A stretch of DNA of 64,000 nt from Variovorax paradoxus B4 (lineage in GTDB: Bacteria; Pseudomonadota; Gammaproteobacteria; Burkholderiales; Burkholderiaceae_C): contig NC_022247.1 in assembly GCF_000463015.1 (NCBI RefSeq), positions 372,001 to 436,000 of the forward strand, read 5' to 3'. Every line of letters begins with the position of its first letter. Position 1 is the first letter of the stretch. The notes under the pieces are model-generated. The model was not told the origin of the DNA and did not search any database. It was given only the letters and a program-made list of their open reading frames with translations. A program made the translations under genes and the position numbers. This document shows, piece by piece, positions 1 through 64,000 of this stretch.

Positions 1-782
<782 letters not shown>

Positions 783-801
783 AAGGCGAAAGCCATCATC
801 G

Positions 802-833
802 GCCGGCCTCTGCTCGCGCAGGCCGGCTTTTTT
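802..833 (+). terminator. Intrinsic terminator between mreB and mreC
   Basis: Perfect 8-bp stem GCCGGCCT / AGGCCGGC with a 10-nt loop followed by six T residues. It sits 20 bp after the mreB stop and 35 bp before the mreC start. It would cut much of the transcript between filament protein and the downstream mre genes, which may help keep MreB in excess. Confidence 0.85.
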
Positions 834-867
834 GCCATCTGACGTTGCACACAGCCAGGCCTGAACC

Positions 868-1836
868 ATGCCCTTGGGCACGCTCGATCGCACAGCCCCG
901 CCCCTGTTCAACCAGGGACAGTCGGCGCTCAGCAAGCTGATCTTCTTCGGCGCGCTCGCGCTGTTCCTGATGGTGGCCGACGCGCGCTTCCATCTCGTGC
1001 AGCCCCTGCGCGCGGCCGTCGGCGCGGTGCTCTACCCGGTGCAATGGCTGGCGCTCAAGCCGGTGCAGCTGGTGGTCGGCGGCAGCCGCTATTTCGAAGA
1101 CCTGCAGGCGGCCCAGCGCAACGAGGACGAGGCGCGCAAGGCGCTCATGCTGCAGGCCGAGCGCGCGAGCCAGGCCGACACGCTCGCGCAGGACAACGCG
1201 CGGCTGCGCGCGCTGCTCGAGCTGCGCCAGACCACCCAGGCGCCGGGCCGCGCGGCCGAGGTGCTGTATGACGCGGCCGACCCGTACACGCGCAAGATCG
1301 TCATCGACCAGGGGCTCACGCAGGGCGTGGCCGCCGGGTCGCCCGTGATCGACGCGCACGGCGTGCTGGGACAGGTGACGCAGGTGCAGCCGTTCACGAG
1401 CGAAGTCACGCTGGTGATCGACCGCGATCTTTCCATTCCCGTGCAGAACACCCGTACCGGCGTGCGCAGCGTGGCCTTCGGCGATGCGTCGGCGCATGGC
1501 GGCGGACTCGAGCTGCGCTTCATGGCCGCCAATGCCGACCTGCAGGAGGGCGACCTGCTGTCCACCAGCGGCGTCGACGGCGTCTATCCGCCCGGCCTGC
1601 CGGTGGCGAAGATCGAGCGCATCGAGCGCCGCGCCGATTCGGCCTTTGCGCGCATCTACTGCGTGCCGCTGGCCCGCGTGACGGCTGCGCGCTACGTGCT
1701 GGTGCTCGCGCCCACCGGGGCTCCCTCGGCGCCGCCGCCCGCGCCGGCCGCCGCCGTGGTGCGCAAGAAGCCCGAGGCCAAGCCGGCCGGGAAGGCCGAC
1801 AAGGCCGACAAAAAAGCCGCGGAGCGCGCCCGATGA
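868..1836 (+). CDS. mreC: Rod shape-determining protein MreC
   Basis: Bitopic inner-membrane protein of the elongasome (322 aa) that links MreB filaments to PBP2 in the periplasm. The sequence shows a cytoplasmic N-terminus, one membrane segment at about residues 24-42, a coiled-coil-like stretch rich in E, A, R and Q at about 75-115, and the beta-rich MreC core. The C-terminus carries an unusual A/P/K-rich tail (about residues 285-322) with KPEAK, KADKADKK and AAERAR segments, likely disordered. The stop overlaps the mreD start by 4 bp (ATGA), implying translational coupling. Confidence 0.95.
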   Translation: MPLGTLDRTAPPLFNQGQSALSKLIFFGALALFLMVADARFHLVQPLRAAVGAVLYPVQWLALKPVQLVVGGSRYFEDLQAAQRNEDEARKALMLQAERASQADTLAQDNARLRALLELRQTTQAPGRAAEVLYDAADPYTRKIVIDQGLTQGVAAGSPVIDAHGVLGQVTQVQPFTSEVTLVIDRDLSIPVQNTRTGVRSVAFGDASAHGGGLELRFMAANADLQEGDLLSTSGVDGVYPPGLPVAKIERIERRADSAFARIYCVPLARVTAARYVLVLAPTGAPSAPPPAPAAAVVRKKPEAKPAGKADKADKKAAERAR

Positions 1837-2354
1837 TCAAGCGTCCCGGACAACAGCAGCTCCTGCTGCCCGTGAGCCCGCTGTTCATGTGGGCGAGCCT
1901 GGTGGTGGCGCTGCTCATCAACATGATCCCGATCGGCCGCGCCGCATGGATGCCCGACCTGCTCGCGCTGGCCATCGTGTTCTGGGGCGTGCACCAGCCG
2001 ATGCGCGTGGGCATCGGCGCGGCCTTCGTCTTCGGGCTGTGCATGGACGTGCACCAGGCGTCCATGCTGGGCCAGCATGCGCTGTCCTACACCACGCTGG
2101 GCTTCTTCGCGATCACCATCCACCGGCGCCTGCTGTGGTACCCGGTGGCCTCGCAGGCGCTGCAGGTGCTGCCGCTGTTCGCGTTGTCGCAGCTCATCGA
2201 GGTCATCACGCGGATGATCGGCGGCGGCGTGTTCCCGGGCTGGAGCGTGCTGATCTCGCCGGCCGTCGAGGCGGCGCTGTGGCCGCTGGCAACTGCCTTG
2301 CTGCTGGCCCCCCAGCTTCGCACGCCGGACCCCGACGAGAACCGGCCGCTATGA
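1833..2354 (+). CDS. mreD: Rod shape-determining protein MreD
   Basis: Small polytopic inner-membrane protein (173 aa) of the elongasome. It is strongly hydrophobic with about five membrane segments, and the conserved region around FGLCMDVHQASMLGQHAL matches MreD. The start ATG at 1833 overlaps the mreC stop. The gene lies 56 bp before mrdA, consistent with one mreC-mreD-mrdA transcript. The family is known to partner MreC and PBP2; no catalytic function is known. Confidence 0.93.
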   Translation: MIKRPGQQQLLLPVSPLFMWASLVVALLINMIPIGRAAWMPDLLALAIVFWGVHQPMRVGIGAAFVFGLCMDVHQASMLGQHALSYTTLGFFAITIHRRLLWYPVASQALQVLPLFALSQLIEVITRMIGGGVFPGWSVLISPAVEAALWPLATALLLAPQLRTPDPDENRPL

Positions 2355-2410
2355 GTTCGCCCGCATTTGCCATGGCCACGGCCCGCGCCTAAGCTCGCAC
2401 TTTCGCCGCC

Positions 2411-4378
2411 ATGACCGAAATCCGCAACGTCGCCGCCGATCTCGCGCGCTTCAAGCGCCGCGTGGTCGTGATCGGCCTCGTGGTGCTCTTCGCGTTCAGC
2501 CTGCTCGGCGCCCGCCTGTTCTACCTGCAGGTGGTGCGGCATGAAGACCTGGCGGAACAGGCCGAGAGCAACCGCACGGCCATCGTGCCCGTGGTGCCCA
2601 ACCGCGGCCTGATCCTCGACCGCAACGGCATCGTGCTGGCCTCGAACTATTCGGCCTACACGCTGGAGATCACGCCTTCGAAGGTGGGCGACGTCGAGGA
2701 GACCATCGAGAGCCTCACCCAGGTGCTCGAGGTTTCGCCGCGCGACCGCCGCCGCTTCAAGCGCCTGCGGGAGGATTCGCGCAGCTTCGATTCCATTCCC
2801 ATCCGCACCCGCCTGAGCGACGAGGAGGTCGCGCGCTTCGCCGCGCAGCGCTACCGCTTCCCGGGCGTGGAGATCAAGGCCCGGCTGTTCCGCAATTACC
2901 CGCACGCCGAGCTGGCCTCGCACGTGCTCGGCTACATCGGCCGCATCAACCAGCGCGAGAAGACCGCGATGGAAGACTGGGCCGAGGAAGACCAGGCCAA
3001 CTACAAGGGCACCGACTACATCGGCAAGCTGGGCATCGAGCAGAGCTACGAGAAGACGCTGCATGGCCAGACCGGCGTCGAGCAGATGGAAACCTCGGCC
3101 GGCGGCCGCGCGGTGCGCCGGCTCGCCAGCCACCCGGCCACGCCCGGCAACACCGTGATGCTGTCGCTCGACATCAAGCTGCAGAAGCTGGTGGAAGACA
3201 TGTTCGGCGACCGCCGCGGCGCGCTGGTGGCCATCGACCCCAGGACCGGCGAAGTGCTGGCCTTCGTGAGCAAGCCCACCTTCGACCCCAACCTGTTCGT
3301 CGAAGGCATCGACACCGAGAGCTGGCAGGCGCTGACCGAATCGCTCGACAAGCCGCTCTTGAACCGCGCGCTGCGCGGCACCTATCCGCCCGGCTCCACC
3401 TACAAGCCTTTCATGGCGCTGGCGGCGCTGCAGACCGGCAAGCGCGGCCCGAACGTGGTGGTGAACGACCCCGGCTACTTCAACTTCGGCGGCCACCGTT
3501 TCGGCAGCCCCGAGGGCAACATCGGGGGCGTCGACATGCGCCGCTCGATCCAGCTGTCGAGCAACATCTACTACTACTCGCTGGCCAACGAAATGGGCGT
3601 GGACCTGATCCACGACTTCATGAAGCCGATGGGCTTCGGGCAGATCACCGGCATCGACCTGGGCGGCGAGGTGCGCGGCGTGCTGCCGAGCACCGAATGG
3701 AAGCGCAACGCCTACAAGCGGCCCGAGCAGAAGAAGTGGTATGCGGGCGAAACCATTTCGCTCGGCATCGGGCAGGGCTACAACGCTTTCACGATGCTGC
3801 AGCTCGCGCAGGCCACGGCCATCGTGGCCGACGGCGGCCTGAAACACAAGCCGCACCTCGTGCTGGCCACGCGCAACACGGTGAGCGGGCAGGTGGTGCC
3901 GCTGCCCCAGCCGCCGGCCGAGAACCTGGGCTACACCGCGGCCAACGTCGCGGTGGTTCGCGAGGGCCTGACCAGCGTGGTCACCAGCGGCACCGCGCGC
4001 GGCGTGTTCGCCGGCGCGGGCTACCAGGCGGCGGGCAAGACCGGCACCGCCCAGGCCGTGACGCAGGCGCAGAACACCAAGTACAACGCCAAGGCGCTCG
4101 AGGAGCACCAGCGCGACCACGCCCTGTTCATGGCTTTCGCTCCGGCCACCGATCCGAAGATCGCGCTGGCGGTGGTCGTCGAGAACGCCGGCTGGGGTGC
4201 GGGCGCCGCAGCGCCCATTGCACGCCGCGTGTTCGACTACTGGCTGATGGACCAGTATCCGAGCGAAGCCGACATGGCCGCCATCAGGGTCGGAAAGGCC
4301 ACCGCGCCGATCGGCAAGCCGCGCGTTGCCAGCGAAGTGGCGTGGCCGGCTGCGGCCTCCGCCGCGCCCGCGCCCTGA
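2411..4378 (+). CDS. mrdA: Penicillin-binding protein 2 (peptidoglycan D,D-transpeptidase MrdA)
   Basis: Class B penicillin-binding protein (655 aa) that cross-links peptidoglycan during cell elongation. It has an N-terminal membrane anchor at about residues 18-36, a PBP dimer domain, then the transpeptidase domain with all three active-site motifs: STYK (catalytic Ser at about residue 329), SSN at about 383-385 and KTGT at about 543-546. Length is normal for the family. It ends 10 bp from the convergent fahA stop. The partner rodA is not in the window. Confidence 0.96.
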   Translation: MTEIRNVAADLARFKRRVVVIGLVVLFAFSLLGARLFYLQVVRHEDLAEQAESNRTAIVPVVPNRGLILDRNGIVLASNYSAYTLEITPSKVGDVEETIESLTQVLEVSPRDRRRFKRLREDSRSFDSIPIRTRLSDEEVARFAAQRYRFPGVEIKARLFRNYPHAELASHVLGYIGRINQREKTAMEDWAEEDQANYKGTDYIGKLGIEQSYEKTLHGQTGVEQMETSAGGRAVRRLASHPATPGNTVMLSLDIKLQKLVEDMFGDRRGALVAIDPRTGEVLAFVSKPTFDPNLFVEGIDTESWQALTESLDKPLLNRALRGTYPPGSTYKPFMALAALQTGKRGPNVVVNDPGYFNFGGHRFGSPEGNIGGVDMRRSIQLSSNIYYYSLANEMGVDLIHDFMKPMGFGQITGIDLGGEVRGVLPSTEWKRNAYKRPEQKKWYAGETISLGIGQGYNAFTMLQLAQATAIVADGGLKHKPHLVLATRNTVSGQVVPLPQPPAENLGYTAANVAVVREGLTSVVTSGTARGVFAGAGYQAAGKTGTAQAVTQAQNTKYNAKALEEHQRDHALFMAFAPATDPKIALAVVVENAGWGAGAAAPIARRVFDYWLMDQYPSEADMAAIRVGKATAPIGKPRVASEVAWPAAASAAPAP

Positions 4379-4388
4379 GCCTCCTGCC

Positions 4389-5657
4389 TCAGGCCACCGT
4401 ACCGCTGACTTCGCCCAGGCCGATGCGCACTGCGCCCGCGCGCTCGCAGTGGCCGCGGATGACCAGCGTATCGCCGTCTTCGAGGAAGGTGCGCTTCTCT
4501 CCGTTGGGCAGCGTGATCGGCTGCTTGCCGCCCTGCGTGAGTTCGATCAGCGAGCCGGCCTCGTCGGGCTTGGGGCCCGAGAGCGTGCCCGAGCCCAGCA
4601 GGTCGCCGGGCTGCAGGTTGCAGCCGTTCACCGTGTGGTGCGCGACCAGCTGCGCGGCGGTCCAGTAGGCGGCCTCGGTGGTGTTGCCGCGCGTGAGGCG
4701 CGCGGGCGCCACGCCTTCGGCGCGCATCTTCGCGGTCTGCAGCAGCACTTCGAGCGTGATGTCGAGCGCGCCGCTTTCGCGGTTCGAGGGCGCGTCGAGA
4801 TACGCGAGCGGCTGCGGATCTCCCTCGGGCCGCTCGAACCTGGCGCGGAACGGCGCCAGCGCCTCCATCGTCACGATCCACGGCGACAGCGTGCTCGCGA
4901 AATTCTTCGAAAGGAAGGGGCCCAGCGGCTGGTACTCCCAGGCCTGGATGTCGCGCGCCGACCAGTCGTTGAGCAGCGCCACGCCGAACAGGTGGTCTTC
5001 GGCCTCGCCGAGGGCAATCGGCTCGCCGAGCGCATTGCCGCGGCCGACGAAGAAGCCCAGCTCCAGTTCGTAGTCGAGCCGCTTCGAGGGACCGAAGCTG
5101 GGCTCGGCCGCATCCGGCGCCTTGGTCTGCCCCTGCGGCCGCCTGAAGGCCTGCCCGCTCACGCCGATCGACGAGGCGCGGCCGTGGTAGCCGATCGGCA
5201 CCCATTTGTAGTTGGGCATCAGCGGCTGGTCGGGGCGGAACAGCTTGCCGATGGTGGTGGCGTGATGGATGCCGGTGTAGAAGTCGGTGTAGTCGCCGAT
5301 GCGGCAGGGCACGGTCATTTCGGCCCTGGCCTGCGGCAGCAGGGCCTTGGACCATGCGGCCTGCTGGCCGCTGCCTTCGGCGAGGCCGGCGGAGATGGCG
5401 GCACGCAGGGCCTGGCGTTCCTTCATGCTCGCGCTCATCAGCGCGTTCATGTCGTCGGTGTCGACCAGGCCGGCAGCCTTCAGGTCGAGCACCTGGTCGC
5501 CGATGGCCACGCCGATGCGGAAAGCCTCGCTGCTGCCTGCCGCGCGGAAGCGCCCGAAGGGCAGGTTCTGGATCGGGAAGTCGCAGCCGGCTTCGTTGGC
5601 GGAGGCGACCCAGCTGCGCAGCTTCGGGTCATGGGTGGCGTTCAGTGCGGTGGTCAT
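4389..5657 (-). CDS. fahA: Fumarylacetoacetase (last step of homogentisate pathway)
   Basis: Hydrolyses fumarylacetoacetate to fumarate and acetoacetate, ending tyrosine/phenylalanine degradation. The 422-aa protein matches the family, with the N-terminal SH3-like domain and catalytic C-terminal domain (segments DWSARDIQAWEYQPLGPF, GSGTLSGP, and the Glu-rich metal/substrate region around DYELELGFF). ATG at 5657 is chosen because the protein then begins MTTALNATHDPKL and the longer upstream frame overlaps hmgA. The gene follows hmgA by 28 bp on the same strand, so the two are likely co-transcribed. Maleylacetoacetate isomerase is not nearby. Confidence 0.95.
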   Translation of the reverse strand: MTTALNATHDPKLRSWVASANEAGCDFPIQNLPFGRFRAAGSSEAFRIGVAIGDQVLDLKAAGLVDTDDMNALMSASMKERQALRAAISAGLAEGSGQQAAWSKALLPQARAEMTVPCRIGDYTDFYTGIHHATTIGKLFRPDQPLMPNYKWVPIGYHGRASSIGVSGQAFRRPQGQTKAPDAAEPSFGPSKRLDYELELGFFVGRGNALGEPIALGEAEDHLFGVALLNDWSARDIQAWEYQPLGPFLSKNFASTLSPWIVTMEALAPFRARFERPEGDPQPLAYLDAPSNRESGALDITLEVLLQTAKMRAEGVAPARLTRGNTTEAAYWTAAQLVAHHTVNGCNLQPGDLLGSGTLSGPKPDEAGSLIELTQGGKQPITLPNGEKRTFLEDGDTLVIRGHCERAGAVRIGLGEVSGTVA

Positions 5658-5685
5658 GGGTGTCTTTCTGTATTTGAATCGGCCG

Positions 5686-7011
5686 TCATGCCTTGAACTG
5701 ATCGTTGAGACCCGCCCAGCAATCGGCGTAGTCGGTGTCGAGCGCGGGGCTCTGCAGCGCGAAGTTCGTCGGGATGAAGCGGTAGCGGCTCTCGAACATG
5801 AAGGCGAGCGTGTTGTCCAGCTTGTGCGGCTTGAGGTCGGCATGCGTGGCCTTGTCGAAGGCTTCCTCGTCGGGGCCGTGCGGCACCATGCAGTTGTGCA
5901 GGCTCGCGCCGCCGGGCTTGAAGCCGCCCGGCTTGGCGTCGTATTCGCCGAGCACCAGGCCCATGAATTCGCTCATGAGGTTGCGGTGGAACCATGGCGG
6001 ACGGAAGGTGTTTTCCATCACCATCCAGCGCGGCGGGAAGATCACGAAGTCGCAGTTCGCGGTGCCGGGCGTGTCGCTGGGCGAGGTCAGCACGGTGAAG
6101 ATCGACGGATCGGGATGGTCGAAGCTGATGGAGCCGATCACCATGAAATTGGCCGTGTCGTACTTCACCGGCGCCAGGTTGCCGTGCCAGGCGACCACGT
6201 TGAAGGGCGACTGCTTCGTCGGCGCCTTCCAGAAGCGGCCGCCGAATTTCTTCACCAGTTCGTAGGCGCCGCCGTCTTCCTCGAAGGCCGCCACGGGGGC
6301 CTGGAAGTCGCGCGCGTTGGCCAGGCCGTTCGAGCCGATCGGGCCCAGTTCGGGCAGGCGGAATTGCGCGCCGTAATTCTCGCAGACGTAGCCGCGCGAG
6401 GGGCCCGCGCCAGCATCCGAATCCGGCAGTGCGACCTTGAACACCATGCCGCGAGGCAGCAGCGCGATTTCGCCCGGCTTCACGTCGAGCACGCCGAGTT
6501 CGGTCGTGATCACGAGGCGGCCCTGCTGCGGCACGATGAGCATCTCGCCGTCGGCGTTGACGAAGGCGCGGCGCTCCATCGAGCGGCCCGCGAGGTACAT
6601 GAGCGAGCCGATGCCCACCTGCGATTCGGCATCGCCGTTGGCCGCGAGGGTATGCATGCCGTCGATGAAGTCCACTTCGGCCGCGCCGTCGAGCGGCAGC
6701 GGATGCCAGCGCAGCGGTTCGGGCGGCAGCGCGATCTCGCGGTCGGCGCCGGTGGTCCAGTGTGCTTGCGCGTACGGCTGGTAGCGGCCCGAGACCACCG
6801 ACGGCTGCCGGCGATACAGCCAGGTGCGGCGGTTCTCGTGGCGCGGCGCGGTGAAAGCGGTGCCCGAGAGCAGCTCGGTGTACAGGTCGAAGGGGGCGCG
6901 CTGCGGGCTGTTGCGGCCCTGGGGCAGGGCGCCCGCAATCGCTTCGCAGGCGTATTCGTTGCCGAAACCGCTCTGGTAGCGCCGCTCGGCATTGTCGATG
7001 GGGTTTGCCAT
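5686..7011 (-). CDS. hmgA: Homogentisate 1,2-dioxygenase
   Basis: Fe(II)-dependent ring-cleaving dioxygenase (441 aa) converting homogentisate to maleylacetoacetate. It begins [19 protein letters not shown], where the YQSGFGNE signature is characteristic. The cupin region includes [15 protein letters not shown] and [14 protein letters not shown], which contains the conserved metal-ligand His/Glu region. Length equals the family norm. It lies between fahA and a small DUF2783-type gene, all leftward, so an operon from about 8987 to 4389 is likely. A homogentisate-forming hydroxylase upstream would fit (see findings). Confidence 0.96.
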
Positions 7012-7059
7012 GGTGTTCTCTTTCGAAAATCGCGATGAATGAAGTTGGAATGCGTGCGT

Positions 7060-7269
7060 TCAGCTTGCGCGCGCGGCGTCAAAGGCCTCGCGCAGCACGG
7101 CCAGCGAGCCGATGTGGTTGGCCAGCACGAGCACGAGCCGTGCGTTGAAGGCGTGGCTCTCTTCGGTGGAAAGCCCCTGGTGCGCCTCGATCAGCGCCTC
7201 GTAGAAATCGTCGGGGGCCTCGAGGTTGGGTGCGGTGATCAGTTGTTGCTGCTGCATGGTAATGCTCAT
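7060..7269 (-). CDS. Small DUF2783-type protein (69 aa), candidate hydroxylase coupling subunit
   Basis: Short acidic protein of 69 residues, predicted helical, starting MSITMQQQQLITAP and resembling DUF2783. The start at 7269 is supported by a 4-bp ATGA overlap with the stop of the upstream flavoprotein gene; a Met five codons in is an alternative. No enzyme motifs are visible. Its strict coupling to a 63-kDa flavoprotein hydroxylase and to hmgA recalls the two-component 3-hydroxyphenylacetate 6-hydroxylase (large flavoprotein plus tiny coupling protein) described from Pseudomonas. That link is inference from size and position, not from sequence comparison. Confidence 0.75.
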   Translation of the reverse strand: MSITMQQQQLITAPNLEAPDDFYEALIEAHQGLSTEESHAFNARLVLVLANHIGSLAVLREAFDAARAS

Positions 7270-8987
7270 GTCTTTGCCAGTGCGTGGTCGATGGCCGTGC
7301 GGATGTCCGCGGCTGTGGGCTGCCGCCAGCGCGCACACACATGCTGGTCGGGCCGCAGCAGGTAGACGGTGCCGGGTTGCGCGTCGTAGCGCTGCGTGGC
7401 GAGCTCGCCTTCGGGCGTTGCGCCCTCCACGCGCACGACGTGCAGCGGAAAGTCGCAGGACTTCAGCGCCTGCAGGCTGCGCTCGGCCGCTTCGCCCCGG
7501 CCGAACAGCAGCGCCGTGAACTGCGCCACATGGCATTCGCGCAGCAGCCAGCCGATGCGGCCGTCGGCGCGCACGATGGGCGCATCGGCCGCCGCGGCGC
7601 CCGGCACCATCGCGCCTTCGAAGGTGTCGGCGTCGGGCGTGTTGAGCGGCGAATCGCGCAGCACCGCCGGCACCGAGAGCCGCCCGCTGTTGACCAGCGT
7701 GCGCGCGAAGGCGTGGCGTTTCGTCAGCTCGAGCACCGCGTCGCGGAACAGCCGGCTCACCTCGCTCTTGGGCGTGATGAAGTCGGTGGCGCGCGTGGAG
7801 TTGAGGATGTTCTCGTCGGCCGCGTGCTCGCGCTCGCTCGCGTAGGTGTCGAGCAGCGCGTCGGGCGCCTCGCCCTTGAGCACGGCCGCGAGCTTCCACG
7901 CGAGGTTGTCCGCATCCTGCACGCCCGAGTTGGCGCCGCGTGCGCCGAACGGCGACACGCCGTGCGCCGAGTCGCCCGCGAACAGCACGCGGCCATGGCG
8001 GAAGCGCTCCATGCGCTGGCAGGCGAAGGTGTAGACGCTGGCCCAGCCGATCTGGAACTGCACGCCCTCGAAGCCGATGCTGTCGAGCAGCGCGCGCACC
8101 CGCGGCGTGATGTTCTCGGGCTTGCGCTCTTCCACCGGGTCGGCGTCCCAGCCAAGCTGGAAGTCGACGCGCCACATGCCGTCGGCCTGCTTGTGCAGCA
8201 GCACGCTCTGGCCGGGGTGGAACGGCGGGTCGAACCAGAAGCGCCGCTCGTTGGCAAGAATGTGGCCCCCCACGCTCGGCACTTCGTGTCCTCGCTGCCC
8301 CCCCAAGGGGGGGGCGTCCGCCTTGGGGCGGCCCGGCGGCGGACCAGCATCCATCGTGATGTCGGCGATCAGGAAGCGGTCGCGGAACACGCGGCCCTTG
8401 GCTTCGAGGCCCATCAGTTGCCGCAGGTTGGAGCGCGAGCCGTCACAGGCGCCGACGTAATCGGCGGCCAGCCGGTAGTCGCCCTCGGGCGTCTCGACCG
8501 TGAGCACCGCGCCGTCATCGCGCTGCTCGATGCCCGTGACCTTGTTGTTCCAGCGCAGGTCGATCAGCGGCAGCGTTGCGGCACGCTCGACGAGATAGCC
8601 CTCGACGTAGTACTGCTGCAGGTTGATGAAGGCCGGGCGCTCGTGGCCGGGCTCGGGCAGCAGGTCGAAGCGGTAGACCTGCTCGTCGTGGAAGAACACC
8701 TTGCCCACGTGCCACGACACGCCCTTGTCGACCATGCGGTCGCCGCAGCCGAGGCGGTCGAACACCTCGAGCGTGCGCTTGGCAAAGCAGATCGCGCGCG
8801 AGCCGCTGGAGAGGGTGTTGTCGTTGTCGAGCAGCACCACCGGAATTTCGCGCAGCGCAAGGTCGATGGCGAGCGTGAGGCCGACCGGGCCGGCGCCGAC
8901 GATCACGACCGGGTGATGGGCGGGAGTCGCTGCGTCCTGGTCAGCGTGGCGCTCGTAGTCGAAGCGCAGGCTTTGATAGTCGATCAC
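7266..8987 (-). CDS. FAD-dependent aromatic hydroxylase (MhpA/PheA-type flavoprotein)
   Basis: Class A flavoprotein monooxygenase (573 aa). FAD-binding GAGPVG at residues 31-36, the DG motif ACDGSRSNLR near 180-189, and the second FAD motif AGDSAHGVSPFGARGANSGV are all present. The family adds one hydroxyl group to an aromatic ring using NAD(P)H and O2. Adjacent hmgA and fahA suggest that the product is homogentisate, e.g. from 3-hydroxyphenylacetate. Residues about 214-246 form a low-complexity block (G/P-rich) encoded by a GC-rich palindromic repeat and look like an in-frame insertion before the conserved FWFDPPFHPGQ. Substrate is not provable from sequence. Confidence 0.88.
   Translation of the reverse strand: MIDYQSLRFDYERHADQDAATPAHHPVVIVGAGPVGLTLAIDLALREIPVVLLDNDNTLSSGSRAICFAKRTLEVFDRLGCGDRMVDKGVSWHVGKVFFHDEQVYRFDLLPEPGHERPAFINLQQYYVEGYLVERAATLPLIDLRWNNKVTGIEQRDDGAVLTVETPEGDYRLAADYVGACDGSRSNLRQLMGLEAKGRVFRDRFLIADITMDAGPPPGRPKADAPPLGGQRGHEVPSVGGHILANERRFWFDPPFHPGQSVLLHKQADGMWRVDFQLGWDADPVEERKPENITPRVRALLDSIGFEGVQFQIGWASVYTFACQRMERFRHGRVLFAGDSAHGVSPFGARGANSGVQDADNLAWKLAAVLKGEAPDALLDTYASEREHAADENILNSTRATDFITPKSEVSRLFRDAVLELTKRHAFARTLVNSGRLSVPAVLRDSPLNTPDADTFEGAMVPGAAAADAPIVRADGRIGWLLRECHVAQFTALLFGRGEAAERSLQALKSCDFPLHVVRVEGATPEGELATQRYDAQPGTVYLLRPDQHVCARWRQPTAADIRTAIDHALAKT
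8266..8350 (-). repeat. GC-rich palindromic repeat inside the flavoprotein gene
   Basis: Contains CACTTCGTGTC, a run of C7-AA-G8 that folds on itself, and CTTGGGGCGGCCCGG (8322-8336). The same modules in the same order occur in the intergenic copies at 36693-36872 (read on the opposite strand), and the 15-bp module recurs exactly at 47806-47820. Here it lies in frame inside a coding sequence without introducing a stop. Confidence 0.7.
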
Positions 8988-9010
8988 GTTTGTCTCCGTG
9001 TCTCAAGACC

Positions 9011-9970
9011 TCAACCTTCCAGCGCCTTCCACATCTCGACGTCCCGCTCGGCCGTCCACACGCGCGGGTCGGCATGGCCCGAGGCCTCGTCGTACGCGCG
9101 GCTCACGTCGAACGGCATGCAGTGGTCGAAGATCACCCACTGGCTGTACTTGGGCTTGAGCTTGGCGTAGGTGTCCTTGTAGACCGTGTTCAGGTCGCGC
9201 CCGGCCTTCACGCCTTCCTGCACGCTGGCGTACACGTCGGAGATGAAGTTGCGCGTGCCCGCCAGGCCCTTGGCCACTTCGGCGGGCGTGGTGAGCGCGG
9301 CGCCGCGGCCAGGCACCAGCGCGGCGGGCTTGAGCGCGGCGATGTTGTCCAGCGTCTGCGGCCAATCCTGGAAGTAGGCGTCGCCGGCGTAGGGGGTGGC
9401 GCCGAACTCGACCAGGTCGCCCGACAGCAGCGTGCGCTCCTCTGGCAACCAGACGACCGTGTCGCCCTTGGTGTGGCCGCGGCCCAGCTGGATCAGCTGC
9501 ACCTCGAGCTTGCCGAGCCACAGCGTCATCTTGCCGGTGAAGGTCAGGGTGGGCCAGGTCAGGCCCGGGGGCACCGTCTCGACGTTCTGGAACAGGCGCG
9601 GGAAGCGGCCGATCTCGCTGGCCTTGTCCTGTTCGCCACGCTCCACGATCAGGTCGCGCGTGTCCTGGCTGGCCAGGATGTGCTCGGCACCGTAGCCGGC
9701 CGCGCCCAGCACGCGCACCGCGTGGTAATGCGTGAGCACCACGTACTTGATCGGCTTGTCGGTCACTTCGCGGATGCGGCGCACCACGTCGGCCGCCATG
9801 GCGGGCGTGGCCTGGGTGTCGGCCACCAGCACGCAGTCGTCGCCGATCACGATGCCGGTGTTGGGGTCGCCCTCGGCGGTGTAGGCCCAGGCGTGCTCCG
9901 AGATCTGGCTGAAGGTGATCTTCTTCTCTTCCATGTCCGCCTGGCTGGCGAACTTCTTGGCTTGGCTCAT
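9011..9970 (-). CDS. Metallo-beta-lactamase-fold hydrolase with atypical metal motif
   Basis: MBL-fold protein of 319 aa. The canonical HxHxDH motif reads H81-Y-H83-A-V85-R86, so the Asp and last His of the second metal site are missing. Other expected elements are GRGHTKGD (H166), LLSGD (D185) and a PGRG where the family usually has PGHG. It may bind one metal or use altered chemistry. It lies 23 bp upstream of the flavoprotein gene on the same strand, so it is probably the first gene of the operon leading to hmgA and fahA, and is divergent from an IclR regulator. No N-terminal signal is seen. Function unknown. Confidence 0.85.
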   Translation of the reverse strand: MSQAKKFASQADMEEKKITFSQISEHAWAYTAEGDPNTGIVIGDDCVLVADTQATPAMAADVVRRIREVTDKPIKYVVLTHYHAVRVLGAAGYGAEHILASQDTRDLIVERGEQDKASEIGRFPRLFQNVETVPPGLTWPTLTFTGKMTLWLGKLEVQLIQLGRGHTKGDTVVWLPEERTLLSGDLVEFGATPYAGDAYFQDWPQTLDNIAALKPAALVPGRGAALTTPAEVAKGLAGTRNFISDVYASVQEGVKAGRDLNTVYKDTYAKLKPKYSQWVIFDHCMPFDVSRAYDEASGHADPRVWTAERDVEMWKALEG

Positions 9971-10061
9971 CGTGTGTCTCCGTCGGGTGGATCGAGATTT
10001 GATTCGTCTAAAGCGAATGGATTTGCGGTTAACGAATTTCGGAAGTGTAAGCCCGAGATCA

Positions 10062-10089
10062 GTTCATGTCTAATCCCTTCTTCATGAAC
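10062..10089. promoter_or_regulatory. Inverted repeat in divergent promoter region (candidate IclR operator)
   Basis: Perfect 7-bp arms GTTCATG / CATGAAC separated by 14 bp, in the 144-bp gap between the MBL-fold gene (leftward) and the IclR gene (rightward). A second imperfect dyad (TTCG...CGAA) lies near 10005-10019. Position between a regulator and its likely target operon suggests an operator; binding is inference. Confidence 0.45.
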
Positions 10090-10114
10090 GAACAACCAGA
10101 CGCCAAGGCGGGCC

Positions 10115-10978
10115 ATGGCAGCCAATGACCCCGACCGCGCCGCCCAGCGCGGCATCCAGAGCATCGAAGTGGGTGGCCAGCTGCTGCGTGCGCTGGTGCA
10201 CCACGGCCGACCGATGGCGCTGAAAGACCTGGCGCGCGAAGCCGACATGACGGCCGCCAAGGCCCATCCCTACATGGTGAGCTTCGGGCGGCTGGGCCTG
10301 ATCGAGCAGGACCGCGCCAGCGGCCACTATCTGCTCGGCCCGCTGGCCTTGCAACTGGGGCTCATCAGCCTGCAGCAGGCCGACCCGGTGCACATTGCGA
10401 CGCCGCTGATTGCCGAGGTCGCGCAGCGCATCGGCCACACGGTGGCGCTCGCGGTCTGGGGTGCGCGCGGCGCCACCATCGTGCGCACGGCCGAATCGCC
10501 GTCGCCGGTGCACGTGAACATGCGGCACGGCACGGTGTTCTCGCTCACCAACACCGCCTCGGGCCGCGTCTTCGCCGCCTACCTGGAGGCCGGGACGGTG
10601 CGGCAACTGCTCGACGCCGAGCGCCAGCGGCAGAAGCAGCGCAAGGCCGGCGAAGTGCCGCCCGCGGCCGGCATGCCGCCGCAGCCGCCGCTGCCTTCGT
10701 GGGGCGAATTCGAGCGCCAGCTGCAGGAAGTGCGGGCGCACGGCATCAGCCGCTCGGAGGGCGAGGTGATCGAGGGCGTCAGCGCCATGGCTGCGCCGGT
10801 GTTCGACCACACGGGCGCCATCGTGCTGTCGGTCACGGCCATCGGCCCGGCCGCCATCTTCGACACCGCCTGGGACGGCGAAATCGCACGCGCGCTCAAG
10901 GCCTGCGCGGGCACCGTCTCCGCGCGGCTGGGCGCAACGTCTTCCGGAAGAAATGCTTCCGGAAATCTGGATCCATGA
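10115..10978 (+). CDS. IclR family transcriptional regulator
   Basis: 287-aa regulator with an N-terminal winged helix-turn-helix (about residues 12-75, including GGQLLRALVHHGRPMALKDLA) and a C-terminal IclR effector-binding domain (about 90-270). A proline-rich insert (PAAGMPPQPPLP) lies near residue 190. It is transcribed divergently from the MBL/flavoprotein/hmgA/fahA genes and is the obvious candidate regulator of them, probably sensing an aromatic acid. Its stop overlaps the start of the sirtuin gene (ATGA), so both are translated from one message. Confidence 0.9.
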   Translation: MAANDPDRAAQRGIQSIEVGGQLLRALVHHGRPMALKDLAREADMTAAKAHPYMVSFGRLGLIEQDRASGHYLLGPLALQLGLISLQQADPVHIATPLIAEVAQRIGHTVALAVWGARGATIVRTAESPSPVHVNMRHGTVFSLTNTASGRVFAAYLEAGTVRQLLDAERQRQKQRKAGEVPPAAGMPPQPPLPSWGEFERQLQEVRAHGISRSEGEVIEGVSAMAAPVFDHTGAIVLSVTAIGPAAIFDTAWDGEIARALKACAGTVSARLGATSSGRNASGNLDP

Positions 10979-11721
10979 CCCTGGGCACTGCTTCTTCTTC
11001 CCCCTCGCCCGTCGAATCCGCCATTGCCCTGCTGGGTGCCGCCCGGCGCATCGTCGTGCTGTCCGGCGCGGGGCTGTCCAGGGCTTCGGGCATTCCGACC
11101 TACCGCGACGCCGACGGCCTCTGGATGAGCCAGAACGCGCTGCAGTTCTCCCACGCCGAAGACCTGCAGCGCGATCCGAAGGGCTTCACCCGCTTCTGGG
11201 CCCGGCGGCTTTCCACCGTCGAGGCCGCGCAGCCGAACCCCGGGCATACGGCGCTCGCGCTGCTGCAGCGGCTGCGCCCCGCCACGCGCCTCATCACGCA
11301 GAACGTCGATGGCCTGCTCTCGATCGCGGGTGGGCTGGACGTGCTCGAACTGCATGGCTCGCTGCGCCGCTGGCGCTGCGACCACTGTGGCAACCGGCGC
11401 GGGCCCTGGCCCTTTCACCGCTGCATGCGCTGCGCCTCGCGCGCCCGGCCCGACGTCGTGATGTTCGGCGAGATGCTGAACCACGGCGTGCTGCACGACG
11501 CGCAGATGGCGGCGCAGGAGTCGGACCTGTTCATGGTGGTCGGCAGCACGGCGGTGGTCTACCCGGCGGCCGAGCTGCCGCAGCTGGCGATGTCGCGCGG
11601 CGCCCGGCTGATCACGCTCAACATGGAGCCGTTGCCGCATCTGGATGCGGCGGCCTCGGTGGTCCTGCGCGGCGCGGCGGAGGTTCTTCTGCCGCAGCTG
11701 CTGGCGGGGCTGCAGGCCTAG
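10975..11721 (+). CDS. Sir2-family NAD-dependent protein deacetylase
   Basis: 248-aa sirtuin. Visible are the NAD-binding GAGLSRASGIPTYR (residues 31-44), TQNVDGL (108-114), the catalytic His127 in ELHGS, and a complete Zn ribbon C135-x2-C138 ... C150-x2-C153. The family removes acyl groups from lysines using NAD+. The start at 10975 is fixed by the 4-bp overlap with the IclR gene. The TAG stop lies in the left arm of a hairpin shared with the convergent GFA gene, now split by an insertion sequence. Confidence 0.93.
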   Translation: MTLGTASSSPSPVESAIALLGAARRIVVLSGAGLSRASGIPTYRDADGLWMSQNALQFSHAEDLQRDPKGFTRFWARRLSTVEAAQPNPGHTALALLQRLRPATRLITQNVDGLLSIAGGLDVLELHGSLRRWRCDHCGNRRGPWPFHRCMRCASRARPDVVMFGEMLNHGVLHDAQMAAQESDLFMVVGSTAVVYPAAELPQLAMSRGARLITLNMEPLPHLDAAASVVLRGAAEVLLPQLLAGLQA

Positions 11722-11743
11722 GGCCTGTGAACAGAGGCCCTAG
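11718..11743. terminator. Hairpin between convergent sirtuin and GFA genes (IS target)
   Basis: Perfect 9-bp arms CTAGGGCCT and AGGCCCTAG with an 8-nt loop. The left arm holds the sirtuin TAG. The right arm held the TAG of the opposing GFA gene before the IS landed in its central TA; the arm is still complete because the IS begins with G. No T-run, so a bidirectional terminator is likely but unproven. Confidence 0.5.
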
Positions 11744-12934
11744 TACGTCAACACGTAAGTTTCGAAACGTAATGACGCCCGAGCTTGTGATCTGCATCCT
11801 GTCGAGTGAACTTCCACTCGATGGTTCGGCGCAGCGCGTTTCGATCTGCTTGCCAGGCATCGACTTCGCGTCGCAGGAGTTGCTGGGTGGGGAGGCGGCG
11901 GTTCAGGCATTGGCGCGTGAGGATGCCGATCTCGATTTCTGCCATGTTGAGCCAACTTGCGTGCTTGGGCGTGTAGTGAAAGCACACCCGGCGCAACAGC
12001 GTGTTGGCCGCGCGCACTCCCAACACATCGTCGAAGCATTTCCTGAAGTGAATGTTCAGGTTGTCCAGCACGAGGTGAACGCGGCGTGCCGTCGCATAAG
12101 TGTCGGTGAGAAGTGCCTGGACGAAGCCGACGAAGTCTGTCTTGCCCCGGTGATCGGTGACCGAGACGACGCGCTGTCCCGCCTTGGGCTCGACTGCCAC
12201 GAACAGATTGGTGGTGCCCTTGCGCACGTATTCGTAGTCCAGCTTGGCCGCCTCGCCCGGCGCCATGGGCAACGGCTCTCGGCTATGAGCAACGAGTTGC
12301 AGACTCTTCTCGTCGATGCAGATCACGGGCTCGTCGCCGCACATCGGTTTGGCGTACAGCTTGAGCAGGTTGTACATGCGGCAGCGGTACTCTTCGGTGA
12401 GCGTGCCGATGCACCACATCAGCCGTCGCCAGGGCTTGAGATCGTTTTTTTTAGCATGCGCCGGACGGTTTCCCGACTGACGTTGCCAAGGCCCAATTCC
12501 TGGCGCGCGGCACGTTCGAGTTCGACGATCGTCCAGCGCTGGCGACCCTCGGGCGCAGCCGAGCATGCCAGTGCCGTCACGCGCGCCTCGGCATCGGTGT
12601 CGTACTGTCGCGGCCGACCCGAGCGTGCAACGTCGAACACGGCCAGATCGACGCCCCCTTGCAGGTATGCCGACCGGGTGCGCCACAGCGCGGTGCGTCC
12701 GATCCCCAGAACGTCCATGATCTGCGCCTCGGGAATCCCGCGATCCAGGCACCACAGCGCATGCGCCCGGTTCACTTCGCGCGAATGATGGATTCCCTTG
12801 CGTCGAATCTCCTCGATGATCGCCCGATCCTTCTCGGTCAAATGCAGTTCGGTCTGGCGCATGAGCACTCCTTCGTAACCCCAACGGGGATAGATGGAGT
12901 GTATTCATGTTTCGTTATTTACGTGTCAATGTAC
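11743..12934 (-). mobile_element. IS630-family insertion sequence, complete (about 1.19 kb)
   Basis: Bounded by imperfect terminal inverted repeats of about 30 bp (about 23 of 30 matching). The left end reads GTAC-GTCAACACGTAAG inward and the right end GTAC-ATTGACACGTAAA. TA dinucleotides flank both ends (11741-11742 and 12935-12936), and removing one copy restores CTAG, the target preferred by IS630 elements. It encodes a two-frame DDE transposase on the minus strand and carries no passenger genes. Intact ends and genes suggest recent or still functional mobility. Only one copy is present in the window. Confidence 0.92.
11748..12862 (-). CDS. IS630-family transposase, two frames joined by -1 frameshift
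   Basis: First frame (12862 to 12419) encodes the helix-turn-helix DNA-binding half, starting MRQTELHLTEKDRAI behind an AAGGAG ribosome site. The second frame (to 11748) encodes the DDE catalytic half with CIDEKS, LVLDNLNIH and HASWLNMAEIE giving the D, D and E residues and the IS630 signature. The frames meet at a run of eight A on the coding strand (12445-12452), where a -1 slip turns CTA-AAA-AAA-ACG into a product continuing AAC-GAT. Programmed frameshifting is known in this family. An ancestral single frame broken by slippage is the alternative. Confidence 0.88.
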
Positions 12935-13452
12935 TAGCTTTCGGAAGCTGCTCCGGACTTGCCGCGCAGCGCCGGCCAACGCGCGAGGCTCGCGGCCGGC
13001 CAGTACGCCTCGCGCTCGTAGTATTCGGTCACCGCCGGCGTTCCGGGCGGCAGCACCACCCAGGGCTGTTTCGACATCGTGAAGATGTGCAAGTCCGGCG
13101 GCAGGCGATCGGGTGTATCGAGCGTGCCCACGCGCACGAAGCACACCGCGTCGCCGGCTCCCGCGTAGTGGCTCCAGAGTGCAACACGGCAATGCGGACA
13201 GCGGACGTACTTCTGGCCGCGCCCGCTGGCCGAGGGCGTCAACACCACGTCGACCGTGCCTTGCAGCAGTTGCATCTGCGCGGGCTCGATCAATGCGTTG
13301 AGCGCGAAGGACGAGCCCGTTTCGCGTTGGCACCAGCGGCAATGACAGCAGTGCACGAACAGCGGCGCAGCCGTCATGCGGTAGCGCACGGCGCCGCAAG
13401 TGCAGCCCCCGTCGAGGGGCACGAAGACGTTGCCGTCAGCAGCGGCGGCCAT
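12934..13452 (-). CDS. GFA family (glutathione-dependent formaldehyde-activating-like) zinc protein
   Basis: 172-aa CENP-V/GFA-fold protein with the expected Cys pattern: C17-x-C19, C35-C36-H-C38 with C41, and C85-x2-C88. Despite the family name, most members have no proven formaldehyde activity. Start ATG at 13452 gives MAAAADGNVFVP. Its TAG stop consists of the TA target duplication plus the terminal base of the insertion sequence, so the IS inserted exactly at the stop codon and recreated it; the protein is unchanged. Downstream transcription now runs into the IS. Confidence 0.88.
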   Translation of the reverse strand: MAAAADGNVFVPLDGGCTCGAVRYRMTAAPLFVHCCHCRWCQRETGSSFALNALIEPAQMQLLQGTVDVVLTPSASGRGQKYVRCPHCRVALWSHYAGAGDAVCFVRVGTLDTPDRLPPDLHIFTMSKQPWVVLPPGTPAVTEYYEREAYWPAASLARWPALRGKSGAASES

Positions 13453-13472
13453 GCGCTTTCCTGGAAGGGCGC

Positions 13473-13694
13473 TCAGCCCTTCTTGCCACCCAGCAGCACC
13501 AGCGCCCCGCCCACCACGATGGCGGCCACGCTCGCCCAGGCCGGGAAGTTGACCTGCTGCTTTTCCTTCACCGAGAACTCCAGCGGGCCCAGCTTGGCCT
13601 GGTGCGTTTCCTTCGTGAAGCTGAAGCCGCCGAGCCCGAGGCCCGCGATGCCTGCGACGACGAGCAGGATGCCGATGATGCGTGTTGCGTTCAT
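13473..13694 (-). CDS. Small two-helix membrane protein (DUF3185-like)
   Basis: 73-aa protein with two hydrophobic segments (about residues 5-24 and 51-69) joined by a polar loop with KETHQAKLGPLEFSVKEK, ending in GGKKG. This layout resembles small DUF3185-type inner-membrane proteins of unknown role. Start at 13694 is preceded by a good GGAG ribosome site. The gene lies between the lipid-transport operon and the GFA gene on the same strand; functional linkage is not evident. Confidence 0.75.
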   Translation of the reverse strand: MNATRIIGILLVVAGIAGLGLGGFSFTKETHQAKLGPLEFSVKEKQQVNFPAWASVAAIVVGGALVLLGGKKG

Positions 13695-13744
13695 GGTGAG
13701 GTCTCCTCCGTGGATGAAAAAGGCGGGTCGGGCCGAAGCCGAGC

Positions 13745-14419
13745 TTACTGCCGCGGCTGCTGGTCCACCCACTGCACGATGTCGGCCACCGCCGCATCGG
13801 TGGCCGCGGCCAGCGCCTTGACGCCGCCGGGCGCATCGGCGCTCGGGGCCGGGCGGCGCACGGTGAAGGTGCGCTGGCCCAGCACGCGGTCGCCGCCGGT
13901 GGTGCCGCGGATCAGCGTGGCGCGCAGGCGGACCAGGCCGACGCTGCTGCTGGCCGATTCGAAGTAGTGGCTGAACTCGTCGAGCGAGATGCGCAGCGTG
14001 TCCGGCACCTTGCCCTCGGCGCGTGCGATGGTCGCGCTTTCTTCCGGGCCGAGCACGGTGCGCCGCTCGGCGAGCGCGTCGCGCAGCCGCTGACGCAGCA
14101 GCTGCGCCGGCGCCAGGCTCCAGCGCGACTGCCCGTAGGGACGCAGCTCGTTGGCATCGGCATAGCCGAGCCGGTAGAGGATCTGCGTGCCGTCGAGCCG
14201 CGTGTTGCTCTCGATTTCGGCCAGCGCGAGCGTGGGCAATGCGGCCGCGGGCGCATTGGCGGCCGTGGCAGGCGCGGCAAGCCCGGGCCCGAAGTCGTAC
14301 AGCGTGGTGCGCGCGGGCTTGTCGGGCAGCGCGCCGCAGCCGGCGAGCAGCAGCGCAAGGCCGGCGGCGATGCAGGCGGCAAGGCGCGGATGGGGATGAA
14401 TGGCGTTTTTCATGGTCAT
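13745..14419 (-). CDS. ABC-type transport auxiliary lipoprotein (PqiC/LetA-like)
   Basis: 224-aa outer-membrane-type lipoprotein: basic N-terminus, hydrophobic core, lipobox LLAGC with the lipidated Cys at about residue 28, then an Ala-rich linker and a PqiC-like domain. It is the last of four genes with permease, ATPase and MCE protein, only 4 bp from the MCE stop. It probably anchors the MCE assembly to the outer membrane for lipid or hydrophobe transport. Start at 14419 or two codons later. Confidence 0.88.
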   Translation of the reverse strand: MTMKNAIHPHPRLAACIAAGLALLLAGCGALPDKPARTTLYDFGPGLAAPATAANAPAAALPTLALAEIESNTRLDGTQILYRLGYADANELRPYGQSRWSLAPAQLLRQRLRDALAERRTVLGPEESATIARAEGKVPDTLRISLDEFSHYFESASSSVGLVRLRATLIRGTTGGDRVLGQRTFTVRRPAPSADAPGGVKALAAATDAAVADIVQWVDQQPRQ

Positions 14420-14423
14420 CGCT

Positions 14424-15395
14424 TCAGGGGCGTCCCAGGGACGTGGTGGCGGGCGGCGCGGAGAACCCGGGCTCGCCGGGCCCCGCGGCGGTGCCGCCGT
14501 TGCCGAACAGCAGCGATTGCGGGTTGTCGTTGATGCTGTCGGCCGCGCGGCCGAGCCGGCGCACCGCGCGGGACGTGTCGTCGGCCACGCGGTTCACGCG
14601 CGGCAGCGTGGCGGCGTTGAACGAATCGACCGACTGCGCCAGCGCCTTGGTGCCGTTGCTCAGCCGCTCGATCGGGCCGTCGGGCGCGTTCAGCCGGCCC
14701 ACGGTGGTGTTGAAGTTGTTGGCCACGCGCGAGACGTCGCCGGCAGCCGTCTTCACCGTGGACATCGCGCCGGGAAGCGCGGCCAGCGCCGGGTTCAGGC
14801 CGGTCTTCACCGTGCTGTCGAGCTGCTTGAGAAGCGTGTTGGCGCTGGCCGAGGCCGCGGCGATGTTCTCCAGCGCATCCGCCGCGCGCTTCTGGTTGTC
14901 GTCGCCCAGCAGCTGGTTGGCGCGCTTCGTCGCCTCGTCGACCTGGTTGATGATGGCTTCGCCGCGGTCCTGCAGCTGCGCCAGCATCGAGGGCTTGAGC
15001 GGAATGCGCGGCGGATCGTCGTTGTTGGGCGCGAGCGCGACGTTCGATTCGCCCTTGTCGTCCAGCGCGATGAAGGCCAGGCCGGTCACGCCCTGGTAGC
15101 TCAGCGTGGCAAAGCTCGAGGTGGTGAGCGGCACGCGCTGGTCGACGGTGATGCGCACGCGCACGTTGCCGCGGGTCCTGGGGTCGAAGTCGATCGAGGT
15201 CACCTTGCCGACCGCGATGCCGCGGTAGCGCACCATGGCCTGCGGCTGCAGGCCGCTGACCGGGTCGCGCGTGGAGAGTTCGTAGATGTTGCGCACGGTG
15301 TTGTCGCGCGTGAACCAGACCACCAGTCCCACGAGCACGGCGATGAGGCCGAGCACGAAGGCACCGGCGGCGATGGCATGGGCTTTGTTTTCCAT
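14424..15395 (-). CDS. MCE/MlaD family periplasmic lipid-binding protein
   Basis: 323-aa protein with a single N-terminal membrane anchor (about residues 9-28) and an MCE domain (about 38-120, with QPQAMVRYRGIAVGKV and LSYQGVTGLAFI). A long helical C-terminal half follows, then a G/P-rich tail. MCE proteins form rings that pass lipids across the periplasm. It is longer than MlaD (about 180 aa) and similar to Mce-type and Toluene-tolerance proteins. Encoded between ATPase and lipoprotein genes in one operon. Confidence 0.92.
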   Translation of the reverse strand: MENKAHAIAAGAFVLGLIAVLVGLVVWFTRDNTVRNIYELSTRDPVSGLQPQAMVRYRGIAVGKVTSIDFDPRTRGNVRVRITVDQRVPLTTSSFATLSYQGVTGLAFIALDDKGESNVALAPNNDDPPRIPLKPSMLAQLQDRGEAIINQVDEATKRANQLLGDDNQKRAADALENIAAASASANTLLKQLDSTVKTGLNPALAALPGAMSTVKTAAGDVSRVANNFNTTVGRLNAPDGPIERLSNGTKALAQSVDSFNAATLPRVNRVADDTSRAVRRLGRAADSINDNPQSLLFGNGGTAAGPGEPGFSAPPATTSLGRP

Positions 15396-15409
15396 GGTGT
15401 GGCTACCTT

Positions 15410-16231
15410 TCAGTGGGCCGCGCCGGCGGATGGCGGCGGGGCTTTGGCGGGTTTGTCATGCAGGGCCTCCAGGGCGCGCTGGCCGCGCCCGCCCAGAAAA
15501 TATTCGTGGATGAACGGATGCGGATACGCGATCACCTCGCGCGCCGAGCCGCTGACGATGACCTTGTGGTCGGCCAGCACCGCGATGCGGGTGCTCAGGT
15601 CGAACAGGGTGTCCAGGTCGTGCGTGACCATCACCACCGTCAGGCCCAGTTCGCGGTGCAGGCCGCGCAGCAGGTCGCAGAAACTGTCGGAGGCCTCGGG
15701 GTCGAGGCCGGCGGTGGGTTCGTCCAGCAGCAGCAGCGGCGGGTCCATGATGAGTGCCCGCGCCAGCGCCACGCGCTTGATCATGCCGCCCGACAGGTCG
15801 GCCGGGCTCATGTTGGCATGCCGCGGTTCCAGGCCCACCATCTGCAGCTTGACCAGCGCCGCATTGCGGATCAGCTCGTCGGGCAGCAGCTTGAGTTCGC
15901 GCAGCGGAAAGGCAATGTTCTCGAGCACGCTGAAGGCCGAGAACAGCGCGCCGTGCTGGAACAGCATGCCCACGTTGGCCGCGCCCTTGGCGCTGAGCTC
16001 TCCGGGCGCCCGGCCCAGCACCTCGACCGTGCCCTTCGTCGGCTTCTCGAGTCCGAGGATCTGGCGCAGCAGCACCGTCTTGCCGGTGCCCGAGCCGCCC
16101 ACCAGCGACAGCACCTCGCCGCGCTCGATGCGCAGGTCGAGGTCGCGGTGCACCACGACCTCGCCGTCGGCGCTCTTGAACACCGTCCAGAGCTTGCGGA
16201 TATCGACGACAGTGGCCGACAAATCATTCAT
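15410..16231 (-). CDS. MlaF-type ABC transporter ATP-binding protein
   Basis: 273-aa ABC ATPase. Walker A GGSGTGKT (about residues 45-52), signature LSGGM, and Walker B LLLLDEPTAGLDP are intact; the M in place of Q after LSGG is typical of MlaF. It energises the adjacent MlaE-like permease. The ATG at 16231 overlaps the permease stop (ATGA), which fixes the start. An A/P-rich tail follows the catalytic core. Confidence 0.94.
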   Translation of the reverse strand: MNDLSATVVDIRKLWTVFKSADGEVVVHRDLDLRIERGEVLSLVGGSGTGKTVLLRQILGLEKPTKGTVEVLGRAPGELSAKGAANVGMLFQHGALFSAFSVLENIAFPLRELKLLPDELIRNAALVKLQMVGLEPRHANMSPADLSGGMIKRVALARALIMDPPLLLLDEPTAGLDPEASDSFCDLLRGLHRELGLTVVMVTHDLDTLFDLSTRIAVLADHKVIVSGSAREVIAYPHPFIHEYFLGGRGQRALEALHDKPAKAPPPSAGAAH

Positions 16232-17394
16232 GCCCGGAACCCCACGCCCTTGAAGAGCACCGCGAACAGCGCGTCGACCAGGATCACCGCGGTGATCGAG
16301 GTCACCACCGACGAGGTCGTGCCGCGCCCCAGGCTCTCGGTGTTGGGCTTGACCTTCATGCCGAAGTAGCAGCCGATCAGCGCAATCAGAATGCCGAATA
16401 CCGCCGACTTCGCCAGCGCGAGCCAGAGATTGGCAATCGGCACCGCGCGCGGCAGCGCCGACAGGAAGTAGGCCGGCGAAATGTCGAGCGCAGCGTCGGC
16501 CGCGAGCATGCCGCCCACGAGCGCTGCCATCGAGGTCCAGAGGCTGATCAGCGGCATCGCGATGGCCAGCGCCATCACGCGCGGCATCACCAGCCTGAAG
16601 CCGTGCGGAATGCCCATCACCCGCATGGCGTCGAGTTCCTCGGTCACGCGCATCACGCCGATCTGCGCCGTGATGGCCGAACCCGAGCGCCCCGCGATCA
16701 GCACCGCGGCAAGCACCGGCCCGAGCTCGCGGATCAGCGACAGCCCGAGGATGTTGACCACGAAGGCTTCGGCGCCGTACTGGCGCAGCTGCTGCGAGAT
16801 CAGGTAGGCCAGCACCACACCGATCAGCAGGCCGACCAGCGCCGTGATGTGCAGCGCCGTGGCGCCGAACTGGTAGAGGTGCCCCGAGAAATCTCGCCAG
16901 GGTGCGCGATGCGGCGCGCGTCCCAGCGTGCACACGTCGAGTGCGAGCTGGCCGATCAGGCCCACGAAGTCGCGCACCACCTGCAGCGCGCGCGGGCCGG
17001 TGTGCGAGAAATGCCGCAGCCGCTCGGCCAGCGTGGGCGGCGGCTCCTCGGGCGTGCCCACGGTGAACCGGGCCACCTGGTCGAGCACTGCCTTGTGCTG
17101 CGGCAACATCTCGAGCGTGGCCGGCCAGTCATGGCGCCAGTGGTCCCAGAGCAGCTGCGCGCCGATGTGGTCGAGCTGTTCGATGGGGCGCAGGTCCCAG
17201 GCGCGGTCTTCGGCCGGGGGCGCGCCCGCCAGGTCCTTGGCAAGCACCTGCCACGCGCTTCGCGACGACATGGCCAGCGTGGTCCAGCGGCCGCTGGCCA
17301 CGGTCCAGCTGCGGCCGTCCTGCTCGCGCTGCTCGATGCGCGGCAACACGCTGCCGGCAACTGGTGCGTCGGCCGGCGAAGTTGCTATGGACAT
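16228..17394 (-). CDS. MlaE family ABC transporter permease with N-terminal STAS-like domain
   Basis: 388-aa permease. The first about 120 residues resemble a STAS/MlaB-like soluble domain, followed by the MlaE core with five to six membrane segments and the signature around GRSGSAITAQIGVMRVTEELDAMRVMGI. Fusion of the STAS part to the permease replaces the separate mlaB gene. The ATG at 17394 is preferred; an upstream in-frame start at 17448 would add 18 residues. First gene of the four-gene lipid transporter operon; no mlaC-like gene is present. Confidence 0.92.
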   Translation of the reverse strand: MSIATSPADAPVAGSVLPRIEQREQDGRSWTVASGRWTTLAMSSRSAWQVLAKDLAGAPPAEDRAWDLRPIEQLDHIGAQLLWDHWRHDWPATLEMLPQHKAVLDQVARFTVGTPEEPPPTLAERLRHFSHTGPRALQVVRDFVGLIGQLALDVCTLGRAPHRAPWRDFSGHLYQFGATALHITALVGLLIGVVLAYLISQQLRQYGAEAFVVNILGLSLIRELGPVLAAVLIAGRSGSAITAQIGVMRVTEELDAMRVMGIPHGFRLVMPRVMALAIAMPLISLWTSMAALVGGMLAADAALDISPAYFLSALPRAVPIANLWLALAKSAVFGILIALIGCYFGMKVKPNTESLGRGTTSSVVTSITAVILVDALFAVLFKGVGFRA

Positions 17395-17542
17395 GATGCG
17401 GCGGTGCAGGGCGAAGTAAGAAAAAAGAGGCGGTCCGGAAGGGCGCATCGTAACCGGATGAATCGACTTTCCCGGTGCGTCCTGGCTCCGGTTTGCGTAG
17501 GGCAGAACGCCGTCCGGCCAATCATTCGCGGCCCATCTGCGG

Positions 17543-18448
17543 TCAGTTCCAGGCCCGCGCGAGCGCGTTCCATGCGCTCGCGATCACGGGCTCGTTGCGC
17601 CGTGCCGCCAGCGAGACGAAGCGCAGCGCGCAGTCGAGCTGCACGCGGTCGGCCATCACGAGGCCGTGCGACTGGCTCTCGCGGATGGCGATCGAGTCGC
17701 GCAGGAGGCTCAGGCCCACGCCCGATTTCAGCAGGTCGAGCATCGAGGCCTCCTGGTCCACCAGCGCCACGCGGCGCGGCGAAAGCCCGAGCGGCCCGAA
17801 CACTTTTTCCAGCAGCCGGTGGTGCGCCGACTCCGGTGGCGTGGCCAGCCAAGGCAGCGCGGCCAGCGCCTTCCAGTCGCGGCCCAGCACCTGCGGGCCC
17901 CAGCCCGCGGGCGCGACCACGCGGTAGGTGAAGCGGGTGAGCGTGCGCGCCGCGAGCGGTGCCGGCGTGGCGGCGTCGCTCCCGTCCGCATCGAGGTGAA
18001 AACCCACGTCGAGCTCGCCGCGCAGCACCTGGGCCAGCACCGTGCCGCTCATGCCGTGGCGCAGTTCGGTCTCGATCTGCGGGGCCGATTCCACCAGTTC
18101 GCGCAGGAACATGCCGAGCCGGGTGAACTCCGGGTCGAGGATGGTGCCGATGCGCAGCGCCCCGCGCACCGTGCCCTGCAGGTTGCGCGCGGCCTGCTGC
18201 AGGTCGCCCACGGCCGAGAGCACCCGCTCGGCCTGCGGCAGCAGCGCGGCGCCGTCGGCCGTGAGCGCCAGCCCGTGCGGCGTGCGCGTGAAGAGCTGCA
18301 GCCCGGTTTCTTCCGACAGGCGCTTGAGCTGCAGGCTCACCGCCGGCTGCGTGAGATGCAGCCGCTCGGCGGCGCGCGACACATTGCCCTCGCGCGCGGC
18401 AAGAACGAAGGCACGCAGAATCTGGAAGTCCAAGGCGGCGACAGTCAT
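17543..18448 (-). CDS. LysR family transcriptional regulator
   Basis: 301-aa LysR protein: N-terminal winged HTH (about residues 4-62, with LAAREGNVSRAAERLHLTQPA) and a C-terminal periplasmic-binding-like effector domain. It is divergent from the GMC oxidoreductase gene, with a dyad containing a T-N11-A motif over its own start codon, so it probably controls the oxidoreductase and represses itself. Ligand unknown. Confidence 0.92.
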   Translation of the reverse strand: MTVAALDFQILRAFVLAAREGNVSRAAERLHLTQPAVSLQLKRLSEETGLQLFTRTPHGLALTADGAALLPQAERVLSAVGDLQQAARNLQGTVRGALRIGTILDPEFTRLGMFLRELVESAPQIETELRHGMSGTVLAQVLRGELDVGFHLDADGSDAATPAPLAARTLTRFTYRVVAPAGWGPQVLGRDWKALAALPWLATPPESAHHRLLEKVFGPLGLSPRRVALVDQEASMLDLLKSGVGLSLLRDSIAIRESQSHGLVMADRVQLDCALRFVSLAARRNEPVIASAWNALARAWN

Positions 18449-18465
18449 ATAAGAACGATTTATAT
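18447..18465. promoter_or_regulatory. LysR-type binding site (T-N11-A dyad)
   Basis: Perfect inverted repeat ATATAA-gaacgat-TTATAT, which contains a T-N11-A core (TAA...TTA). It overlaps the LysR start codon in the 138-bp divergent region, the usual place for an autoregulatory site. It is strikingly AT-rich against the local GC background. Confidence 0.6.
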
Positions 18466-18586
18466 GCCAACTGCGCCGAAATCATTGGCTTTTTGCCCAT
18501 GGCTTGGGAGAAACTGCCCGCCGAAGCCCTTCGCCGGGCCCATGAGCACAAGAAATACCGTTGACCCCCGGAGACAAGCCAGCGCC

Positions 18587-20215
18587 ATGAGCGACAACAC
18601 ATTCGAATACATCGTCATCGGCGGCGGCACGGCCGGCGCCTTGATGTGCAACCGGCTGACCCGCAAATCGCAACAGCGCACGCTGCTGATCGAGGCCGGC
18701 CGCAAGGACGACTACCACTGGATCCACATTCCGGTGGGCTACCTCTACTGCATCGGCAATCCGCGCACCGACTGGCTCTACAGCACCGAGCCCGACGCGG
18801 GCCTCAACGGGCGCGTGCTGCGCTATCCGCGCGGCAAGACGCTGGGTGGCTGCTCCAGCATCAACGGCATGATCTACATGCGCGGCCAGTCGCGCGACTA
18901 CGACCAGTGGGCGCAGCTCACGGGCGACGACGCCTGGCGCTGGCAGAACGTGCTGCCCGACTTCAAGAAGCACGAGGACTACTACCTCGGCGCCGACGAG
19001 CTGCACGGCGCCGGCGGCGAATGGCGCGTGGAGAAGCAGCGCCTGCGCTGGGACATCCTCGACGCCTTTGCCGAGGCCGCGGTGCAGGCCGGCGTGCCGC
19101 ACAGCACCGACTTCAACCGCGGCAGCAACGAAGGCGTCGGCTACTTCCAGGTCAACCAGAAGAACGGCTGGCGCTGGAACACCGCCAAGGCCTTCCTGCG
19201 GCCGGTCTGCTACGGCCGGCCCAACTTCGAGATGTGGGTCAACGCCCATGTCACCAAGCTGATCCTCGAGACCCAGGCCGACGGCAGCCAGCGCTGCACC
19301 GGGGTGCAGGTGTGGGACGGCCACGAGATGGTCACCGCCCATGCCACGCGCGAGGTGGTGCTGTGCGGCGGCAGCATCGGCTCGCCGCAGATCCTGCAGC
19401 TCTCGGGCATCGGCCCGGCCGAGTTGCTGCGCCAGCACGGCATCGACGTGGTGGTCGACGCGCCCGGCGTCGGCGCCAACCTGCAGGACCACCTGCAGAT
19501 CCGCGCGGTCTACAAGATCGACGGCGCGCCCACGCTCAACGTGCTGGCCTCTTCGATGTATGGCAAGGCGAAGATCGGCCTCGAATACCTGATGAAGCGC
19601 AGCGGACCGATGAGCATGGCGCCTTCGCAGCTCGGTGCCTTCACGCGCAGCTCGCCCGAGCACGAGTGGCCCAACCTCGAATACCACGTGCAGCCGCTGT
19701 CGCTCGATGCCTTCGGCGAGCCGCTGCACAGCTTTCCGGCCTTCACCGCGAGCGTGTGCAACCTCAACCCCACGAGCCGCGGCACCGTGCGCATCAAGAG
19801 CCCGCGCTTCCAGGACGCGCCCGCCATCGCGCCCAACTACCTGAGCACCGACGAAGACCGCAAGGTGGCCGCCGATTCGCTGCGCGTGACGCGCCGCATC
19901 GCCTCGCAGCCCGCGCTTGCCAAGTACCGGCCGGAGGAATGGAAGCCCGGCGTGCAGTACCAGAGCGACGAAGACCTGGCGCGCCTGGCCGGCGACATTG
20001 CGACCACCATCTTCCATCCGGTCGGCACCACCAAGATGGGTGCCGACGGCGACCCGATGGCGGTGCTCGACTCGAAGCTGCGCGTGCGCGGCGTGCGGGG
20101 GCTGCGCGTGGTCGATGCGGGCGCCATGCCCACCATCACGAGCGGCAATACGAACAGTCCGACGTTGATGATGGCCGAGAAGGCCGCGGGGTGGATTCTG
20201 GAAGCGAACCGCTGA
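18587..20215 (+). CDS. GMC family oxidoreductase (choline/alcohol dehydrogenase-like)
   Basis: 542-aa FAD enzyme of the glucose-methanol-choline family. It has the N-terminal dinucleotide fold GGGTAGALMCNRL (GxGxxG at about residues 12-17), the GMC signature GKTLGGCSSINGMIYMRG, and the C-terminal HPVGTTKMG (His about 477) with the second active-site region SGNTNSPTLMM. These enzymes oxidise alcohols to aldehydes. No betaine-aldehyde dehydrogenase or betI is nearby, so choline is not the evident substrate. Start 18587 has a GGAGAC site; an ATG 45 bp upstream is less likely. Divergent LysR gene is the likely regulator. Confidence 0.92.
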   Translation: MSDNTFEYIVIGGGTAGALMCNRLTRKSQQRTLLIEAGRKDDYHWIHIPVGYLYCIGNPRTDWLYSTEPDAGLNGRVLRYPRGKTLGGCSSINGMIYMRGQSRDYDQWAQLTGDDAWRWQNVLPDFKKHEDYYLGADELHGAGGEWRVEKQRLRWDILDAFAEAAVQAGVPHSTDFNRGSNEGVGYFQVNQKNGWRWNTAKAFLRPVCYGRPNFEMWVNAHVTKLILETQADGSQRCTGVQVWDGHEMVTAHATREVVLCGGSIGSPQILQLSGIGPAELLRQHGIDVVVDAPGVGANLQDHLQIRAVYKIDGAPTLNVLASSMYGKAKIGLEYLMKRSGPMSMAPSQLGAFTRSSPEHEWPNLEYHVQPLSLDAFGEPLHSFPAFTASVCNLNPTSRGTVRIKSPRFQDAPAIAPNYLSTDEDRKVAADSLRVTRRIASQPALAKYRPEEWKPGVQYQSDEDLARLAGDIATTIFHPVGTTKMGADGDPMAVLDSKLRVRGVRGLRVVDAGAMPTITSGNTNSPTLMMAEKAAGWILEANR

Positions 20216-20241
20216 GGCCGCGTTCTTCGGGGGCGCTCTTG

Positions 20242-20290
20242 TTCAGGGCGCGTGCACAGGCCACCGGGTACGCCCCTTCGCGAATGTCCC
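20242..20290. repeat. Dispersed 49-bp repeat, copy 1
   Basis: Shares 46 of 49 bases with 63852-63900, including an identical 26-bp stretch starting with GGGCGCGTGCACAGG. Each copy lies in an intergenic region just outside a coding sequence. Confidence 0.8.
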
Positions 20291-20335
20291 CCGGCCTGCG
20301 GCCTCCTCCTTGATTTCGCTGCGGGGAGCACCCGA

Positions 20336-20414
20336 TGCCCTGCGCACCAGGGCACGCTCTGGTTGCACGGCTGATCAACGACCGCTCTGTCCAACGCTCC
20401 CGCCGGCGGGAGCG
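20336..20414. terminator. Two hairpins between convergent GMC and binding-protein genes
   Basis: First hairpin TGCCCTG-cgcac-CAGGGCA (20336-20354). Second a perfect 20-bp palindrome, CGCTCCCGCC followed by its complement (20395-20414). No T-run follows either. The 221-bp gap 20216-20436 holds these and the dispersed repeat but no gene that I can support. Confidence 0.45.
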
Positions 20415-20436
20415 CGCCCCGAACGACCCAGGCCAA

Positions 20437-21510
20437 CTACTTCTCAATCGTCTTGTTCCAGCGCGCGTTCCAGGCGGGCCGGCTGGCATTGATGCTGTCC
20501 CAGTCGATGGTGACCGCGGTCTTCATCCACTGATTGATGTCGGCCACCTGCTTCACGCCATCGCCCACGGCCGGGGCCTTGGGGTTGGTGGGAATCTGCG
20601 CGCCGTACTGCAGCACGTTGGCCTGAGCCAGCGGGCTCAGCAAGAACTCGGCGAGCTTCTGCGACAGCTCGGGTTCGCTGTTGTTCGCAATCACGCACTG
20701 GCCCACCATCAGCACCACCGCGCCTTCCTTCGGCGGCGCGTATTCCACCGGAATGCCCTTGGTCTTGAGCGCCGCCACGGCAGTGGGCGTGAGCGGGAAG
20801 ATCGCGGCCTCGCCGGTCTGCACCATCTCCGACAGCTTGGCCGAGCTCGGGATGTACTCGAGCACGTTCGGGCCGATGGTGGTGGGCCAGGCCTTGAAGC
20901 CGGGCTCCACGTTCTTGTCGTTGCCGCCCTGGATGCGGTTGAACATCAGGAAGCCGTGCAGCCCGAAGGACGATGACGACATCGACTGGAACACCACCTT
21001 GCCCTTGTACTTGGGATCGGCCAGGTCCATCCAGGAGGTGGGCGGCGCCCAGCCCTTGTCCTTGAACATCTTCGCGTTGTAGGCCAGGCCCGTCATGCCC
21101 AGGCTCACGCCGCTGGCCATGTCGTCCTTGAAGCGCGCGGCCGGGTAGATGTCGGCCAGCGACGGGTTGGGCCGCTGCTTCTGGCACAGGCCCATGCCAA
21201 TGGCGCGCACCATGATGCCGTCGTCCAGGAACATCACGTGCATCTGCGGGCGGTCCTTGTTGGCCTGCGCCTTCGCGAGGATGTCGGACGAGGTGCCCGG
21301 CACCACCACCACCTTGGCGCCGTAGAGCTTCTCGAAGGCCGGGAACACGTACTGCGTGTACGCCTTCTCCATGGTGCCGCCGTTCATGCCGATGTAGAGC
21401 GTCTTGGTCTGCGCGCCGGCCACTCCTCCGGCCGCGAGCGCGGCCACCGCCGCCGCACCGAGCACGGTCCGGCGAAGAGAGAAGAAAGAAGTCTTCTGGA
21501 AACGGGACAT
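20437..21510 (-). CDS. ABC transporter periplasmic binding protein (polyamine/opine type)
   Basis: 357-aa extracellular solute-binding protein of the PotD/Fe-type fold. The signal peptide has a basic start, a hydrophobic core at about residues 15-30, and probable cleavage near AGA-QT. The mature part starts KTLYIGMNGGTMEKAY. Last gene of a seven-gene leftward operon with ATPase, two permeases and a three-component dehydrogenase; the imported solute is presumably the dehydrogenase substrate. Homologues take up polyamines, opines or amino acids; specificity cannot be read here. Confidence 0.9.
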   Translation of the reverse strand: MSRFQKTSFFSLRRTVLGAAAVAALAAGGVAGAQTKTLYIGMNGGTMEKAYTQYVFPAFEKLYGAKVVVVPGTSSDILAKAQANKDRPQMHVMFLDDGIMVRAIGMGLCQKQRPNPSLADIYPAARFKDDMASGVSLGMTGLAYNAKMFKDKGWAPPTSWMDLADPKYKGKVVFQSMSSSSFGLHGFLMFNRIQGGNDKNVEPGFKAWPTTIGPNVLEYIPSSAKLSEMVQTGEAAIFPLTPTAVAALKTKGIPVEYAPPKEGAVVLMVGQCVIANNSEPELSQKLAEFLLSPLAQANVLQYGAQIPTNPKAPAVGDGVKQVADINQWMKTAVTIDWDSINASRPAWNARWNKTIEK

Positions 21511-21522
21511 GGTGTTTTCCTT

Positions 21523-22677
21523 TCAGGGGGAGGTGGGGGTGATGGTGGGTGCTTCTTCTTCCGCGAAGAAGCGTTCGATCGAGAAGCTCTCGATCGGCGT
21601 GCTGCTGCGGCCGTCGCGCACGAGTTCGGCCAGCACTTCGCCGGCAGCGGGGCCGATCTGGAAACCCGCGCCCGAAAAGCCGAAGCCATGGAACAGGCCG
21701 GGCGTGGTGCGGCTGGGGCCGAGCACCGGCTGGTGGTCGGGCAGGTTGCCCTCGGTGCCGCTCCAGGTGCGGATGAAATGCGCATGGCGCAGCGTGGGCA
21801 GCAGTTCGACGGCCTGCGCTGCCAGCGTGGCGATGGCGTCGCGGTCGGCGCGGGCGCGGTCGGCGTCGAGCGCAATGCCCCGGCCGCCGCCGAGCACGAG
21901 ATTGCCGCGCGCCACCTGCCGGCAGTAGATGCCGCCGCCCTCGACGCCGAGGCTCCAGTCCATGAAGTGCGGCACCGGCTCGGTCACGGCCATCACCGGG
22001 TGGCTCGAGCGCAGCGGCACGGCTTCGCCGAACTCGGAGGCGATGGGGCCGGACCAGGCGCCCGCGCAGTTGAGCAGCGCCGGCGCATGCACTTCGAGCG
22101 CGTTGCCCGAGCGCAGCATGAACGCCTGGCCATCGTGTGCCACCTCGTCGACCTTGTGGCGCTCGAAGATCTGCGCGCCCGCGCGCTGCGCCGCGAGCGC
22201 GAAGGCCGGCGACACCAGCCGCGGATTGGCCTGCCCGTCTTCCGCGCACAGCGAGCCGCCGATGGCCCGCGTGCCGAGCCAGGGGCAGCGTTCGCGCAGG
22301 CGGGCATCGGAGATCAGCTCGAGCCCCAGGTCGAAGTCGCGGCTCTGCGCACGGTAGCGTTCCAGCGACGCCATGTCGGCCTCGCTGCGCGCGATCTTGA
22401 AGTGGCCCGAGCGCAGGTACTCGCCGTCGGCGCCGATGGTTTCGCGCAGGCGGCCCCAGATGCGGTGCGCGCGCTGCGCCAGCGGCAACTGATTGATCGG
22501 ACGGCCCTGGCGCCGCACGCCGCCGTAGTTCACGCCGCTCGAACGCGAGCCGCACAGGTCGCGCTCCAGCAGCACCACGCCGATGCCCATCTGCCGCAAG
22601 GCCAGCGCGGCGGACGCGCCGACGATGCCGCCGCCGACGATCGCGACGTCGGTGCGCAATGTCTTGCGCCCGGTCAT
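21523..22677 (-). CDS. FAD-dependent amino-acid oxidase/dehydrogenase, beta subunit (DAO fold)
   Basis: 384-aa DAO-family flavoprotein with an N-terminal GGGIVGASAALAL dinucleotide-binding loop and C-terminal GFGFSGAGFQIGPAAGEVLAEL. Related subunits (OoxB, HcnC, sarcosine oxidase beta, D-hydroxyproline dehydrogenase) oxidise a C-N bond of an amino or imino acid. The ATG at 22677 overlaps the stop of the upstream subunit gene (ATGA). Combined with the next two genes it forms a heterotrimer of the opine-oxidase class. The C-terminal EEEAPTITPTSP tail is unremarkable. Confidence 0.9.
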   Translation of the reverse strand: MTGRKTLRTDVAIVGGGIVGASAALALRQMGIGVVLLERDLCGSRSSGVNYGGVRRQGRPINQLPLAQRAHRIWGRLRETIGADGEYLRSGHFKIARSEADMASLERYRAQSRDFDLGLELISDARLRERCPWLGTRAIGGSLCAEDGQANPRLVSPAFALAAQRAGAQIFERHKVDEVAHDGQAFMLRSGNALEVHAPALLNCAGAWSGPIASEFGEAVPLRSSHPVMAVTEPVPHFMDWSLGVEGGGIYCRQVARGNLVLGGGRGIALDADRARADRDAIATLAAQAVELLPTLRHAHFIRTWSGTEGNLPDHQPVLGPSRTTPGLFHGFGFSGAGFQIGPAAGEVLAELVRDGRSSTPIESFSIERFFAEEEAPTITPTSP

Positions 22678-24089
22678 TCGCCGGCGCCTCCGGTGGATGG
22701 CGCGGCGGCCAGGTGAATCGGAATCGGCTTGATCGGCGCCTGCCCGCGCAGCCGGCCCACCTGCTGCAGCGGCAGCCCCGTGGCATGCGCGAGGATCTCG
22801 GCCGCAGCCGCGCCGCACATGCGGCCCTGGCAGCGGCCCATGCCCACGCGCGACAGCGCCTTCAGCCGGTTCATTTCATCGGCGCCGTTGACCGCCACGG
22901 TCTGGCGCAGCGTGCCGGCCGTGACGTTCTCGCAGCGGCAGACCACCAGCTCGTCGGGCGCATGCGCGGCCCAGTCGGACGGCAGCGGGAAGGCGCGTTC
23001 CAGCCCTTCCCGAAATCCGCCGAGCTTGTGGAGCTTGCGTTCGAGCGCCTCGGCGCGTGCGGCGTCGACGGCCACGCCATGGTCGGTCAGCAGCGCCAGC
23101 GCGGCGCGTTCGCCGGCCCATTCGGCCGCATCGGCACCCATGATGCCGGCGCCGTCGCCCGCAAGGTACACGCCCCGCACGCTGGAGCGGCCGGCCGCAT
23201 CGCGCACCGGCAGATGGGCGCGGTGCAGCGGCGCGAATTCGAAGCGGCAGCCCAGCAGGTCGGCCAGCTGGGTTTCGGAACGCAGCGCATAGCCGACGCC
23301 GACGGCATCGCAGGCCAGCGTGCGTTCTTCGCGGCCGTCGTGCCACGCCACGCCAGCCACACGGCTCTCTTGCGCATCGCCGAGCACGCGCATTGGCCGC
23401 ACGCCGCTGTGCAGCGCCACGCCGTGCGCACGCAGCCAGGCCACGTAGTACACGCCCTTCGCGAATACGGCGGGCTGCCGCAGCATCGCGGGCGCCGCGG
23501 CCAACTGGTCGGCAAGCCGCGCCGTGTCGAGCACCGCGATGACCTTCGCGCCGGCCTTGGCGTACTGATATGCGACCAGATAGAGCAGGGGGCCGGTGCC
23601 CATGAACACCACGCGCTCGCCGATGGCGCAGCCCTGGAACTTGAGCGCCACCTGCGCGCCGCCCAGTGTGTAGACGCCGGGCAGTGTCCAGCCCGGTACC
23701 GGCAGCACGCGGTCGGTGGCGCCGGTGGCAACGATCAGCTGGCCGTACGGGACATTGGCCGTGCTGCGCGTCGGGCCGTGCAGCACGTCGAGCCGGCCGC
23801 CTTGCGCATTCCACACCAGGCTGTCGGGGCGGTAGTCGATGTGTTCGCGGAGCGCGTCGAAAGCGGCGTGCACCGCATCGGCGCGGCCGGCCTCGAACCC
23901 GTAGAGCGCCCGCGCGCTGCGCTGGGCCAGGCTCGCGGGCGGCCGCCGGTAGATCTGGCCGCCGGCGCGCGAAGCCTCGTCGATCACCACCGGCCGCAGG
24001 CGGTGCGCCACCAGCGCCTGTGCGGCGCGCACGCCCGCCGGCCCGGCGCCGACGATCACCGGCTGCAATGCGGCAGAAGAAGCCGTCAT
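22674..24089 (-). CDS. FAD/NAD(P)-binding oxidoreductase with [2Fe-2S] domain, alpha subunit (OoxA/HcnB-like)
   Basis: 471-aa subunit. It has FAD-binding GAGPAGVRAAQAL at the N-terminus, a second nucleotide-binding fold (MGTGPLLYLVAYQYA), and a C-terminal BFD-like [2Fe-2S] domain with C-R-C ... C-Q-G-R-M-C. This architecture matches OoxA and HcnB. It passes electrons from the DAO subunit through flavin and iron-sulfur centres. Start 24089 is fixed by an ATGA overlap with the small ferredoxin-like gene; its stop overlaps the DAO gene, so three subunits are translated in tandem. Confidence 0.9.
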   Translation of the reverse strand: MTASSAALQPVIVGAGPAGVRAAQALVAHRLRPVVIDEASRAGGQIYRRPPASLAQRSARALYGFEAGRADAVHAAFDALREHIDYRPDSLVWNAQGGRLDVLHGPTRSTANVPYGQLIVATGATDRVLPVPGWTLPGVYTLGGAQVALKFQGCAIGERVVFMGTGPLLYLVAYQYAKAGAKVIAVLDTARLADQLAAAPAMLRQPAVFAKGVYYVAWLRAHGVALHSGVRPMRVLGDAQESRVAGVAWHDGREERTLACDAVGVGYALRSETQLADLLGCRFEFAPLHRAHLPVRDAAGRSSVRGVYLAGDGAGIMGADAAEWAGERAALALLTDHGVAVDAARAEALERKLHKLGGFREGLERAFPLPSDWAAHAPDELVVCRCENVTAGTLRQTVAVNGADEMNRLKALSRVGMGRCQGRMCGAAAAEILAHATGLPLQQVGRLRGQAPIKPIPIHLAAAPSTGGAGE

Positions 24090-24391
24090 GCGCCGCCCCT
24101 TCCCGTGACCAGCGCCATGCCCGGCGCGATGAAGGTGGAGCAGGCGCGCAGGCGCTCGCCCTGCTCGGTGGCGATCCAGCAATCCTGGCAGGCGCCCATC
24201 ATGCAGAAGCCCGCGCGCGGGGCGCCGCTGAACTCGTTGCGCCGCAGCTGGGCGGCCTGCGTGAGCACGGCCGTCAGCACCGTGTCGCCCACGAGGGCGG
24301 AGGCGGGCTGGCCGTCGAGGGTGAAGAGGACCGCGGCGCGACCCGTCTCGGCCACGCGATGCAGCAGCGGTTGGAGCTTTGGCAAGCTCAT
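24086..24391 (-). CDS. (2Fe-2S)-binding small subunit (OoxC/HcnA-like)
   Basis: 101-aa ferredoxin-like protein with the plant-type pattern C63-x4-C68-x2-C71-x12-C84 (GFCMMGACQDCW ... RACST). Forms the small subunit of the heterotrimeric amino-acid dehydrogenase with the two flavoproteins downstream. It starts directly after the stop of the upstream permease gene, with no gap, so it belongs to the same transcript. Confidence 0.9.
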   Translation of the reverse strand: MSLPKLQPLLHRVAETGRAAVLFTLDGQPASALVGDTVLTAVLTQAAQLRRNEFSGAPRAGFCMMGACQDCWIATEQGERLRACSTFIAPGMALVTGRGGA

Positions 24392-25186
24392 CTATCGGCG
24401 CCCCACCAGCACGCGGTCCAGTCCGTAGACGCGGTCGAGCACCACCATCGCGATGGCCGTCACCGCCACCATCAGCGCCGACACCGCCGCCATCAGCGGA
24501 TCGATCGACTCGGTGGCATACATGTACATGCGCACCGGCAGCGTCACCGTGCTGGGCGAGGTGACGAAGATCGACATCGTCACTTCGTCGAAGCTGTTGA
24601 TGAAGGACAGCAGCCAGCCGCCCGTGACCCCCGGCAGGATCATCGGCAGCGTGATGCGCCGGAATACCGTGGCCTGGCTCGCGCCCAGCGAGAGCGCGGC
24701 CTGCTCGGCGCTGCGGTCGAAGCCCACCAGCGCGGCCACCACGAGCCGCAGCGTGTAGGGCGTGACGATCAGCGCATGCGCCATCACCAGCCAGCCGAAG
24801 CTGCCCGTGCCGCCCACCAGCGCGAACAGGCGCAGCAAGGCCACGCCCAGCACCAGGTGCGGAATGATCAGCGGCGAGAGGAACAGGCCGTTGAGGAAGT
24901 CGCGCCCCGGAAATTCGTAGCGCGTGATCGCCATGCCGGCCGGCACCGCGAGCAGCGTGGCGATGGTGGCCGAGGCCAGCGCGAGCCACAGGCTGTTCCA
25001 GAACGACTGCATGAAGTCCGGGTGCGCGAACACCGCCTTGAACCAGCGCAGCGAGAAGTGCGTGGTGGGAATCGTCAGCGTGTTCTCTGGCGTGAACGCG
25101 ACGATGCACACCACCACGAGCGGCGCCAGCATGAAGGTGATGACGAGCGCGTTGAACGCGAGGGCGAGGGGGCCGTTCTTGCTCAT
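24392..25186 (-). CDS. ABC transporter permease (PotC-like)
   Basis: 264-aa inner-membrane permease with about six membrane segments and the cytoplasmic EAA loop (EQAALSLGASQATVFRRITL) that docks to the ATPase. Belongs to the spermidine/putrescine-type importer class. It is 4 bp from the preceding permease gene and abuts the ferredoxin-like gene. Confidence 0.92.
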   Translation of the reverse strand: MSKNGPLALAFNALVITFMLAPLVVVCIVAFTPENTLTIPTTHFSLRWFKAVFAHPDFMQSFWNSLWLALASATIATLLAVPAGMAITRYEFPGRDFLNGLFLSPLIIPHLVLGVALLRLFALVGGTGSFGWLVMAHALIVTPYTLRLVVAALVGFDRSAEQAALSLGASQATVFRRITLPMILPGVTGGWLLSFINSFDEVTMSIFVTSPSTVTLPVRMYMYATESIDPLMAAVSALMVAVTAIAMVVLDRVYGLDRVLVGRR

Positions 25187-25190
25187 CTGA

Positions 25191-26042
25191 TCACCCGAGC
25201 GCTTTCTTGTAGCGGCCTTCGACCAGGCGGTTGTAGCTCAGCATCACGATCAGGTTCGCGGCGAGCAGCGTGAGCGCGACGGCGGCGCCGAGCGGCCAGT
25301 TGAGTTCGTGCAGGTACTCGTCGTACACGACCGTCGCGACCATCTTCAAGCGGCGCCCGCCGAGCAGCCCCGGAATCGCGAACGAACTCGCGGCCAGGCC
25401 GAACACGATCAGGCTGCCCGAGAGAATGCCCGGCATCACCTGCGGCAGCACGATGCGCCGCAGCGTGGTGACGTGCGAGGCCTTGAGCGAGAGCGCCGCG
25501 TTTTCCACGCCCGCATCGAGCTTCTGCAGCGAGGTCCAGACCGGAATCACCATGAAGGGCAGCATCACGTGGACCAGCGCGACGATCACCGCCGTCTCGG
25601 TGTAGAGCATCTTCACCGGCCCGATGCCCGCCAGCCGCAGCAGCCCGTTCACCGCGCCTTCGGGCCCGAGCAGCATGCTCCAGCCGAAGGCGCGCACCAC
25701 CACCGACACCAGGAGCGGCGCCAGCACCACCAGCAGCAGCACCGAGCGCCACGGGTTGCGCATGCGGCTCAGAACGTAGGCCTCGGGCGCGCCGACCAGC
25801 ACGCAGATCAGCGTGACGAGGCCCGAGATCCAGAAGGTGCGCCAGAAGATGCCGTGGTAGTACGAGTCGGTGAACACCTGCGCGTAGTGCTCGAGCGTGA
25901 ACTCGCCGGCCTTCGGCCCGGTGGCCGGGTCGTAGACGTTGAACGACAGCACCGCGGTGAGCGCGAGCGGCACCACCAGCAAAGCCACGAACAGCAGCAG
26001 CGCGGGCCCCGACAGCCACCAGGGCGTGGCCTTGTTCTTCAT
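25191..26042 (-). CDS. ABC transporter permease (PotB-like)
   Basis: 283-aa permease with six predicted membrane segments and an EAA loop (ENAALSLKASHVTTLRRIVL). Start ATG at 26042 overlaps the stop of the ATPase gene (ATGA). Partner of the PotC-like permease in one importer; the two together form the translocation pore. Confidence 0.92.
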   Translation of the reverse strand: MKNKATPWWLSGPALLLFVALLVVPLALTAVLSFNVYDPATGPKAGEFTLEHYAQVFTDSYYHGIFWRTFWISGLVTLICVLVGAPEAYVLSRMRNPWRSVLLLVVLAPLLVSVVVRAFGWSMLLGPEGAVNGLLRLAGIGPVKMLYTETAVIVALVHVMLPFMVIPVWTSLQKLDAGVENAALSLKASHVTTLRRIVLPQVMPGILSGSLIVFGLAASSFAIPGLLGGRRLKMVATVVYDEYLHELNWPLGAAVALTLLAANLIVMLSYNRLVEGRYKKALG

Positions 26043-27109
26043 GCCACCACCGCCTCGTCGGCCGGCAGCAGCCGCGTGCAATGCGCGGGCCAGTCGATGC
26101 CGGCGGCATGGCCTTCGTCGAGCGCGTCGCGGCCGTCGTTGGGGCTCAGCACCATCAGATCGCCGGCGGGCGTGCCCAGGCGATAGAGCCATTGGCTGCC
26201 GAGGAAGAAGCGCTCCAGGACCTGGCCGTCGAGGCGGCCGCGGCCGGCCTCCACCAGCTGCAGTTTTTCCGGGCGAACGCTCATCAGCACCGCATCGCCC
26301 GGCATGTAGGCGGTGTCGTCGACCTCGACCGCGAGGGCGCCCACCGCCACATGGCAGCTGCGCGCGCCGCTGGCCGTGACGCGCCCGTTCAGCAGGTTGG
26401 CCTTGCCCACGAAGGTGGAAATGAAGCGCGTGCTCGGATGCTCGTACACGCGGTGCGGATGGTCGATCTGCGTGGCGCAGCCGCCTTCCATCACCACCAC
26501 GCGGTCGCTGATCGACATGGCCTCGCTCTGGTCGTGCGTGACCATCACCGTGGTGGTGCCGACCTTGCGCTGAATCTGTCGCAGCTCGAACTGCATCTCT
26601 TCGCGCAGCTTGGCATCGAGGTTGGACAGCGGTTCGTCCAGCAGCAGCACCGGCGGCTCGATCACGAGTGCGCGGGCCAGTGCCACGCGCTGGCGCTGCC
26701 CGCCCGAGAGCTCGCGCGGGTAGCGCGTGGCGTGTGCTTCCAGATGCACCAGCGCCAGCGCCTGCTTGACGCGCTCGGCACGTTCGGACTTCGGCATCTT
26801 TCGCATCTCGAGGCCGAAGCTCACGTTGTCGGCCACCGTCATGTGCGGGAACAGCGCATAGGTCTGGAACACGATGCCCAGGCCGCGCGTGTTGGCCTTG
26901 GCATGCGTGATGTCCTTGCCCGCCAGCTCGATACGCCCGCTCGACACCGCCTCGAAGCCCGCAATCATCTGCAGCGTCGTGGTCTTGCCGCAGCCCGAGG
27001 GGCCGAGCAGCGAGACGAACTCGCCCTTCTCCACCGTGAGGTTCATGGCCGACACGGCGCGCGTGGCGCCATAGAACTTGGTCACGTCGGTGAGCCGTAG
27101 GAATGACAT
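26039..27109 (-). CDS. ABC transporter ATP-binding protein (PotA-like)
   Basis: 356-aa ATPase: Walker A GPSGCGKT (about residues 36-43), signature LSGGQ, Walker B VLLLDEPLSNLD, H-loop VMVTHDQ, and a C-terminal TOBE-like regulatory domain from about 240. First gene of the seven-gene operon. ATG at 27109 (MSFLRLTDVTKF) is preferred over an upstream in-frame start because alignment to the family begins there. The promoter lies in the region shared with the divergent IclR gene. Confidence 0.92.
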   Translation of the reverse strand: MSFLRLTDVTKFYGATRAVSAMNLTVEKGEFVSLLGPSGCGKTTTLQMIAGFEAVSSGRIELAGKDITHAKANTRGLGIVFQTYALFPHMTVADNVSFGLEMRKMPKSERAERVKQALALVHLEAHATRYPRELSGGQRQRVALARALVIEPPVLLLDEPLSNLDAKLREEMQFELRQIQRKVGTTTVMVTHDQSEAMSISDRVVVMEGGCATQIDHPHRVYEHPSTRFISTFVGKANLLNGRVTASGARSCHVAVGALAVEVDDTAYMPGDAVLMSVRPEKLQLVEAGRGRLDGQVLERFFLGSQWLYRLGTPAGDLMVLSPNDGRDALDEGHAAGIDWPAHCTRLLPADEAVVA

Positions 27110-27222
27110 GGAAGGGCCTTTCTGCGGGGTCTTGATGGCGTGCAGCACCTTGGTGCACGCCGCGGACAAGAGAGAACTTTCAATTCACTCTATTGCAACG
27201 ATCGCGCCAGATCGCCTCGGGT

Positions 27223-27269
27223 ATTCCATTAATCAGAATCTTTATCCAATTTATTCCATTCAATGGAAT
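27223..27269. promoter_or_regulatory. Candidate IclR operator (palindrome plus upstream half-site)
   Basis: Perfect palindrome ATTCCATT-C-AATGGAAT at 27253-27269, with an extra ATTCCATT half-site at 27223-27230, exactly 30 bp upstream (about three helical turns). It lies in an AT-rich island (27180-27300) between the ABC/dehydrogenase operon and the IclR gene. The TTCCA/TGGAA half-sites resemble known IclR-family operators. Confidence 0.65.
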
Positions 27270-27312
27270 ATCATGCGAAAAATCGATCTCGAGAATTCCA
27301 CAGGAGCAAGGT

Positions 27313-28173
27313 ATGGAAACCCCCTCGGCAGCCAGCGGCGGCGTGCCGCGTGTCTTTTCGGTGATCCGCGCCCTCGGCGCGGTGCAGGCCGAGGGCGGCC
27401 GCGTGACCCAGATCGCACGGTCCGTGGGCCTCACGCAGGCGACCACGCACCGCCTGCTGCAATCGCTCATGGCCGAAGGCATGGTCGAGCAGGACGAGCG
27501 CAGCAAGCTCTATCGGCTGAGCATCGATTTCTTCGCGCTCGCGGCCAGCGCCGGCAACCCCGGCGACCTGCGCTCCATTTGCCGCCCCGTGCTGCTGCGC
27601 CTGTGTGCGAGCCTGGGCGACAGCATCTTTCTGCTGGCGCGCAGCGGCTTCGACGCGATCTGCCTCGACCGCAGCGAAGGCCCGTTCCCGATCCGCTCGT
27701 TCACGGGCGACATCGGCGGGCGCATCGCGCTGGGCGTGGGGCAGGGCGCGCTCGCGATCCTGGCCTTCCTGCCGGAGGCGGAGCGCGAGGAAGTGATCCG
27801 CTTCAATCTTTCGCGCGTGCGCGAGTACGGCGTGTACGACGAGGTGTACCTGCGCACCGAGATCGAGCGCGTGCGCCAGGCCGGCTACGCGGGGCGCAAC
27901 ACCGGCCTGCTCGAAGGCATGGCCGGCGTGGCGGTGCCCATCCTCGACCGCGAGGGCCGCGCGGTGGCCGCGCTCAGCGTGGGCACCATCGCCGACCGGC
28001 TCAATGCCGACCGCATGCCCACGGTGGTGGAGCTGCTCAAGCGCGAGGCGGCGGCCATCGGGCCGAAGATCAACCCCTTCGACGCGACGCTGAGGCGGCC
28101 GGCGCAAAGCCTGGCGGGTTCGCCGGCGGGGCAGCGCATCAGCCTGCCCGAGCCGCCGGGACCCGCGACCTGA
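27313..28173 (+). CDS. IclR family transcriptional regulator
   Basis: 286-aa IclR protein. It has an N-terminal winged HTH (about residues 12-75, with GRVTQIARSVGLTQATTHRLL) and an effector-binding domain. The ATG at 27313 has a strong AGGAG site; the frame continues 40 codons upstream but that part would cover the operator palindrome. Divergent from the importer/dehydrogenase operon and upstream of the ALDH gene, so it likely controls both. Inducer probably the amino or imino acid imported. Confidence 0.92.
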   Translation: METPSAASGGVPRVFSVIRALGAVQAEGGRVTQIARSVGLTQATTHRLLQSLMAEGMVEQDERSKLYRLSIDFFALAASAGNPGDLRSICRPVLLRLCASLGDSIFLLARSGFDAICLDRSEGPFPIRSFTGDIGGRIALGVGQGALAILAFLPEAEREEVIRFNLSRVREYGVYDEVYLRTEIERVRQAGYAGRNTGLLEGMAGVAVPILDREGRAVAALSVGTIADRLNADRMPTVVELLKREAAAIGPKINPFDATLRRPAQSLAGSPAGQRISLPEPPGPAT

Positions 28174-28340
28174 GGTGTTTTTTGTGCGTTGAGCGCATGA
28201 CCAGTGCGAGAGTTCATTCCTGAAACGCACCAAGTCCTTCCGTTTTTTCGCTATGCAAGCAGGCACTATTCGCAGATATTGAGCCGTTGCCGCGTCGCCT
28301 TCCCTTCGTTTTGTTCTCTCTTCTCCCCGCCGGAGCGTCC

Positions 28341-29879
28341 ATGCCAGAAGCCCAAGCCCCCCTTTCCGTTGCCGCCGAAATCGAGCCGTTGCTGCAGCGC
28401 CTCGGCGTTCCGAGCTCCGCCCATACCGGCGGCGAGCTCGCGGTGCGTTCGCCGGTCACGGGCGAGGTGATTGCGCAGGTGCCGCAGACCACCGCCGCCG
28501 AAGCGGCCGCGGCCATCGGCCACGCGCACGAGGCCTTCAAGGCGTGGCGCAGCGTGCCGGCGCCGCGCCGCGGCGAACTGGTGCGCCTGCTGGGCGAAGA
28601 ACTGCGCACCGCCAAGGCCGACCTCGGCCGCCTCGTCACGCTCGAGGCCGGCAAGATTCCGTCCGAAGGCGCGGGCGAAGTGCAGGAAATGATCGACATC
28701 TGCGACTTCGCGGTCGGCCTCTCGCGCCAGCTCTACGGCCTCACGCTCGCCACCGAGCGCGCCGAGCACCGCATGATGGAAACCTGGCATCCGCTGGGCG
28801 TGTGCGGCGTGATCTCGGCCTTCAACTTTCCGGTGGCCGTGTGGTCGTGGAACGCGGCGCTGGCGCTGGTCTGCGGCGATTCGGTGGTGTGGAAGCCGTC
28901 CGAAAAAACGCCGCTCACCGCGCTGGCCGTGCATGCCATTGCGCAGCGCGCCCTCGCGCGTTTCGGCGATGCGCCCGAAGGCCTGCTCGGCCTGCTGCTG
29001 GGCCAGCGCGACATCGGCGAGGTGCTGGTCGACGACCACCGGGTGCCGATTCTCTCGGCCACCGGCTCCACCGCGATGGGCCGGCAGGTGGGCCCGAAGC
29101 TGGCCGCGCGCTTCGCGCGTGCCATTCTCGAACTCGGCGGCAACAACGCGGCCATCGTCACGCCCTCGGCCGACCTCGACCTCACGCTGCGCGCCATCGC
29201 GTTCTCGGCCATGGGCACGGCCGGCCAGCGCTGCACCACGCTGCGCCGGCTGTTCGTGCACGACAGCGTGTACGACGCGCTGGTGCCCAAGCTCGCCAAG
29301 GTGTACGGCAACGTGCAGGTGGGCGATCCGCGCGAGGCCGGCACGCTGGTCGGTCCGCTGATCGACCGCGCGGCGTTCGACGGCATGCAGAAGGCCCTGG
29401 GCGAAAGCCGCGAGATCGGCGCCACGGTGCATGGCGGCCAGCGCGTGGAGGGCATCGGTACCCAAGACGCCTTCTACGTGCGCCCCGCATTGGTCGAACT
29501 GAAGTCGCACGGCGGCCCGGTGCTGCGCGAGACCTTCGCGCCCATTCTCTATGTGGTGCGCTACACCTCGCTCGACGACGCCATCGAATGGCACAACGCC
29601 GTGGGCGCGGGCCTGTCGTCGTCGATCTTCACGCTCAACGTGCGCGAGGCCGAGCGCTTCCTGTCGAGCGCGGGCTCGGACTGCGGCATTGCCAACGTCA
29701 ACATCGGCCCGAGCGGCGCCGAGATCGGCGGCGCCTTCGGTGGCGAGAAGGAAACCGGCGGCGGACGCGAAGCCGGCTCCGACAGCTGGAAGGCGTACAT
29801 GCGCCGCGCCACCAACACCATCAACTACTCGACCGCGTTGCCGCTCGCCCAGGGCGTGACCTTCGAGATCAACGACTGA
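28341..29879 (+). CDS. amaB: ALDH7-type aldehyde dehydrogenase (L-piperidine-6-carboxylate / aminoadipate-semialdehyde dehydrogenase)
   Basis: 512-aa NAD-dependent aldehyde dehydrogenase of the antiquitin/AmaB type. Catalytic Cys298 lies in GTAGQRCTTLRR, general base Glu264 in ELGGNNA; both motifs are characteristic of ALDH7. The family oxidises 2-aminoadipate 6-semialdehyde (in equilibrium with piperideine-6-carboxylate) in lysine and pipecolate breakdown. With a three-component imino-acid dehydrogenase and aminotransferase nearby, a lysine/pipecolate route is suggested. Start at 28341 behind GGAGCG; an ATG-like upstream start 54 bp earlier is less likely. Confidence 0.88.
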   Translation: MPEAQAPLSVAAEIEPLLQRLGVPSSAHTGGELAVRSPVTGEVIAQVPQTTAAEAAAAIGHAHEAFKAWRSVPAPRRGELVRLLGEELRTAKADLGRLVTLEAGKIPSEGAGEVQEMIDICDFAVGLSRQLYGLTLATERAEHRMMETWHPLGVCGVISAFNFPVAVWSWNAALALVCGDSVVWKPSEKTPLTALAVHAIAQRALARFGDAPEGLLGLLLGQRDIGEVLVDDHRVPILSATGSTAMGRQVGPKLAARFARAILELGGNNAAIVTPSADLDLTLRAIAFSAMGTAGQRCTTLRRLFVHDSVYDALVPKLAKVYGNVQVGDPREAGTLVGPLIDRAAFDGMQKALGESREIGATVHGGQRVEGIGTQDAFYVRPALVELKSHGGPVLRETFAPILYVVRYTSLDDAIEWHNAVGAGLSSSIFTLNVREAERFLSSAGSDCGIANVNIGPSGAEIGGAFGGEKETGGGREAGSDSWKAYMRRATNTINYSTALPLAQGVTFEIND

Positions 29880-29976
29880 CCGACTCCGGCCTTCTGTTCT
29901 TGCCGCGCGGCGTTTCGCCGCAGCGGCGGGGCAGCGGCCGTGCGTGCCCAAGAAAAACAACCAGGAGACAGAGAAC

Positions 29977-30882
29977 ATGAAGATGCAATTGAAGACCCTC
30001 GTCACCGCCGCCGCGCTGCTCGCGCTCGCCCTCGGCGCCGCCGCGCAGCAGGCCCCCGCCGGCGGCACGCTCGACAAGATCAGGAGCAGCGGCCGCGCCG
30101 TGCTCGGCGTGCGCGAGGCCTCGCCGCCCATGGCCTACATGCTGGGCGCGAACGACAAATACGTGGGCTATCACGTCGAGCTGTGCGAGCGCGTGCTGAA
30201 GGACATCGCGCCCTCGGCCAGGCTCGAATACATGGCCGTGACCGCGCAGAACACCATCCCGCTGGTGCAGAACGGCACGCTCGACATCGGCTGCGGCCCC
30301 ACCACCAACAACACCGCGCGCCAGCAGCAGGTGGCGTTCGCGCTCACCACCTATGTGAGCGAGGTGCGCATGGCCACGCGGGTCGATTCGGGCATCAGCT
30401 CGCTCGACCAGCTGGCGGGCCGCACCGTGTCGGCTTCCACCGGCACCACCGCCGTGCAGCTGCTGCGCAAGCGCGAGCGCGCGCAGAACACCACCATCAC
30501 CACGATGCTCGGCAAGGACCACCTCGAAAGCTTCCTGCTGATGGAGTCGGGCCGCGCCGATGCCTTCGTGCTCGACGACAACCTGCTCGCCGGCATCATC
30601 GCGAACGCGAAGAACCCGTCGGCCTACCGCATCGTGGGCGATGCGCTGGGCTCCGAGCCGATCGCGCTGCTGTTCCGCAAGGACGACCCGGCCTTCAAGG
30701 CCGCGGTGGACGACGCGCTGCGCCGCCTCATGAAGAGCGGCGAGCTCGAGAAGATCTACACCAGGTGGTTCGTCGCGCCGATTCCGCCGAAGAACACCAG
30801 CCTGAACCTGCCGATGAGCGCGGCGCTGAAGCAGCTCATCGCCGAACCCAACGACAAGCCGCTGGAGGCCTACGCGAAGTGA
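29977..30882 (+). CDS. Amino-acid ABC transporter periplasmic binding protein (family 3)
   Basis: 301-aa solute-binding protein of the polar amino-acid type. Signal peptide at residues 1-22 (MKMQLKTLVTAAALLALALG), then the bilobed fold with GRAVLGVREASPPMAY and GTLDIGCGPTTNNTARQQQV. No cognate permease or ATPase follows, so it may share another importer. A strong AGGAGA site precedes the start. Its stop overlaps the GTG start of the aminotransferase gene. Confidence 0.9.
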   Translation: MKMQLKTLVTAAALLALALGAAAQQAPAGGTLDKIRSSGRAVLGVREASPPMAYMLGANDKYVGYHVELCERVLKDIAPSARLEYMAVTAQNTIPLVQNGTLDIGCGPTTNNTARQQQVAFALTTYVSEVRMATRVDSGISSLDQLAGRTVSASTGTTAVQLLRKRERAQNTTITTMLGKDHLESFLLMESGRADAFVLDDNLLAGIIANAKNPSAYRIVGDALGSEPIALLFRKDDPAFKAAVDDALRRLMKSGELEKIYTRWFVAPIPPKNTSLNLPMSAALKQLIAEPNDKPLEAYAK

Positions 30883-32120
30883 CATCCGCCGTTCTCGATC
30901 CCGCGCTTTCGACTTCCGCGTTCGAGCCCGCGCAGCGCGTGCGCGCCATCGGGGTTTCGGAAATCCTGCGCATCACCGACCATGCCAACGCACTCAAGCG
31001 TGCCGGCCGGCCGGTGATCGTGCTGGGCGCGGGCGAGCCGGACTTCGATACGCCCGAGCACATCCGCGCCGCCGCGGCCCGCGCCATGGAGCGCGGCGAC
31101 ACGCGCTACACCGTGCTCGACGGCAGCCCGGCCATGAAGGCCGCGGTGCAACTCAAGTTCAGGCGCGACAACGCACTCGACTTTGCACTCGATGAGATCA
31201 GCGTGGGCGCTGGCGCCAAGCAGGTGATCTTCAACGCGCTGATGGCCAGCCTGGATCCGGGCGACGAGGTGATCCTGCCCGCGCCCTACTGGACCTCCTA
31301 CGCCGACATCGTGCAGATCTGCGGCGGCGTGCCGGTGAGCGTGCCCTGCAGCGAGGCCAACGGCTTCAGGCTGGATGCCGCACAGCTCGAGTCGGCCATC
31401 ACGCCGCGCACGCGTTGGCTCTTCCTGAACTCGCCGTCGAACCCGAGCGGCGCGGCCTACAGCGCGGCGCAGCTCGCGCCGCTGTGCGAGGTGCTGCTGC
31501 GGCATCCGTCGGTGTGGGTGCTGGCGGACGACATCTACGAACACATCCTCTACGACGGACTCGCGTTCGCCACGCCGGCGGCCGTGGAGCCCCGGCTGCG
31601 CGACCGCACGCTGACGGTGAACGGCGTGTCCAAGGCCTATGCAATGACCGGCTGGCGCGTGGGCTACGGCGCAGGGCCGCGCGCGCTGATCGCGGCCATG
31701 GCGGTGGTGCAGAGCCAGTCGACCTCGTGCCCGTCGTCGGTGAGCCAGGCCGCTGCGATCGAGGCGCTGACCGGGCCCCAGGACATCGTGGCCGAGCGGC
31801 GCGACGACTTCCAGGCACGGCGCGACTTCGTGGTGGCCGCACTGAACCGCGCACCGGGCCTGCATTGCCGCATGCCCGAGGGCGCTTTCTATACTTTTGC
31901 CAGCTGCGCGGGCCTGCTCGGGCGGCGCACCCGGGGCGGGACGCTGCTGCAGACCGACAGCGATTTCTGCAGCTACCTGCTGCAGGACTACGAAGTGGCG
32001 GTGGTGCCGGGCAGCGTGTTCGGGCTGGCGCCGTATTTCCGCATTTCGTATGCCACGTCGATGGCGCAGCTCGAGGAGGCGTGTGCGCGCATTGCGTCGG
32101 CATGCGAAGCTCTCACATGA
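30879..32120 (+). CDS. PLP-dependent aminotransferase (class I/II fold)
   Basis: 413-aa fold-type I aminotransferase. The PLP lysine is K252 in VNGVSKAYAMTGWRVGYG; the N-terminal GAGEPDFDTPEHI and NSPSNPSG motifs match the aspartate-aminotransferase subfamily. Start is a GTG that overlaps the preceding TGA (GTGA), implying coupling. Likely transaminates 2-aminoadipate or a related amino acid if the lysine/pipecolate interpretation is right; aromatic amino acids are an alternative. Confidence 0.88.
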   Translation: MTSAVLDPALSTSAFEPAQRVRAIGVSEILRITDHANALKRAGRPVIVLGAGEPDFDTPEHIRAAAARAMERGDTRYTVLDGSPAMKAAVQLKFRRDNALDFALDEISVGAGAKQVIFNALMASLDPGDEVILPAPYWTSYADIVQICGGVPVSVPCSEANGFRLDAAQLESAITPRTRWLFLNSPSNPSGAAYSAAQLAPLCEVLLRHPSVWVLADDIYEHILYDGLAFATPAAVEPRLRDRTLTVNGVSKAYAMTGWRVGYGAGPRALIAAMAVVQSQSTSCPSSVSQAAAIEALTGPQDIVAERRDDFQARRDFVVAALNRAPGLHCRMPEGAFYTFASCAGLLGRRTRGGTLLQTDSDFCSYLLQDYEVAVVPGSVFGLAPYFRISYATSMAQLEEACARIASACEALT

Positions 32121-32139
32121 ATTTCTGATTGGACACAGC

Positions 32140-33813
32140 ATGACTTCTTCCCGCACCGGCGGCCAGATCCTGGTCGACCAGCTCATCACCCATGGCGTCA
32201 AGCAGCTCTTCTGCGTGCCCGGTGAAAGCTTTCTGGCCGTGCTCGACGCGCTGCATGACGCATCCATCGACGTGACCGTGTGCCGCCAGGAAGGCGGCGC
32301 CACGATGATGGCGGAGGCGCAGGGCAAGCTCACCGGCAAGCCCGGTGTCTGCTTCGTCACGCGCGGCCCGGGTGCCACCAATGCGGCGGCCGGCGTGCAC
32401 ATTGCGCACCAGGATTCGACGCCGCTGCTGCTGTTCGTGGGCCAGGTCGCGCGCGAGGCGCTGGGCCGCGAAGCCTTCCAGGAACTGGACTATGGCGCGG
32501 TGTTTGGCACCATGGCCAAGTGGGTGGTGCAGATCGACGATCCGGCGCGCGTGCCCGAGCTGGTCTCGCGGGCCTTCCACGTCGCCACCTCGGGCCGGCC
32601 GGGTCCGGTGGTGATCGCGCTGCCCGAAGACATGCTGACCGAAGCCGCCACGGTGGCCGATGCGCAGCCCTGTGCGGTGGTCGAGACCCATCCGGGCGCG
32701 GCGCAGATCGCCGAACTGCAGCAGCGCCTGTCGCAGGCCGAGCGTCCCGTGGTCATCCTGGGCGGCAGCCGCTGGTCCGAGGCTGCCACGCAGCAGTTCG
32801 CGGCTTTCGCCGAGGCGTTCTCGCTGCCGGTGTACTGCTCGTTCCGCCGCCAGATGCTGCTGTCGGCCGAGCATCCTTGCTACGCGGGCGACCTGGGCCT
32901 GGGCGCGAATCCGCGCATGCTCGAGCGCATCCGCAACGCCGACCTGGTGCTGTTGGTGGGCGGGCGCCTGTCGGAAGTGCCGTCGCAGGGCTATGAACTG
33001 CTCGCCATCCCGCAGCCGAAGCAGGCGCTGGTGCATGTGCACGCCGATGCCGACGAACTCGGCAAGCTCTACCGTCCGACGCAGGGCATCCACGCCACGC
33101 CGCAGGCTTTCGCCGAAGCCGTGTCCGCGCTGCGCCCAGCCTCGCCGCCCGTCTGGCAGGCCGAGACGAAGGCCGCGCGCGAAGACTTCCTGCGCTGGAG
33201 CGATCCGGCCCCCATCCGCATTCCCGGCCCGCTGCAGATGGGCGAGGTCATGCAGCACCTGCGCGAGGTGCTGCCGGCCGACACCATCTTTTGCAACGGC
33301 GCGGGCAACTTCGCGACCTGGGTGCACCGGTTCTGGCCGTTCCGCGCGTTTGCGAGCCAGCTGGCGCCCACCAGCGGATCGATGGGCTACGGCCTGCCGG
33401 CCGGCGTGGGCGCCAAGCGGCTGTGGCCGCAGCGCGAGGTGGTGGTGTTTGCGGGCGACGGCGATTTCATGATGCACGGGCAGGAGTTCGCCACCGCGGT
33501 GCAGTACGGCCTGCCGATCCTCGTGGTGCTGCTCGACAACGCCATGTACGGCACCATCCGCATGCACCAGGAAAAGCACTACCCGGGCCGCGTGAGCGCC
33601 ACGCAGCTCAGGAATCCCGACTTCCGCGGCTATGCCGAGGTGTTCGGCGGCCACGGCGAGCGCGTGGCCAGCACCGCGGAGTTCGGCCCCGCGCTGGCGC
33701 GTGCCCGCGCGAGCGGCAAGCCCGCGATCCTGCATTGCCTGCTCGATCCGGAAGCCATCACGCCGGGCAGCACGCTCCAGTCGATCCGCAAGGCCGCTCT
33801 CGCTGCTGGCTGA
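32140..33813 (+). CDS. Thiamine-diphosphate-dependent enzyme (acetolactate-synthase-like)
   Basis: 557-aa ThDP enzyme with three domains. Catalytic Glu51 lies in CRQEGGATMM; the ThDP/Mg motif begins GDGDFMMHGQEF at about residue 439 and ends in LLDNAMYGTI. The FAD region of true acetolactate synthase is not obvious, and no small subunit (ilvH) follows, so biosynthetic IlvB is unlikely. It may be a 2-oxoacid decarboxylase or carboligase acting after the aminotransferase 20 bp upstream. Ends 6 bp from a convergent small gene. Confidence 0.85.
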   Translation: MTSSRTGGQILVDQLITHGVKQLFCVPGESFLAVLDALHDASIDVTVCRQEGGATMMAEAQGKLTGKPGVCFVTRGPGATNAAAGVHIAHQDSTPLLLFVGQVAREALGREAFQELDYGAVFGTMAKWVVQIDDPARVPELVSRAFHVATSGRPGPVVIALPEDMLTEAATVADAQPCAVVETHPGAAQIAELQQRLSQAERPVVILGGSRWSEAATQQFAAFAEAFSLPVYCSFRRQMLLSAEHPCYAGDLGLGANPRMLERIRNADLVLLVGGRLSEVPSQGYELLAIPQPKQALVHVHADADELGKLYRPTQGIHATPQAFAEAVSALRPASPPVWQAETKAAREDFLRWSDPAPIRIPGPLQMGEVMQHLREVLPADTIFCNGAGNFATWVHRFWPFRAFASQLAPTSGSMGYGLPAGVGAKRLWPQREVVVFAGDGDFMMHGQEFATAVQYGLPILVVLLDNAMYGTIRMHQEKHYPGRVSATQLRNPDFRGYAEVFGGHGERVASTAEFGPALARARASGKPAILHCLLDPEAITPGSTLQSIRKAALAAG

Positions 33814-33819
33814 AGAAGA

Positions 33820-34119
33820 TCAGCGCAGCCCGTCCGCATAGCGCGGCAGCGGGTTCGGCGAATTGCCGTCGGGCGTACGCGCCGCCAGCCGTGCGGCGCG
33901 CGCCAGCGGCTCCATGGCCTGCTCCAGGCGGGTGGCGAGCAGGTACAGATCCTCGTCCTTGGTCTCGACGGCGTGCGCGCGCGTCATGCGCACGATCTCC
34001 GCGGCGTACTCCGCATTGGTGGCCATCCATTCGGTGTCGGTCACGCGCCCGTGCTTTCGCCTGAGGGCCACGTGCAGGCGCGCGGCCAGGGCGATGCGTT
34101 CGCTTTCGGACATGGACAT
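33820..34119 (-). CDS. Hypothetical small protein (99 aa)
   Basis: Charged, probably helical cytosolic protein of 99 residues beginning MSMSESERIALAARLHVALRRKHGR. The start at 34119 is chosen because GGAGAC lies at the right distance; an in-frame ATG four codons upstream lacks a site. No domain recognised. It is convergent with the ThDP gene and isolated on its strand. Confidence 0.65.
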   Translation of the reverse strand: MSMSESERIALAARLHVALRRKHGRVTDTEWMATNAEYAAEIVRMTRAHAVETKDEDLYLLATRLEQAMEPLARAARLAARTPDGNSPNPLPRYADGLR

Positions 34120-34261
34120 GACGGTCTCCATGGATGGATCAAGCGTTAGCGTGCACAAGTCATGCCATGCCGTTAACGGTCCGAAACACTTTGGTTTGCG
34201 AACAGGCCCTTGGAGGTAAGGCAAAGCGGGTAATTCCCAATGCACTGGGGCGGTGCACCGC

Positions 34262-34410
34262 CTAAAGTCTGCCCACTCGCGAACGGGCCCAGCTCGTACT
34301 GCCGAGGGTCCGAGGAGACAAATTCGGTCTACAACAAAAATTCTTCAAGGCTTCCGATCGAGAAGCCGTGCTGAACTTGAAAAGGCGCCGCTGGTCGGCG
34401 CCTTTTTTTT
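34262..34410 (+). ncRNA. Candidate small RNA ending in an intrinsic terminator
   Basis: A rightward terminator with no gene upstream of it on the same strand implies a non-coding transcript. The segment has a GGCTTC-cgatcga-GAAGCC hairpin followed 10-15 nt later by the terminator stem, a layout typical of Hfq-type sRNAs. The 5' end is a guess; no convincing promoter was identified. Confidence 0.35.
34381..34410 (+). terminator. Strong intrinsic terminator
   Basis: Perfect 9-bp stem AAAGGCGCC / GGCGCCTTT, 7-nt loop, eight T residues in total from the stem end. Reads rightward, yet the nearest gene to its left lies on the other strand. Confidence 0.85.
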
Positions 34411-34527
34411 GCCCGCCGCAGCCCGCCCATCGAGGCATTTTCCTCTGGCCGAAGAGGACTCTTGCGCCTGTCCCGCTTCTGGTTGAAGCTCCTTTTTTGA
34501 TAGCAATCCGGGTGCGACAATCCCGCC

Positions 34528-35286
34528 ATGGAAATGCTGGTGGTCACGGGTGCCTCGCTGCTCGCGGGCTTTGTCGATTCGATCGTGGGCGGAGGAGGGC
34601 TGATCCTCGTGCCGGCGCTCTTTGCCGTCTTTCCGGGCGCGCCGCCGGCCACGTTGCTGGGCACCAACAAAAGCGCGTCTATTTGGGGCACGGCGGCTGC
34701 CGCGGCCCAGTTCAGCCAGCGGGTCCAGATGCGCTGGGGCGCCCTGTGGCCGGCCGCGCTGCTCGGCTTCATGGGCTCGATGCTGGGCGCCTGGGGCGTG
34801 ACCGTGTTCCCGGGCGACTTTTTGCGCCGCGCACTGCCCGTCGTGCTGCTGGGCGTGCTGCTCTACACGCTGGCGCGCAAGGATCTGGGCCGCAACCATG
34901 TCCCGCGCTTCAGCGGCCGGGCCGAAACGCTGGCGGCCTGCGCCATCGGGCTCTCGATCGGGTTCTACGACGGCTTCTTCGGCCCCGGCGCGGGCAGCTT
35001 CCTGGTCTTCCTGTTCGTGCGCTGGATGGGCTACGACTTCCTGAACGCGTCGGCCTCGGCCAAGATCATCAACACGCTCACCAATGCCGCGGCCCTGCTG
35101 CTGCTCGCGCTCAAGGGGCACGTCTGGTGGCACTATGGGCTGGTGATGGCGGTGGCCAACGTGGCCGGCAGCCTGCTGGGCACGCGTGTTGCGCTGAAGC
35201 ACGGGGCCGGTTTCGTGCGGGTGGTGTTCATCGTCGTGGTGAGCGCGCTGATCCTGAAGACCGCCTATGACGCATTCCTGAAATAG
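34528..35286 (+). CDS. TSUP family permease (sulfite exporter TauE/SafE)
   Basis: 252-aa membrane protein with about eight hydrophobic segments and the two-repeat TSUP layout (GFVDSIVGGGGLILVPAL in the first half, GFYDGFFGPGAGSFLVFLF in the second). Family members move sulfite, sulfoacetate, thiosulfate or other anions. It precedes a chromate transporter by 22 bp on the same strand, so both anion transporters may be co-transcribed. Confidence 0.92.
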   Translation: MEMLVVTGASLLAGFVDSIVGGGGLILVPALFAVFPGAPPATLLGTNKSASIWGTAAAAAQFSQRVQMRWGALWPAALLGFMGSMLGAWGVTVFPGDFLRRALPVVLLGVLLYTLARKDLGRNHVPRFSGRAETLAACAIGLSIGFYDGFFGPGAGSFLVFLFVRWMGYDFLNASASAKIINTLTNAAALLLLALKGHVWWHYGLVMAVANVAGSLLGTRVALKHGAGFVRVVFIVVVSALILKTAYDAFLK

Positions 35287-35308
35287 CGAAACCCGAAAGT
35301 CCTCCTGC

Positions 35309-36655
<1,347 letters not shown>

Positions 36656-36692
36656 CCTGGAACGCGAGACGGGAGCGGGACATTCCAGGAAC

Positions 36693-36872
36693 ACCGCGGA
36701 ACCGGCTTTGCCGGGCCGCTGGTGTTGCCCCCGGTAGGGGGTTGGCGAAGCGACACGAAGTGCGCGAAGACTGGGGGCGAGCCAAGTGCCACCGCGGAAC
36801 CGGCTTTGCCGGGCCGCTGGTGTTGCCCCCTTGAGGGGGAGTCGAGCGACACGAAGTGAGCGAGGGACGGGG
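36693..36872 (+). repeat. GC-rich palindromic repeat, two tandem copies
   Basis: Two units about 98 bp apart share an identical 40-bp core (36693-36732 and 36791-36830) starting ACCGCGGAACCGGC. The core folds as GCGG-aa-CCGGC-ttt-GCCGG-g-CCGC, and is followed by a CCCCC/GGGGG hairpin and a CGACACGAAGTG tail. A third core is at 55946-55985. They fill the gap between convergent chrA and tctA and may act as transcription end or mRNA stabilisers. Confidence 0.85.
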
Positions 36873-36877
36873 GTGGG

Positions 36878-38389
36878 TCATTCCTCGACGAAGGCTTCTT
36901 CGCGCTTGGCCTTGATCGACGGCAGCAGCACGATGCCCAGCAGCAGCGCCGCGGCCACCAGCAGGCCCGCCGACAGCGGCCGCGTGACGAACACGCTCCA
37001 GGCGCCGCGCGACAGCAGCAGCGCGCGCCGCAGGTTTTCTTCCATCATCGGCCCGAGGATGAAGCCCAGCAGCAGCGGCGCAGGCTCGGTCCTGAGCTTC
37101 AGGAACAGGTAGCCGATGAAGCCGAAGATCGCGACCATCCACACGTCGAAGGTGTTGTTGTTCGTGGAGTACACGCCGATCGCGCAGAACAGCACGATCG
37201 CCGGGAACAGGAACTTGTAGGGCACCGTCAGCAGCTTGATCCACATGCCGATCAGCGGCAGGTTCAGCACGATCAGCATCGCGTTGCCGATCCACATCGA
37301 GGCGATCAGGCCCCAGAACAGTTCGGGGTTGCTGGTCATCACCTGCGGGCCGGGCTGGATGTTGTGGATGGTCATCGCGCCCACCATCAGCGCCATCACC
37401 GCGTTGGGCGGAATGCCCAGCGTCAGCAGCGGGATGAAGGAGGTCTGTGCGCCGGCGTTGTTGGCCGACTCGGGCGATGCCACGCCGCGGATGTTGCCCT
37501 TGCCGAACGGCACTTCGCCGGGGCGCATCTTGATCTTCTTCTCCAGTGCGTAGGCCGCGAAGGCCGCCAGCAGCGCGCCGCCGCCGGGCAGGATGCCGAG
37601 CGCCGAACCCAGCGCCGTGCCGCGCAGCACCGCGGGTGTCATGCGCTTGAAGTCATCCTTGGTGGGCCACAGGCCCTTGACCTTGTGCGTGAACACCTCG
37701 CGCTCGTCGTCGGGCTGCGAGAGGTTGCCGATGATTTCGCCGTAGCCGAACACGCCCATGGCAATCACCACGAAGCCGATGCCGTCGGTGAGTTCGGGAA
37801 TGTCGAAGCTGAAGCGCGCCACGCCCGAATTGACGTCGGTGCCCACGATGCCGAGCAAGAGGCCCAGCACGATCATGGCCACCGCCTTGAGCAGCGAGCC
37901 CGAAGCCAGCACCACCGCGCCGATCAGGCCCAGGGTCATCAGCGAGAAGTACTCGGCCGGGCCGAACTTGAAGGCCAGCTCGGTCAGCGGCGGTGCGAAG
38001 GCGGCCAGGATCAGCGTGCCCACGCAGCCGGCAAAGAACGAACCCAGCCCCGCGGCAGCGAGCGCGGGGCCTGCGCGGCCCTGCCTTGCCATCTGGTAGC
38101 CGTCGATGCAGGTGACCACCGAGGACGATTCGCCCGGCAGGTTCACCAGGATCGCGGTGGTCGAGCCGCCGTACTGCGCGCCGTAATAGATGCCGGCCAG
38201 CATGATCAGCGCCGACACGGGCGGCAGCGCGTAGGTGGCGGGCAGCAGCATCGCGATGGTCGCGACCGGGCCGATGCCCGGCAGCACGCCGATCAGCGTG
38301 CCCAGGATGCAGCCGACCAGGCAGTACAGCAGGTTGGTGAAAGTGAAGGCGACGCCGAAGCCGGTCGCGAGGTTGTGGAACAGTTCCAT
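36878..38389 (-). CDS. tctA: Tripartite tricarboxylate transporter large permease TctA
   Basis: 503-aa integral membrane protein with about 11-12 segments and the TctA signatures LPGIGPVATIAMLLPATY and YYGAQYGGSTTAILVNLPGE. It forms the transport channel for citrate or other carboxylates driven by an ion gradient, together with TctB and a periplasmic TctC/Bug protein. Follows tctB by 13 bp. No binding-protein gene is in this operon. Confidence 0.94.
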   Translation of the reverse strand: MELFHNLATGFGVAFTFTNLLYCLVGCILGTLIGVLPGIGPVATIAMLLPATYALPPVSALIMLAGIYYGAQYGGSTTAILVNLPGESSSVVTCIDGYQMARQGRAGPALAAAGLGSFFAGCVGTLILAAFAPPLTELAFKFGPAEYFSLMTLGLIGAVVLASGSLLKAVAMIVLGLLLGIVGTDVNSGVARFSFDIPELTDGIGFVVIAMGVFGYGEIIGNLSQPDDEREVFTHKVKGLWPTKDDFKRMTPAVLRGTALGSALGILPGGGALLAAFAAYALEKKIKMRPGEVPFGKGNIRGVASPESANNAGAQTSFIPLLTLGIPPNAVMALMVGAMTIHNIQPGPQVMTSNPELFWGLIASMWIGNAMLIVLNLPLIGMWIKLLTVPYKFLFPAIVLFCAIGVYSTNNNTFDVWMVAIFGFIGYLFLKLRTEPAPLLLGFILGPMMEENLRRALLLSRGAWSVFVTRPLSAGLLVAAALLLGIVLLPSIKAKREEAFVEE

Positions 38390-38402
38390 GGCGGTGTGCT
38401 CC

Positions 38403-38891
38403 TCAACCCGAAATGAAGGTAGGCCAGACCTGGATCTGGAGCTTGAGCGCCCAGATGAAGGCCACGTAGCTGCCGGCCGCCAGGATGGTGGACAGCACCA
38501 GCACGTCGCGCAGCTTGAAATGCTGGCCGGCCATGCTCGAGATGATGGTGAGCGCGTAGATCGCGACGATCATCCCCATGGCGGGCAGGCCGATGCTCGG
38601 CAGGCCGCCAAGCAGCACGCCGAACGCCAGGTTGGCGCCGAGCACGAAGGCCAGCGGCTTCCAGGCCCATTTGCCGATCTTGTCGCCGCCGGCGGTTTCG
38701 ACCACCATCGCCTGGAACATGATGAACGCTCCCAGGATGGCCAGCAGGATGCCCAGCATGAGCGGGAAGTAGCCGGGGCCCATGCGGGCACCGTCGCCGA
38801 TGTTGTAGGTGGTGGCGCCTATGGCGAAAGCACCGCCCACGGCTGTGAACATGACTCCTGAAAAGAAGTCAGCCTGACTCTTGATACGCAT
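38403..38891 (-). CDS. tctB: Tripartite tricarboxylate transporter small permease TctB
   Basis: 162-aa protein with four hydrophobic segments, matching TctB. ATG at 38891 (MRIKSQADFFSG) has a GAGGGTCGAGACA leader; that ribosome site is part of an 8-bp inverted repeat with an upstream sequence. First gene of the tctB-tctA unit. Confidence 0.9.
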   Translation of the reverse strand: MRIKSQADFFSGVMFTAVGGAFAIGATTYNIGDGARMGPGYFPLMLGILLAILGAFIMFQAMVVETAGGDKIGKWAWKPLAFVLGANLAFGVLLGGLPSIGLPAMGMIVAIYALTIISSMAGQHFKLRDVLVLSTILAAGSYVAFIWALKLQIQVWPTFISG

Positions 38892-38896
38892 TGTCT

Positions 38897-38926
38897 CGAC
38901 CCTCTTGATTGGACAGGTGAGGGTCG
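38897..38926 (-). promoter_or_regulatory. Hairpin covering the tctB ribosome-binding site
   Basis: Perfect 8-bp arms CGACCCTC / GAGGGTCG with a 14-bp spacer. In the mRNA the 3' arm holds the GAGGG ribosome site of tctB, so pairing would mask it. Just upstream, GGCTGACCG occurs twice (38935 and 38946), a possible activator site. Confidence 0.4.
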
Positions 38927-39030
38927 TCGCCCACGGCTGACCGTTGGCTGACCGGCCCGGTAAGGACAAATGCGTACAAGGGTTCTCCCGCGAGCCTTGC
39001 GCAAGCGGGCGAAGGGAGAAGGCGGAAACG

Positions 39031-39056
39031 AAAAAAGCTCCCGAAGGAGCTTTTTT
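39031..39056. terminator. Bidirectional intrinsic terminator after the RRM gene
   Basis: AAAAAAGCTCC-cgaa-GGAGCTTTTTT: an 11-bp perfect stem with a 4-nt loop that gives a U-tract in both directions. It lies 30 bp after the leftward RRM gene stop and upstream of the tctB promoter region. Confidence 0.9.
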
Positions 39057-39085
39057 ACTTGAGAGCGAGGTCTCGGGGGGAGGGC

Positions 39086-39499
39086 TTAGTAGCCGCCGCG
39101 ACCACCGCCGCCGCCGCCGTAGCCACCGCCACCACCGCTGCGGCCACCGCCGCCACCACCGTAGCCGCCGCCACCACCACCACCGCCGTAGCCGCCACCA
39201 CCAGCGCCGCCGCCGTAGCCGCCGCCACCACCGGTACGGGGGGGACGAGCTTCCATCGGACGTGCTTCGTTCACGGTCAGGGCGCGGCCCTGGAGCGAAT
39301 GGCCGTTCATGGCTTCAACGGCTGCCAGCGCTTCAGCGTCGGTGCCCATTTCCACGAAACCAAAGCCCTTGGAGCGACCGGTGTCGCGTTCCATCATGAC
39401 CTTGGCGCTGACGATCGAGCCGAACTCGCCGAAAGCCTGTTCCAGGTCGTTGTCACGCACGGAGTAGGCGAGGTTGCCTACGTAGAGTTTCTTGCCCAT
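39086..39499 (-). CDS. RRM-type RNA-binding protein with glycine-rich tail
   Basis: 137-aa protein. Residues about 1-80 form one RNA recognition motif with RNP2 KLYVGNL and RNP1 KGFGFVEM. The last about 50 residues are almost only Gly, Tyr, Arg and Ser in GGGGYGG repeats ending GGRGGY. Such proteins are common in betaproteobacteria and cyanobacteria, often cold-induced, and probably act on mRNA folding. A GGAG ribosome site precedes the start, and a strong terminator follows, so it is monocistronic with a possible long leader. Confidence 0.92.
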   Translation of the reverse strand: MGKKLYVGNLAYSVRDNDLEQAFGEFGSIVSAKVMMERDTGRSKGFGFVEMGTDAEALAAVEAMNGHSLQGRALTVNEARPMEARPPRTGGGGGYGGGAGGGGYGGGGGGGGYGGGGGGRSGGGGGYGGGGGGRGGY

Positions 39500-39631
39500 T
39501 GAGGGACTCCTAATTCAAACCAACAAGACAAAGCGATGGAGTCCCAGAATCACAACAAACAAATGCGCTGTGGCGCGAAACTGACCGATCACCGAATTAC
39601 GTGCACGGGAGCAAGCTCACAGACACGTAGG

Positions 39632-39653
39632 CCGGATTATCAATCCGATCCGG
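39632..39653. other. Dyad CCGGAT / ATCCGG in the RRM/DUF3820 gap
   Basis: Inverted repeat with an inner GGATT...AATCC element between the DUF3820 stop (39680) and the RRM start (39499). May be a weak terminator for the former or a leader element of the latter. Nothing else recognised in 39500-39679. Confidence 0.3.
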
Positions 39654-39679
39654 GAAAAGCGTGTCGAAATCCGTGCTTA

Positions 39680-39913
39680 TTACGAAACATCACGCCCTGA
39701 CGGGCGGTTTCGCAACGGTTGCAGCAGGCCGGAGAGCCCGTTGTGGTCTATTTCATGCATCAAATGGAGCAGCCGGCCAATTTCGCCCGCGGGAAAACCC
39801 TCGCGTGCGAACCAATTCAGATAATTTCCGGGCAAATCGGCAATCAGCGTGCCCTTGTGCTTGCCGAAGGGCATTTCGAGCGTGACGAGGCGCTGCAGGT
39901 CTTCGGGTTTCAT
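39680..39913 (-). CDS. DUF3820 family protein
   Basis: 77-aa protein starting MKPEDLQRLVTLEMPFGKHKGT; the MPFGKHKGTLIADLP and NYLNWFAREGF segments are the DUF3820 hallmark. Family described as putative virulence or quorum-sensing-related factors in Pseudomonas, biochemical role unknown. It lies 6 bp after the YciH/SUI1 gene and is likely co-transcribed with it. Confidence 0.88.
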   Translation of the reverse strand: MKPEDLQRLVTLEMPFGKHKGTLIADLPGNYLNWFAREGFPAGEIGRLLHLMHEIDHNGLSGLLQPLRNRPSGRDVS

Positions 39914-39919
39914 TGAAAT

Positions 39920-40294
39920 TCAGCCTCCTGCGCGCTTGACGGTGTGGCCTTGCTTCGAGAGCGCGGCGATCACCGGCCCTCGGTGGTCGCCCTGGATCTC
40001 GATGATGCCGTCCTTCACCGTGCCGCCCGAGCCGCAGGCCGTCTTGAGCTGCTTGCCCAGGGCCGCGAGCGCCGCCGCATCGAGCGCCAGGCCCTTGACC
40101 ACGGTCACGCCCTTGCCTTTGCGGCCCTTGGTCTCGTGGGATACACGCACAATGCCGTCGGTGGCCGGAATGCGCGCGCTGGTTTCCTTGCAGCGGCACT
40201 GCGCCATGGGCGCGCGGCAATCGGGGCACATGCGGCCGCCCGCCTCGGTGGAGTACACCAGGGCGCTGACCTGATTGCATTTCATCGTTGCCAT
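39920..40294 (-). CDS. yciH: SUI1/YciH family translation-factor-like protein
   Basis: 124-aa protein with an N-terminal Zn-binding-like segment (CPDCRAPMAQCRC) and a C-terminal SUI1/eIF1 domain (about residues 45-122, with KGVTVVKGL and GCGGTVKDG-like LKTACGSGGTVKDGI). Bacterial YciH can discriminate initiation complexes in vitro; its role in the cell is unclear. Start at 40294 or three codons later. Divergent from the DEAD-box helicase. Confidence 0.9.
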   Translation of the reverse strand: MATMKCNQVSALVYSTEAGGRMCPDCRAPMAQCRCKETSARIPATDGIVRVSHETKGRKGKGVTVVKGLALDAAALAALGKQLKTACGSGGTVKDGIIEIQGDHRGPVIAALSKQGHTVKRAGG

Positions 40295-40353
40295 TCGATC
40301 GATCTCTTCTTCACTTCTTCCCTGTCTCCCGGTTCATCCCTCTGTCTGCTCAC

Positions 40354-41625
40354 ATGCCATTCGACTCACTGGGCCTGGCCCCCGCGCTCGTGCAGGCCGC
40401 CGCCGAAAGCGGCTATGCCGCGCCGACCGCCATCCAGGCTGCGGCCATTCCCGCCATTCTGCAAGGCCGCGACGTGCGGGGCTCGGCGCAGACCGGTTCC
40501 GGCAAGACGGCCGCATTTTCCCTCCCGCTGCTGCAGCGGCTGGCCGCAGAACCCGCACAGGCGCCGCGGCGCGTGCGCGCGCTGGTGCTCGTGCCCACGC
40601 GCGAACTCGCGGCCCAGGTCGGCGAGACCATGCGCAGCCTGGCGCAGCACCTGCCCGAGCGGCTCAAGATCGCGATCGCCTTCGGCGGCGTGTCGATCAA
40701 CCCGCAGATGATGAGCCTGCGCGGCGGCGCCGACATCGTGGTGGCCACGCCGGGCCGCCTGCTCGACCTGGTGGACCACAACGCGCTGAAGCTCGGCGCC
40801 GTGTCCATGCTCGTGCTCGACGAGGCCGACCGCCTGTTCGACCTCGGCTTTGCCGAGGAGCTGGGCCGCATCCTCGCGCTGCTGCCGGCGCAGCGCCAGA
40901 ACCTGCTGTTCTCGGCCACCTTCCCGCCCGCCATCCAGGCGCTGGCCGACGGCACGCTGCGCGACCCCGCAGTCATCGACGTGCAGGGCGAGCCCGGCAC
41001 CGAGCCCGCCATCGTGCAGCGCGTGATCGAGGTCGACGCGAACCGCCGCACCCAGCTGCTGCGCCATCTGCTGAAGGAAAACGATTGGGACCGCGTGCTG
41101 GTCTTCGTCGCCACGCAGCATGCGGCGCAGACCGTGGCCGAGAAGCTCTACAAGAACGGCGTCTATGCGGTGCCCTTCCACGGCGACATCGCACAGGGCA
41201 CGCGCACCGGCATCCTCGCGCAGTTCAAGGAGAGCCGCTGGGACGTGGTGATTGCGACCGACCTCGCCGCGCGGGGCATCGACATTGCGCAGCTGCCCGT
41301 GGTGATCAACTACGACCTGCCGCGCTCACCCACCGACTACATCCACCGCATCGGCCGCACGGGCCGCGCGGGCGAAAGCGGGCTGGCGATCAGCTTCGTG
41401 AGCGCGGCCACCGAGGCGCACTTTCGCCTGATCGAGAAGCGCCAGGGCCTCCACCTGCCGCGCGAGCGCATCGAAGGCTTCGAGCCGACGGAGGCGCCTG
41501 TGCCAATGGTCGATGCCTCGGGCACCGGCGGCATCAAGGGCAAGCGGCCGAGCAAGAAGGACAAGCTGCGCGCGGCGGCCGCGCTCGCTGCCGCGCAACA
41601 CGATGCGGGCGAAAAGAACGACTGA
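40354..41625 (+). CDS. rhlE: DEAD-box RNA helicase (RhlE-like)
   Basis: 423-aa ATP-dependent RNA helicase with every core motif: Q motif GYAAPTAIQ, motif I AQTGSGKT, PTRELA, TPGR, DEAD, SAT, RGIDIAQ and HRIGRTGR. A short basic tail (KGKRPSKKDK, then Ala-rich) follows. ATG at 40354 (MPFDSLGLAPAL) is used because the longer frame would overlap the divergent yciH start. Likely remodels rRNA or mRNA structure, in keeping with the nearby RNA-binding genes. Confidence 0.94.
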   Translation: MPFDSLGLAPALVQAAAESGYAAPTAIQAAAIPAILQGRDVRGSAQTGSGKTAAFSLPLLQRLAAEPAQAPRRVRALVLVPTRELAAQVGETMRSLAQHLPERLKIAIAFGGVSINPQMMSLRGGADIVVATPGRLLDLVDHNALKLGAVSMLVLDEADRLFDLGFAEELGRILALLPAQRQNLLFSATFPPAIQALADGTLRDPAVIDVQGEPGTEPAIVQRVIEVDANRRTQLLRHLLKENDWDRVLVFVATQHAAQTVAEKLYKNGVYAVPFHGDIAQGTRTGILAQFKESRWDVVIATDLAARGIDIAQLPVVINYDLPRSPTDYIHRIGRTGRAGESGLAISFVSAATEAHFRLIEKRQGLHLPRERIEGFEPTEAPVPMVDASGTGGIKGKRPSKKDKLRAAAALAAAQHDAGEKND

Positions 41626-41643
41626 CCGGCGCCATTCAGCCCG

Positions 41644-41667
41644 GCGCGCAGTTCATCGGATGCGCGC
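41644..41667. terminator. Hairpin between convergent helicase and slipin genes
   Basis: Perfect 7-bp arms GCGCGCA / TGCGCGC with a 10-nt loop; the right arm touches the slipin stop codon. No T-run. Confidence 0.4.
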
Positions 41668-42419
41668 TACGCGGGCTTGTGCAGGAAGCTCGCGAGCAGG
41701 TCCACCGGCAGCGGGAAGATGATGGTGGTGTTCTTGTCCGCGCCGATCACCGTCAGCGTTTCCAGGTAGCGCAGCTGGATCGCCTGCGGCTCCTGCGCCA
41801 GCACGCGCGCGGCCTGGAACAGCTTCTCGGAGGCCTGCAGCTCGCCTTCGGCATGGATCACCTTGGCACGCCGCTCACGCTCCGCCTCGGCCTGCCGCGC
41901 GATGGCGCGGATCATCGATTCGGTGAGATCGATCTGCTTGATCTCCACGTTGGAGACCTTGATGCCCCACGAAGCCGTCTGCACGTCGAGCGACTCGCGC
42001 ACATCCAGGTTGAGCTTTTCCCGCTCGGCGAGCATGTCGTCCAGTTGATGCTTGCCCAGCACCGAGCGCAGCGTGGTCTGCGCCAGCTGACTGGTCGCGT
42101 TGAAGAAATCCTTGACTTCGATGATGGCCTTTTCCGCATCGACGATGCGAAAGTAGACCACCGCGCTGACCTTCACCGACACGTTGTCGCGCGAGATCAC
42201 GTCCTGGGTCGGAACCTCGAGCACCACGGTGCGCAGATCGACCCGCACGACCTGCTGGATGGCGGGAATCACGATCACCAGCCCGGGCCCCGCGACCCTG
42301 GAGAAGCGACCCAGGGTGAACACGATGCCGCGCTCGTATTCGCGAAAGATCCAGATTGCTGAAAAAAGCAGCACCCCCAGCAAGACAAGCAAGACGGTGC
42401 CGATGCCGAAAGTGAACAT
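41667..42419 (-). CDS. Slipin / SPFH-domain membrane protein
   Basis: 250-aa stomatin-like protein with one N-terminal membrane segment (about residues 4-23) and an SPFH domain (EYERGIVFTLGRFSRVAGPGL, then LRTVVLEVPTQDVISRDNVSV). The C-terminal helix with REARQAEAERERRAK-like repeats is typical of oligomerising slipins. Usually paired with an NfeD gene, which is not seen here. Probably organises membrane microdomains or scaffolds a protease. Confidence 0.9.
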   Translation of the reverse strand: MFTFGIGTVLLVLLGVLLFSAIWIFREYERGIVFTLGRFSRVAGPGLVIVIPAIQQVVRVDLRTVVLEVPTQDVISRDNVSVKVSAVVYFRIVDAEKAIIEVKDFFNATSQLAQTTLRSVLGKHQLDDMLAEREKLNLDVRESLDVQTASWGIKVSNVEIKQIDLTESMIRAIARQAEAERERRAKVIHAEGELQASEKLFQAARVLAQEPQAIQLRYLETLTVIGADKNTTIIFPLPVDLLASFLHKPA

Positions 42420-42517
42420 GGTGGTCTCCCGCGACCCAGCGACAGCGCTGGGCTGTTGGACCTTCGGTGCGCGCGGGCGTTCCGCGCCGGGGCCGAATAA
42501 CGCGCGCAGCGCCGGGG

Positions 42518-43681
42518 TTACCAGCCCATCTGCCGGGCCGCCAGCTCCTTCATGATCTCCTCGGCGCCGCCGCCGATCATCATCACCTTCACCTCGCGGT
42601 AGATGCGCTCGCTCACCGTCCCGCGCATGAAGCCCATGCCGCCCAGGATCTGCACCGCCTGGTCGGCGCAGAACTGCATGGTCTGCGTGGCGTGGTTCTT
42701 GAGCATGCAGACCTGAGCGACCCATTCGGGTGCGTTGAAACGGCCGGCCGCCTCGTGTGCATCGCCTTCTGCGGACACGGCCTCGAGCCACGCCTCGGTG
42801 GAGGCGATGCGCATCTGCATGTCCACCAGCTTGTGGCGCACCGCCTGGTGTTCGATGAGTGCGGCGCCGAAGGTCTTGCGCTCGCGCGACCATGCCAGTG
42901 CCTCGTCGAGGCAGGCCTGCGCGAAGCCGAGCGCGCCCGCAGCCAGGCCGATGCGTTCGCCGTTGAAATTGCCCATGACCATGCGGAAACCCGCGCCTTC
43001 TTCGCCGAGCAGGTAGCGCGCGGGCACGCGCACGTTGTCGAAGTGAAGCTGTGCGGTGTCGGAGCACCACCAGCCCATCTTGGCGAGCCGCGTGCGCGTG
43101 AGGCCGGCCGCATCGCCCGGTACCAGCAGCATCGAGATGCCTCCGGCACCGCGCTCCTCGCCCGTGCGCACCGCCACCGTGATCCAGTCGGCGCGCATGC
43201 CCGAGGTGATGAAGGTCTTTTCGCCGTTCACCACGTAGTGCTCGCCGTCGCGCCTTGCCGTGGTGCGCAGTGCCGCCACGTCGGAGCCGCCGCCGGGCTC
43301 GGTGATGGCAAGCGCGGCGATCTTCTCGCCGCGCAGCACGGGCGGCACGACTTCGCTGCGCACCGCGTCGCTCGCATGCAGCACCACCGGTGGCAGGCCG
43401 ATGTTGTGCGAGAACAGGCTCGCGAGCACGCCGCCGCTCCTGCCATGGCGCGCGAGCGCGATCCATGCCGGGAGCTTGAGCGCATGCGAGGCCGGCGTGC
43501 CGCCCAATGCCTCGGGGTAGCCGAGGCCGAGCAGGCCCAACTCTGCCGCGCGCGTATAGAGCGCGCGGGGAAATTCGCCCAGGTCATCCCAGGCCTGCAC
43601 ATGCGGCGCGATCTCGCTTTCGGCAAAGCGCCGCACCGTGTCGGCGAGCGCCGCGCGGTCGGCTCGAAGTTCGGCGTCCAT
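42518..43681 (-). CDS. Acyl-CoA dehydrogenase (LCAD/IVD-like), last gene of the carboxylase operon
   Basis: 387-aa FAD acyl-CoA dehydrogenase with ALAITEPGGGSDVAALRTTA and the C-terminal IGGGAEEIMKELAARQ. The MCAD-position catalytic Glu is replaced by Gly (IGGGA), so the base is more likely the Glu of FNGERIGLAAG in helix G, as in long-chain and isovaleryl-CoA dehydrogenases. This favours branched or bulky substrates. Start 43681 lies 5 bp after the preceding dehydrogenase stop. Confidence 0.9.
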   Translation of the reverse strand: MDAELRADRAALADTVRRFAESEIAPHVQAWDDLGEFPRALYTRAAELGLLGLGYPEALGGTPASHALKLPAWIALARHGRSGGVLASLFSHNIGLPPVVLHASDAVRSEVVPPVLRGEKIAALAITEPGGGSDVAALRTTARRDGEHYVVNGEKTFITSGMRADWITVAVRTGEERGAGGISMLLVPGDAAGLTRTRLAKMGWWCSDTAQLHFDNVRVPARYLLGEEGAGFRMVMGNFNGERIGLAAGALGFAQACLDEALAWSRERKTFGAALIEHQAVRHKLVDMQMRIASTEAWLEAVSAEGDAHEAAGRFNAPEWVAQVCMLKNHATQTMQFCADQAVQILGGMGFMRGTVSERIYREVKVMMIGGGAEEIMKELAARQMGW

Positions 43682-43686
43682 GCGCT

Positions 43687-44847
43687 TCAGCCGCGCGGCG
43701 GCCGCTTGGCGATGCCCATGGTCTTGGCGAGGATGCCCAGCATCACTTCGTCGGCGCCGCCGCCGATGGAGCCGAGCCGCCCGTCGCGGTACAGCCGCGA
43801 GACGCGGTTCTCGAGCGTGAAGCCCATGCCGCCCCAGAACTGCAGGCAGGTGTCGGCGACTTGCCGCGTGAGGCGGCCGGTCTTGAGCTTGGCCATCGAG
43901 GCCAGTTCGAGCACGTCCTGGCCCTGCACGTGCAGCTCGCAGGCGCGGTAGGCGAGGGCGCGCAGCGCTTCCACCTCGGTCTTCAGTTCGGCCAGCTTGA
44001 ACTGCACCCACTGCTGGTCGGCCAGCGTGGCGCCGAACATCTGGCGCTGCTGCGCCCATTCGATGGTCTGCGCGATGCAGTCCTCCATCGGTTCGAGAGA
44101 GCTCGCGGCGGCCCACAGGCGCTCTTCCTGGAACTGCTGCATCTGGTAGACGAAGCCCTGGCCTTCCTCGCCGATGCGGTAGCGCTGCGGCACGCGCACG
44201 TTGTCGAAATAGATCAGGCCGGTATCACTCGAGTGCATGCCGATCTTGCGGATCTTCTTCGCCTTCTCGATGCCGGGGCTGTCCATCGGCACCATCACGA
44301 GCGACTTGTTGCGGTGCACCGGTCCATCGCCGGTGTTGACCAGCATGCACATCCAGTCGGCCTGCAGGCTGTTGGTGATCCACATCTTCTGGCCGCTGAT
44401 GAGGTAGTCGCCGCCGTCTTTGCGCGCATGGCTCTTGAGGCCCGCCACGTCGCTGCCCGCGCCGGGCTCGCTCACGCCGATGCAGCCGACCGTGTCGCCT
44501 GCGATGGCGGGCGCCAGGAACTCGCGGCGCAGCTCGTCGCTGCCGAAACGCGCGAGCGCGGGCGTGCACATGTCGGTCTGCACGCCGATGGCCATGGGCA
44601 CGCCGCCGCAGCTCACGTGGCCCAGCGCTTCGGCCATGGCCATGGCATACGAATAGTCGAGCCCGGCGCCGCCGAAGGCCTCGGGCTTGTTGAGGCCCAG
44701 CATGCCCAGGCTGCCGAGCTTCCTGAAGACCTCGTGCGCGGGAAAGATCTCGGCCTCTTCCCATTCGTCCACGTGCGGATTGATTTCGTCGTCGATGAAG
44801 CGGCGCAGCGTCTTCTGGATCTCGAGGTGCTCGTGGGTGTACTGCAT
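43687..44847 (-). CDS. Acyl-CoA dehydrogenase (possible citronellyl-CoA dehydrogenase, AtuD-like)
   Basis: 386-aa acyl-CoA dehydrogenase starting MQYTHEHLEIQKTLRRF. FAD/substrate motifs CIGVSEPGAGSDVAGLKS and WITNSLQADW are intact. The C-terminal SIGGGADEVMLGIL again lacks the MCAD-type Glu, and helix G has FQEERLWAAAS as likely base. Two tandem, dissimilar dehydrogenases with a biotin-dependent carboxylase recall the atu and liu pathways; the AtuD label is my inference. Confidence 0.88.
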   Translation of the reverse strand: MQYTHEHLEIQKTLRRFIDDEINPHVDEWEEAEIFPAHEVFRKLGSLGMLGLNKPEAFGGAGLDYSYAMAMAEALGHVSCGGVPMAIGVQTDMCTPALARFGSDELRREFLAPAIAGDTVGCIGVSEPGAGSDVAGLKSHARKDGGDYLISGQKMWITNSLQADWMCMLVNTGDGPVHRNKSLVMVPMDSPGIEKAKKIRKIGMHSSDTGLIYFDNVRVPQRYRIGEEGQGFVYQMQQFQEERLWAAASSLEPMEDCIAQTIEWAQQRQMFGATLADQQWVQFKLAELKTEVEALRALAYRACELHVQGQDVLELASMAKLKTGRLTRQVADTCLQFWGGMGFTLENRVSRLYRDGRLGSIGGGADEVMLGILAKTMGIAKRPPRG

Positions 44848-44861
44848 GCGGTTGTCTCCAA

Positions 44862-45776
44862 TCAATCGTTCGGTTCGCCGCCGTCCTGGAACACGCGCGG
44901 CGTCCGCGCCAGGTGAAAGCCGTCGAAAGGCCGCACGGCGGTGCGCTGCCGCACCTGTGCATCGGGCAGTGCCATCGGCCAGCCCATGCGCACCTGCGGC
45001 CGCGCGCCGTCCACGCGCAGCACGCTGCCGCTGATGAAGCTCGCCGCCGGGCTCAGCAGGAAGGCGATGGCGGCGGAGGTCTCTGCCTCGTTGCCGAAGC
45101 GGCCCGCGGGCACGGTGTCGCGCATAGCGCGCAGCATGTCGCCGGCCTCGGTCGGGTAGTGGTCCATGCCGCTCGACGCGATGTAGCCCGGTGCCACGGC
45201 GTTCACGCGCACGCCGCTTGCGGCCCATTCGAGGGCGGCGGTCTCGGTGAAGCTCACCATGCCCGCGCGCGCGGCACCGCTGTGGCCCATGTGGGGCATC
45301 GAGCCCCACATGTCGGCCACGATGTTGACGATGGCGCCGCCCCTGGCCTGCATGCTCTGCACGAAGCATTCGCGCGCGACCAGGAAGCCGCCTGTGAGAT
45401 TGGTGTGGATCACCGCCTCCCAGCCCTTGGCCGAGATGGCGGCGAGCGGCGTGATGTACTGGCCGCCCGCGTTGTTGACGAGACCGTCGATGCGGCCGTG
45501 CGTTGCAACGATGTCGGCGATGGCAGCGCGCACGGCTTCTTCCTGCCGGATGTCGAAGGCCTGGATGCTGGCCTTGCCACCGGCGCCCGCGATCTCGGCC
45601 TGCACCTGCTGCAGCTTTTCGGCCTTGCGGCCGACCAGCACCACCTGCGCGCCCAGCGATGCGAGTTCGTGTGCCGTGCAGCGGCCGATGCCCGAGCCGC
45701 CGCCTGTGACGACGATCACCTGCCCGGCGAACAGGCCGGGCGAGAACACGGAGCGATAACGGGAAGAGGCATTCAT
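44862..45776 (-). CDS. SDR family oxidoreductase
   Basis: 304-aa short-chain dehydrogenase. NAD(P)-binding TGGGSGIGRCTA, NNAGGQ, and a catalytic region around GHSGAARAGMVSFT where the usual YxxxK appears altered (H-S-G-A-A-R), so classical dehydrogenase chemistry may be absent; this layout recurs in 2,4-dienoyl-CoA-reductase-like SDRs. C-terminus extended by about 40 residues. Its place between carboxylase and dehydrogenases suggests an enoyl- or hydroxyacyl-CoA step, comparable to AtuB/AtuG. Confidence 0.88.
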   Translation of the reverse strand: MNASSRYRSVFSPGLFAGQVIVVTGGGSGIGRCTAHELASLGAQVVLVGRKAEKLQQVQAEIAGAGGKASIQAFDIRQEEAVRAAIADIVATHGRIDGLVNNAGGQYITPLAAISAKGWEAVIHTNLTGGFLVARECFVQSMQARGGAIVNIVADMWGSMPHMGHSGAARAGMVSFTETAALEWAASGVRVNAVAPGYIASSGMDHYPTEAGDMLRAMRDTVPAGRFGNEAETSAAIAFLLSPAASFISGSVLRVDGARPQVRMGWPMALPDAQVRQRTAVRPFDGFHLARTPRVFQDGGEPND

Positions 45777-45819
45777 GCGTCAGGCTTCCGGAAAGACTTC
45801 AAAGGCGCAGTGTGCGCCG

Positions 45820-47832
45820 TCATGCGTCGGCAATCTCGGCCACCACATGGCGCGCGGCCACCTGCGCGCCCACCGTCACATGCAACGCGGCGACACGGCC
45901 GGCGCGCGGTGCACAGTGCACATGTTCCATCTTCATCGCCTCGAGCGTGGCGATCGGCTGGCCGGCGGCGACGGCGTCGCCTTCCGCCACGAGCAGCGCG
46001 ACGACGCGGCCGTTCATCGAGGCGCGCAGCAGGCCGTCGCCACCCGCGGCGCCGGTGCGCGGCACCGCGACATGCGTGAGGTCCTGGAATTCGAAGGCCT
46101 GGCCGCGGAAATGGATCCACTGGCGAACGGCGGATTCGCGCACCGCCATGGCCTGCTCCGAGACGCCATCGCACGAGAAGCACAAGGCGCCATCGCCGGC
46201 CAGCGAAAGAAGTTCGATCCGGGCCGGTGCCGCTGCATCGAGGGCGACATCGAAACGGCCCGCACCCTGCGGCGTCACGCGCGCCGCATGCACCATGCCG
46301 TCGAGCGAAAAGCGCAAGGCGTTGGGCAGCGTATGCGCGAGCGGCGAGGGCCATCCGCGTTCGCCCAGCTGCAGCAGCAGCGCCGCCAGCCATGCGGCGC
46401 GGCGCTCCATGGCGGGATCGGGCGCAAGCAATGCCTCGGCGTGTTCGGCAATGAACGCCGTCGTGGCCGAACCGCCGGCAAACGCCGGATGCGACAGCGC
46501 GCGCTGAAGGAAGCGCTGGTTGGTCGCAAGGCCCAATGCCACCGTGTCCTGCAGCCCCGCGATCAGCCGGCGTCTCGCTTCTTCGCGCGTGCGGCCGTGG
46601 GCCACCAGCTTGGCGATCATCGAATCGTAGAAGGGCGGCACCGCGGCGCCGTCTCGCAGCGCGTGTTCGATGCGCAGGGCGGCCGAGGGGCGCCACGCGG
46701 CCAGCGTGCCGCTTTGCGGCACGAAGCCCTGCTGCGGAACTTCTGCACACAGCCGCACTTCGATGGCATGGCCGCTCATGCGCACGTCCTGCTGTGCAAG
46801 AGGCAGCGGCTCGCCCGCCGCAATGCGCAGCTGCAGCTCGACCAGGTCGAGTCCCGTCACGGCTTCGGTCACCGGATGCTCCACCTGCAGCCGGGTGTTC
46901 ATTTCCATGAACCAGTACTCTCCCTTCGCATCGAGCAGGAATTCGAGCGTGCCCGCGCCTTCGTAGCCGATGGCCTCGGCCGCCGCCACCGCCGTCGCGC
47001 CCATGCGCTCGCGCAATGCCCCGGAGACGGCGGGGGAGGGCGTTTCCTCGATCAGCTTCTGATGCCGGCGCTGCACCGAGCAGTCGCGCTCGCCAAGGTG
47101 GATGGCGTTGCCGTGCCGGTCGGCGAACACCTGGATCTCGATGTGGCGCGGCGCGGCGATGGCGCGCTCCAGGATCACCGTCGCGTCGCCGAAGGCATGG
47201 AGCGCCTCGGACTGCGCGCTCTGCAGCAGTTCGGCAAAGGCATCGGCCGAAGGCGCGAGCCGCATGCCGCGCCCGCCGCCGCCGGCGGTCGCCTTGATCA
47301 TCACGGGCCAGCCGATGCGCGCGGCTTCGGCAGCGAGCGTGGCCGCGCTCTGGTCTTCACCCTGGTAGCCGGGAATGCAGGGCACGCCGGCCGCCTGCAT
47401 CAGCCGCTTCGCGCCCGCCTTGTCGCCCATGGCGCGAATGGCTTCAGGCGAAGGGCCGATGAAGACCAGCCTCGCATCGCGGCAGGCCTGCGCGAACTCG
47501 GCGTTCTCTGCCAGGAAGCCGTAGCCCGGATGGACCGCTTCGGCGCCGCTCGAACGCGCGGCTTCGACGATGGCGACGATGTTCAGATAGCTTTGCGCAG
47601 GCAGCGGCTCGCCGATCCACACGGCCTGGTCGGCCTGCCGCACATGCTCCGCATCGGCGTCGGCGCTCGAATACACGGCCACCGTGCGATAGCCCAAGGC
47701 GCGCGCGGTGCGCATCACGCGCACCGCGATCTCGCCGCGGTTGGCGACGAGGATCTTGTGGAAACATCGGGAAGCCTCCGCGCTTCGCGCTGCGGCGCGA
47801 GCTTGCTTGGGGCGGCCCGGCGCTGCGCTCAT
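45820..47832 (-). CDS. Acyl-CoA carboxylase alpha subunit (biotin carboxylase + BCCP; MCC/geranyl-CoA type)
   Basis: 670-aa subunit with an N-terminal biotin carboxylase domain (KILVANRGEIAVRVMRTA, ATAGGGGRGMRLA, EMNTRLQVEHPVTE) and a C-terminal biotinyl domain with EAMKME (Lys about 634). It carboxylates biotin using ATP and bicarbonate. Relative to relatives that begin at FKKILIANRG, this protein has about 25 extra N-terminal residues (MSAAPGRPKQARAAARSAEA) encoded by the GC-rich repeat. Start at 47832 is fixed by an ATGA overlap with the carboxyltransferase gene. Confidence 0.92.
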   Translation of the reverse strand: MSAAPGRPKQARAAARSAEASRCFHKILVANRGEIAVRVMRTARALGYRTVAVYSSADADAEHVRQADQAVWIGEPLPAQSYLNIVAIVEAARSSGAEAVHPGYGFLAENAEFAQACRDARLVFIGPSPEAIRAMGDKAGAKRLMQAAGVPCIPGYQGEDQSAATLAAEAARIGWPVMIKATAGGGGRGMRLAPSADAFAELLQSAQSEALHAFGDATVILERAIAAPRHIEIQVFADRHGNAIHLGERDCSVQRRHQKLIEETPSPAVSGALRERMGATAVAAAEAIGYEGAGTLEFLLDAKGEYWFMEMNTRLQVEHPVTEAVTGLDLVELQLRIAAGEPLPLAQQDVRMSGHAIEVRLCAEVPQQGFVPQSGTLAAWRPSAALRIEHALRDGAAVPPFYDSMIAKLVAHGRTREEARRRLIAGLQDTVALGLATNQRFLQRALSHPAFAGGSATTAFIAEHAEALLAPDPAMERRAAWLAALLLQLGERGWPSPLAHTLPNALRFSLDGMVHAARVTPQGAGRFDVALDAAAPARIELLSLAGDGALCFSCDGVSEQAMAVRESAVRQWIHFRGQAFEFQDLTHVAVPRTGAAGGDGLLRASMNGRVVALLVAEGDAVAAGQPIATLEAMKMEHVHCAPRAGRVAALHVTVGAQVAARHVVAEIADA
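47760..47832 (-). repeat. GC-rich repeat fragment at the biotin carboxylase start
   Basis: Includes CTTGGGGCGGCCCGG (47806-47820), identical to 8322-8336 inside the flavoprotein gene and related to the intergenic repeats. It encodes most of the non-conserved N-terminal extension of the carboxylase. Confidence 0.6.
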
Positions 47833-49451
47833 GGCCGCGCCACCGAGAACTGCATCGCCTGCGGCACACGCGCATCGGCATCGCGGCACACCGAAAGCAC
47901 TTCGGCCAGCACCGCGCGCGTGTCGCGCGGGTCGATCACGCCGTCGTCGAGCAGCATCGCACTGGTGGTGAACACGCTCGTCTGCCGCTCGAAGCGCTCG
48001 AGGATCTGCTGGCGCATGGCGTCGATCTTCGCGTGGTCGACCGCATCCTTGCCCCCGTTCTTTCGCGCCATGCCGGCCTCCATCACGATGGCCATGGTCT
48101 GCGCCGCCTGCTCGCCGCCCATCACCGCGGTGCGCGCGTTGGGCCACGAGAAGCAGAAGCGCGGCGCGAAGCCGCGGCCGCACATGCCGTAGTTGCCCGC
48201 ACCATAGGAGGCGCCGCAATGCAGCGTGACCTGCGGCACCGTGGCGCTGGTCACGGCCTGGATCATCTTGGCGCCGTGCTTGATGATGCCGGCCTCCTCG
48301 TGCGCGCGGCCCACCATGTAGCCGGTGATGTTCTGCAGATACACGATGGGCGTGCGCGACTGGCAGCAGGCCTGGATGAAGTGCGTGGCCTTGGTGGCGC
48401 CGTCGGAGTCGATGGGCCCGTTGTTGGTGACGATGCCCACCGCATGGCCTTCGAGCCGCATCTGCCCGCACACCGTGGCGCTGCCGTAGTGCGCGCTGAA
48501 TTCGAGGAACTCGGAGCCGTCGGCAATGCGCGCGATCACCTCGCGCATGTCCACCGGCCGCCGGCCGTCGCTCGGCATGATGCCGAGCAGTTCCTCGGCC
48601 GCGTAGAGCGGCGGCGCGAACCGGCGCGGCGCCTCGTCGCGCGCCCAGTCGATGCCGCCGAGGATCGAGCGCGCGATGCGGATGGCGTCGCGGTCGCCCT
48701 CGGCCAGGTAGTCGCCGAGGCCTGAAATGTGGGTGTGCATCACGGCACCGCCCAGTTCCTCTTCGGTGGCGATTTCGCCGGTGGCCGCCTTGAGCAGCGG
48801 CGGGCCGGCCAGGAAGGCGCGGGTGCGGTCGCGCACCATCACGATGTAGTCTGAAAGGCCAGTCTGGTAGGCGCCGCCCGCGGTCGATGAGCCGTGCGTC
48901 ACCGTCACCACGGGCAGGCCGGCGGCGGAAAGCCGTGCCAGGTTGCGGAAGATGCCGCCGCCGCGCACGAAGTCCTGCACCCGGTATTGCATGAGATTGG
49001 CGCCCGCGCTTTCCACCAGCTGGACGTAGGGCAGCTTGTTCTCGAGCGCGATTTCCTGCACGCGCAGCTGCTTGTCCAGCCCCATGGGCTGCAGCGCGCC
49101 GGCGTCGATGCCCGAGTCGGAGGCGCTGACCATGCAGCGCACACCCGAGACCCGGCCGATGCCCGCGATCACGCCGCCGCCGGGCACGCTCCGGCCGAGG
49201 TCTTCGTTGTCGTGTCCCAGCCCTGCGAGCGAGGCCAGCGGCAGAAAGGGGGCGCCGGTGTCCAGCAGCAGCGCGAGCCGTTCGCGCGGCAGCAATTGGC
49301 CGCGCCGGGCAAAGCGCTCGGCCGAGGCGTTCGAAGCCGCCGCCGCGCGGGCCTCGTGCGCGCGCACCTGCCCGAGCAAGGCCAGCATGCCGGCGCGATG
49401 GGCCTGGAAGGATTCGCTGGCCGCGTTCAGCCGGGATTCGATGACGGGCAT
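47829..49451 (-). CDS. Acyl-CoA carboxylase beta subunit (carboxyltransferase; methylcrotonyl-/geranyl-CoA type)
   Basis: 540-aa carboxyltransferase with both crotonase-like halves. Acyl-CoA site motifs include GSSTAGGAYQTGLSD and FLAGPPLLKAATGEIATEEELGG; the C-terminal biotin-site half has GAGNYGMCGRGFAPRF. Transfers CO2 from biotin to a branched alpha,beta-unsaturated acyl-CoA. First gene of a five-gene operon. The start at 49451 has no Shine-Dalgarno sequence: the bases before it form the 3' arm of a 13-bp palindrome. Substrate (3-methylcrotonyl- or geranyl-CoA) not decidable by eye. Confidence 0.92.
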   Translation of the reverse strand: MPVIESRLNAASESFQAHRAGMLALLGQVRAHEARAAAASNASAERFARRGQLLPRERLALLLDTGAPFLPLASLAGLGHDNEDLGRSVPGGGVIAGIGRVSGVRCMVSASDSGIDAGALQPMGLDKQLRVQEIALENKLPYVQLVESAGANLMQYRVQDFVRGGGIFRNLARLSAAGLPVVTVTHGSSTAGGAYQTGLSDYIVMVRDRTRAFLAGPPLLKAATGEIATEEELGGAVMHTHISGLGDYLAEGDRDAIRIARSILGGIDWARDEAPRRFAPPLYAAEELLGIMPSDGRRPVDMREVIARIADGSEFLEFSAHYGSATVCGQMRLEGHAVGIVTNNGPIDSDGATKATHFIQACCQSRTPIVYLQNITGYMVGRAHEEAGIIKHGAKMIQAVTSATVPQVTLHCGASYGAGNYGMCGRGFAPRFCFSWPNARTAVMGGEQAAQTMAIVMEAGMARKNGGKDAVDHAKIDAMRQQILERFERQTSVFTTSAMLLDDGVIDPRDTRAVLAEVLSVCRDADARVPQAMQFSVARP

Positions 49452-49455
49452 GGAG

Positions 49456-49491
49456 GAGTCAATGCAGATCGCTTTCGCTCTGCATTGACTC
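49456..49491. promoter_or_regulatory. Perfect 13-bp inverted repeat before the acyl-CoA carboxylase operon
   Basis: Arms GAGTCAATGCAGA (49456-49468) and TCTGCATTGACTC (49479-49491), 10-bp spacer, ending 4 bp from the carboxyltransferase start codon. No T-run, so an operator (TetR-type or similar) or a leader hairpin is more likely than a terminator. Confidence 0.75.
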
Positions 49492-49523
49492 TAGGGCGCC
49501 GGCGCGCGCCCGGCTTGCGCCAA

Positions 49524-50297
49524 TTAGCTGGTGCGGGCCCGGCGCGAAACCGCTGGCGCGTCCAGGCTGGTGCCCGTGATCACCCAGTAGATGAAGATCA
49601 GCACCGCGCCGGCCGTGCCGAACACCGACAGGCCCATGTAGCTGCCGCCGATGGCCAGCGCGTCGGTGGGGGCGGCCGCGATGCAGATCATGCTGGCCGC
49701 GCTCATGCCCACGTAGTGCATGGTGCAGACGGCCACGCCCATCACGGCCGCCGCGGCGATCTGGTGGCTCAGCCGGCGCAGGTTGAAGGCCAGCCACAGG
49801 GCCGCGCCGGCCGCGGTGATGGCAATGGCCACCGACAGCGCCACCATGGTGGGGTCGAAGTCCATCGAGGCGCGCATGTTCATCGCGAACATGCCCATGT
49901 AGTGCATCACGCACACGCCCAGCCCCGCGAGCAGGCTTCCGGCCAGCCAGCCGGCCCGGCTGAACCTGCGTCGGCCGCCCGCCATGTAGAGCGCAATGCC
50001 CGAGATCAGGATGGCCGCCACCAGGGAAACGACCGTCAGCGGCACGTTGTACGAAATGCCCACCGGCAGGCGATAGGCCAGCATGCCGATGAAGTGCATC
50101 GACCAGATGCCGATGCCGCCCAGCGCCACGGCGGCGCAGGCGACGACCGCGAGGTTGGGTTTGCCGTCGGCGCCGACCATGCGCCCCGCGCAGATCAGTG
50201 CCACCAGGGAGCCCGCGAACGAGATGAGGAACGAGAGCGCCACCAGCCCGAGCGAATACTCGGGTGACAGCAGTTGGCCTACGACGAGAGGTGTCAT
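49524..50297 (-). CDS. MHYT-domain integral membrane sensor
   Basis: 257-aa protein with seven membrane segments carrying three M-H-(Y/F)-x motifs: MHFIG at about 67, MHYMG at 131 and MHYVG at 193. The repeats are thought to bind copper and sense O2, CO or NO. There is no attached GGDEF, EAL or kinase domain, so output must go through a partner. Start at 50297 (MTPLVVGQL) has AGGAG just upstream, which itself follows directly on a terminator-like hairpin. Confidence 0.9.
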   Translation of the reverse strand: MTPLVVGQLLSPEYSLGLVALSFLISFAGSLVALICAGRMVGADGKPNLAVVACAAVALGGIGIWSMHFIGMLAYRLPVGISYNVPLTVVSLVAAILISGIALYMAGGRRRFSRAGWLAGSLLAGLGVCVMHYMGMFAMNMRASMDFDPTMVALSVAIAITAAGAALWLAFNLRRLSHQIAAAAVMGVAVCTMHYVGMSAASMICIAAAPTDALAIGGSYMGLSVFGTAGAVLIFIYWVITGTSLDAPAVSRRARTS

Positions 50298-50312
50298 GTC
50301 TTTTCTTCTCCT

Positions 50313-50367
50313 GAAAAAAGAACGACTCGCCGCCGCCGGTCGGGCGGCCAAATGTGTAACGAGTCGT
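50313..50367 (-). terminator. Terminator-like hairpin between the propeller lipoprotein and MHYT genes
   Basis: On the minus strand: outer stem ACGACTCG / CGAGTCGT enclosing inner stem GCCGCC-cgacc-GGCGGC, then TTCTTTTTT. It ends only a few bases before the MHYT ribosome site. AT-rich sequence at about 50385-50410 on its far side could hold the MHYT promoter, which would make this an attenuator. Confidence 0.65.
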
Positions 50368-50431
50368 CCGCCCAGGAGTTTGTAATAGTTGTTTTTAAAA
50401 GTAAATCACTTCTTCATGCCTTGCCGCCGTT

Positions 50432-52084
50432 TCAATTTTTTGGACGGATTCGATAGATCGCGTTGTTCCTGTCGGCCGACATGTAGATGCTCCCATCGCC
50501 GCCCACCGCGACCCCCGTCACCACGTAAGGCGGCGGCAGGCCCGGTCCCGCGGCCATCCCGATCGGCAGGTTTTCCGCCACCGTACGGCGCGAACCGTTG
50601 AGCGGATCGATCTCCACCAGCCGGCGCGCCGCGCTTTCGGCCACGATGAAGCTGCCCCAGGGTGTCTGCGCCACGCCTTCGGGCAGCGCCAGGCCTTCGG
50701 CAATCGCGCGCAGCGGGGCGCTGGCGTCGAGCGGAATGCGGGTCAGCTTGCCGGCGGCTTCGGTGACGTAGAGCGCGCCGTCCTGGCCGACGATCATCTG
50801 CACCGGGCCGCCCAGCCCGCTGGCGAGCACTTGCTTCTCTGCAAAATGCGGGCCCCGTGCACGGGTGATGCTGCCGGTGGCGATCTCGGCATAGATCACG
50901 CTGCCGTCGGCCATGGGAATGGCGTCGAACGGCGCCTTCAGCCCGTGGATGGTTTCGACGGTCCTGAGCGTCTGGCGATCCACCAGCTGCACGGTGCCGG
51001 TGAACCACGAGGCCAGCGCGAAGCGCGTGCCCGAGAGGCCGACCGCGAACGGATAGTCGAGTTCGGGGTCGCGCTGCATGCGGAACACGTCGCGCACCTC
51101 GCCCGAGCGCACATCCACCTGCCGGAAGCCGAACACATCGGCCACCCAGAGCGTGTGGCCCTCGATCTTGAGCCCCGCCGGCGCCGCGAGCTTGCCGCTG
51201 GTGAGCGCGCGCAGCGCGCCGGTGGCGGGGTCGAAGGCCTGCACTTCGTTGTTGGCCATGTTCGACACGTAGATCGTGCCGTCGGGGGCGATGGCCAGGT
51301 TGTCGAGCGACGGACGCAATTGCCTGGCGACGGTCTTGCGGCCCGTGGCGAGGTCCACCTTGACCAGCTCGCCGCTGCGCGCATCGACCACCCAGAGGTT
51401 GCCCTTGCCGTCGAGGTTGGCGGCGGCCGGGATCTTGAAACCGTCGGCGATCACGGTCATGGCGCCGTCGGCGGGAGCTATCTTCACCACCTGGCCCTTG
51501 AACCACAGCGGCCCGTAGAGCATGCCGTCGGGGCCGACCTCGAAGCCGTTGAAGCCGCCCATGTCCTTCTTGATGAGCCGCGGCGGCTTCTGGCCCGTGC
51601 GGTCGATTTCCCAGAGCGCGTCGCCCAGGAACACCTGCGAGGCGTAGAGCTTGCCGCTGCTGCGGTCGAAGTCCAGCGAGTTGAGGCCGGGCAGATCCTT
51701 GGCGAGCACGCGCATCGGCGCGCCGTCGCTCTCGCGGTAGCGCAGCATGCCCATGAGGTAGTTGGTCCATGCCAGCTCGCCCTTGGGGCCGACCGCGATG
51801 TCGTCGGCCTGGCCTTCGGGCGCGTCGACCAGGACCTTGGCCGCGCCGGTGCTGCGGTCGACCTCCCACAGCGTGTTGCCGAGCACCGAGCCCGCGAGCA
51901 GGCGGCCCTTCTGGTCGATGGCCAGGCCGTGGACGCCGGCGAACGAGGACGGCGCGACCAGTGCTTCGGGCTCGGACCACGAGGCGGGCCGGGTGGGCGG
52001 TGGCGGCGGTGCGATGGTGCCGCAGGCGCCCAGCAGGGCGAGGATGGCGATGAGTGCGGCGGCGCGCAGCGGGCGGCGGGGCAT
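50432..52084 (-). CDS. Beta-propeller lipoprotein (SMP-30/NHL/Vgb-like)
   Basis: 550-aa lipoprotein. Signal peptide with lipobox LLGAC (Cys21), a proline-rich linker (APPPPPTRP), then repeated blades with patterns such as GLAIDQKGRLLAGS, DGTIYVSNMANNE and VAVGGDGSIYMSADRNNAI. These resemble streptogramin-lyase/gluconolactonase-type propellers. Catalytic role not evident; could be a ligand-binding or lactone-hydrolysing periplasmic protein. ATG at 52084 is preceded by AAGGAG. The gene stands alone. Confidence 0.82.
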   Translation of the reverse strand: MPRRPLRAAALIAILALLGACGTIAPPPPPTRPASWSEPEALVAPSSFAGVHGLAIDQKGRLLAGSVLGNTLWEVDRSTGAAKVLVDAPEGQADDIAVGPKGELAWTNYLMGMLRYRESDGAPMRVLAKDLPGLNSLDFDRSSGKLYASQVFLGDALWEIDRTGQKPPRLIKKDMGGFNGFEVGPDGMLYGPLWFKGQVVKIAPADGAMTVIADGFKIPAAANLDGKGNLWVVDARSGELVKVDLATGRKTVARQLRPSLDNLAIAPDGTIYVSNMANNEVQAFDPATGALRALTSGKLAAPAGLKIEGHTLWVADVFGFRQVDVRSGEVRDVFRMQRDPELDYPFAVGLSGTRFALASWFTGTVQLVDRQTLRTVETIHGLKAPFDAIPMADGSVIYAEIATGSITRARGPHFAEKQVLASGLGGPVQMIVGQDGALYVTEAAGKLTRIPLDASAPLRAIAEGLALPEGVAQTPWGSFIVAESAARRLVEIDPLNGSRRTVAENLPIGMAAGPGLPPPYVVTGVAVGGDGSIYMSADRNNAIYRIRPKN

Positions 52085-52221
52085 GTCTTCTCTCCTTCTC
52101 GTGGATGCGTCCTGTCTTGCGACGTGCAGGCAGTCTAGAAGCAGGCAGGGGAGATGGCGCAGTCTCTCCCGGGACATGCGGACTTTCGTTCGCTGCGGAT
52201 TACCCGCCCTTCAGCGGAGGC

Positions 52222-53445
52222 TCATCCACGAAGAAGCTGCGTCACCGTGTGGATCGAGAGGCCGACCAGCCCGCCCACCAGCGTGCCGTTGATGCGGATG
52301 AACTGCAGGTCGCGACCGATGTGGCGCTCCAGCTCGTCGGTCATCTCGCTGGCGTTCCATTCCCCGACGCGCTCTTCGATGTAGCGGCGGATGTCCTCGC
52401 GGTAGCGCTCGATGGCCAGCGGCGCGGCCGCTTCGATCTGCTCGTTGATCCAGCGGCGGATCGCCTCGTCGGCCTGCAGCCGCGTGCCGAGCGCGCCCGC
52501 CATCGATGCGATGCGCCGGCGGATCGTGGAGTCGCCCCGGCCGAGATCGTCATGCAGCCAGGCCAGCAGCTCGCCCCAGATGCCGTGCAGGTAGTCGCCG
52601 AGCGCGGGATGCGCCATCAGTTCGGCGCGGATCTGCTCGCCGCGCTGCTGGAATTCGGGGTCGAGCTTGAGCCGCACCACGAAGTCGTCGACGAAATGGT
52701 CGAAGCGCCGGCGCATCGGATGGTCGGGCTCGGCCGCGAGTTCGGCGATGGTGCGCGCCACGGCCGCCACGATCTTGCGCGTGGCGAGCTTGGCCGCCAC
52801 CTGGTCCAGGCCCACGTATCGCAGCGTCTTGATCTCGCGCGCAATGGCTTCCGTGATGTGCGCCTGCACTTCCTCGCCTTCGAGCAGGCCGGCCACCTGC
52901 TGCAGCACGTCGTCGAGCAGTGCCTGGTGGCGCCCGCCGGCCGTGAGCGCATCCAGCGCCTGGCCCATCAGTCGCGAGAGATCGATCTTCTCGAGGCCCG
53001 CCGCGGCGGCGCGTCCCATGAAGCCGCGCACGCGCTCGTCGTCGAATGCCGAGAGCCCGTAGCGCGCGGCCGCCACGCCCCATTCGCCGAGCTTCTGGCC
53101 GCTGGCGGGCCGTGCCAGCCAGTCGGCGATGCGCCCGGCCGCGTCGAACTGCCGCAGCTTGGCGAGCACCTGCGCGGTGCTCAGGAAGTTGTTGCAGATG
53201 AAGCCGGCCAGCTTGGCGCCGATGCGGTCCTTGTTGCTCGGGATGATCGCGGTGTGCGGAATCGGCAGGCCGAGCGGATGCCGGAACAGGGCCACCACGG
53301 CGAACCAGTCGGCAATGGCGCCGACCATCGCGGCTTCGGCGAACGCGGCCACGTAGCCCCAGGCCGGATGCTGCGCATGCAGCGCGCTGGCCAGCGCATA
53401 GAGCAGGGCCGCCGCGCACAGCAGGCCGAGCGCGACGCGCTTCAT
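52222..53445 (-). CDS. DUF445 family membrane protein
   Basis: 407-aa protein with an N-terminal hydrophobic segment (RVALGLLCAAALLYALASAL), a second at about 35-55 (EAAMVGAIADWFAVVALFRHP, the DUF445 signature), a long helical middle part, and a C-terminal membrane segment with INGTLVGGLVGLSIHTV. Function unknown; related proteins are called YjiN. ATG at 53445 is chosen; a TTG at 53481 would overlap the argE stop. Likely co-transcribed with argE. Confidence 0.85.
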   Translation of the reverse strand: MKRVALGLLCAAALLYALASALHAQHPAWGYVAAFAEAAMVGAIADWFAVVALFRHPLGLPIPHTAIIPSNKDRIGAKLAGFICNNFLSTAQVLAKLRQFDAAGRIADWLARPASGQKLGEWGVAAARYGLSAFDDERVRGFMGRAAAAGLEKIDLSRLMGQALDALTAGGRHQALLDDVLQQVAGLLEGEEVQAHITEAIAREIKTLRYVGLDQVAAKLATRKIVAAVARTIAELAAEPDHPMRRRFDHFVDDFVVRLKLDPEFQQRGEQIRAELMAHPALGDYLHGIWGELLAWLHDDLGRGDSTIRRRIASMAGALGTRLQADEAIRRWINEQIEAAAPLAIERYREDIRRYIEERVGEWNASEMTDELERHIGRDLQFIRINGTLVGGLVGLSIHTVTQLLRG

Positions 53446-53473
53446 CCGCTGCAGCGCGCCGCTGCCGTGGTCT

Positions 53474-54640
53474 TCAGCCAATGGTGTGCGAGGTCGCGAG
53501 GCGCTCCATGAACAGCTCGCAGCGCGCGAGTTGTTCGAGGCTCACGAATTCGTCGGGCTGGTGCGCCTGCTCGATGCTGCCCGGGCCGCACACCACGGTG
53601 GGGATGCCGGCGTTCTTGAACAGTCCCGCTTCGGTGCCGAAGGCCACCAGCGTGGTGCGGTCCTCGCCCGCCAGGCGCTGCGCGAGCAGCGTGACCGGAT
53701 CCGTGGCCGCACCGAGGAAGCTCGGGATCTCGCAGATGGTCTCGAAGCTGAAGCCCGCATCGGGCGCCACCTTCTTCATCGCGGGCTCGAGGCCCTCGGC
53801 GTAGGCCCGCACGTCGGCCTGCATGCGCTTCGCATCGGCTGTGGGCAGGTCGCGGAATTCGTAGCGGAACTCGGCATCGCGCGGCACCACGTTGTCGGCA
53901 ATGCCGCCATGGAACTGGCCCACGCTCGCGGTGCTGAAGGGCACGTCGAAGCCTTCGTAGCGCGGTTCGCTGCGCTCGAAGCCTTCGGCCATGTCGCGCA
54001 CCTTGCCGACCACGCGGGCAGCCATCTCGATGGCGTTGACGGATTTAGGCGTGAGCGACGAATGCGCCTCCTTGCCGCGCACGCAGCAGCGGTAGCGGTA
54101 CACGCCCTTGTGCGCGATGGCCGGCACCATGCTGGTGGGTTCGCCCACGATGCAGGCGAGGGGCTTGATGCCGGCGTCGCGCATGTCGGCGATGAGTTCC
54201 TTCACGCCGAAGCAGCCGATCTCTTCTTCATAGCTGAACGCGAAGTGCACGGCGAAGGGCGAGTCGCTTTCGAGGAAACGCCTGGCATTGGACAAGGCGA
54301 TGGCAATGAAGCTCTTCATGTCGGCCGAGCCGCGGCCATAGAGACGCTCGTTCTGCACCGTGGCGGAAAGCGGGTCGACGCTCCAGTCCTGCCCGTCCCA
54401 CGGCACCGTGTCGGTGTGCCCCGAGACGATCACGCCGGCCGGCTTGCCTTCACCGAGGGTGGCGAACAGGTTGGCCTTGGTGCGCTCGGCGTTGTAGGTG
54501 ATGCGGCTCTTCACGCCCAGGGCGGCCAGGTGGCTTTGAGCAAGGTCGATCAGCTGGAGGTTGCTGTTCGCGCTGACGGTGTTCATGCGCACCAGCGTCT
54601 GGGCCAGTGCGAGGCTTTGGGGGGAAAGCGTAGGGGACAT
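53474..54640 (-). CDS. argE: Acetylornithine deacetylase (ArgE, M20 family)
   Basis: 388-aa zinc hydrolase removing acetyl from N-acetylornithine in arginine synthesis. Metal and catalytic motifs: SGHTDTVPWDG, GRGSADMKSF, SYEEEIGCFG and VGEPTSM. Length matches ArgE/DapE-type proteins. Start 54640 (MSPTLSPQSLAL). Other arg genes are not in the window. Divergent from a lipoprotein phosphodiesterase. Confidence 0.9.
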   Translation of the reverse strand: MSPTLSPQSLALAQTLVRMNTVSANSNLQLIDLAQSHLAALGVKSRITYNAERTKANLFATLGEGKPAGVIVSGHTDTVPWDGQDWSVDPLSATVQNERLYGRGSADMKSFIAIALSNARRFLESDSPFAVHFAFSYEEEIGCFGVKELIADMRDAGIKPLACIVGEPTSMVPAIAHKGVYRYRCCVRGKEAHSSLTPKSVNAIEMAARVVGKVRDMAEGFERSEPRYEGFDVPFSTASVGQFHGGIADNVVPRDAEFRYEFRDLPTADAKRMQADVRAYAEGLEPAMKKVAPDAGFSFETICEIPSFLGAATDPVTLLAQRLAGEDRTTLVAFGTEAGLFKNAGIPTVVCGPGSIEQAHQPDEFVSLEQLARCELFMERLATSHTIG

Positions 54641-54740
54641 GCAACACATTGTCCAAGAAGTCGGCGCCGCGCGCCGACGGGCGCCCAGGTTGTCATGCAC
54701 AGCGGGTACCCTGCGCCTCTTTTGGATGGAGAAAAAGACG

Positions 54741-55928
54741 ATGCGCACCGTTCACTTCGCCCTTGCCGCGACCGTCGCCCTTGGCCTGGCGGCCTGCAGC
54801 ACCACCGGCCCCGCAAACAAGCTGCTCACGCTCGACGGCAACCCGCCGCTGGTCATCGCGCACCGGGGTGCCTCGGGCTACCTGCCCGAGCAGACGCTCG
54901 AAGCCTATGCGCGCGCCATCGAACTCGGCGCCGACGTGATCGAGATGGACCTGGTCTCCACCAAGGACGGCGTGCTCATCGCCCGCCACGACCCCAACCT
55001 GGCCATCAGCACCGACGTGGCGAAGCACCCGCGCTTCGCCCCGCGCAAGAAGACCATCAAGGTCGACGGCGAAACCCAGACCGGCTGGTTCAGCAACGAC
55101 TTCACGCTGGCCGAGATCAAGACGCTGGGCGGCATCTCGACCGACGCCGAGCGGCCGCAGGAATTCAACGGCAAGTTCAAGATCCCCACCTTCCAGGAGA
55201 TCATCGACTTTGCCAAGGCCAAATCGAAGGAAACCGGCCGCACCATCGCGATCTACCCCGAGACCAAGAACCCGACCTACTTCCGCGACCTGGGGCTGCC
55301 GATGGAAGACAAGGTGATCGCCGCCATCAACGCCGCCGGCTGGAACAGCAAGACCGCGCCCATCTACGTGCAGTCCTTCGAGCCCGGCAGCCTCAAGTAC
55401 ATGAAGGCCAAGGGCCTGAACACCCGGCTCATCCAGCTGATCGACGGCGACGGCATCGACATGAAGACCGGCGCCATGACCTACGCCGTGCCGGTCGACC
55501 GCCCCTACGAATGGACCAAGGCGGGCGACAAGCGCAACTTCGACGTCATGGTCACGCCCGCAGGCCTGGCCGAGATCAAGACCTATGCCGACGGCATCGG
55601 CCCGTGGAAGCGCTACATCGTGAGCATCAAGGGCAGCATCGGCTCCGATGGCAAGCCGCTGGACGTCAACAAGGACGGCAAGATCAACGATGCCGACGCC
55701 ACCTCGGTCTCGCCCACCACGCTCGTTGCCGATGCGCACAAGGCAGGGCTCTTCGTACACCCGTTTACCTTCCGCAACGAATCGCGCCGCTTGGCGGCCG
55801 ACTACAACAAGGACGGCAGGAACGAGTACGCGGTCTACTACAAGCTCGGCGTGGACGGCGTGTTCACCGACTTCACCGACACCGCGATCGCTGCACGCGC
55901 CGACTACCTGAAGAGCCTCGGCCGTTGA
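54741..55928 (+). CDS. glpQ: Glycerophosphodiester phosphodiesterase lipoprotein with EF-hand-like loops
   Basis: 395-aa GlpQ-type enzyme that cleaves glycerophosphodiesters to glycerol-3-phosphate. Signal peptide with lipobox GLAAC (Cys19). Active-site segments AHRGASGYLPEQT (His41), EMDLVSTKDGVL and ARHDP (His83). Near the C-terminus DVNKDGKINDAD (residues 308-319) is a complete EF-hand-type calcium loop, and DYNKDG (354-359) a second partial one. Start at 54741; an in-frame ATG five codons upstream is possible but would weaken the signal peptide. Confidence 0.9.
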   Translation: MRTVHFALAATVALGLAACSTTGPANKLLTLDGNPPLVIAHRGASGYLPEQTLEAYARAIELGADVIEMDLVSTKDGVLIARHDPNLAISTDVAKHPRFAPRKKTIKVDGETQTGWFSNDFTLAEIKTLGGISTDAERPQEFNGKFKIPTFQEIIDFAKAKSKETGRTIAIYPETKNPTYFRDLGLPMEDKVIAAINAAGWNSKTAPIYVQSFEPGSLKYMKAKGLNTRLIQLIDGDGIDMKTGAMTYAVPVDRPYEWTKAGDKRNFDVMVTPAGLAEIKTYADGIGPWKRYIVSIKGSIGSDGKPLDVNKDGKINDADATSVSPTTLVADAHKAGLFVHPFTFRNESRRLAADYNKDGRNEYAVYYKLGVDGVFTDFTDTAIAARADYLKSLGR

Positions 55929-55945
55929 GTTTCTGTTCGTGGAAC

Positions 55946-56016
55946 ACCGCGGAACCGGCTTTGCCGGGCCGCTGGTGTTGCCCCCGGTAGGGGGAAGGCG
56001 TAGCCTTGGGGGCGTG
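55946..56016 (+). repeat. GC-rich palindromic repeat, third intergenic copy
   Basis: 40-bp core (55946-55985) identical to those at 36693 and 36791, then CCCCC-ggta-GGGGG and a GCCTTGGGGGCGTG end. Lies between the phosphodiesterase stop and the M20 hydrolase start, both rightward, with no other gene in the gap. Confidence 0.85.
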
Positions 56017-56037
56017 CTTATTGCATAGACTGTGCCC

Positions 56038-57240
56038 ATGAAACTCATCGATTCGCTCGTCACGCAGGCGGCCGGCATCGCCGCCGTGCGGCGCGACCTC
56101 CACGCCCATCCCGAACTCTGCTTCGAAGAAGTCCGCACCGCCGACGTGGTGGCAGGCAAGCTCGCCGAATGGGGCATTCCCATCCACCGCGGCCTGGGCA
56201 CCACCGGCGTGGTGGGCATCGTCAAGAACGGCACCAGCAACCGCGCCGTCGGCCTGCGCGCCGACATGGACGCGCTGCCCGTCACCGAGCTCAACACCTT
56301 CGCCCACGCCAGCACGCACCACGGCAAGATGCACGCCTGCGGGCACGACGGCCACACCGCCATGCTGCTGGCCGCTGCGCAGCACCTGGCCAAGAACCGC
56401 AATTTCGACGGCACCGTCTACCTGATCTTCCAGCCGGCCGAAGAGGGCGGCGGCGGCGCGCGCGAGATGATCAAGGAAGGGCTCTTCGAGCAGTTCCCGA
56501 TGGACGCCGTCTTCGGCATGCACAACTGGCCCGGCATGAAGGCCGGCCAGTTCGCGGTGAGCCCGGGGCCGGTGATGGCGTCGGGCAACAAGTTCTACGT
56601 CAACGTCATCGGCAAGGGCGGCCATGCCGCGCTGCCGCAGACCGGCATCGACCCGGTGCCGATCGCCTGCGAGATCGTGCAGGCGTTCCAGACCATCCTC
56701 ACGCGCAAGATGAAGCCGACCGACTCGGCCGTGATCTCGGTCACCACCATCCATGCCGGCGAAACCAACAACGTGATCCCCGACAACTGCGAGCTGACGG
56801 GCACGGTGCGCACCTTCTCGATCGAGGTGCTCGACATGATCGAATCGCGCATGAGGCAGATCGCCGAACACATCTGCGCCGCGCACGACGCCGCCTGCGA
56901 CTTCCGCTTCGAGCGCTACTACCCGCCCACCATCAACACCGAGGCCGAGGCCAACTTCGCGCGCCGCGTGATGGGCGAGATCGTCGGCGCCGAGAACGTG
57001 CTGCGGCAGGAAGCCGCCATGACCTCCGAGGACTTTGCCTTCATGCTGCAGGCCAAGCCCGGCGCCTATGCCTTCATCGGCAACGGCGACGGCTCGCACC
57101 GCGACGTGCATCACGGCGAAGGGCCGTGCACGCTGCACAACGCGAGCTACGACTTCAACGACGACCTCATTCCCCTGGGCGCCACCTGCTGGGTGCAACT
57201 GGCCGAGCAGTTCCTGAAGCCCGGAGGAGCCGCGCCTTGA
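56038..57240 (+). CDS. M20 family amidohydrolase (hippurate hydrolase/HipO-like)
   Basis: 400-aa metallo-amidohydrolase. Metal-site motifs RADMDALPVTE, HACGHDGHTAMLLA, PAEEGGGGAREM and GMHNWPGM are intact. The family cleaves N-acyl amino acids, hippurate or indole-acetyl amino acids. ATG at 56038 (MKLIDSLVTQ) is preferred over a GTG two codons earlier. Its TGA overlaps the TTG start of the M14-like gene, suggesting coupled peptide or amide breakdown. Confidence 0.9.
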   Translation: MKLIDSLVTQAAGIAAVRRDLHAHPELCFEEVRTADVVAGKLAEWGIPIHRGLGTTGVVGIVKNGTSNRAVGLRADMDALPVTELNTFAHASTHHGKMHACGHDGHTAMLLAAAQHLAKNRNFDGTVYLIFQPAEEGGGGAREMIKEGLFEQFPMDAVFGMHNWPGMKAGQFAVSPGPVMASGNKFYVNVIGKGGHAALPQTGIDPVPIACEIVQAFQTILTRKMKPTDSAVISVTTIHAGETNNVIPDNCELTGTVRTFSIEVLDMIESRMRQIAEHICAAHDAACDFRFERYYPPTINTEAEANFARRVMGEIVGAENVLRQEAAMTSEDFAFMLQAKPGAYAFIGNGDGSHRDVHHGEGPCTLHNASYDFNDDLIPLGATCWVQLAEQFLKPGGAAP

Positions 57241-58331
57241 TCGGCATCGGCGAGGCGTTTTCGCCGCGCTACGCCCAGGCACGCCAGAAGTTCCTGCAGG
57301 CCTGCGTGAGCGCGGGCCTCACGGTCGAGCCGCACGCGCACCCGGGCAAGGGGCAGGGCGGCGAGGAGCTCTCGATGGACGTGGCGCTCGACGGCGCTGC
57401 GGACGCCGAGCGCCTGCTGATCGTCTCCAGCGCCTGCCACGGCGTGGAGGGCCATTGCGGCAGCGGCGTGCAGGTGTTCGCCCTGCACGACGCCGAATGG
57501 CGCGAGAAGGCCAGGGCGCAGGGCGTGGCGGTGCTCTATGTGCATGCGCTCAACCCGCACGGTTTTTCGTACGGCCGGCGCGTCACGCAGGAGAAGGTCG
57601 ACCTGAACCGCAACTTCGTCGATTTCTCGAAGCCGCTTCCGGTCAACGAGCCCTACGCCAAGCTGCACCCGCTGCTCGTGCCCGACACCTGGCCGCCCAC
57701 GCCGGAGAACCAGGCCGCCATCGAGAAGTGGATCGGCAAGCATGGCGCCGACGCCTACCAGGAGGCCATCACCAGCGGGCAGTATCAGTTCGAGGACGGC
57801 CTGTTCTTCGGCGGCAAGGCGCAGACCTGGAGCAACAAGACGCTGCGCGGCGTGCTGCGCCGGCATGCCGCAAGTGCGCGCCGGCTGGCCTGGATCGACC
57901 TGCACACGGGGCTCGGCCCGAACGGCCTTGGCGAGCGCATCTTTGCCTGCCGGGACGACAAGGCCGCCTACGCGCGCGCCAATGCCTGGTGGGGCACGCC
58001 CGCGGCGCCCGTCACGTCGATCTACGACGGTTCTTCGAGCGCGGCGCTGCTGCGCGGGCTGATGTGGGACACCGCGCACCAGGAGTGCCCGCAGGCCGAA
58101 TACACCGGCATCGCGCTCGAATACGGCACGCTGCCCATGCTGGAAGTCCTGGCTGCCCTGCGCGCCGACCACTGGCTGCACAAGCACCCCGAGGCACCGG
58201 CCGATCTGGCCAATGGCATCCGCGCGCGAATGCGCGAGGCCTTCTATACCGACACCGACGCCTGGCGCGGGCAGGTCGTCAGCCAGGCGCGGCAGGCGAT
58301 GTTCCAGGCCGTCGACGGCCTGAGCGGCTGA
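57237..58331 (+). CDS. DUF2817 / M14-like zinc carboxypeptidase
   Basis: 364-aa protein with a carboxypeptidase-like zinc site: HGVEGHCGSG (H-x2-E), and a later His in DLHTGLG, plus the conserved DLNRNFVDF and a possible catalytic Glu in ALEYGTLP. Start is an unusual TTG at 57237 within TTGA, supported by GGAGGAG 7 bases upstream and exact overlap with the previous stop. Belongs to DUF2817; substrate unknown, but pairing with an amidohydrolase suggests N-acyl peptide degradation. Confidence 0.87.
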   Translation: MIGIGEAFSPRYAQARQKFLQACVSAGLTVEPHAHPGKGQGGEELSMDVALDGAADAERLLIVSSACHGVEGHCGSGVQVFALHDAEWREKARAQGVAVLYVHALNPHGFSYGRRVTQEKVDLNRNFVDFSKPLPVNEPYAKLHPLLVPDTWPPTPENQAAIEKWIGKHGADAYQEAITSGQYQFEDGLFFGGKAQTWSNKTLRGVLRRHAASARRLAWIDLHTGLGPNGLGERIFACRDDKAAYARANAWWGTPAAPVTSIYDGSSSAALLRGLMWDTAHQECPQAEYTGIALEYGTLPMLEVLAALRADHWLHKHPEAPADLANGIRARMREAFYTDTDAWRGQVVSQARQAMFQAVDGLSG

Positions 58332-58352
58332 GCCTGGGCGGGGCCGCTCAGG
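58319..58352. terminator. Bidirectional hairpin between convergent M14-like and binding-protein genes
   Basis: Perfect 10-bp arms CCTGAGCGGC / GCCGCTCAGG with a 14-nt loop, spanning both gene ends. No long T-run. Confidence 0.6.
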
Positions 58353-59472
58353 TTCTTACCCGGCCGTCGGCAGTGATCATCGACAGTTCGACGAACTTCG
58401 ATCCCACGTGGTTCTTGGCCGAAAACGACACCTCGAAGCCGCCGAACTGCTGCCGGTCGATGCTTTCCAGCCCCGCGACGAGGCCGTCGCGCGAGGCCTT
58501 GCCCGGCGTGCGGCGCAGGCCCTCGGTCAGCACCTTGGCGGCGAGGTAGCCCTCCATGCTCGAGAAATTGGCGCTCGCCCCGGCGCCGGCCTTCTTCACC
58601 GCCTCGCTGAATTCGCGCGTGATCGCGTTGGCCGGGTTGTAGGGCGAGGGCACCACCTGCGTCACCATCACGCCCGCGCCTTCCTTGCCGAGCTCGTCGG
58701 CCAGCGCCTGGGTGCCCACGAAAGACACATTGAAGAAAGTACCGCCGTAGCCCGCCTTGCGCGCCTGGCGGATGAAGGCCGCGCAGGCCTTGTAGGCGCC
58801 CACCTGGACCACCGCGTCGGGCCGCGCCGCCGTGATGCTTTTCACCGCCGACGCCACGTCGACCGAATTGCGCTCCACCGTGGCCAGCGCCACCGGCTTG
58901 AGCTCCTGCTGCGAGAGCGCCAGCGTCACGCCGTCGAGCCCGGCCTTGCCGTAGGCGTCGTTCTGGTAGAAGACCGCGATCTTCTTCAGGCCCAGGTGCG
59001 TGAGCTGCTTCACGATCAGCGCGGTCTCGTCGTTGTACGAGGCGCGCAGGTGGAACACGTTCCTGTGGAAGGGTTCGCGCAGCGCCATCGCGCCGGTAAA
59101 AGGCGCGACGAAAGGCACCTTCTCCTTCACCGCGAGCGGCAGCGCCGCCATGCTGGTCGGCGTGCCGATGTAGCCGAAGAGCGCGAACACGTCTTCCTCG
59201 ATCAGCTTTTGCGTGTTGGCGGCGCAGCGGTCGGGTTCGTAGCCGTCGTCCAGGTTCTTGATGAGCACGTTGCGCCGGCCGGGCTGGGCGTTGTATTGGT
59301 CCAGGAACAGCTTGGCGCCCTGGTGGAACTGGATGCCGAGCTGCGCCGCCGGGCCGGTGAAGGGGGCCGATTGGCCGAGCACGAGCGGCACATCGCCTTG
59401 CGCCCGTGCCAATTGAAAGCCGCCCAGCGCCGCCGCGCCGGTGGCCAGGGAAAAATGCCTGCGATTGATCAT
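58348..59472 (-). CDS. Branched-chain-amino-acid-type ABC transporter binding protein
   Basis: 374-aa periplasmic binding protein (LivJ-like, type I fold). Signal peptide MINRRHFSLATGAAALGGF has a twin-arginine-like RRHFS followed by a hydrophobic core, with cleavage near ARA-QG. The mature part has GQSAPFTGPAAQLG and FGYIGTPTSMAALPL. A perfect AAGGAGG ribosome site precedes the start. No permease or ATPase is adjacent, so it is an orphan receptor; ligands in this family include aromatic acids, amides and branched-chain amino acids. Confidence 0.9.
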   Translation of the reverse strand: MINRRHFSLATGAAALGGFQLARAQGDVPLVLGQSAPFTGPAAQLGIQFHQGAKLFLDQYNAQPGRRNVLIKNLDDGYEPDRCAANTQKLIEEDVFALFGYIGTPTSMAALPLAVKEKVPFVAPFTGAMALREPFHRNVFHLRASYNDETALIVKQLTHLGLKKIAVFYQNDAYGKAGLDGVTLALSQQELKPVALATVERNSVDVASAVKSITAARPDAVVQVGAYKACAAFIRQARKAGYGGTFFNVSFVGTQALADELGKEGAGVMVTQVVPSPYNPANAITREFSEAVKKAGAGASANFSSMEGYLAAKVLTEGLRRTPGKASRDGLVAGLESIDRQQFGGFEVSFSAKNHVGSKFVELSMITADGRVRT

Positions 59473-59529
59473 GTGAAACCTCCTTCGCGCCTTGCCGCGC
59501 CACTGCCTGGAAAACTTTAGACTTGCCGG

Positions 59530-61623
59530 ATGGTCGATGCCCCGGTCTCCGCAACTGCTGTCCCCCCCACCAACACTTCCACGGTCCTGGGCGCCTGTCC
59601 GCACGACTGTCCGGACACCTGCGCGCTGGTCACCACCGTCAGGGACGGCGTGGCCGTGAAGCTGCAGGGCAATCCGGCCCATCCGCACACCGCTGGCGTT
59701 CTCTGCACCAAGGTTTCGCGCTACATCGAACGCAACGACCATGCCGAAAGGCTCGTCCAGCCCATGAGGCGGTCCGGTCCCAAGGGCAGCGGTCAGTTCG
59801 AACCTGTGAGCTGGGACGTCGCTCTTGACGACATCGCCGCGCATCTTCGTGCATTGCAGACAGATCCGGAAACAATTGTGCCTTACAGTTACGCCGGCAC
59901 CATGGGCCTGGTGCAGGGCGAGTCGATGGATCGTCGTTTTTTCCACAAGCTGGGCGCGACGCTGCTGGACCGCACCATCTGCTCCATGGCCGGCGGCGAG
60001 GCGATGGTCCACACCCTGGGCGCCAAGGTGGGCATGCGCATCGAGTTCTTCGCCGAGGCGAAGCTGATCCTGATCTGGGGCAGCAACTCCATTGCCAGCA
60101 ACCTGCATTTCTGGCGCCACGCCCAGGCCGCCAGGCGGGCCGGTGCGCGGCTGGTGTGCATCGACCCGCGCAAGACCGAAACCGCCGACAAGTGCGACGA
60201 GCACATCGCCCTGCTGCCCGGCACCGACGCCGCACTGGCCCTGGCGCTGATGCACGAACTCATCGTGCACGACTGGCTCGACCACGGCTTCATCGCCGAC
60301 CACACGCTGGGCTGGGAGCAGTTGCGGGAGCGCGCACTGCAATGGCCGCCTTCGCGCGCGGCCGCCGTGTGCGGCGTGCCCGAGGCGCAGATCGTGGCGC
60401 TGGCGCAGGCCTACGGCACCACCCGGCCGGCCGCGATCCGCCTGAACTACGGCATGCAGCGCGTGCGCGGCGGCGGCAACGCGGCGCGCGCCATCGCCTG
60501 CCTGCCCGCGCTGGTGGGCGCCTGGCGCGACCGCGCGGGCGGGCTCCTGTTGAGCAGTTCGGGCCACTTTCCGGCCGACCGGGCCGCGCTGCAGCGCCCC
60601 GACCTGCTCGCCGGCCGCCAGCCGCGCACCATCAACATGAGCACCATCGGCGATGCGCTGCTCGACGAGGCCAGGCCCGTGAAGGCCATCGTGGTCTACA
60701 ACAGCAACCCGGTCGCGGTGGCGCCCGAGTCGGGCAAGGTGGTGGCGGGCTTCGCGCGCGAAGATCTCTTCACCGTGGTGCTGGAGCAGTTCCGCACCGA
60801 CACCGCCGACTACGCCGACTACCTGCTGCCCGCCACCACCCAGCTCGAGCACTGGGACATCCACTGCAGCTACGGCCACACCGACGTGCTGCTGAACCGG
60901 CCCGCGGTGGCGCCGCGCGGCGAAGCGCGCAGCAATGCCTGGGTGTTCCGCGAACTCGCGCGCCGCATGGGCTTCGACGAGCCCTGCTTCTCGGACGACG
61001 ACGAGGCGCTGTGCCGCAGCGCCTTTGCACCGGGCGCCATCGACCACGCGCAGCTGCTGGAACAAGGCTTCACCAGCCTGAAGCTGCCCGAAGCGCCTTT
61101 TGCCGAAGGCCGCTTCCCGACGCCCTCGGGCCGCTGCGAGTTCTTCAGCGCACGCCTTCAGGCGCAAGGCATGGACGGGCTGCCCGACCATCTGCCCAAC
61201 TACGAACCGGCGGGCAGCTCCACCGAGTTTCCGCTCGCCATGATCTCGCCGCCGGCGCGCAATTTCCTCAACTCGACCTTCGTCAACGTGACGAGCCTGC
61301 GCGCCATCGAGGGCGAGCCGCTGCTCGAGATCCACGAGGCCGACGCCGCTGCCCGCGGCATCGAGGACGGTGCCGTGGTCCGCGTGTTCAACAAGCGCGG
61401 AGAGCACCGCTGCCGCGCCGAGGTGTCGCGCCGCGCGCGGCCGGGCGTGGTGCACGGCATGGGCATCTGGTGGCGCAAGCTCGGCCTGGACGGCACCAAC
61501 GTCAACCAGCTCACCAGCCAGCGCCTGACCGACATCGGCCGCGGGCCGACGTTCTACGACTGCCTGGTCGAGGTCGAGCGTGTTGCTCCTTCTTCCTCCG
61601 CCGCCGGGAGCGGGCCGGAGTGA
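59530..61623 (+). CDS. Molybdopterin oxidoreductase (formate-dehydrogenase/BisC-like superfamily)
   Basis: 697-aa Mo/W-bis-MGD enzyme. An N-terminal [4Fe-4S] site has C23-x3-C27-x3-C31 ... C59 (ACPHDCPDTC and VLCTK), followed by the molybdopterin domain (FAEAKLILIWGSNSIASN) and the C-terminal dinucleotide-binding domain (NTSTFVNVTS-like region LNSTFVNVTSLRAIEG). No signal peptide, so cytoplasmic. No partner subunit nearby. Substrate unknown. Divergent from the binding protein; its stop overlaps the next gene (GTGA). Confidence 0.9.
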   Translation: MVDAPVSATAVPPTNTSTVLGACPHDCPDTCALVTTVRDGVAVKLQGNPAHPHTAGVLCTKVSRYIERNDHAERLVQPMRRSGPKGSGQFEPVSWDVALDDIAAHLRALQTDPETIVPYSYAGTMGLVQGESMDRRFFHKLGATLLDRTICSMAGGEAMVHTLGAKVGMRIEFFAEAKLILIWGSNSIASNLHFWRHAQAARRAGARLVCIDPRKTETADKCDEHIALLPGTDAALALALMHELIVHDWLDHGFIADHTLGWEQLRERALQWPPSRAAAVCGVPEAQIVALAQAYGTTRPAAIRLNYGMQRVRGGGNAARAIACLPALVGAWRDRAGGLLLSSSGHFPADRAALQRPDLLAGRQPRTINMSTIGDALLDEARPVKAIVVYNSNPVAVAPESGKVVAGFAREDLFTVVLEQFRTDTADYADYLLPATTQLEHWDIHCSYGHTDVLLNRPAVAPRGEARSNAWVFRELARRMGFDEPCFSDDDEALCRSAFAPGAIDHAQLLEQGFTSLKLPEAPFAEGRFPTPSGRCEFFSARLQAQGMDGLPDHLPNYEPAGSSTEFPLAMISPPARNFLNSTFVNVTSLRAIEGEPLLEIHEADAAARGIEDGAVVRVFNKRGEHRCRAEVSRRARPGVVHGMGIWWRKLGLDGTNVNQLTSQRLTDIGRGPTFYDCLVEVERVAPSSSAAGSGPE

Positions 61624-62747
61624 GGCCTGAGCGCGCCATCACGCTGGCCGCCGCACTGCTGCTCGGTGGCTGCGCCGACCTCGGCTACTACTGGCAGTCG
61701 GCCAGCGGCCACCTCGGCATCCTGCGGGTTGCCAAGCCGGTGCCCGAATGGCTGGCGGACCCCGCCGTTTCCGCGCCGCTGAAGGCCAAGCTCGAACTCG
61801 CGCAGCGCATCCGCCGCTTCGCCGTCACCGAACTGGCCCTGCCCGACAACTCCAGCTACACGTCGTACGCGGATCTGCACCGCCGCGCGGCAGTGTGGAA
61901 CGTGGTGGCCGCGCCGCCGTATTCGCTCACGCTCAAGAACTGGTGCTTCCCGGTGGCGGGCTGCGTGGGTTACCGCGGCTACTACGACGAGGCCGCCGCC
62001 AAGGCCGAGGCCGAGGCGCAGCACGCCAAGGGCCTGGAAGCGGCGGTGTACCCCGTGCCGGCGTATTCCACGCTGGGCTGGATGAACTGGGCCGGCGGCG
62101 ATCCGCTGCTTTCCACCTTCATCGGCTACCCCGAAGGCGAACTGGCCCGCATCGTGTTCCACGAACTCGCGCACCAGGTGCTCTACGTGCCCGGCGACAT
62201 CGTCTTCAACGAGTCGTACGCCACCGCGGTGGAACGCATCGGCGGCGCGATGTGGCTGCAGCGCGAGGCCAGCGAGGCGGCGCGCAGCGAGTACGCGCGC
62301 TTCGACGCGCAGCGCCAGCAGTTTCGCGCGCTGGCCCTCGAAACGCGCCGCGCGCTCAACGAGGCTTACGAATCCGCAGCGGCCAAGGCCGGCGACTGGA
62401 GCGCGGTCGACGCCATGAAGAAGGCGGCGATGGACGCCTTTCGCGAGCGCTACGCGAGGCTGCGCACAGAATGGCAGGGCCCGCGCCAGGGCGCCTACGA
62501 TGTCTGGGTGGCGCGCGCCAACAATGCGACTTTCGGGGCCCAGGGTGCCTACGACGACCTGGTTCCGGGCTTCGAGGCCTTGTTCGCGCGCGAGAACCGC
62601 AACTGGCCGCGCTTCTACAAGGAGGTCCGCCGCATCGCTGCGCTGCCGACGATGGAGGAACGGCGCAACGCGTTGCAGACGGCCACAGGAATGCTGCAGA
62701 CGAATTCCAGCCATGACGACAACAACAACGGAGAGCACGGTGCCTGA
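61620..62747 (+). CDS. Predicted aminopeptidase lipoprotein (HExxH zinc protease)
   Basis: 375-aa protein of the predicted-aminopeptidase family. The GTG at 61620, overlapping the previous TGA, gives MRPERAITLAAALLLGGC, a proper lipoprotein signal (Cys18). The zinc motif is HELAH (181-185), with a third ligand candidate Glu198 in FNESYAT. The C-terminus includes a long helical stretch. Why it is coupled to a molybdoenzyme is not clear. The C-terminal NNNGEHGA tail overlaps the start region of the PHA gene. Confidence 0.87.
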   Translation: MRPERAITLAAALLLGGCADLGYYWQSASGHLGILRVAKPVPEWLADPAVSAPLKAKLELAQRIRRFAVTELALPDNSSYTSYADLHRRAAVWNVVAAPPYSLTLKNWCFPVAGCVGYRGYYDEAAAKAEAEAQHAKGLEAAVYPVPAYSTLGWMNWAGGDPLLSTFIGYPEGELARIVFHELAHQVLYVPGDIVFNESYATAVERIGGAMWLQREASEAARSEYARFDAQRQQFRALALETRRALNEAYESAAAKAGDWSAVDAMKKAAMDAFRERYARLRTEWQGPRQGAYDVWVARANNATFGAQGAYDDLVPGFEALFARENRNWPRFYKEVRRIAALPTMEERRNALQTATGMLQTNSSHDDNNNGEHGA

Positions 62748-63060
62748 CATCCATATCGAACGAAACCACGCACTCGGCATTGCCGGCGCACGCGAAGTCG
62801 CACGCCAATGGATCCAGCAGGTCGGGCAGGACTACGGCCTGGAATGTACCTACACCGAGGGCGAGACCTGCGACGTCGCGCAGTTCAGCCGCGCAGGCAT
62901 CGACGGAACAGTCGAGGTCACGGCGGACACGCTGACGCTGGAGGCGACGCTGGGCTTTCTGTTCAGCAGCTTCAGCGACCAGATCGAGCAGAAGATCGCG
63001 CGCAAGCTCGATGCCTTGCTGGAATCGCCCAGTGGCGGTGGCGGCACCCGCTTCGCCTGA
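62740..63060 (+). CDS. Polyhydroxyalkanoic acid system family protein
   Basis: 106-aa protein of the PHA granule-associated regulator-like family: DIHIERNHALGIAGAREVA at the start, then a beta-rich core and LGFLFSSFSDQIEQKIARKLDALL. The GTG at 62740 with GGAGAG in front fits the family start; an ATG at 62713 would add nine mostly Thr residues. Overlaps the aminopeptidase stop by 8 bp. Cytosolic; role in PHA metabolism is assumed from the family name. Confidence 0.85.
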   Translation: MPDIHIERNHALGIAGAREVARQWIQQVGQDYGLECTYTEGETCDVAQFSRAGIDGTVEVTADTLTLEATLGFLFSSFSDQIEQKIARKLDALLESPSGGGGTRFA

Positions 63061-63071
63061 GCGGGCGTCGA

Positions 63072-63809
63072 TCAGACGATGGTGTAGCCGCCGTCCACCG
63101 GCAGCGCCACGCCGCTGATCATCGATGCGCTGTCGGAGAGCAGGAACAGGACCGGCGCCACCACCTCTTCGACCTGCGCAAATCTTCCCAGCGGAATGTT
63201 CCCGAGCGCCGCCGCGCTCTTGGCGGGATCGGCCCAGGCCTGCTCGGCCATGGGCGTGAGCGTGACGGTCGGATTCACGCTGTTCACGCGAATGCCGTGC
63301 GGCCCGAATTCGAGGCACAGCGAGCGCGTGACCGCATCCATCGCGGCCTTCGATGCGCAATAGCAAAGGTGCGCGTCGAGCGCGACCAGCGAGGCCTGGC
63401 TCGACACGTTGACGATGCTGCCGCGCACGCCGGCCGCGATCATCGCCTTGCCGCAGCGCGAGGCGACCAAGGCTGCTGCGCGTGCGTTGACGGCCATCAC
63501 GGCGTCGAAGCTTTCGGCTTGCAGGTCGAGCGCCGGTTCGAGCAGCGCAATGCCGGCGCAGTTCACCACGAGGTCGAAGGCTGGCAACGTGGCGAGTGCG
63601 CGTTCCAGTTCGGCTGCGTTGGCCACGTCGACCGTCAGGGGGGTGCAGCCGGCTGCTGCGTGCAGTGCGTCGAGTGCGACGGCATTGCGTCCCACGGCCG
63701 TCACGGCTGCGCCTGATTGCGCGAGCCGCACGGCTACTGCGCGGCCGATGCCGCTGCTGGCGCCGGTGACCAGTGCGCGTCGGCCCGAAAAATCGAAAGA
63801 GGTGGTCAT
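63072..63809 (-). CDS. SDR family oxidoreductase (L-xylulose/carbonyl reductase-like)
   Basis: 245-aa short-chain dehydrogenase with TGASSGIGRAVAV, NCAGIA, catalytic S-x-Y-x3-K (VSSQASL...YCASKAAMD), and NPTVTLTPMAEQAW, which is typical of dicarbonyl/L-xylulose reductases. It probably interconverts a pentitol or sugar alcohol and its keto sugar. The 3' end of a xylulokinase gene lies directly upstream on the same strand, supporting pentitol catabolism. Confidence 0.88.
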   Translation of the reverse strand: MTTSFDFSGRRALVTGASSGIGRAVAVRLAQSGAAVTAVGRNAVALDALHAAAGCTPLTVDVANAAELERALATLPAFDLVVNCAGIALLEPALDLQAESFDAVMAVNARAAALVASRCGKAMIAAGVRGSIVNVSSQASLVALDAHLCYCASKAAMDAVTRSLCLEFGPHGIRVNSVNPTVTLTPMAEQAWADPAKSAAALGNIPLGRFAQVEEVVAPVLFLLSDSASMISGVALPVDGGYTIV

Positions 63810-63851
63810 GTCAGTTGTTTCGGGTGCGGTGATGTGATGTCCTCGGGTGCA

Positions 63852-63900
63852 TTCGGGGCGCGTGCACAGGCCACCGGGTACTCCCCTCCGCGAATGTCCC
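63852..63900. repeat. Dispersed 49-bp repeat, copy 2
   Basis: 46 of 49 bases match 20242-20290. Lies between the SDR gene start and the xylulokinase stop. Confidence 0.8.
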
Positions 63901-63929
63901 CGGTCGGCGTGATCGCGCCCTGAATGGGT

Positions 63930-64000
63930 TCATTTCAGCCGATGCATCGCATCGCGCAACGCCGGATAAAGCGACTTGTAGATCTCGAAGCGCTCGCGAT
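63930..64000 (-). CDS. xylB: Xylulokinase C-terminus (partial, cut by window edge)
   Basis: Only the last 23 codons are visible, ending RERFEIYKSLYPALRDAMHRLK then TGA. The Y-x-x-LYPALR ending is characteristic of FGGY xylulokinases. Adjacent to an L-xylulose-reductase-like SDR on the same strand, so a pentitol operon extends beyond the window. Identification relies on a short segment. Confidence 0.7.
   Translation of the reverse strand, partial: RERFEIYKSLYPALRDAMHRLK

Follow-up and report, generated by a model that had tools for sequence, protein, structure and literature searches.

The FAD-dependent hydroxylase gene of Variovorax paradoxus B4 carries a short, mostly intergenic hairpin repeat that has probably inserted in frame and been tolerated as a disordered loop. 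The gene lies in the 64,000-nucleotide stretch analysed here (the window), part of a 7.15 Mb genome of two contigs. Its product scores 843 bits against NCBIfam PRK08132.1 (cut-off 416) and also matches Pfam FAD_binding_3, and between RFLIADITMDA and ERRFWF it is 28 residues longer than most of its relatives. From RFLIADITM to RRFWF this gene measures 105 nt and 69 of 77 orthologues measure 21 nt, a net gain of 84 nt; the initial annotation had recognized the inserted block but put it at about 33 residues. The repeat is present where that annotation had placed it, since covariance model R1, built from 31 rows with the hydroxylase copy among them, matches 8269-8349 on the minus strand with 88.8 bits (E 5.8e-15). 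BLASTN, which is independent of the model, detects further occurrences of this DNA in the genome, the best other match having E 7.5e-22. The CCACATT tail of the hydroxylase copy terminates some other copies as well. A known RNA family as the identity of the repeat was ruled out by an Rfam search of window positions 8000-8600, which gave no match at E up to 1. Coordinates are collected in Table 1.

Table 1. The hydroxylase gene, its repeat and related repeats in the window
Feature	Position	Strand	Evidence and remarks
FAD-dependent hydroxylase gene, 573 aa, open frame intact	7266..8987	-	NCBIfam PRK08132.1
Entire in-frame repeat	8259..8345	-	Net +84 nt versus empty site; includes CCACATT tail; outer edges placed by eye, uncertain by a few bases
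Hairpin 1, arms GTCCGCC / GGCGGAC, conserved loop GCCGGGCCGCCCCAA	8316..8344	-	Alignment and covariation
Hairpin 2, C run versus G run	8298..8314	-	Inverted-repeat listing, RNAalifold
Hairpin 3, CAGCGAGGACACGAAGTGCCGAGCGTG, compensatory changes among copies	8271..8297	-	RNAalifold, covariation
Related intergenic repeat with a different first hairpin (CCGGCTTTGCCGG)	36695..36770	+	R1 E 1.2, no better than chance, not significant alone
Tandem second copy of the related repeat	36793..36870	+	R1 E 0.004
Possible partial relative with the loop of hairpin 1 in common	47777..47833	-	17 identical bases; R1 E 0.047, weak

The repeat is a GC-rich element of about 80 nt composed of three hairpins. RNAalifold, run on 31 aligned copies, folds them into three hairpins in a row, the first of which has a small additional helix within its loop. 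The term palindromic, used in the initial annotation, is less apt, as there is no single palindrome. A pattern covering the shared right half has 32 matches, the hydroxylase copy being one of them, and none in the reversed control. Among the 31 copies 95.7% of the cells are paired (87.9 in shuffles) and 46 are double-changed (10.3 in shuffles, which correct only partly for kinship among the copies; 0 of 500 as high). Sliding the pairing partners abolishes this signal. In seven of the 31 rows the place is already represented, by a tandem neighbour or by the corresponding gene or place of another species, and the covariation was therefore recounted with one copy per place. The 24 rows of this set are 95.4% paired (shuffles 87.8) and have 37 double-changed cells (shuffles 8.4, with 0 of 1000 as high). 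A measure of further pair types is unremarkable, with 123 of 500 shuffles as high in the set of 31.

Hairpin 1 has 37 distinct arm pairs, some of them from a place sampled in two or more species, and on average 6.65 of 8 positions are complementary, against 4.56 with the arms swapped (the maximum of 2000 shuffles being 5.24). The arms read, for example, CCATTGGC/GCCAATGG, GTCGGCGC/GCGCCGAC or GCCTGCC/GGCAGGC, and it is therefore the pairing, not the sequence, that is conserved in this hairpin. A few copies have unpaired arms (L174 and L182 pair at 2 of 8). Folding of the single window copy is no better than that of its own shuffles (z -0.66 as DNA, -0.69 as RNA), so the hairpin structure rests on covariation. 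Template-switch correction is a mechanism acting between hairpin arms; either this or selection on the folded DNA or RNA may account for stems that stay paired yet vary. Copying of the hairpin 1 arms from the target was considered and rejected, as no convincing arm match is seen by eye in the empty hydroxylase and aroA alleles.

The ends of the element were compared by eye in 35 copies. No terminal inverted repeats are seen at the window copy, whose edges are uncertain, only internal ones at 8200-8400. A by-eye comparison of filled and empty sites in hydroxylase, aroA and recQ yields no clean target-site duplication; the repeats seen at these sites are short and ambiguous (GCGGG in aroA, for example). 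No transposase was found for the element.

Related repeats occur elsewhere in the window. The repeats at 36693-36872 have the C5/G5 hairpin and the GACACGAAGTG part in common with the hydroxylase copy and differ in the first hairpin. They had been described as the same modules in reverse order; the common parts are real, but these are not the same modules rearranged, and the order appears reversed because the repeats stand on the opposite strand. Similarly, the 15 bases said to be shared with 47806-47820 are a true identity, which extends to 17 bases (47806-47822) and covers the conserved loop of hairpin 1 only. The other repeat form (CCGCGGAACCGGCTTTGCCGGGCCGCTGGTG...) has three copies in the window, two in tandem at 36695-36870 and one at about 55948-56010. 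A short repeat of the type CGGGCCGCCCCAAGC.AGCTCGC or alike is seen at 47777-47833 and at loci L085-L091. Here ATGAGCGC precedes 7 of 7 copies, the window copy included, and overlaps what could be a stop (TGA) and a start (ATG). Read by eye, the window's carboxylase frame continues upstream through the 47777-47833 repeat as MSAAPGRPKQAR...

The genome search proposed in the initial annotation gives 20 R1 matches in the genome itself; within the family, 173 of 200 genomes, representing 127 of 141 genera, have at least one match (E <= 0.01). The best match is at E <= 1e-5 in 164 of the 200, and the weakest are doubtful, 9 of the 173 genomes having a best E above 1e-5. Family-wide copy numbers per genome are lower bounds, with at most 23 candidates scored in each. 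Across the order, 33 of 300 genomes have a match at E <= 0.001, 9 of them in the same family and 24 in other families. A role as an uptake signal was set aside, since 20 matches per 7.1 Mb are few. A codon-frame test of the same 20 matches leaves three that are in frame and open, in the hydroxylase, a response regulator and the AroA-Cmk fusion.

Placement was examined for 56 located copies (11 from this genome, 24 from other Variovorax and 21 from other genera, some being the same place in two species). As a raw count, 21 have a gene end 1-9 nt from the G-rich end of the element, which is antisense to that gene, and these divide 7, 6 and 8 among the three sources. A gene end within 25 nt of the opposite element end occurs in 3 of the 56. 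This suggests that the usual place of the element is directly behind stop codons. Eight extragenic copies in the V. paradoxus B4 genome (L386, L387, L389, L390, L392-L394 and L396) are antisense with the in-frame stop of the neighbour 1-9 nt from the G-rich end, although at L396 the coding signal of the neighbour gene is below threshold. The stop-adjacent copies of this genome may act at transcription ends.

Several other conserved genes contain the element. The AroA-Cmk fusion of the same genome scores 1182.7 bits (cut-off 943) with one model stretch spanning the insert, and a single stretch also spans the inserts in RecQ and HutH of G099 and HrpA of G023, all above curated cut-offs. UvrA of G065 and a FemAB-like gene of G096 pass their curated cut-offs in two model stretches each, and ImuA of G096 does so with a best stretch that stops short of the insert. 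Threonine synthase (ThrC) of G237, from another genus, scores 214.7 bits against a cut-off of 167.1, the passing stretch ending at the insert. Both orientations occur among the in-gene inserts, as does more than one reading frame. They were sought via open frames, so insertions that break the frame would be missed. The comparison with empty relatives covers hydroxylase, aroA and recQ. The letters alone suggest a second repeat-like stretch, SAAPGRSKQASAPSGGGEPREAGSAG, in the UvrA protein of G065 (L173). Tandem copies hinted at by the letters of the FemAB-like gene of G093 gave no match when checked.

The hydroxylase site was followed through 101 genomes of the genus, from which 90 loci (30 + 60) were fetched and 77 compared, 13 being left out as paralogues without the RFLIAD...ER[RK]FWF motif. 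The distance from RFLIADITM to RRFWF is 21 nt in 69 genes, 105 nt in 5, and 96, 108 and 45 nt in 1 each. Seven genes in the 105, 96 and 108 nt classes carry the repeat (G000, G092, G023, G099, G096, G093 and G065), with net lengths of +84, +75 or +87 nt, every one a multiple of three and without a stop. The homologue alignment proposed in the initial annotation therefore finds the block missing from 69 of 77 orthologues and present in 7, and among the genes read there is no case of the block being conserved in distant homologues whose DNA lacks the repeat. The empty sites are exactly 21 nt in 69 of 69, with residues LPT in 65. The 45 nt gene, from G012 (Variovorax dokdonensis; L045 and L268), has a different insert of 24 nt, DGTDGGAGAMPP, which is not the repeat and lies at the same turn where others show xLPT; the turn is thus again shown to tolerate insertions. 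A further set of 80 loci from named genomes was readable at the site in 46, and 2 of these have the repeat (Variovorax sp. 770b2 and one Variovorax metagenome genome). These two were not added to the count because, judged by position, they are probably G092 and G099, the latter a metagenome assembly.

The hydroxylase loop of the seven carriers holds three allele types. Type I (G000, G092, G023 and G099) reads DA|GPPPGRP...GG(D/H)IL, and type II (G096 and G093) reads (A/L)D|RPPPGRP...VGAEAL. Type III (G065) starts four codons further on, is of a different sub-variant, GACACGCCAGTG, and has its middle part in another frame. In a gene tree built from the 77 proteins after cutting out the insert, 35 of 74 inner branches are well supported; the carriers are scattered and most adjoin empty sisters. 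G023 is sister to the empty G071, G099 groups with the empty G020, G055 and G002, and G065 with the empty G036 and G066, and G000 and G092 fall in other parts of the tree. G096 neighbours G093, with the empty G041 and G094 alongside, and the two carriers have both insert and flanks in common, as expected from plain descent.

Between carriers, the 81 nt of the type I insert are 95-99% identical. At third codon positions identity is 0.93-1.00 in the insert, 0.78-0.88 upstream and 0.82-0.87 downstream, and the insert exceeds both flanks in 6 of 6 pairs (27 positions each). The blocks adjoining the insert in G099 and G023 most resemble those of empty relatives, not those of other carriers. The insert thus seems to have a history separate from its flanks, and the exchanged patch would be very short. 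The nine bases to the right of the element in G023 (CTCCCCACC) match the empty relatives G009 and G062, and in G099 they are CTTTCCAAC, where its sisters have CTGCCGACC, CTGCCCACG or CTGCCCACC and G000 has the similar CTTGCCAAC. No long recombination tract is evident around the insert in the clear comparisons (G099 and G023); the picture is mixed for the aroA carriers G082, G003 and G000 and for recQ of G050, in which some blocks are equally near carriers and empty relatives.

AroA and recQ carriers are also scattered. The 30 aroA loci and 30 recQ loci of the genus are those scoring best for an insert-bearing query, so carriers are over-represented in the counts that follow. Four aroA loci have a recognizable element (G000, G003, G082 and G036), three have shorter or diverged loops (G085, G096 and G094), 22 a short loop, and 1 is unmatched. 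For recQ, 7 loci have the element, 1 has an unrelated long loop and 22 are short. Five genus recQ carriers have similar non-element residues on the left, and the flanks of recQ in G099 are clearly those of empty relatives.

The recQ loop, which lies directly before the CGNCDNC cysteines, is occupied in other genera as well. Family-wide, 23 of the 30 best-scoring loci for an insert-bearing query, a choice that again over-represents carriers, could be read; by eye there are 8 clear sense copies (one of them, in G150, read in another frame), at least 4 diverged or interrupted copies and 1 in the opposite orientation (G179). R1 places the element within recQ in at least G147, G144, G231, G148 and G155 in the family search and G170 and G120 in the search of the order. 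The insertion has the same right junction in several genera, and the different orientations and frames indicate that this loop was entered more than once. In eleven recQ carriers third positions are on average 0.91 identical within the insert and 0.74 in each flank, and in 55 of 55 pairs the insert has the higher value, although the pattern that picked these rows demanded a similar insert of equal length and so favours alike inserts. At L372, L375 and L378, in other genera, the same recQ loop has other extra sequence containing ATAGCTG and suggestive of a second repeat family.

We read the scattered carriers with their alike inserts as repeated insertion plus the exchange of very short patches. 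Presence and absence at the same site, the many places occupied and the two orientations support the proposal of the initial annotation that a mobile element has inserted into the gene. The hairpin repeat probably resides mainly between genes, often right behind stops, in Variovorax and its family, and may move as a folded strand aided by an enzyme not linked to it. Inserted alleles could then be exchanged between species in patches that bring along about ten to thirty foreign flank bases, and selection would retain only in-frame copies that do little harm, so that copies would survive only where the protein tolerates a loop. More broadly, and held only tentatively, the element may be a family-wide, structure-maintained mobile hairpin that spreads in units of about 100 nt, keeps its pairing through a process on the folded strand (template-switch correction, or selection at the level of ssDNA or RNA), lands behind stops or in permissive loops, and has in-gene alleles that cross species and genera almost without flanks to re-occupy the RecQ, AroA and hydroxylase loops.

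The evidence separates short-patch exchange only partly from recurrent insertion at one preferred site. The element may have a preferred sequence or single-stranded spot at the turn, into which type I copies inserted independently in each carrier. Three allele types within one hydroxylase loop, two orientations and more than one frame in the recQ loop, and the empty-type bases to the right of the element in G023 are as expected from this. It is nevertheless doubtful as a full account, since type I carriers have both junctions in common, the nine right-hand bases of G099 are unlike those of its sisters and resemble those of G000, and the left-hand residues of the five genus recQ carriers are similar.

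A single old insertion in the ancestor of the genus, with many losses and the present carriers as survivors, is unlikely. Plain descent of this kind is consistent with the aroA loops of G085, G096 and G094, which resemble decaying copies, with the identical right junction of recQ insertions in several genera, and with the insert and flanks that G096 and G093 have in common. It would however require many exact losses, given the uniform length of the 69 empty hydroxylase genes and the LPT residues in 65 of them, and descent alone does not fit an insert that is more alike than its flanks.

AlphaFold2, run on a 51-sequence alignment, gives a mean pLDDT of 86.5 for the hydroxylase and values below 50 for residues 216-243, between strands 196-212 and 247-252. 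The inserted block is therefore most likely a floppy disordered loop in the model, in agreement with the surface loop proposed earlier. The enzyme would tolerate it because translation of the block, which has no stop in this frame, yields a disordered Gly/Pro-rich loop at the turn between two strands. That the block is instead a functional part of the enzyme under protein-level selection is very improbable: the frame is open in 7 of 7 hydroxylase carriers, but the block is missing from 69 of 77 orthologues and is predicted to be disordered, and unrelated proteins contain translations of related DNA in different frames and orientations. Mitochondrial translational bypassing elements (byps) are skipped by the ribosome, and although compact hairpins within conserved genes recall them, there is very little chance that the block goes untranslated in this way, as 7 of 7 hydroxylase copies are a net multiple of three without a stop and skipping needs neither.

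The best-known protein-coding palindromes are those of Rickettsia, a lineage that is intracellular and reduced. Their counterpart in a free-living family that can be cultured (in genes such as aroA, recQ, uvrA and thrC) would make the movement of such repeats and their effects on proteins testable, and close sister species offer filled and empty alleles. The positions common across species may record, in nature, the exchange of very short patches among bacteria. Annotators gain an explanation for the Gly/Pro-rich loops, such as GPPxGRPKA...GGQRGHEVPSVGA, that recur in unrelated proteins. No published description naming this repeat was found in the open-licence literature.

Among known systems, MITEs such as ERIC/RU-1 and Correia/NEMIS are described as small non-autonomous repeats, some of them in frame in genes (PMC2229807). 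The Variovorax element is also small with some copies in frame, but the window copy, within the uncertainty of its edges, shows only internal inverted repeats and no clear target duplication. REP/REPIN sequences are reported as intergenic hairpin repeats in many copies, associated with RAYT transposases (PMC2817692, PMC3733652). The element resembles them as a many-copy intergenic hairpin repeat and differs in having copies in frame within genes. A RAYT mobilizing gene beside the element was ruled out, since the motifs searched for occur within about 1.5 kb of 0 of 11 RAYT (PF01797, Y1_Tnp) loci; each of the 11 genomes has one RAYT-like gene, which might act in trans. Rickettsia palindromic elements (RPE) are described as short hairpin repeats found between genes and in frame within unrelated conserved genes (PMC2229807, PMC3733652), with lengths of 105-146 nt (PMC2229807). 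The Variovorax element likewise lies between genes and in frame in unrelated genes. It differs from RPE as described in its length of about 80 nt with three covarying hairpins, in its hosts, which are free-living GC-rich Burkholderiales (Variovorax and its kin) and not Rickettsia, and in having a site and allele common to scattered species. It thus seems to work like RPE but to belong to another family.
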